Of a stretch of 21,061 bases of DNA, positions 1 to 21,061 are shown piece after piece; the first letter of the stretch is position 1; each line of letters opens with the position of its first letter. Source of the stretch: a virus; the IMG/VR virus record IMGVR_UViG_3300021375_000203, positions 1 through 21,061 of that record. The stretch is one strand, 5' to 3'. A program made the position numbers and the translations under genes. The notes under the pieces were generated by a model. The model had not been told where the DNA came from. It ran no database searches and saw nothing but the letters and a program-made list of their open reading frames with translations.

Positions 1-2
1 GG

Positions 3-1349
3 AAAGCTAGAAGGCATTTATGGACAAGAGATCAGCTAAAAGAAAAAGGTTTTTCTAGTGTTAACGATATACCATTAAATTGGTCGCCTGATACAGATGA
101 AAATAATTATGAAGCAGAAGAAGTATTTAAAAGAGCAGAAATATGGGAAATATGGGATAGAGTTAAAGAAAAAAGATATTATGTAGTTAAAGGGTACGAT
201 AAAGTTATTAGAGTAGATGATGATCCATATGAATTAGAAGGTTTTTATCCTACTCCAACACCAATGTTAGCTGTAAGAACTAATGATACAAGTGTTCCTA
301 TTCCTGAATTTACTTTGTATCAAGATCAAGCAGAAGAATTAGATAGAGTTACAAGTCGTATTAGTAATTTAATTGAAGGCTTAAAAAGACGTGGTGTTTA
401 TGATGCTTCTGTACCAGAATTATCACATTTAGCAAACGCTGGTGATAATGACTTTATACCATCAGAAAATTTTTCATTATTAGCACAAAAAGGTGGTCTA
501 GCTGGTGTGTTTCAACAAGAAGATATTTCCCCAATAAGCATGGTATTACAAGGACTATATACACAAAGAACGCAAATATTAGAAATAATATATGAAATTA
601 CAGGTATATCAGATTTATTAAGAGGTAACACAAAAGCAAGTGAAACTGCTACTGCACAACAATTAAAAGCACAATTTGGCAGTATGCGTATGCGAAAAAG
701 ACAAGAAGAAATAGAAAGATACATTAGAGATTTATTTAGAATTAAAGCAGAAATAGTAGCAGAACATTACGAACCAGAAATGCTACAGGCTATTACAGGT
801 ATAGAAGTTACTCCTGAAATGGTACAAATTATGCGAGATGATAAATTAAGAGCGTATAATATTGATGTTGAAACAGATTCTACTGTATTTGCTGATGAAA
901 ACGCAGAAAAACAAACAAGAATAGAGTTTTTACAAACTATGGGTTCTTATTTAGAAAAAGCTATAGCAATATCTAATGCTAATCCTTTGTTAACACCTAT
1001 TGCCTTTCAATCTTTAAGGTTTTTAGTTGGTGCATGGAAAGTCGGTAGAGATTTTGAAGAAGTAATTGACCAAACAGAACAAAGCATCATGCAACAAATG
1101 CAACAACAAATGCAAGCACCACCACAGCCTAGTGAAAATGAAAAAATAACACAAGCTAAGATACAAGGTGAGTTAATGCGTGAAAAAATGAAACAAGAAG
1201 GTAAATTAGCTGATATTCAAGCAAAATCAGGCGCAGAAATGACTAAAATTCAATCTCAAGCAGAACTTTCAAGAGAAAGAAACGCTTTAAAAGAAGATTT
1301 AGCTTTATTAAATACAGACGTTAAATTAGCAGAAAAGGCTATGGAATGA
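3..1349 (+). CDS. Portal protein (5' end outside the window)
   Basis: The frame is open from base 3 with no stop, so the gene begins upstream. The ATG at 264 is internal, because the 87 codons before it continue the same protein. Portal proteins form the dodecameric ring at one capsid vertex through which DNA is packaged and ejected. The visible N-terminal part has the W-T-R-D-Q-L segment and the 'AEIWEIWDR...YYVVKGYD...ELEGFYPTPTP' pattern typical of podovirus portals. It is followed by a helical stem region ('YQDQAEELDRVTSRISNLIEGLKRR' area) and a conserved 'ITGISDLLRG' segment. The last roughly 90 residues are Gln/Met-rich and then a charged coiled coil, as in portal barrel extensions. The stop overlaps the next start (ATGA). 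A large terminase gene would be expected just upstream. The portal assignment is strong; the exact subfamily is not resolved. Confidence 0.85.
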   Translation, partial: KARRHLWTRDQLKEKGFSSVNDIPLNWSPDTDENNYEAEEVFKRAEIWEIWDRVKEKRYYVVKGYDKVIRVDDDPYELEGFYPTPTPMLAVRTNDTSVPIPEFTLYQDQAEELDRVTSRISNLIEGLKRRGVYDASVPELSHLANAGDNDFIPSENFSLLAQKGGLAGVFQQEDISPISMVLQGLYTQRTQILEIIYEITGISDLLRGNTKASETATAQQLKAQFGSMRMRKRQEEIERYIRDLFRIKAEIVAEHYEPEMLQAITGIEVTPEMVQIMRDDKLRAYNIDVETDSTVFADENAEKQTRIEFLQTMGSYLEKAIAISNANPLLTPIAFQSLRFLVGAWKVGRDFEEVIDQTEQSIMQQMQQQMQAPPQPSENEKITQAKIQGELMREKMKQEGKLADIQAKSGAEMTKIQSQAELSRERNALKEDLALLNTDVKLAEKAME

Positions 1350-1606
1350 GTTATTTAAAAAACTATGATACTATAGATTGGTCAGGTGGCAAAGAATACC
1401 AAAAGAATAAAAACGCTAGGCGTGGTAAATCTTTGCAAGTTATGTCTGATATACAAGAGTTTGTGAGCCCTATAGACAAATCTGTTATAAGTAGCAGGTC
1501 TGGACTAAAGGCGCATGAAAGACGACATAAGGTTCGTCAAATAGGAAACGATTGGGCAGGAACAGCACGCACAAGTAGTGCTAAACCTACTGATTGGCAA
1601 CAATAA
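1346..1606 (+). CDS. Small conserved phage protein between portal and scaffold
   Basis: This 86-residue basic protein starts at an ATG overlapping the portal stop (ATGA), which suggests translational coupling. The middle carries 'MSDIQEFVSPIDKSVISSRS' followed by an Arg/Lys/His-rich helix (K-A-H-E-R-R-H-K). The 'SD...(Y/F)VSPI...I.SR' pattern is one I recognise from small uncharacterised proteins that sit next to portal genes in podovirus-like phages. There are no cysteines, signal peptide or membrane segment. Its fixed place between portal and scaffold suggests a role in head assembly or a minor virion component, but the function is unknown. Confidence 0.7.
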   Translation: MSYLKNYDTIDWSGGKEYQKNKNARRGKSLQVMSDIQEFVSPIDKSVISSRSGLKAHERRHKVRQIGNDWAGTARTSSAKPTDWQQ

Positions 1607-1624
1607 GTTCGGAAAGGAACTAAC

Positions 1625-2755
1625 ATGGAAGAAGTAAGCACTCCTGAAGTACAGGAATCAGCAGAAGCTCCAATGAGTCTTGATGCTGTTTTAGAAAGTT
1701 CTATCGGCAACACTTTAGACTCCGTTAATGAAGTAGAAGAAGCTCCAGTAGAAGATGCTGAACAAGTTTCTAAAGAATCATTAACAGTACCAGAACAACA
1801 AGAAACTTCTCCTGAAAAAGAAGAAGATGACTCTGACGACTTGGATCAGTTAGCTACTGCACAAGAAGATGACCAATCAGATTCGGAAAATTCAGAAGAA
1901 AACCCTGACAATTTAGAAGCAACTGAAAATTCTACGGAATCCAAACTAGAAGCTCCTAAAAATTGGACAGCTGATGTAAAAAAGGTGTTTGATACTTTAC
2001 CAGCAGAATCACAAGAGTTTATGATAAAGCGTGATAAAGAAATGACATCTGATTACACCAAAAAGACACAGGAATTAGCGGAACAACGCAAAAATATTGA
2101 AGCATTAGATAAAGTTCTACAACCAGCACGTCAAGCTATTAATGCAACAGGGATAGGAGAAGCAGAATATATATCTCGATTGCTTAATGCAGACAACGCC
2201 TTGAGAACTAATCCAAAAATGGCACTTCGACAACTTGCACAAGGTTACGGAATTGATTTGTCTACCATGAACGAAGAGAGTGAGTCTTGGAATGATCCAG
2301 ACCCACAATACGCCCAATTATTGCAACAAAACCAACAAATTATGCAAGAGCTTAATAATTTTAAACAACAAAATATACAAAGCACAGTTGCACAAACAGA
2401 ACAAACAGTAGAGCAATTTTCTAATAAAACTAATGCGGAAGGCAAATTAATGCACCCACATTTTGACAAAGTAAGAGTTAAAATGGGTAATTTAATAGAT
2501 GCTGGTGAAGCAAAAGGTTTAGATGATGCATATAGTAAAGCTGTAAGGTTAGATGATGACCTTTATGCAGAAGCTATTAAAACATCTAAATTATCAGTTA
2601 AAAAACAAGAAGATAGCAAAAGGAAAGCAGCAGTAGAAAAAGCTAGAAAAGTAAAACCTTCTGGTTCTGCAAATCCACCTAAAGGTTCTGTAGTAGCTAG
2701 TGATTTAGATAGTTTGTTAATGACAAATATTGAAGGAGCAGGATTTAGTGGTTAA
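1625..2755 (+). CDS. Probable capsid scaffolding protein
   Basis: This 376-residue protein lies directly before the major capsid gene, the usual scaffold position. The first roughly 110 residues are very acidic and low in complexity (runs of Glu, Asp and Ser, such as EKEEDDSDDLDQL). A segment 'APKNWTADVKKVFDTLP' and a long predicted coiled coil (about residues 130-260, rich in Gln, Lys and Glu) follow. The C-terminal part is basic (KKQEDSKRKAAVEKARKVK) before a flexible Ser/Pro/Gly tail. An acidic N-terminus, helical middle and basic C-terminal coat-binding helix match scaffold proteins, which template procapsid assembly and then leave. No protease signature is seen. The ribosome site is AAAGGAA about 7 bases before the ATG. 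The assignment rests on context and composition. Confidence 0.72.
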   Translation: MEEVSTPEVQESAEAPMSLDAVLESSIGNTLDSVNEVEEAPVEDAEQVSKESLTVPEQQETSPEKEEDDSDDLDQLATAQEDDQSDSENSEENPDNLEATENSTESKLEAPKNWTADVKKVFDTLPAESQEFMIKRDKEMTSDYTKKTQELAEQRKNIEALDKVLQPARQAINATGIGEAEYISRLLNADNALRTNPKMALRQLAQGYGIDLSTMNEESESWNDPDPQYAQLLQQNQQIMQELNNFKQQNIQSTVAQTEQTVEQFSNKTNAEGKLMHPHFDKVRVKMGNLIDAGEAKGLDDAYSKAVRLDDDLYAEAIKTSKLSVKKQEDSKRKAAVEKARKVKPSGSANPPKGSVVASDLDSLLMTNIEGAGFSG

Positions 2756-2792
2756 ATTGTATGGGTATAATTTTTTAATTAGGAAATAGATA
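2756..2792 (+). promoter_or_regulatory. Possible promoter and ribosome site before the capsid gene
   Basis: This 37-base gap contains a perfect TATAAT at 2766-2771, preceded two bases upstream by TG (TG-GG-TATAAT, not the exact extended -10 spacing). The best -35 candidate, TTTAGT at 2744-2749 with a 16-base spacer, matches consensus at only three positions. AGGAAA lies about 10 bases before the capsid ATG. A dedicated promoter for the most highly expressed virion gene would make sense, but TATAAT is frequent by chance in DNA this AT-rich. Confidence 0.25.
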
Positions 2793-3755
2793 ATGGCATC
2801 TCCAAATAGTACATTTACAGAGATTGTTACTACCACTCTTGCTAATTACAGCAGGACAATGGCAGATAACATAACCAACAATAACGCCTTACTTAAATCA
2901 ATAAGTGAAAAAGGCAACAAAATTGTAGCAGGTGGTCGTACAATAGTGCAAGAACTAGAATATGCACAAAATGGTACAGCTAAATGGTACAGTGGTTACG
3001 AAGTATTAGATACTTCAACAAGTAACACATTTACAGCAGCAGAATTTAATTATAAACAGCTTGCAGGTAATGTAGTTATATCTGGACTAGAGCAAGTAGA
3101 AAATTCTGGTAAAGAGCAAGTATTTAACCTTCTAAAATCAAGAGTAAGAAATCTTGAAAAAACACTTAAAAACACTATGGCAACTTCTCTCTATGCAAAT
3201 GGAACAGGAACAAATGGTAAAGATTTAGGTGGTTTAGGTTTATTAGTAGCTGATACTCCAACTAATACAGTTGGTGGTATTGATGCAAATACTTATTCTT
3301 TCTGGCAAAATCAAGTTTATGATTTTACAACTTCTTCAGCAGGTGGTGCAGTAGCATCAGCAACTAATATACAATCAGGCATGAACTCCGCTTGGTTATT
3401 AGCAATTAGAGGTGCAGATAAACCAGATTGTATCGTAGCAGACAGCACATACTTCCAATTCTATTGGGCTTCTCTGCAAACTAATCAAAGATTTACTTCT
3501 GATGATAGCGCAAGTGCAGGATTTATGAACTTAATGTTTATGAATGCACCTGTGTATTATGATGATCAATGTCCAGCAGCTCATATGTATATGCTGAATA
3601 CTGATTATCTATTCCTTCGTCCAGCTAAAGGTAGAGAGTTTACTCCTTTAGGGGAAAAGGCTTCTGTAAATCAAGACGCAATGGTGTTGCCAGTAGTTTG
3701 GGCAGGAAATATGACCTGTTCTAATCGTGCAAGACAAGTTGTTCTTAAAAACTAA
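2793..3755 (+). CDS. Major capsid protein
   Basis: This 320-residue protein has the N-terminal 'FTEIVTTTLANYSRTMADNITNNNALL' region, then 'GGRTIVQELEYAQNGTAKWYSGYE' and 'FTAAEFNYKQLAGNVVISG'. These are hallmarks of a podovirus/siphovirus major capsid family expected to have the HK97 fold. The 'RTIVQELEY' strand and 'SGLEQVENSGKEQVFNLLKSR' helix would form the E-loop/spine-helix region. The C-terminus ('VLPVVWAGNMTCSNRARQVVL') is the usual closing beta strand region. The protein would form the icosahedral shell, assembled on the preceding scaffold protein. No N-terminal delta-domain or protease is seen, which is consistent with a separate scaffold. Length is typical for the family. Confidence 0.92.
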   Translation: MASPNSTFTEIVTTTLANYSRTMADNITNNNALLKSISEKGNKIVAGGRTIVQELEYAQNGTAKWYSGYEVLDTSTSNTFTAAEFNYKQLAGNVVISGLEQVENSGKEQVFNLLKSRVRNLEKTLKNTMATSLYANGTGTNGKDLGGLGLLVADTPTNTVGGIDANTYSFWQNQVYDFTTSSAGGAVASATNIQSGMNSAWLLAIRGADKPDCIVADSTYFQFYWASLQTNQRFTSDDSASAGFMNLMFMNAPVYYDDQCPAAHMYMLNTDYLFLRPAKGREFTPLGEKASVNQDAMVLPVVWAGNMTCSNRARQVVLKN

Positions 3756-3773
3756 TAGAGAGGATTAAATAAT

Positions 3774-4238
3774 ATGTCTTATATTATAGGAATGGATATT
3801 ACAGAAACAAGTACGACTTTAGACTTTCAATTAGGTCAAATAGGTCAAACTTCTGATGGTAAGCTCTATAAATATGTTCAATATGTAGTAGGTGCAGGTT
3901 CAGTAGCCGCAGTTGCTGGTAACGTAGTAGGTTACTACGCAGCTAGTGGTGCTTCAGCAGGGCAAGTTGATATTGTTACTGCGGATGCTAGTGATACTGC
4001 AAGAGTAGGAGCTGGCGTACTTCAATCAGCACCAGCCACTAGCGAATATTGTTGGATACAGGTATCTGGTCCAGCAACATTAACAACTGCTTTAACAGCA
4101 GGTGCTGATGGTAACGCATTAACAACAGTAGGAGCAGGAGATTCAACACTTGATGTTTCTGGTGCTGTTACTGATTCTGTGTGTGCAACTGCTATAGATG
4201 CAAGTGCAAAAATAATAATGTGTCAATTTCCATTGTAG
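3774..4238 (+). CDS. Probable capsid decoration / head-stabilising protein
   Basis: This 154-residue protein immediately follows the capsid gene with a good GAGAGGA ribosome site. It is rich in Ala, Gly, Thr, Ser and Val, predicted mostly beta, and low in charge. Motifs such as 'QIGQTSDGKLYKYVQ', 'GNVVGYYAASG' and 'AGVLQSAPATSEYCWIQVSG' resemble small beta-barrel proteins encoded next to major capsid genes (DUF2190-like decoration proteins). Such proteins bind the outer shell and strengthen it. There is no signal peptide or membrane segment. The position and beta-rich, Ala/Gly-rich composition support the role. A precise family match would need a profile search. Confidence 0.65.
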   Translation: MSYIIGMDITETSTTLDFQLGQIGQTSDGKLYKYVQYVVGAGSVAAVAGNVVGYYAASGASAGQVDIVTADASDTARVGAGVLQSAPATSEYCWIQVSGPATLTTALTAGADGNALTTVGAGDSTLDVSGAVTDSVCATAIDASAKIIMCQFPL

Positions 4239-4241
4239 CAT

Positions 4242-4247
4242 TATAAT
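4242..4247 (+). promoter_or_regulatory. TATAAT box in gap after the decoration gene
   Basis: A perfect TATAAT lies between the decoration-gene stop and the hairpin that follows. No convincing -35 box is present at 16-18 bases upstream. If it worked as a promoter, the transcript would begin within or just before the hairpin at 4251-4276. Chance occurrence is likely in this AT-rich DNA, so this is a weak call. Confidence 0.2.
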
Positions 4248-4250
4248 ATG

Positions 4251-4276
4251 TAGAGGGTGGTTTATACTGCCCTCTA
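4251..4276 (+). other. Intergenic hairpin after the capsid genes
   Basis: TAGAGGG at 4251-4257 pairs with CCCTCTA at 4270-4276. Four more inner pairs are possible (T-G, G-T, G-C, T-A), leaving a 4-base loop TTAT. The stem is about 11 base pairs and stands out in a G+C-poor neighbourhood. It is followed by 'TACTTAAAAGGAG' and not by a T-tract, so it is not a standard intrinsic terminator. It could be a partial terminator, an RNA-processing or stability element, or an mRNA 5' or 3' structure separating capsid from tail-gene expression. Confidence 0.5.
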
Positions 4277-4295
4277 TACTTAAAAGGAGAATGAA

Positions 4296-4697
4296 ATGTC
4301 AGCAACATCTAATTTAAGAGCAACTTTTTATAAAGATGAAAACAAAAATGATTTAGTTAAAATTTCATTAATAGGCGACCCAAACACAGTAATTCTTGAT
4401 GTAAAAAACAATGGGGATCAATTAAAGAAAGATTTTCCAATACAATGGGCAGAATATTATAAAAATACAAAAAAAATTAAACAAAAAGAAACAGATTTAA
4501 ATGTGTTAGAATGCATGACAAGTAATAAAATAAAAGCGTTAGAATTAGAAGGTATTACTTCTGTAGAGCAGTTATCTGAATTATCAGATGGTGCGTGTCA
4601 TGGATTAGGTAAAGGCACACTAGATTATAGAAAAGAAGCAAAGGCTTTTATGATGGAAAAACATAATATTAAACCATTACAAGTGGTGGGCTCATGA
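4296..4697 (+). CDS. Small head-region protein with helix-hairpin-helix-like C-terminus
   Basis: This 133-residue protein has a strong ribosome site (AAAAGGAGA, about 6 bases before the ATG). The N-terminal half contains 'VILDVKNNGDQLKKDFPIQWAEYYKN', which resembles the 'RFP.QW..F' segment of small proteins found next to phage head genes. The C-terminal half, 'NKIKALELEGITSVEQLSELSDG' and on through 'GKGTLDYRKEAKAFM', looks like a helix-hairpin-helix motif: two helices around 'LEGITSVEQL' followed by 'GLGKGTLDYR'. The family is conserved in podovirus-like head modules but its job is not established to my knowledge. It may bind nucleic acid or the connector. Its stop overlaps the adaptor start (ATGA). 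Confidence 0.65.
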   Translation: MSATSNLRATFYKDENKNDLVKISLIGDPNTVILDVKNNGDQLKKDFPIQWAEYYKNTKKIKQKETDLNVLECMTSNKIKALELEGITSVEQLSELSDGACHGLGKGTLDYRKEAKAFMMEKHNIKPLQVVGS

Positions 4698-5401
4698 CAT
4701 TATTAACAATATGCCAAGATGCTGCAAATGAAGTAGGAGTACCATCTCCTAATGCTGTAATTGGATCAACAGACACAACAGTTATACAATTATTAGCCGC
4801 AGCCAATCGAGAAGGTAAAAATTTAGTATCTGGTTATGATTGGGAAATATTAGTAAAAGAAGAAAACCACACAGCTATAGCAGCCGAAAGTCAAGGAGCT
4901 ATGACTACTATTGCAGCAGATTTTGAAAGATTTAGCAATAATACTATGTGGAATAGGACTACAGATAGAAAGTTTTATGGACCATTAAATAATTCAGAAT
5001 GGCAAACATTAAAAGGTTCTGTACAAAGTGGCATAACAAATTATTTTAGAATTAGAGGAGGTTTATTATTAATAAATCCAGTCCCAACTGTAGGTAATTC
5101 TATTGTTTTTGAATACATATCTAAATATTGGGTAGATACAACAGGTAATGGTGAAGCTAATGCAGAAAAATTTACAGGTGATAGTAATACTACAGTATTA
5201 GATGAAGATATAATAACATTAGGTGTTATATGGAGATTTTTAAAACAAAAAGGTTTGCCTTATGATAACCAATTACAAGAATATCAATTAAAAATATTTG
5301 AAAAACAAGCTAAAGATGGTGCTAAGTCTATTCTTAGAATGTCTGGTAATACAAGATTATTTTTACCAGTTAATGAGCCAGAAGGGAACTTTACACTATG
5401 A
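4694..5401 (+). CDS. Head-tail adaptor (connector) protein, P22 gp4-like role
   Basis: This 235-residue protein starts within the previous stop (ATGA). The N-terminus 'LLTICQDAANEVGVPSPNAV' followed by 'QLLAAANREGKNLVSGYDWEIL' is a pattern I recognise from podovirus adaptor proteins that bind under the portal and close the packaged head. A beta-rich middle ('NYFRIRGGLLLINPVPTVGNSIVFEYISKYW') and a C-terminal helical part ('LGVIWRFLKQKGLPYDNQLQEYQLKIFEKQAK') complete the usual domain order. The protein is expected in the neck ring between portal and tail nozzle. The role is well supported by sequence pattern and position; the homology name is an inference. Confidence 0.75.
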   Translation: MTLLTICQDAANEVGVPSPNAVIGSTDTTVIQLLAAANREGKNLVSGYDWEILVKEENHTAIAAESQGAMTTIAADFERFSNNTMWNRTTDRKFYGPLNNSEWQTLKGSVQSGITNYFRIRGGLLLINPVPTVGNSIVFEYISKYWVDTTGNGEANAEKFTGDSNTTVLDEDIITLGVIWRFLKQKGLPYDNQLQEYQLKIFEKQAKDGAKSILRMSGNTRLFLPVNEPEGNFTL

Positions 5402-5463
5402 GGTATAATTATAAACCAAAACCTAAACCAAAACCTAAACCAAAGCCTAAAAGGAATTATTAA
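5398..5463 (+). CDS. 21-codon Lys-Pro repeat microprotein
   Basis: A tiny reading frame starts at an ATG overlapping the adaptor stop (ATGA) and ends in TAA overlapping the next start (TAATG). It encodes RYNY after the start Met, then six Lys-Pro dipeptides, then K-R-N-Y at the C-terminus. The product is about half Lys/Arg, has no acidic residue, and would be an extended polyproline-like cationic peptide. The ribosome site GAAGGGA lies about 8 bases upstream. The exact stop/start overlaps on both sides match the gene-junction style of this phage and argue that it is translated. The function is unknown. It could bind DNA or act on a virion surface, or it could serve only to relay ribosomes between flanking genes. 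Confidence 0.55.
   Translation: MRYNYKPKPKPKPKPKPKRNY
5413..5448 (+). repeat. Three tandem 12-base units encoding KPKP
   Basis: The unit AAACCAAAACCT occurs twice exactly and a third time with one change (AAACCAAAGCCT). Each unit encodes Lys-Pro-Lys-Pro. Alternating CCA and CCT proline codons set the 12-base period instead of 6. Such a tract can expand or contract by slippage, so copy number may vary between related phages. Confidence 0.85.
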
Positions 5464-5882
5464 TGGCTTTTTTAGATGACCAATTTAATAAATTATTTGG
5501 AGCAACACCAGAATCAGGTAGTTTTAGTGATATAGCTCAAAGTTTATTAAATAAAAGATATGATCCTGAAGGACATTTATTAGGTAGAGTTTTAAGAGAT
5601 GCACCTCCTCCTGATATGTCTGATATATTAAATAATCCTGATAATCCTAATGAAACTCCGCCTAATCCTGTAGATAGAACAAATGAACCAGACCCAAAAC
5701 CTTTTGTGCCTTCTGAATATACTATGAATATGCCAGCAAAAATGTCAATGGACATTGCAGGAGTTCCAAGAAAAAGAGAAGTAGGTATGGTTGGCGGTAA
5801 ACCAAGAATGCAATTAAATGCTAATACAGAAGAAGAAGAAGAAATGGCAAGATTAGCACAATATTTAAGGAATAGAGGGTAA
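5463..5882 (+). CDS. Pro/Met-rich small protein, function unknown
   Basis: This 139-residue protein starts at the ATG overlapping the microgene stop (TAATG), with AAGGA about 8 bases upstream. The N-terminus ('FLDDQFNKLFG', 'SFSDIAQSLLNKRYDPEGHLLGRVLR') looks helical and amphipathic. The middle is a disordered Pro/Asn/Asp-rich linker (residues about 48-85). The C-terminus has 'VPRKREVGMVGGKPRMQLNANTEEEEEMARLAQYL', a basic stretch followed by an acidic helix. There is no signal peptide or membrane segment. Its place between adaptor and nozzle genes suggests a minor virion or assembly protein. I do not recognise the family. Confidence 0.65.
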   Translation: MAFLDDQFNKLFGATPESGSFSDIAQSLLNKRYDPEGHLLGRVLRDAPPPDMSDILNNPDNPNETPPNPVDRTNEPDPKPFVPSEYTMNMPAKMSMDIAGVPRKREVGMVGGKPRMQLNANTEEEEEMARLAQYLRNRG

Positions 5883-7397
5883 ATGGCATTTCAACCAACA
5901 GGCGAAAGTACAACAGTTCCAGCACCTATTGGTGGTCTAAATACTAGAGATGCGCCTGATATGATGGAACAATCTGACGCAATACGTTTAGATAACTTTT
6001 TTCCAGGTAGTACAGATGTGTCGCTAAGAAATGGTTATACAAGCCATGCAACAGGTTTACCTAGTACAGTACAATCATTGATGGCGTATTCTTCTGGTGC
6101 AACTAATAAATTATTTGCAGCAAGTGGTGCTAATATTTATGATGTTACAAGTGCAGGGGGAGTAGGCTCACCACAAGTTACATCATTAAGTAATGCACAA
6201 TTTCAACATGTTAACTTTACAATATCTGGTGGTGGATTCTTATTTATAGTAAATGGAGCAGATGCACCTAGACATTACAATGGTAGTACATGGGCAACAC
6301 CATCATTAAGTGGTGTTACTGGTTCTACAATTAATAATGTTACAGTATTTAAAGAAAGATTATTTTTCTGTATTAATAATTCATTAAGTTTTGGCTATTT
6401 ACCCATTAATAATGTAGCTGGTACTGTATCTACTTTTAATTTAGGTAGTGTTTTTAACATGGGTGGTTTTATACAATCTATAGGGCAATGGACTAGAGAT
6501 GGTGGTTCTGGTCCTGATGATTATATTGTGTTTATAACTAATCATGGAGAAGCAGCAATATATTCTGGTTCAGACCCATCAGATGCTACAAAATGGAGTT
6601 TAGTTGGTACATTTAAATTACCTAGACCAATAGGAAAAAGATGTTTTATTAATATTAATTCTGACCTTATTCTTATATCAGAACAAGGTTTTATGCCTTT
6701 ATCACAAACATTAGTTACTGGAGAAAACGCTCCAGCAAAAGCTATATCTGATAAAATAAGTGGTAGTATATCGCAATCTGTTAATAGTTTTGCAGGAACT
6801 TTTGGTTGGCAAGCTATTATATATCCTAAAGGACAATATGGTTTATTTAATGTTCCTACATCTACAGTTGGGGATTTTGACCAATATGTTGTAAATGTAA
6901 GTACAGGTGCATGGGGTAGATTTACAGGGCAAAATGCGTATTGTTGGGAATTATTAAACGGAGAGCTGTATTTTGGTGAAAACACTAAAGTATTTAAAGC
7001 AGATGATGGCGATAGTGATAATAATGCAGCAATACAAGGAGATGCTAAAACAGCCTTTATATATTATGGTGGCAGAGGTTCTCCAAAAAGATTTACGTTA
7101 ATTAGACCAGTTATGGGTAGTAATGCTGATTTACCAGTTAGTATTGGTTTTGATGTAGACTTTAATGATGGCACAAGTGTATATACTCCTAGTTCTGCTA
7201 CTACTACAGGTTCAGAATGGGACACAGCAACATGGGATACTGCTACATGGGGTGGTACAGTACAAACACAAAAAGTATGGAGAAGTGTTGCCGATATTGG
7301 TTGGAACGCAGCCATTAGAATACGAACAAGTACAACTGCCCAATCTATTAAATGGCATGCTACAGATGTATATTTTGAAAGAGGGCGTGGTTTATAA
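5883..7397 (+). CDS. Tail nozzle / beta-propeller-like tail protein
   Basis: This 504-residue, almost entirely beta-predicted protein abuts the previous stop. The N-terminus 'VPAPIGGLNTRDAPDMMEQSDAIRLDNFFPG' followed by 'VSLRNGYTSHATGL' is a pattern I know from podovirus tail-tube or nozzle proteins (the 'PxGGLN.RD....M...A..L.N..P....v..R.G' start). Repeated blade-like units follow ('LFAASGANIYDVT', 'FLFIVNGADAPRHYNG', 'VTVFKERLFFCINNSL', 'GEAAIYSGSDPSDATKW', 'GELYFGENTKVFKAD'), consistent with a beta-propeller. Near the C-terminus (residues about 445-457) is a W-D-T-A-T repeat (E-WDTAT-WDTAT-WGG). It should sit below the adaptor and form the DNA exit channel. The structural tail role is secure; the nozzle label is inference. 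Confidence 0.75.
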   Translation: MAFQPTGESTTVPAPIGGLNTRDAPDMMEQSDAIRLDNFFPGSTDVSLRNGYTSHATGLPSTVQSLMAYSSGATNKLFAASGANIYDVTSAGGVGSPQVTSLSNAQFQHVNFTISGGGFLFIVNGADAPRHYNGSTWATPSLSGVTGSTINNVTVFKERLFFCINNSLSFGYLPINNVAGTVSTFNLGSVFNMGGFIQSIGQWTRDGGSGPDDYIVFITNHGEAAIYSGSDPSDATKWSLVGTFKLPRPIGKRCFININSDLILISEQGFMPLSQTLVTGENAPAKAISDKISGSISQSVNSFAGTFGWQAIIYPKGQYGLFNVPTSTVGDFDQYVVNVSTGAWGRFTGQNAYCWELLNGELYFGENTKVFKADDGDSDNNAAIQGDAKTAFIYYGGRGSPKRFTLIRPVMGSNADLPVSIGFDVDFNDGTSVYTPSSATTTGSEWDTATWDTATWGGTVQTQKVWRSVADIGWNAAIRIRTSTTAQSIKWHATDVYFERGRGL

Positions 7398-7735
7398 TGT
7401 TTATTACAGATAAAATATGGAAAGTATTAGAGCCAGCTATAGAATCAACACATGAAGTAACAAGAGAACAATTAGAAAAAATGATAGAAAGTGGAGAATA
7501 CCAACTGTTTGCAAAAGATAATAGTGCAATAATAACAGCACATCATGGACAAGTATTGCGTATAGGAGTAGGTGGAGGTAATTTAGTTACTATAAAAGAA
7601 ATTACGAAAAAAATTGAAAAATATGCAAAAAAGCGTAATTATAAATATATTGATATTTTAGGACGCAAAGGTTGGGAAAAAGTTTTAAACGGATATAACA
7701 AAAAAGCAGTATTATTGCGGAAGGAAATAGCATGA
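7397..7735 (+). CDS. GNAT-like small phage protein
   Basis: This 112-residue protein starts by TAATG overlap with the nozzle gene and ends in an ATGA overlap. The N-terminus 'ITDKIWKVLEPAIESTHEVTREQLEKMIESGEYQLF' and the middle 'AIITAHHGQVLRIGVGGGNLVTIKEI' resemble a compact GNAT fold. The C-terminal 'KRNYKYIDILGRKGWEKVLNGYNK' would be the usual 'R.G..r.l...Gy' end. Similar small proteins are common between tail-tube and ejection genes in podovirus-like phages. The usual acetyl-CoA P-loop (Q/RxxGxG/A) is not clear, so enzymatic acetylation is uncertain. It may be a structural or assembly factor with a degenerate fold. Confidence 0.6.
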   Translation: MFITDKIWKVLEPAIESTHEVTREQLEKMIESGEYQLFAKDNSAIITAHHGQVLRIGVGGGNLVTIKEITKKIEKYAKKRNYKYIDILGRKGWEKVLNGYNKKAVLLRKEIA

Positions 7736-8703
7736 GTTTTATAACTAATTTATTTAGTCCACCTAAACCACCACCAGCTCCAGATTATGCAGGAGCAGCA
7801 ACAGCACAAGGTGCAGCTAATGTAGAAACAGCACGATTAGAAGGTCGTATGAATAGACCTGATGTTTTTAGTCCTTATGATCAAACTCTTGTTACAGATT
7901 TAGGTGATGATAGATTTGCTATGAATTACAGTTTAACGCCTGAATACGAAAGGCAAAGAGTTAAACAAGCAAACATAGGAGAACAATATTTAGATGTAGC
8001 AGGACAAAGATTAGGAGAATTACCTTCTGGAGAATTAAATTTAGGAAGTTTACCTACTTTTCAAGGTGCAGTAGATAGAACAGGTTTTACTCCTTTAGCA
8101 AGTACAGATGATTTATCTAATTATGCACAAAGAAGTGAAGATGCATATTACAATAGAGCTATAAGTCGTTTACAACCTTCTATGGATATGCAAAGAACAG
8201 CATTACATACAGATTTAATTAATTCAGGATTACCAGTAGGTTCAGATGCTTATAACAATTCTATGGCTCAATTAGGTTTACAGCAAAATGACCAATTACA
8301 AGGATTAGCACAATCTTCTATTGCAGAAGGTCAACGTATGCGTCAAGGATTAGCTGGCGAAGCACAATCTATGCGCCAATCACAATTAGCAGAAGCAAGT
8401 ATGATAAGAGAAATGCAAAATCAAGCGAGAGCACAAGGTTTAGCAGATACTTTATTGCAAAGACGTTTACCAATGGAAGAACTTGCAACATTAACAGGTT
8501 CACCAAGTATTGGTTCTGCTGGTATGGGTACAGCTACAACTGGATTAAATGTTCCAGGAGTAAGTGTTGCGCCACCACCAATATTTGCAGCTACACAAGC
8601 ACAAGGAGCATCAGATGCTAATAGATACGCAACAAATATGCAAGGCTATGGTGCTACTATGAACGCTTTAGGTAATATAGCAGGAATGGGAATGAGTTTA
8701 TAA
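7732..8703 (+). CDS. Probable internal virion / DNA-ejection protein (short)
   Basis: This 323-residue protein has the N-terminus 'SFITNLFSPPKPPPAPDYAGAATAQGAANVETARLEG', then 'RPDVFSPYDQTLVT' and 'DRFAMNYSLTPEYERQR'. This layout (Pro-rich start, Ala-rich helix, 'P...SPYG/D', 'L.P.....') is one I recognise from virion proteins of podovirus-like phages. The central part is a long Gln/Met/Arg-rich helix (residues about 130-260) containing 'RTALHTDLINSGLPVGSDAYN'. The C-terminal part is Gly/Ala/Met-rich with hydrophobic character ('YGATMNALGNIAGMGMSL'), which may insert into membrane. ATGA and TAATG overlaps join it to both neighbours. Position after the tail genes fits a DNA-ejection protein that leaves the capsid first. 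The function is inferred. Confidence 0.65.
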   Translation: MSFITNLFSPPKPPPAPDYAGAATAQGAANVETARLEGRMNRPDVFSPYDQTLVTDLGDDRFAMNYSLTPEYERQRVKQANIGEQYLDVAGQRLGELPSGELNLGSLPTFQGAVDRTGFTPLASTDDLSNYAQRSEDAYYNRAISRLQPSMDMQRTALHTDLINSGLPVGSDAYNNSMAQLGLQQNDQLQGLAQSSIAEGQRMRQGLAGEAQSMRQSQLAEASMIREMQNQARAQGLADTLLQRRLPMEELATLTGSPSIGSAGMGTATTGLNVPGVSVAPPPIFAATQAQGASDANRYATNMQGYGATMNALGNIAGMGMSL

Positions 8704-10853
8704 TGGCAGTAATTAAAGCACCAGTTAGACAACAGTCTTATTTAACAGAATATGATAGACAAATGGCGGAATATTTACGCCAAATGGGTGGAAGTATTGG
8801 TGCTCAAGATATAGCAGCAGAAGCCTATGGTGGTAAATTTCCAGTAGGAACTATGACAGCTAAAATACTAAGTGGTGTATTAGCAGGAGCTTCTGATAGA
8901 AGGGCTGCAAATAGAATAAAACAATCTAATGCTGCTCAAGTTGCTTTACTAAGAGATTCTCAAGAATACTCTGAACCATTACCTACAGAATTTGAAGGTG
9001 CAGGAAAATTCACAGACGCACAAGGAACTTATACACAAGAATTAGCTCCTGTGTATCAAGGCATACCACAAGACGCAAATAAAGCAGCATTTGACGCTAG
9101 AATGCTAAGAGAACAAAACCAAGGCGGAGCTACCTATCCAAGTTCAGATATAGAACTAGAAGCTATGGGAGAAAAAATGAGAAGCAGTCCTTTTGTAGAT
9201 TCTAGTCAAACATACAGGTTAGGTATGAATAGACCTTATTCTCCAAAAGAAAGTTCTTCAGGAACATTTGGTGGGGAAGCACTATACCCACAAGGAATTA
9301 GGCAAAGTAATGCAACGCAAAAAAATATAACTCCTTATGTAGAGCCAGAAAGAGAGTTACTGTTACCACAAGAAACAGTACAAGGAATAACTGTAGAAGG
9401 AACATCAGAAAAACCAAATTGGTGGGATAGAAATGTAAAAGGTGATATTAATCCAGTAACAGCAAAAAATCAAGATGAGTTAGCTATACTAGCAGGGTAT
9501 GACCCATTAGAATATAAAATATATCAAAATCAAATAAATGCAAATTTAAAACCTAAAGAAAAAATATCTAAAGTACCTTCTAGAGTTAATGTCAGATTAG
9601 AAAATGGCGAAGTAATAGAAAAAAATATGCAAATAAAAACATTAGAAGATGCAAATGGCTCTGTAACAACTGTGTATGAAACATATAATCCTGAAAATAA
9701 TACTTGGGAATCTTTAAAACCTAATGAAGAAATATTAAATGGAATTTCAAATAAAGATTTAAAATTATCTCCTAAAAATTATCTTTATTTAGGAGTAGAA
9801 AATGCGGTTTATAAAAATAATAATGGAATAGAAACAATATTGAAGCCAGAAGATGTGTTATTATTAGATAAAAATAATCCAAATATTGACAAAGGATTAA
9901 TTGAATATATGGACAGAAACCCTACATTATTCCAACAAGTTGCGTCAACTAGCGGAAGTGGTAGCGAAACAGAGTATTTTAAAGCAAATATATTAGTAAA
10001 TAAAAACAATCCAACAGAAAAAACAGGTTGGATAACGCAAGAAAAAACTACTAATGGGCAACCTAAATATACAATTACAAATGCAAATGGTCGTTCTTTT
10101 AATAATATAGATAATCAAGAAGAATTTAAAGCGTATATGGTAGATAATGCTCCATTAGCTGTTTCTGAAATTACAGGAAATATGAAAGCGTTTATGCCAA
10201 CTGTTAAAATGACAGAAGATAGAAAAAATAAATTAATTACAACAGAGCGAGAATTAAAACAAATAGACCAATATATTTATTCTATAGACAGTTCGCCTAG
10301 GGGTGCTTCAAAACTAGCATCAGATTTTAAATCATATATTACTAGAGTAGCTACAAAAAATAAACAAACAGAAGGAGCTGTGTATTCAGCTTTAGCTCAA
10401 GGGCAACTACAAGGATTATTAGGAGCAAATAGAGTAGAAGTAGTTGGTCCTGGCGTAATGACAGAATTTGATGCTGAAAGAGTTATAGCTTATTTAGGAG
10501 GAGATGTTTCTATGTTACAAAATGTAGAAGCAGTAAAAAAAGCTATGGATAATTTGTTAGCTTTTAAAAATGCTCAATATTTTTCTGATTTAGATATTTA
10601 CAACGAAACGTGGAAAATACTACCTGAAAGTGCTCAAAAAATATATCCACAAAAAGTAGCTATAAAATTAAATAATTCAGATTGGTTTGCATTTAGCGAA
10701 CAACCTCAATTAACAAGATATGATATTAAAAATGCAAAACCTGGTGATGATGTTTACCAAATACTTAATGATATTTATGAAAGTGGAGATGTAGATTTTA
10801 ATACTTTAAATTCTTGGCAAAGAGAAACAGTTATAGAATTATTAAGTAAATAA
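8703..10853 (+). CDS. Large probable internal virion protein
   Basis: This 716-residue protein starts within the previous stop (TAATG). The N-terminal helix 'YLTEYDRQMAEYLRQMGGSIGAQ' and 'AKILSGVLAGASDRRAANRIKQS' resemble starts of internal virion proteins. A long, Asn/Lys/Glu-rich central region (about residues 100-480) looks modular and beta-poor. Near the C-terminus there is 'QGQLQGLLGANRVEVVGPGVMTEFD' followed by 'VIAYLGGD' (residues about 560-600). The 'R..V.GPG..TE.D' core is one I recognise from the C-terminal parts of several phage structural proteins. No lytic transglycosylase or peptidase signature was found. It is probably ejected with the genome or part of the internal core. Confidence 0.55.
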   Translation: MAVIKAPVRQQSYLTEYDRQMAEYLRQMGGSIGAQDIAAEAYGGKFPVGTMTAKILSGVLAGASDRRAANRIKQSNAAQVALLRDSQEYSEPLPTEFEGAGKFTDAQGTYTQELAPVYQGIPQDANKAAFDARMLREQNQGGATYPSSDIELEAMGEKMRSSPFVDSSQTYRLGMNRPYSPKESSSGTFGGEALYPQGIRQSNATQKNITPYVEPERELLLPQETVQGITVEGTSEKPNWWDRNVKGDINPVTAKNQDELAILAGYDPLEYKIYQNQINANLKPKEKISKVPSRVNVRLENGEVIEKNMQIKTLEDANGSVTTVYETYNPENNTWESLKPNEEILNGISNKDLKLSPKNYLYLGVENAVYKNNNGIETILKPEDVLLLDKNNPNIDKGLIEYMDRNPTLFQQVASTSGSGSETEYFKANILVNKNNPTEKTGWITQEKTTNGQPKYTITNANGRSFNNIDNQEEFKAYMVDNAPLAVSEITGNMKAFMPTVKMTEDRKNKLITTERELKQIDQYIYSIDSSPRGASKLASDFKSYITRVATKNKQTEGAVYSALAQGQLQGLLGANRVEVVGPGVMTEFDAERVIAYLGGDVSMLQNVEAVKKAMDNLLAFKNAQYFSDLDIYNETWKILPESAQKIYPQKVAIKLNNSDWFAFSEQPQLTRYDIKNAKPGDDVYQILNDIYESGDVDFNTLNSWQRETVIELLSK

Positions 10854-10866
10854 AAAAGGAATATAA

Positions 10867-12549
10867 ATGGCACTTTTAACACAAGCACAAAAAGATAAAC
10901 TACTAAAAGGTAAAGGTCGTACAGGTGCAGGATTTTATGCGGAAGATGGTAAATTAGGTGTAAATATTCCTATTTCTGGTATGCTTGGTGGTTCAGGTAA
11001 TGTAGATTTTAATATTGATTTTAGTGGAGAAAGAGCAAAAGGTGATATAAGAACTCTAGCAGGACAAGGAATAGGTTTTGGCTTTGGTGATGAAATAGAA
11101 GCAAACATTAGAAGTGTTTTTAGTAATAGACCTAAAGCAGAGATTTTAGGGCAAATAAGAGAAGATATAAATAAATTTGAACAATCTAATCCTAAAGCAG
11201 CAATAACTAACGAAATAATAGGGTCTTTTCTTACTACTAAATATGGTTTAGGCAAAAATGTTATTAACACAATGCTTAAAATGGGCGGATTAGGTGCTGT
11301 GTATGGAGCAGGTAAATCAGACCCTGCGGAAAATAACCCAGACATATCTACAAAAGAAGCTATAATAGAAAGAGGGTCAGATGCAACAGTTACAGGAGGT
11401 ATATCAGCAGCATTAGGAGGAGGTTTTAAAGCATTATTAGGTCCTTCAGAAGTAGCATTAGATTTAATAAAAAGAGGAATAAATCCTAGTCCGTTTCAAA
11501 TGATAAACGAAAATTTAAAACAAATGGAGCAAGCGTTAGCTAAAATACCTTTAGTTGGCTCTGGTGCAAAATCAGCAATAGTAGATGCTTATCAATCTTT
11601 TAATAGAGGAGTAGGCAATGAAATTAATACTTTAGTAGGGAGTGCTATAAATAAAACATTTAAACCTTTAAAAAAGAATTTATTTGGCGACCAAGTTTTT
11701 AAAGAAGTTAAAAAAAATGTTAATAATGCATATAATTCTATTGTTGGAAAAATTAAAATAGGAAATCAAAAAGGTTTTTTACGATCAATAAAAAAAATAA
11801 TGAAAGATAACCAGTCATTATTAGGAACTCCAGAGATAGCTAGATTACTTAGCAAAAATGTAGAAAAATATATAAATAGTAATTTTAAAAATGGGTTTTT
11901 GTCTGGAAATAATTTAAAAGAAACACAAAATAAATTAAGGCAATTAGCAAGAGATGCTGAAAAATCTAACAAAGTTCCTGAAGGTATAGTAACATTTTAT
12001 AAAAATATAGACGAATTACTTATAAATAATGTTAAACAATATAATTCTCCTGAATTAGCAAATAAATTAATTAAATTAGATAAAATGTACCCTAGTTTTT
12101 TAACATTTCAAGATGCTGCTTTTAAAGGACAAAAAATTAGTAATATAGTACAAAAAAGTAGAATAAATCCAACAACAGGAACAGTAACTGCTGATAATTT
12201 AAAAACAAGTGGTGTTAAATTTGGTAATCAAACAGGAAACGCAGGAAACATAGCTGGTGGTAAATACCCATTATATCGCACTTCTACACAAGGACAAGCA
12301 GTAATAGGTGGAGGAAAAGAAGGTGTAGAGTTAGCTCCTTATTATGTAGCTGGAGCACTTCCTATTGCAGGAGGAGCTGTTTTTCAACCAGAAGCAACTA
12401 GCAATACACTTGTTGGTTTAGGGGGAGCAGCAGCTATGTATGCAACACCTCAAGGAAGAAGAATATTAGCAGAAACATTAAAAAGACAAATGGGTTCAAG
12501 ATTAAGCCCTTATTTAGCAAATAAAACTAAACAATTTTTTGGAATGTAA
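10867..12549 (+). CDS. Probable ejection protein with membrane-active segments
   Basis: This 560-residue protein has the ribosome site AAAAAGGAA about 6 bases before the ATG. After a Gly-rich start comes 'LAGQGIGFGFGDEIEANIRSVF', a pattern seen in structural proteins of marine podovirus-like phages. 'IREDINKFEQSNPKAAITNEIIGSFL' follows, then Gly/Ala-rich hydrophobic stretches ('MLKMGGLGAVYGAG', 'GGISAALGGGFKALLG'). A long basic helical region spans roughly residues 200-430, with Lys/Asn-rich sequence. The C-terminal part again has Gly/Ala-rich hydrophobic helices ('VAGALPIAGGAVF', 'LVGLGGAAAMYA') and a basic end. Two hydrophobic clusters separated by helical coil suit a protein that forms a channel across the host envelope during ejection. 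This is inferred from composition and position. Confidence 0.55.
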   Translation: MALLTQAQKDKLLKGKGRTGAGFYAEDGKLGVNIPISGMLGGSGNVDFNIDFSGERAKGDIRTLAGQGIGFGFGDEIEANIRSVFSNRPKAEILGQIREDINKFEQSNPKAAITNEIIGSFLTTKYGLGKNVINTMLKMGGLGAVYGAGKSDPAENNPDISTKEAIIERGSDATVTGGISAALGGGFKALLGPSEVALDLIKRGINPSPFQMINENLKQMEQALAKIPLVGSGAKSAIVDAYQSFNRGVGNEINTLVGSAINKTFKPLKKNLFGDQVFKEVKKNVNNAYNSIVGKIKIGNQKGFLRSIKKIMKDNQSLLGTPEIARLLSKNVEKYINSNFKNGFLSGNNLKETQNKLRQLARDAEKSNKVPEGIVTFYKNIDELLINNVKQYNSPELANKLIKLDKMYPSFLTFQDAAFKGQKISNIVQKSRINPTTGTVTADNLKTSGVKFGNQTGNAGNIAGGKYPLYRTSTQGQAVIGGGKEGVELAPYYVAGALPIAGGAVFQPEATSNTLVGLGGAAAMYATPQGRRILAETLKRQMGSRLSPYLANKTKQFFGM

Positions 12550-12614
12550 AAATTAGTGGAAATTAATATAAGAATAAGTAGTATTAAAAACAAGAATAAA
12601 CAAAGGAGAGTATA
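12550..12614 (+). other. 65-base gap before the fibre genes
   Basis: This is the longest gap between genes. It is very AT-rich and has a strong ribosome site (AAAGGAG, 12602-12608) before the fibre ATG. I see no clear hairpin, terminator or convincing -35/-10 pair. TATAAT at 12611-12616 overlaps the start codon and is unlikely to be a promoter for this gene. Confidence 0.4.
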
Positions 12615-13673
12615 ATGGGTTGGTCAGGTGATACATTTACAAGAACAAATGGTACACATACAGGAACATCAGTTTGGCAACAAGATAGAGATGCTGGAAC
12701 AAAGATTGTTGCTGATAGGCATGATACTAATGATAATGACTTAGCAACAGGTATTAATACTTGTATAAATAAAACAGGTGCAAATGCTTTTACAGGTAAT
12801 GCTAATCTAGGAAGCCAAAGGATAACAGCATTAGCAGATGGTACAGCACATACAGATGGCGTTAATGCAGGACAGATACAAGATGGTGGTTTAGTATTTC
12901 AAGCTAACGATACAGGTTCAGCTAATACATATGCTATAGCATTATCACCAGCAGTAACAGCCTACGTTGCAGGACAAGAATTTAACTTTAAAGCAGGTAA
13001 CGCAAGTTCAGGTGCATCTACATTAAATGTTAATGGTTTAGGTGCTAAAAACATTAAAAAAAGAAATGACCAAGCTATTGCCGCAGGTGATATTGAAGAA
13101 GATGCAATAATTAAAGTTCTGTATGATGGAACAAGTTTCCAAATGATTTCACAATTAGGTACAAGTGCTGGTAGCATGACATCATTTACGTTAACAGGTG
13201 ATAGTGGTTCTAATCAAACAATAGCTGATTCTAACACAATGGACGTGGCAGGTGGAACAGGTATAGATACAGTAGTAGGAGCAACGGATACTGTAACTGT
13301 AAACATAGATTCAACAGTAGCTACTAGAAATACAAATAATACATGGACAGCAGCACAACAAGGAAGAACATTTACAGGAAACATTACTGGTTCTACAACT
13401 TTAGACCTTACATACCAAAACTTTATAGTAACTGCGACAGGCAATTTTACACTAGCTAACCCTAGTACAGAAGTTGCAGGACAATCAGGAGTTATTGTGT
13501 TAATACAAGATGGTACTGGTAGTAGAACTATATCATTAGGAACAGATTATGAAACTGCTGGAGGAGCTGGGTTGACAATATCAACAGCAGCAAATGCAGT
13601 AGATATTATTCCATACTTTGTAAAAGCAGCAGGGTCAATACAATTAGGTGCGCCACAACTAGCGTTTGCATAA
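12615..13673 (+). CDS. Tail fibre protein with tail-anchoring N-terminus
   Basis: This 352-residue protein starts with 'GWSGDTFTRTNGTHTGTSVWQQDRDAGTKIVADRHDTNDNDLATGIN' and then 'CINKTGANAFTGNANLGSQRITALADGTAHTDGVNAGQIQ'. The 'RHD..D.DLA.GIN.C..K.G' and 'GS.RIT.LA.GTA.TD..N..Q' pattern is the adaptor region by which podovirus fibres attach to the tail. A second beta-rich domain (about residues 95-185) contains 'YAIALSPAVTAYVAGQEFNFKAGNASSGASTLNVNGLG' and 'VLYDGTSFQMIS', common in marine phage fibres. The C-terminal third is Thr/Gly-rich beta with 'GVIVLIQDGTGSRTISLG'. It probably forms a trimeric fibre with the next gene's product. The start is set by AAAGGAGAG a few bases upstream. Confidence 0.75.
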   Translation: MGWSGDTFTRTNGTHTGTSVWQQDRDAGTKIVADRHDTNDNDLATGINTCINKTGANAFTGNANLGSQRITALADGTAHTDGVNAGQIQDGGLVFQANDTGSANTYAIALSPAVTAYVAGQEFNFKAGNASSGASTLNVNGLGAKNIKKRNDQAIAAGDIEEDAIIKVLYDGTSFQMISQLGTSAGSMTSFTLTGDSGSNQTIADSNTMDVAGGTGIDTVVGATDTVTVNIDSTVATRNTNNTWTAAQQGRTFTGNITGSTTLDLTYQNFIVTATGNFTLANPSTEVAGQSGVIVLIQDGTGSRTISLGTDYETAGGAGLTISTAANAVDIIPYFVKAAGSIQLGAPQLAFA

Positions 13674-13684
13674 AGGAACAATAG

Positions 13685-16330
13685 ATGTTTAATAACGAAT
13701 TATGGCAAAAACCAGCAGGTGGAGCAGGTGGTGGTGATTTCTATTCCCACCAGATTGCAAGCTCAATTAGAAATAGTTCTGCTCAAGATGGTACTTTACA
13801 ATGGACAGCAGGAACTCCTACAAGTAGTACAACAATGACAATGAGTTATTGGGTTAAAAGATATGATAATAGTGCTGCAGGTTCTCTTAATAATATATTT
13901 GTAACTGGTACTGGAGGAGCAGCTTATATTATTATAGGGATGCATGCTAATACATGGAATATGCAAGCTGTCGGCGGAAGTTGGGGAAATGGTGAAATGA
14001 AACCTAATGCTTTGTATAGGGATACTTCAGCATGGTATCACCACGTTTTAAGAATTGATACTACTGAATCAACACAAGCAGATAGAATTCGACAGTATGT
14101 AAATGGAGAAAGAATAACAAGTTATAATACTGAAAGTCTTACAGGAAATTTAACTTCATCTGAATCTTTAAGTTATATAAATCAAAGTGGTGTTGTTCAA
14201 GCATGGGGTGGATTATCTGGAAAAGGTCATGGTACTGAAGGTGCTGATTTACAAATGGCAGAAATAGTATTTTGTGATGGACAAAGTTATGGTCCAGATT
14301 CTTTTGGAGAAACGAAAAATGGTGTGTGGATTCCAAAAGACCCAAGTGGATTAACATTTGGAAATAATGGATATTGGCTTAAAATGGCGGCAGGAGCTAT
14401 CGGTACAGATAGTTCAGGCAATGGTAATAACTTTACTGTGGCTAATATTGCGGCACATGATGTCATGCTAGACTCTCCAACCTTCAACTCTGATTCTAAT
14501 GGTGGTAATTTTGCTACATATAATCCTTTACAAACAAAAGGTAGCGCACAAGCTTTAATGGTTTTAACTGAAGGTAATCTTCAAGCAGAATCAGTAACTA
14601 GTGATAAATATCATCAAATTATAGGAAACATGGGTGTTAAAACTGGTAAATGGTATATAGAATGGTATATTCTAGCTGCAGGTTATCCTTCATGGGCTGT
14701 AGGGTGGCATTATGGAGATGGTCTAGAGCTTTTTAATGGTAGTTCTGGTCAAGCTGGAACTGCTAATATGGCTTATATGGGATATTTTACTGGCTCTACT
14801 GTTTATCTTACTCCATTTGGAAACACAGGTACAAATCCTGTAGCTCCATCTTATTCTTCATTTACTAATCAAGGTGCGCCTACTACTGGTGATGTTATAA
14901 TGTGTGCTATAGATTATGATGCAGGTAAAGGTTGGTGGGGTATTAATGGTGTGTGGGGAGATGTAGGTTCTGGAACAGGAAATCCTGCTACTGGTGCAAA
15001 TGCTAGTTTAACATGGACTGCTTCAGATTATACAGATTATAAATTTCCTTTTACTCTTTCTTGGGCTAATCCTGTTGCAAAAATAGTAATGAACTGTGGA
15101 CAAGAAGGTACTTTTGGAGGAGCTATAACAGCAGGTGGAAATTCAGATGACACAGGCTATGGTAATTTTAAATATGATGTACCAGCAGGATTTTTATCTT
15201 TATGTTCTGGTAACCTCCCAGTAGCAGATGAAATAGATCCTGCACAAACTGATGACAATTATCCACAGAAACAATTTAATATGTTACAATACACAGGTAA
15301 TGGTAGTGAACGAACTATAGATACTGGATTTCAAATAGATATGGCTTGGGCTAGGTCAACAATACAAGGTCAAGATTGGTATGTACTAGATACAAGTAGA
15401 GGATTTTTTGGTGCAAGTTCTAATAATAAATATCTTAAACTAAACGTATATCCAGGACAAGCTGAAGCAACTTTACCTCAATACAATTTTAAAGCTCAAA
15501 GTGGTTCAGATATTACTATAACAGGTGGCACATGGCTTAATTCTAATACTCATACACAACAAATGTGGAATTGGAAAGGTAATGGAGGAACAACTTCAAC
15601 TCCATCTGGAGGTAGTTTAGCAACTACAGTACAAGTAAATACTGATGCAGGTTTTTCTATAATTCAATATGTAGGTGATGGTGGTACAAGTGCTTTTACA
15701 TTAGCTCATGGTTTAGGTAAAAAACCAAGTGTAGTATTATTTAAAGATAGAGATAGTAATGGTAATAATAATGGATATCATGTTTTCCCTATAAATACTT
15801 CTCTTCCTGCTAATAGTTATTTTTATACATCTGATTCAGATGCAGGTAATACTTCTACTAATGGAACTATATCAAATTCTACAACAACTGATACTGTTCT
15901 TGGTATTAATAGAACAAGTAGTTCTGGTGGTGGACGAACTATATCTGAAAATGGTGATAATTTTCTTATGTATGCATGGGCAGAAATAGAAGGTTTTTCT
16001 AAATTTTCTGTATACCTTGGAAATAATTTAGCAGATGGAACATTTGTATATTGTGGATTTAAACCAGCTTTCATAGCTATAAAAAATTATGATGAAGCTC
16101 ATAATTGGAGAACATATGATCTACTAAATGATCCATATAATTTAGCTTATCATTATTTAGAACTTAATACTAATTCTGCTATAAATAGTTCTTCTAATAC
16201 AACAGATATAGACATACTTAGTAATGGATTTAAAATTAGAGGTGATGCAAGTACAATTAATGGTAGTGGTGATAGGTATTTCTTTATGGCTTGGGCTTCT
16301 AACCCATTTAAATACGCAACAGCAAGATAA
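13685..16330 (+). CDS. Receptor-binding tail protein: LamG-like, SPRY-like and repeated modules
   Basis: This 881-residue protein has an N-terminal LamG/concanavalin A-like domain (about residues 25-215; 'SYWVKR', 'WYHHVLRIDTTE', 'YVNGERITSY', 'QMAEIVFCDGQSYGPDSFGE'). An SPRY-like domain follows (about 275-495; 'TGKWYIEWYI', 'WAVGWHYGDG', 'AIDYDAGKGWWGING'). Three repeated C-terminal modules begin near residues 531 ('MLQYTGNGSERTIDTGFQ'), 658 ('IQYVGDGGTSAFTLAHGLGKKPSVVLFKDR') and 772 ('FSVYLGNNLADGTFVYCGFKPAFIAIKNY'), the last ending 'YFFMAWASNPFKYATAR'. Such LamG/SPRY proteins with 'Y.G.G...fv..GF.P..v..K' repeats occur in marine phage tail fibres. They are expected to bind cell-surface glycans or proteins. 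No catalytic depolymerase residues were recognised. It follows the fibre gene after an 11-base gap with AAAGGAA. Confidence 0.75.
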   Translation: MFNNELWQKPAGGAGGGDFYSHQIASSIRNSSAQDGTLQWTAGTPTSSTTMTMSYWVKRYDNSAAGSLNNIFVTGTGGAAYIIIGMHANTWNMQAVGGSWGNGEMKPNALYRDTSAWYHHVLRIDTTESTQADRIRQYVNGERITSYNTESLTGNLTSSESLSYINQSGVVQAWGGLSGKGHGTEGADLQMAEIVFCDGQSYGPDSFGETKNGVWIPKDPSGLTFGNNGYWLKMAAGAIGTDSSGNGNNFTVANIAAHDVMLDSPTFNSDSNGGNFATYNPLQTKGSAQALMVLTEGNLQAESVTSDKYHQIIGNMGVKTGKWYIEWYILAAGYPSWAVGWHYGDGLELFNGSSGQAGTANMAYMGYFTGSTVYLTPFGNTGTNPVAPSYSSFTNQGAPTTGDVIMCAIDYDAGKGWWGINGVWGDVGSGTGNPATGANASLTWTASDYTDYKFPFTLSWANPVAKIVMNCGQEGTFGGAITAGGNSDDTGYGNFKYDVPAGFLSLCSGNLPVADEIDPAQTDDNYPQKQFNMLQYTGNGSERTIDTGFQIDMAWARSTIQGQDWYVLDTSRGFFGASSNNKYLKLNVYPGQAEATLPQYNFKAQSGSDITITGGTWLNSNTHTQQMWNWKGNGGTTSTPSGGSLATTVQVNTDAGFSIIQYVGDGGTSAFTLAHGLGKKPSVVLFKDRDSNGNNNGYHVFPINTSLPANSYFYTSDSDAGNTSTNGTISNSTTTDTVLGINRTSSSGGGRTISENGDNFLMYAWAEIEGFSKFSVYLGNNLADGTFVYCGFKPAFIAIKNYDEAHNWRTYDLLNDPYNLAYHYLELNTNSAINSSSNTTDIDILSNGFKIRGDASTINGSGDRYFFMAWASNPFKYATAR

Positions 16331-16351
16331 TTAACAAAGGAGAACAACAAC

Positions 16352-16996
16352 ATGTGGGCTTTACTAAATAACGCAGAAGATGCCATAGAGGAAATAATAA
16401 GTAATCCTAAATCTATGACTATTAATGGCATTACACACTCTCGACAAATATTTAAATGGACTACAGCCGAGTTAAAAGCAGTTGGTATAGTGCCAGTTAC
16501 AACTACTGGAAGCCATTTAGATACTAATTATTATATAGAAGTAAATGAATCGTTTGCAATAGCTAGTGATAAAGCAAGTGTTGTGCAAACTATAGGTGTT
16601 AAAGCTGCTGATAAAGCATTAGCTGATGTTAATGAAGTAGATGAAGATGGTGATCCTCTTTTAGATAGAGATGGTGTGCAAGTTGTTACATTAGGATTAA
16701 AATCTAATGCAAAAAACAAAGCAACTACACAAGCTAATGGGTATTTGCAAGGCTTTGATTGGCTTATACAAAGAAAAGTTACAGCAAGCACCGCAATCCC
16801 AAGTGCTGTTACAACATATATGGCGGCAATTAGAACAGATCATGGCAATATTTGTACAGCTTTAGACGCAGCAGCAGACATGGATGCTTTTATAGCTCTT
16901 CATACAACAACATATAATGAAGATGGAACTGTTAATGTAATAGCTAAAACACAATCTTGGACTTCTGATGCTAATGTAAAAGCATATAGGAGATAA
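16352..16996 (+). CDS. Probable fibre-associated or fibre-assembly protein
   Basis: This 214-residue protein has a very good ribosome site (AAAGGAG) and lies directly after the receptor-binding gene. The N-terminus 'ISNPKSMTINGITHSRQIFKWTTAELKAVGIVPV' resembles the start of small phage proteins next to fibre genes ('NPK..t..G..yp..if..W....L...GI'). The C-terminal half ('RKVTASTAIPSAVTTYMAAIRTDHGNICTALDAAADMDAFIAL') is helical and resembles the end of DUF4376-like fibre-assembly proteins. A fibre chaperone is the most likely role from position and pattern. A minor tail protein is the alternative. Confidence 0.5.
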   Translation: MWALLNNAEDAIEEIISNPKSMTINGITHSRQIFKWTTAELKAVGIVPVTTTGSHLDTNYYIEVNESFAIASDKASVVQTIGVKAADKALADVNEVDEDGDPLLDRDGVQVVTLGLKSNAKNKATTQANGYLQGFDWLIQRKVTASTAIPSAVTTYMAAIRTDHGNICTALDAAADMDAFIALHTTTYNEDGTVNVIAKTQSWTSDANVKAYRR

Positions 16997-17004
16997 TTGT
17001 GAAG

Positions 17005-17169
17005 ATGTCTGCTAATCAAGTAAAAGCTAAACTTGATACTCATGAAGCTGTATGTGCTGAAAGATGGAAAGAAACTATTACCCGTATAAAACGCCTAGAA
17101 GCTGTCTTTATTGCCTTTAGTGGTACAAGTATGATAATGTTAGCTACAATAATAATAAAGCAAATTTAG
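17005..17169 (+). CDS. 54-aa XhlA-like membrane protein, holin-associated
   Basis: This short gene fills the space between the fibre-associated protein and the next gene. It encodes 54 residues: an N-terminal charged helix ('VKAKLDTHEAVCAERWKETITRIKRLEA') and one C-terminal membrane segment ('FIAFSGTSMIMLATIIIKQI'). The 'HE..CAERW..I..R...LEA' pattern is familiar from small phage proteins in lysis regions. The layout of a coiled coil followed by one membrane helix is that of XhlA-type proteins, which cooperate with holins. A GTG two codons upstream (16999) could also be the start. Lysis role is inferred from topology and neighbourhood. Confidence 0.6.
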   Translation: MSANQVKAKLDTHEAVCAERWKETITRIKRLEAVFIAFSGTSMIMLATIIIKQI

Positions 17170-17178
17170 GAGTTTATT

Positions 17179-17430
17179 ATGACAACTAATAGCGAAGCAA
17201 GACAAATAGCAATAAGAGCTGTTACATCAACTACAGCTTTGCATAATGAAGATTGGATAGCGTTGTTTAATACTCGTTCTATTACGGCTGGCACATTTAA
17301 TGAAAGATTACTTAAATATATAAATGGCGAATTAACAACATCTTATACTGATGTTAATTTAGCAATACAAGCTTTTGCTACAGACCAATCAGACTATAAT
17401 TTTTCTAGTATGGGGACGTTTACACCATGA
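17179..17430 (+). CDS. Small tandem paralogue 1, function unknown
   Basis: This 83-residue protein begins 9 bases after the XhlA-like gene with a TAGGAG ribosome site. It aligns by eye along its length with the next gene's product: 'HNEDWIALFN' with 'YNEDWNKVFA', 'TAGTFNERLLKYIN' with 'TTGTFSEKMLAYTN', 'YTDVNLAIQAF' with 'YTNVNEAMAQL', and 'FSSMGTFTP' with 'WSQMGTFSAE'. It has no signal peptide, membrane segment or cysteine. Its stop overlaps the next start (ATGA). It is probably a minor virion or accessory protein. I do not know a function for the family. Confidence 0.65.
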   Translation: MTTNSEARQIAIRAVTSTTALHNEDWIALFNTRSITAGTFNERLLKYINGELTTSYTDVNLAIQAFATDQSDYNFSSMGTFTP

Positions 17431-17732
17431 GCCAGCAATCATTACGACAAGCAAGTTGCCGAACAGAATCAGGAACAACGGGTACTTATAATGAGGACTG
17501 GAATAAAGTTTTTGCAGATTCAGGCTTTACAACTGGAACTTTTTCAGAAAAGATGTTGGCATATACTAATGCACAAGGTAGTGCATGGGATAATGCAGAA
17601 TGGGACGGAAACAACTGGGGGTCAGGACCATATACTAATGTGAATGAAGCAATGGCACAATTAGGCAGTCAAAATGGAACAGATGATCCTGGTAGTTTAT
17701 GGTCGCAAATGGGCACATTTAGTGCAGAATAG
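17427..17732 (+). CDS. Small tandem paralogue 2 with W-D insert, function unknown
   Basis: This 101-residue protein is a diverged copy of the preceding gene and is translationally coupled to it by ATGA overlap. It differs mainly by an insert at about residues 51-66, 'GSAWDNAEWDGNNWGSG', absent from paralogue 1. The W-D-x-A-x-W-D-x-x-x-W spacing is like the W-D repeat near the C-terminus of the tail nozzle protein at 5883-7397, which suggests a virion-associated role. The rest is helical, with the conserved 'NEDW' and 'GTF(S/N)E(K/R)' motifs of the pair. Confidence 0.65.
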   Translation: MSQQSLRQASCRTESGTTGTYNEDWNKVFADSGFTTGTFSEKMLAYTNAQGSAWDNAEWDGNNWGSGPYTNVNEAMAQLGSQNGTDDPGSLWSQMGTFSAE

Positions 17733-17741
17733 GAGAATAAC

Positions 17742-17936
17742 ATGGACGCAATATTAAATTTAGTAAGTGGAGCACCTGCTTGGGTTTCTGCTGTAACAGC
17801 TTTAGTAACGGCTGCAACAGCAATCACAGCCTTAACACCTACAAAAACAGACGATAAAGCAATCTCTTTTATATTACGCATATTGAACTTAGTAGCTGGT
17901 AATATAGGTAAGAATACAAATAAAGACGACAAATAA
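17742..17936 (+). CDS. Holin-like small membrane protein
   Basis: This 64-residue protein has AGGAGA about 7 bases before the ATG. It contains a hydrophobic Ala/Thr/Val-rich helix ('[21 protein letters not shown]', residues about 11-32) and a second, more amphipathic hydrophobic stretch ('[17 protein letters not shown]'), ending in a charged tail (K-N-T-N-K-D-D-K). Two short hydrophobic helices and a charged C-terminus fit a small holin, which would form the inner-membrane lesions that release the cytoplasmic lysozyme encoded at 19687-20151. The spanin pair follows directly (TAATG overlap). The XhlA-like protein upstream may be its partner. Confidence 0.55.
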
Positions 17937-18142
17937 TGGGTTGGCTTTCTGCGTTAGGACCTATTGCTAAACTTGCTTCTAAAGTTTTTGGCTTTATGCT
18001 AATGCGGAAAGCAGTCCAAGCTGATGTAATGAAAGAACAACTAGATGATATTAGGGTCGCTGATGAAGTTAAGAAAAAAAATAATGCTATTTCTGCTTCT
18101 GCTAAGCGTAGCAAGTTGCGGAAGTATAGGAAGCGGAAATAA
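17936..18142 (+). CDS. Probable inner-membrane spanin subunit (Rz-like)
   Basis: This 68-residue protein starts by TAATG overlap with the holin-like gene. The N-terminus 'WLSALGPIAKLASKVFGFMLM' can be a short membrane anchor. It is followed by a charged helix ('RKAVQADVMKEQLDDIRVADEVKKKNNAISASAK') and a very basic end (K-L-R-K-Y-R-K-R-K). The last roughly 27 codons overlap, in another frame, a lipoprotein gene, which is the classic Rz/Rz1 layout. I-spanins join with outer-membrane lipoproteins to fuse the two membranes at the end of lysis. The protein is short for an i-spanin and the membrane segment is weak, so the call rests mostly on the nested lipoprotein. Confidence 0.5.
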   Translation: MGWLSALGPIAKLASKVFGFMLMRKAVQADVMKEQLDDIRVADEVKKKNNAISASAKRSKLRKYRKRK

Positions 18143-18263
18143 AGGGTATTGCATAATATCCAGTCCTATTAATCCTACTGATGCAGATATAGACGTTATA
18201 TCTGACGAACTCGTTGACGATTTATTAATACATAATGAAATATACGAAAGATTGTGTTTATGA
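18063..18263 (+). CDS. Outer-membrane spanin lipoprotein (Rz1-like)
   Basis: The reading frame opens at ATG 18045, but the ATG at 18063 is preferred. It gives a textbook lipoprotein signal: basic n-region (KLRKK), hydrophobic core (IMLFLLLLS) and lipobox V-A-S-C with Cys19. The mature part is about 48 residues and contains 'YCIISSPINPTDADIDVIS' and 'LLIHNEIYERLC'. The 'C....PI..(T/S)..D...(S)......I..HN......C' pattern is familiar in phage o-spanins. About 80 bases overlap the preceding gene in the +1 frame, as in Rz/Rz1. It would be lipidated, sorted to the outer membrane and complex with the inner-membrane subunit to complete lysis. It implies a Gram-negative host. The stop overlaps the next start (ATGA). 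Confidence 0.72.
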   Translation: MKLRKKIMLFLLLLSVASCGSIGSGNKGYCIISSPINPTDADIDVISDELVDDLLIHNEIYERLCL

Positions 18264-18865
18264 CGGAAGAAGAAAAAAAAATGTTATTGGCACAACAATT
18301 AAAAAATAGTGTAAATGTTGCTACTAATAAAGAAATAGAAGAAGAATTTTCTCCAAATGATTTTAGATGGGGAGAAACAAAGTTTGATAGAAACGAGCCT
18401 GAAAACTATGGTGATACAGTTAAAAATAAACCTAAAGTCTACATTAATAAAAAGAAATTTGCAGAAGAATTAGGACAAGAAGAATTAACAAAAGAACAAA
18501 TGAATAAGTATGTATTAGGGGAATCATTACATAATTTAAAAGATGTAGACCCAGAAAGATATAACAGATTATATAGAAGTGCTATGGGTAGTCCTAAATA
18601 TAGACAATGGCTTAAAGATTCTTATGATTATACTATAAATAATCCTACTGAAGATTATAGAGAAACTAGACCTATTGACCAATGGCATAAAGAGTCAAGG
18701 TTTGACCAAATATTAGGTGGGTATATAGATGCTGGTGATCCTGATTACCCTACATTAAAAAATTGGAGTAGAGATTTACCTTTTGGTTCTCCGCAACCTA
18801 TAACTGGAAGAAATAGATTTAGGGAAGAACTAGATGATTTAGTTAGGGCTTTAAGGAGAAAATAA
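18260..18865 (+). CDS. Conserved phage protein of unknown function
   Basis: The ATG at 18260 overlaps the o-spanin stop (ATGA) and is chosen over an in-frame GTG at 18254. The 201-residue product is acidic at its N-terminus ('MTEEEKKMLLAQQLKNS', 'KEIEEEFSPNDFRWGE'). A central helical part holds 'YVLGESLHNLKDVDPERYNRLYRSAMGSPKYRQWLKDSYDY', and the C-terminal part has 'RPIDQWHKESRFDQILGGYIDAGDPDYPTLKNW'. The 'GE(S/A)LH.LK..DP..Y..L' and 'W...SRFDQ..GGY' motifs look like a conserved family in marine phages, but I cannot name a function. The GESLH His/Glu pair is weakly reminiscent of metal sites, without a full HExxH. It has no signal or membrane segment. Position between spanin and nuclease suggests a late accessory or virion protein. 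Confidence 0.6.
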   Translation: MTEEEKKMLLAQQLKNSVNVATNKEIEEEFSPNDFRWGETKFDRNEPENYGDTVKNKPKVYINKKKFAEELGQEELTKEQMNKYVLGESLHNLKDVDPERYNRLYRSAMGSPKYRQWLKDSYDYTINNPTEDYRETRPIDQWHKESRFDQILGGYIDAGDPDYPTLKNWSRDLPFGSPQPITGRNRFREELDDLVRALRRK

Positions 18866-19224
18866 TGTATGAGTATAAAGCAAAATTAGTTAGAGTAATA
18901 GATGGAGATACTATAGATGTTGACATTGATCTCGGCTTTAAAGTGTTCTTGCAGAAAGAACGAGTGCGATTATTTGGCATTAACACGCCTGAAAGCCGAA
19001 CAAGAAACTTGGAAGAAAAAAAGTTGGGTTTGGCTGCGAAGGCTAGGCTTAAAGAGTTGTTGCCAAAGACTTTTATTGTAAGAACAGAGAAAGATGATAA
19101 AGGCAAATTTGGTAGAATACTAGGTATTCCTCTTGTAGAAGGTAGGAATATATGCGATCAATTAGTTGAAGAAGGACATGCCAGAAGTTATTTTGGTTTT
19201 GGACCTAAAGAAGTATGGGTATAA
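18865..19224 (+). CDS. Staphylococcal-nuclease-like (thermonuclease) endonuclease
   Basis: This 119-residue protein is a compact SNase-fold nuclease, which cuts DNA and RNA in a calcium-dependent way. Residues 13-16 are 'DGDT' (calcium ligand Asp15). Residues 33-44 are 'RVRLFGINTPES', giving Arg35 and Glu43 as the catalytic pair. 'GKFGRILG' gives Arg84 as the second catalytic arginine. Asn40 stands where the well-known staphylococcal enzyme has a calcium-binding Asp; this Asn is common in bacterial and phage members. There is no signal peptide, so it should act in the host cytoplasm, perhaps degrading host DNA late in infection. It is joined to its upstream neighbour by TAATG and lies within the lysis block. 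Confidence 0.88.
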   Translation: MYEYKAKLVRVIDGDTIDVDIDLGFKVFLQKERVRLFGINTPESRTRNLEEKKLGLAAKARLKELLPKTFIVRTEKDDKGKFGRILGIPLVEGRNICDQLVEEGHARSYFGFGPKEVWV

Positions 19225-19235
19225 AGGAGAACATA

Positions 19236-19424
19236 ATGTCAGAAAGTTTTGGAAAATGGTTAACAAGATTGTTTGTAAGTCAACCTAAAGAAGATTTATC
19301 TAAATTAACAAAATTGCAATTAGAAGCAAAAGGTAGAGAAATTGGCATAGAACTTGATAGACGTTACAGTAAAGCTAAATTAGTTGAACAATTAGAAAAA
19401 GGTTTAGCAGAACATTATGGATAA
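19236..19424 (+). CDS. Small SAP/HeH-like domain protein
   Basis: An in-frame ATG at 19215 would overlap the nuclease end, but AAGGAG at 19224-19229 points to the ATG at 19236. The product is 62 residues. After a short hydrophobic/basic start (ESFGKWLTRLFVSQPK) comes 'LSKLTKLQLEAKGREIGIELDRRYSKAKLVEQLEKGL'. This has the helix-extended loop-helix spacing of SAP, HeH or Rho-N domains ('L.k..L...A...GI.LD.r.sK..Lv..l'). These domains often bind nucleic acids. Placement directly after the SNase-like nuclease may indicate shared DNA work, but that is inference. Confidence 0.6.
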   Translation: MSESFGKWLTRLFVSQPKEDLSKLTKLQLEAKGREIGIELDRRYSKAKLVEQLEKGLAEHYG

Positions 19425-19442
19425 ACAATAAAGGAAAACATT

Positions 19443-19697
19443 ATGAATCAACCTATTAGAAGTTTAGGTGCAATATATAAACCTATGATGAACACATCTG
19501 CAACGAACCCCTCTATGCAAACATCTTCAGCACCTAATGAACAACAAATGTTAGCACAAGCACTTAGAGGTAGTAGAGGTATGCCACAACAACAATTTTC
19601 AGAAGAAGAAAAAATGATGATAATGCAACTTATGCAACAAGGCATGACGCAAGAGCAAGCTATGCAAGAATTAATGAGAATGAAAAGTGTTGGATAA
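19443..19697 (+). CDS. Gln/Met-rich small protein, function unknown
   Basis: This 84-residue protein has AAAGGAA about 7 bases upstream of the ATG. The N-terminal half is polar and probably disordered (Ser/Asn/Pro/Thr). The C-terminal half ('FSEEEKMMIMQLMQQGMTQEQAMQELMRM') forms two short helices around a 'QGMT(Q)EQA' turn, reminiscent of UBA-like or TerS-like helix pairs. Thirteen Met and many Gln residues are unusual. The end overlaps the lysozyme start by 11 bases. I do not recognise the family. Confidence 0.55.
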   Translation: MNQPIRSLGAIYKPMMNTSATNPSMQTSSAPNEQQMLAQALRGSRGMPQQQFSEEEKMMIMQLMQQGMTQEQAMQELMRMKSVG

Positions 19698-20151
19698 ACA
19701 AAAACTAATAAATTTAATATCTGACCATGAAGGTGTTAAACTTAAAGTTTATGATGATTATACAGGCAAAGAATTAAAAGCTGGAGATGTTTTAGTAGGA
19801 CACCCTACAATAGGTATTGGTAGGAATGTTGCTAAAGATGGATTAGGAATATCACAAGAAGAAGCAGAATTTATGCTTATGAATGATATAGATAGAGTCA
19901 AAGAAGAAATCAAGAACTTCCCCATAGAACATTTAAATGAAGTGAGAACAGCTATAATTATAGACATGGCATTTAATATGGGTATTACACGATTTAATCC
20001 TGCTATATGGAAAAAAACTTTCCAAGCTATTGTTAATGAAGATTGGCAAAAAGCCACTACGGAAATGCTCGATAGTAATTGGGCTCGACAAACAAAAAGA
20101 CGTAGTGCAAGATTATCACAAATGATGTTATTAGGAAAATGGATTGACTAA
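19687..20151 (+). CDS. Endolysin: GH24 (T4-type) lysozyme
   Basis: This 154-residue muramidase would cleave the N-acetylmuramic acid-N-acetylglucosamine bond of peptidoglycan. 'LISDHEGVKLKVYDD' gives the catalytic Glu15, with Asp24 nine residues later as in T4 lysozyme (Glu11/Asp20). 'VGHPTIGIGRN' gives the conserved Thr41, after an insertion of about 11 residues common in a phage subgroup. The C-terminal helical lobe ('DMAFNMGITRFNPAIWKKTFQAI', 'DSNWARQTKRRSARLSQMM') is typical, with the 'W..Q...R..r...m' end. No signal peptide or SAR anchor is present, so release needs a holin. The start is non-ATG, GTG at 19687 or TTG at 19690, overlapping the preceding gene. Length is typical. Confidence 0.9.
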   Translation: MLDKQKLINLISDHEGVKLKVYDDYTGKELKAGDVLVGHPTIGIGRNVAKDGLGISQEEAEFMLMNDIDRVKEEIKNFPIEHLNEVRTAIIIDMAFNMGITRFNPAIWKKTFQAIVNEDWQKATTEMLDSNWARQTKRRSARLSQMMLLGKWID

Positions 20152-20714
20152 TGGAAGCAAAGTTATGGGCAATATTAATTGTTGTTTTTTTCTTGTCTAT
20201 GCTTTCATGGTGTAGTATAGCAAAAGCACAAAGTAATACTGTTTCAAGCACTAGCTCGACAGTAAGTGGTACAACTACAGTAGATAGAACTCCGTCTACA
20301 GCGTCTGCCCCTAGCGTTGTCATCAATAATCAAGATGTCTGTAGTTTTGCTGCTACTGGAGCAATTCAAACACAAATATTTGGTTTAGCAGGTGGTACAG
20401 CTATTAGAGATATGAATTGTGAACGTATGAAATTATCTACTAGATTGTTTAGAATGGGTATGAAAGTTGGTGCTGTGGCTATGTTGTGCCAAGACCCAAG
20501 AGTGTTTCAAGCAATGGAAATGGCAGGTACACCTTGCCCATTTATGGGAAAAATAGGTCTTGAAGCAGCAGAAGCATGGGCTGAAAACCCAGAGAAAAGA
20601 CCTGACTATGAGCAATGGAAAAAAGATAATGTTGTAGATAAGGAGATAATAACAGATGAAGAAGCTACTGGTCTTGGTATTGGTGGTTTGTTGTTCTTGC
20701 TCTTACTCCTTTAA
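20151..20714 (+). CDS. Exported Cys-containing protein with C-terminal hydrophobic tail
   Basis: This 187-residue protein starts by TAATG overlap with the lysozyme gene. It has an N-terminal signal peptide (hydrophobic 'WAILIVVFFLSMLSW', likely cleavage after Ala26 in 'IAKA-Q'). A Ser/Thr-rich linker (residues 27-55) leads to a domain with four cysteines (64, 90, 113, 129), including 'LCQDPRVFQAMEMAGTPCP', which could form disulfides in the periplasm. The last 13 residues (GIGGLLFLLLLL region) are a hydrophobic tail with no charged end and are read from DNA that also encodes the next protein's signal peptide. I recognise the 'VINNQDVC' start and the 'CQD.RV..AM..AGTPCP' core as a pattern of marine phage proteins but know no function. 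Confidence 0.65.
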   Translation: MEAKLWAILIVVFFLSMLSWCSIAKAQSNTVSSTSSTVSGTTTVDRTPSTASAPSVVINNQDVCSFAATGAIQTQIFGLAGGTAIRDMNCERMKLSTRLFRMGMKVGAVAMLCQDPRVFQAMEMAGTPCPFMGKIGLEAAEAWAENPEKRPDYEQWKKDNVVDKEIITDEEATGLGIGGLLFLLLLL

Positions 20715-21061
20715 TTCATGGAGTCAAATGCAAGATGAAGGAACTACAACTACAACTGTAATAGAAGAACAAGGTGATGTACAAGAAATTACAGAAACTA
20801 CTGTTACTATTGAAAATAAAACAACTGGTGATATATTAGATGGTGATACAGGTGTCGTAGCAACGAGATACGAAGGGGATATGGATCAAGATTGGGGTGG
20901 GATTGGTTCAGCTAGTATGGTTACTTGTCCTTCTCAAGTAGGAGGAACAGGTAAATGTGCTAAAGGAACTTCTAGTACATTAACTACTTTTCAACAAAAC
21001 ATAAATATAGCACAATTTCATATAGAAGATGGTGGTGCTTTAAACTGGAGCTTAGATGCTT
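20656..21061 (+). CDS. Exported protein, 3' end outside the window
   Basis: The frame starts at ATG 20656, with AAGGAG at 20639-20644, and stays open to the window end (135 codons seen). Its first 59 bases overlap the previous gene in another frame. The N-terminus is a signal peptide: Lys2-Lys3, then 'LLVLVLVVCCSC', with possible SPase I cleavage near 'SWS-Q'. The Cys residues at 12, 13 and 15 do not make a good lipobox. The mature part is acidic and Thr-rich ('EGTTTTTVIEEQG', 'EITETTVTIENKTTGDILDGDTG'). It continues as 'YEGDMDQDWGGIGSASMVTCPSQVGG', with a second Cys in 'GKCAKG', and a beta-rich part 'STLTTFQQNINIAQFHIEDGGALNWSL'. It is likely secreted or surface located. The family is not recognised. 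Confidence 0.7.
   Translation, partial: MKKLLVLVLVVCCSCSYSFNSWSQMQDEGTTTTTVIEEQGDVQEITETTVTIENKTTGDILDGDTGVVATRYEGDMDQDWGGIGSASMVTCPSQVGGTGKCAKGTSSTLTTFQQNINIAQFHIEDGGALNWSLDA

Follow-up and report, generated by a model that had tools for sequence, protein, structure and literature searches.

A three-gene phage cassette with a dual-coded membrane-targeting overlap and a putative glycan-binding role at the host envelope

Two overlapping genes at the end of the virus record IMGVR_UViG_3300021375_000203 were found to be the first members of a three-gene cassette, here called P1, P2 and P3; the hosts of the phages that carry it include some of the sea's most abundant bacteria. The window analyzed is the whole 21,061-base record (own-genome search). 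The three products may form an envelope-exported, glycan-binding complex, a reading that we place just short of an even chance; that it would serve, at a late stage, to block re-adsorption or superinfection is a step that we hold with less confidence. The architecture is much safer than the function: the anatomy of the cassette is well supported, and it is the function that we infer. Pfam and PHROGs searches gave no function for P1, P2 or P3, in agreement with the initial annotation as regards the first two. A literature search found no paper on the cassette, and existing annotations of its members go no further than hypothetical or carbohydrate-binding protein.

The overlapping genes and their neighbors

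P1 occupies positions 20151-20714 on the plus strand and encodes 187 amino acids, comprising a predicted signal peptide (SIAKA/Q), a Ser/Thr-rich spacer, a helical domain with four cysteines and a hydrophobic tail at residues 176-187; its C-terminal sequence is GIGGLLFLLLLL. P2, on the same strand, begins with an ATG at 20656 and is cut by the window end at 21061, so that only its signal peptide and the first part of a beta-sandwich domain are present. As the initial annotation had proposed, the same bases, 20656-20714 (plus strand), serve both genes: these 59 nt encode the C-terminal 19 residues and stop of P1 and, in the +1 frame relative to P1, the signal peptide of P2. A Shine-Dalgarno-like AAGGAG for P2 lies within P1 at 20640-20645 (plus strand), 10 nt before the P2 ATG, and similar signals precede many P2 starts in relatives that have the overlap. 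In the closest relative (L001) both visible proteins are 100% identical to those of the window; there the complete P2 has 508 amino acids (L001:4843-6369) and is followed by P3, starting at L001:6362.

Directly upstream on the plus strand is a phage lysozyme (endolysin) gene (19687-20151; PF00959, E=3e-11); its stop and the start of P1 share 1 nt. The window also encodes a spanin-like lipoprotein (18063-18263) with an SVASC lipobox and a match to phrog_1275 (E=9.5e-14), and an overlapping basic-tailed spanin partner (17936-18142) with a weak phrog_1026 match. A small membrane protein adjoining this pair (17742-17936) may be a holin, and an SNase-like nuclease (18865-19224; phrog_452, E=6e-36; PF00565) is encoded after the spanin pair and ahead of the lysozyme gene. 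Other products of the window include a major capsid protein (phrog_9953) and a tail-fibre-like protein (PF24299, DUF7483).

The initial annotation likened the nested layout of P1 and P2 to that of spanins, but the resemblance is superficial. Spanins consist of an inner-membrane protein and an outer-membrane lipoprotein, or of both in one chain (PMC6139136). The strict spanin lipobox is [LVI][ASTVI][GAS]C; with the slightly looser pattern [LVI][ASTVIG][GAS]C that was used for counting, only 10 of 135 P1 and 3 of 135 P2 proteins showed a lipobox-like sequence in their N-terminal region. This rarity, the separate Rz/Rz1-like pair of the window at 17936-18263, and the distance between cassette and endolysin in complete genomes (given below) rule out P1 and P2 as a spanin pair.

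The overlap in relatives and selection on both frames

The P1/P2 overlap is common, not obligatory. Of the 311 loci with both genes, 219 share 45 nt or more, in every case with P2 in the +1 frame; 73 loci have no overlap, 16 have 1-4 nt and three have 5-44 nt (for L155 and L142 the overlap is uncertain, since the start or identity of P2 is doubtful). A hydrophobic C-terminal segment was found on P1 in 203 of the 311 loci. Every one of these has the long overlap; the 92 loci whose overlap is short or missing all lack the segment. Sixteen loci, most of them in the group L324-L334, combine a long overlap with a polar P1 tail, which indicates that hydrophobicity of the tail is not forced by the overlap. 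In phage HTVC115P, the likely P2 start ATG gives a 77-nt overlap with gp54; the deposited GTG start of gp53, which is P2 in this phage, removes the signal peptide (region L139:8368-8485), and the likely upstream ATG restores a full one.

On a tree of the P1 core (76 dereplicated rows), which rests on few columns and is unsure in its details, the hydrophobic tail is found mainly in one clade, with a small second group (L154, L157 and L163), and five changes in total. Within the tail clade, L136 and L252 look like joint losses of tail and overlap; the third exception, L033, has a truncated P1 with a core identical to that of L025 and is a probable sequencing error. P1 is tail-less in 31 of the 76 rows, 22 without and nine with a long overlap.

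Selection was examined by counting changes along the edges of minimum spanning trees. In the overlap, omega is about 0.46 for the P1 frame and about 0.69 for the P2 frame. For comparison, segments coding for P1 only have an omega of 0.09-0.14 in the P1 frame and 1.1-4.4 in the unused +1 frame; those coding for P2 only have 0.17-0.19 in the P2 frame and 2.9-5.4 in the unused frame. The overlap is enriched in changes that leave the product of the other frame unaltered (p=0.0003 for P1-silent among P2-changing, p=0.047 for the reverse), although the spanning-tree edges are not fully independent and these p-values are therefore indicative. Purifying selection thus acts on both frames, as the initial annotation had anticipated for a genuine dual-coded segment, and the constraint on the P1 tail is at least equal to that on the P2 signal peptide.

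These results bear on the simpler explanation that the hydrophobic tail is a passive by-product of reading through the P2 signal peptide, and that the cassette works without it. The many tail-less rows agree with this explanation, as does the readiness with which random signal-peptide DNA gives a hydrophobic +1 frame. When signal peptides were shuffled, the +1 frame met a stop in 58%, and the frames that stayed open had a mean peak hydropathy of 2.36 +/- 0.60, against 2.97 observed. A hydrophobic alternative frame is thus partly automatic, and the evidence for the tail lies in its conservation rather than in hydrophobicity itself. That conservation argues against a passive tail: omega of the P1 frame is far from the 1.1-5.4 of non-coding frames, and position 2 of the P1 codons is the least variable position in the overlap (11 of 118 changes). 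The polar tails of L324-L334 point the same way, and we regard the by-product explanation as improbable. The overlap is a clear natural example in which the signal-peptide DNA of one gene also encodes the membrane anchor of another protein, and its gains and losses can be followed.

The three proteins and the distribution of the cassette

The initial annotation noted signal peptides and cysteines in both proteins, and these features hold across the family. A signal-peptidase-I-type site is present in 40 of 45 aligned P1 members (AKA/Q in the window) and in 35 of 41 P2 members; the four core cysteines of P1 are 98-100% conserved across the aligned members, and P2 has one invariant cysteine. Both proteins look Sec-exported, and P1 would be a disulfide-bonded periplasmic domain. 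The AF model of P1 has a mean pLDDT of 69, rising to about 88 in the helical core, and shows the tail as a helix at residues 171-186. With this model of middling confidence, a fold search gave a single PDB chain at Z 2.3 and uncharacterised viral matches, so that P1 may yet have a known fold; PDB sequence profiles returned no match for it. Each of the 45 aligned members matches phrog_20531 (best E 2.8e-18), a family with no assigned function that includes JJJA_0025 of Achromobacter phage JWDelta.

P2 consists of a signal peptide, a beta-sandwich at residues 29-218 (AF pLDDT about 85), a disordered acidic linker and a helical C-terminal domain. The linker is 114-337 residues long, typically about 200, and 26% of it is Glu. 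Residues 29-218 of the AF model form a jelly-roll beta-sandwich of the carbohydrate-binding module fold, and in structural comparisons, a Foldseek search among them, they resembled carbohydrate-binding modules, with Z 12.0-12.2 to CBM16 and the sugar-binding F-box domain of Fbs1. At the sequence level, weak CBM_4_9 profile matches were found for P2 of HTVC202P and S28-C10, the best being 16.8 bits (S28-C10) against a Pfam cut-off of 25.9. No P2 reached this gathering threshold, and P2 of the window's clade gave no match. PDB sequence profiles gave P2 only weak matches, over the low-complexity linker. A match to phrog_214, annotated 'Rz-like spanin', was not significant (E=0.051) and was set aside. 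Because the N-terminal domain models as a carbohydrate-binding-module-type beta-sandwich, the initial annotation's guess of an adhesin-like product gains some support; the glycan-binding role is itself suggested by the predicted fold, and proteins of such a fold need not bind sugar.

The N-terminal domain of P2 varies far more than its surroundings. Among pairs with P1 at least 95% identical, the 5th-percentile identity is 0.41 for this domain, compared with 0.82 for the P2 C-terminal domain and 0.84 for P3. Identities as low as this amid near-identical cassettes indicate that the domain is exchanged as a module, and such swapping would be as expected for a specificity module. Co-variation of the domain with the neighboring DUF7483 tail-fibre-like protein was not seen in the few loci available, several of which have truncated fibres. 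For example, L018, L019 and L015 have identical P2 N-terminal domains and fibre C-termini that are about 45% identical. Since the domain does not track the fibre, a model in which P2 masks the receptor of that fibre is weakened.

P3 has a single N-terminal hydrophobic (TM) segment followed by a coiled coil, and ends in NPL, which is invariant in the alignment. One to four basic residues precede the hydrophobic segment and the sequence after it is mostly more acidic, a pattern that is only mildly positive-inside; the coiled coil would lie in the periplasm. One P3 member matches the Rz-like phrog_7686 at 5.9e-6, and it should be noted that coiled coils match loosely. Cys-rich peptides of 40 residues follow P3 directly in some relatives (L063:3496-3618, L110:4838-4960), and a similar short Cys-rich ORF lies ahead of P1 in L103.

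The three genes are tightly linked. Where a P1 locus contained all of P2 and 1500 or more further bases downstream, an NPL-ending P3 was found in 232 of 235 cases. Searches starting from P2 of two distant families found P1 upstream in 71 of 72 cases and P3 downstream in 59 of 60; the sole P2 locus without a separate P3 is L379, which is the contig L130 again. On this single contig (L130:995-2986) the P2 C-terminal domain is lost and P2 is joined in frame to P3. The fusion hints at contact between P2 and P3, and may be natural or an assembly fault. The initial annotation's proposal of an obligate pair therefore has to be amended: the genes are kept together and in order, but they are three, and the overlap falls below 45 nt or is absent in 92 of the 311 loci. 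It had named one gene occurring alone, or loss of the overlap in most relatives, as evidence against the pair; within the P1/P2 family neither holds.

The triad is present in the isolates HTVC115P (gp54-53-49), HTVC202P (gp24-26), HTVC023P, Baldr and the T4-like Mosig, and also in Votkovvirus S28-C10; the phages that carry it span SAR11 podophages, one Votkovvirus and one T4-like pelagiphage. Podophages and a T4-like phage keep the genes in the same order, which probably reflects a useful role at the host envelope. In CRP-810, P1 and P3 flank a seemingly unrelated gene, and in JWDelta a P1-like domain occurs alone. P1 contigs in bacterial and archaeal genome bins of many phyla (L145-L171) are probably mis-binned phage contigs.

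The position of the cassette is mostly among late genes and otherwise varies. In 54 loci of the window's clade the lysozyme gene and P1 overlap (-1 or -4 nt); elsewhere its upstream neighbors are tail-fibre-like or DnaD-like genes, or it stands ahead of the terminase, as in S28-C10, Baldr and HTVC202P, where it lies just before the large terminase gene. In the complete genomes of HTVC202P (gp24-26 versus gp53) and HTVC115P (gp54-49 versus gp20/22), roughly 20-25 kb lie between it and the endolysin. With such varied neighbors and distances, the cassette evidently moves as one block, independently of the lysis genes. A few genes past the cassette, HTVC115P gp46 (L139:13294-13743) is annotated as a toxin-activating lysine-acyltransferase.

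Possible roles at the envelope

In the arrangement that we propose, P3 would sit in the inner membrane with its coiled coil, which ends in NPL, in the periplasm. P1 would be periplasmic and disulfide-bonded, and in the window's clade its C-terminal tail would also hold it in the inner membrane, because the P1 frame there runs on into the DNA of the P2 signal peptide; both readings of the overlap are now kept by selection. P2 would be secreted, its helical C-terminal domain probably docking to P3 or P1 and its linker letting the glycan-binding-type beta-sandwich reach sugars of the wall, the outer membrane or the surface. In this way the complex would, at a late stage of infection, bring a glycan-binding module to sugars of the envelope or surface. 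That the cassette encodes a three-protein glycan-binding tether, anchored in the inner membrane, unrelated to spanins, widespread among phages of SAR11 and other marine phages, and with an anchor gained by overprinting the signal peptide of a partner, is a proposal we hold with limited confidence. We are similarly reserved about the proposal that the module serves to block re-adsorption or superinfection late in infection. Exchange of the sugar-type domain favors a variable ligand and, with it, this role. On the other side, lytic phages usually have their genes for superinfection exclusion among the early genes, and the cassette lies mostly among late genes. The failure of the P1 fold search and the mild charge bias of P3 also count against the proposed arrangement.

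An accessory lysis role is nearly as likely as the blocking of re-adsorption or superinfection, and would still be rather unlikely. Here P3 would act like an inner-membrane spanin, and P1 and P2 would bridge to the peptidoglycan or outer membrane and aid rupture after the endolysin has acted. T7 spanin genes sit just before the large terminase gene, the position of the cassette in S28-C10, Baldr and HTVC202P, and the overlap of P1 with the lysozyme gene in the window's clade is a second link to lysis. The layout of P3 is also spanin-like, including its one Rz-like match. The window, however, already has a spanin pair, most P1 and P2 proteins lack a lipobox, and in other genomes the cassette is found far from the endolysin or beside DnaD-like and tail genes; in addition, a lysis device has no obvious need for an exchanged sugar-binding-type domain. 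That P2 is instead a receptor-binding protein of the virion seems very improbable. Mizuno et al. 2014 (PMC3909814) propose a receptor-binding role for carbohydrate-binding proteins in marine phage metaviromic islands, and P2 of S28-C10 is annotated as carbohydrate-binding. Swapping of the P2 N-terminal domain between close relatives, and the frequent position of the cassette after tail genes, would suit such a protein. This role is disfavored because P1 and P2 start with signal peptides that have signal-peptidase-I-type sites, and P3 and many P1 proteins look membrane-bound; tailed virions are assembled in the cytoplasm. A virion role for P2 also leaves P1 and P3 without one, and the N-terminal domain does not follow the tail-fibre-like protein. 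If the cassette blocks re-adsorption or aids lysis, it would affect competition among SAR11 phages and the bursting of their host cells.

Comparison with known systems shows partial likenesses to our proposed tether. Two-component spanins (lambda Rz/Rz1, P2 LysB/LysC) are likewise small envelope proteins of late genes with +1 overlapping frames, and P3 may correspond to their coiled-coil partner in the inner membrane. The cassette differs in having three proteins, mostly without an outer-membrane lipoprotein, and a sugar-binding-type domain with a long disordered linker; moreover, its long overlap joins the two signal-peptide proteins, P1 and P2, and not the TM protein P3 and a lipoprotein. 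P1 resembles the unimolecular spanin T1 gp11 in its N-terminal export signal and C-terminal hydrophobic segment, but it has a signal-peptidase-I-type site, mostly lacks a lipobox, and is without the tail in many lineages. P2 shares the beta-sandwich fold and a hypervariable or exchanged domain with CBM4/9, CBM16 and CBM22 and with the marine-phage 'carbohydrate binding' genes (PMC3909814), although P2 of the window's clade lacks sequence-level membership in these modules. P2 also differs from those genes in being exported, tethered and part of a three-gene cassette, an arrangement that the relevant passages of PMC3909814 do not describe. With TonB-type periplasm-spanning proteins the cassette shares a possible inner-membrane-linked system with a long charge-rich linker, but the folded domain of P2 is N-terminal, its linker is acidic, and Pfam finds no TonB C-terminal domain in it. 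In a distant relative, MW202481, the gene downstream is annotated as TonB.
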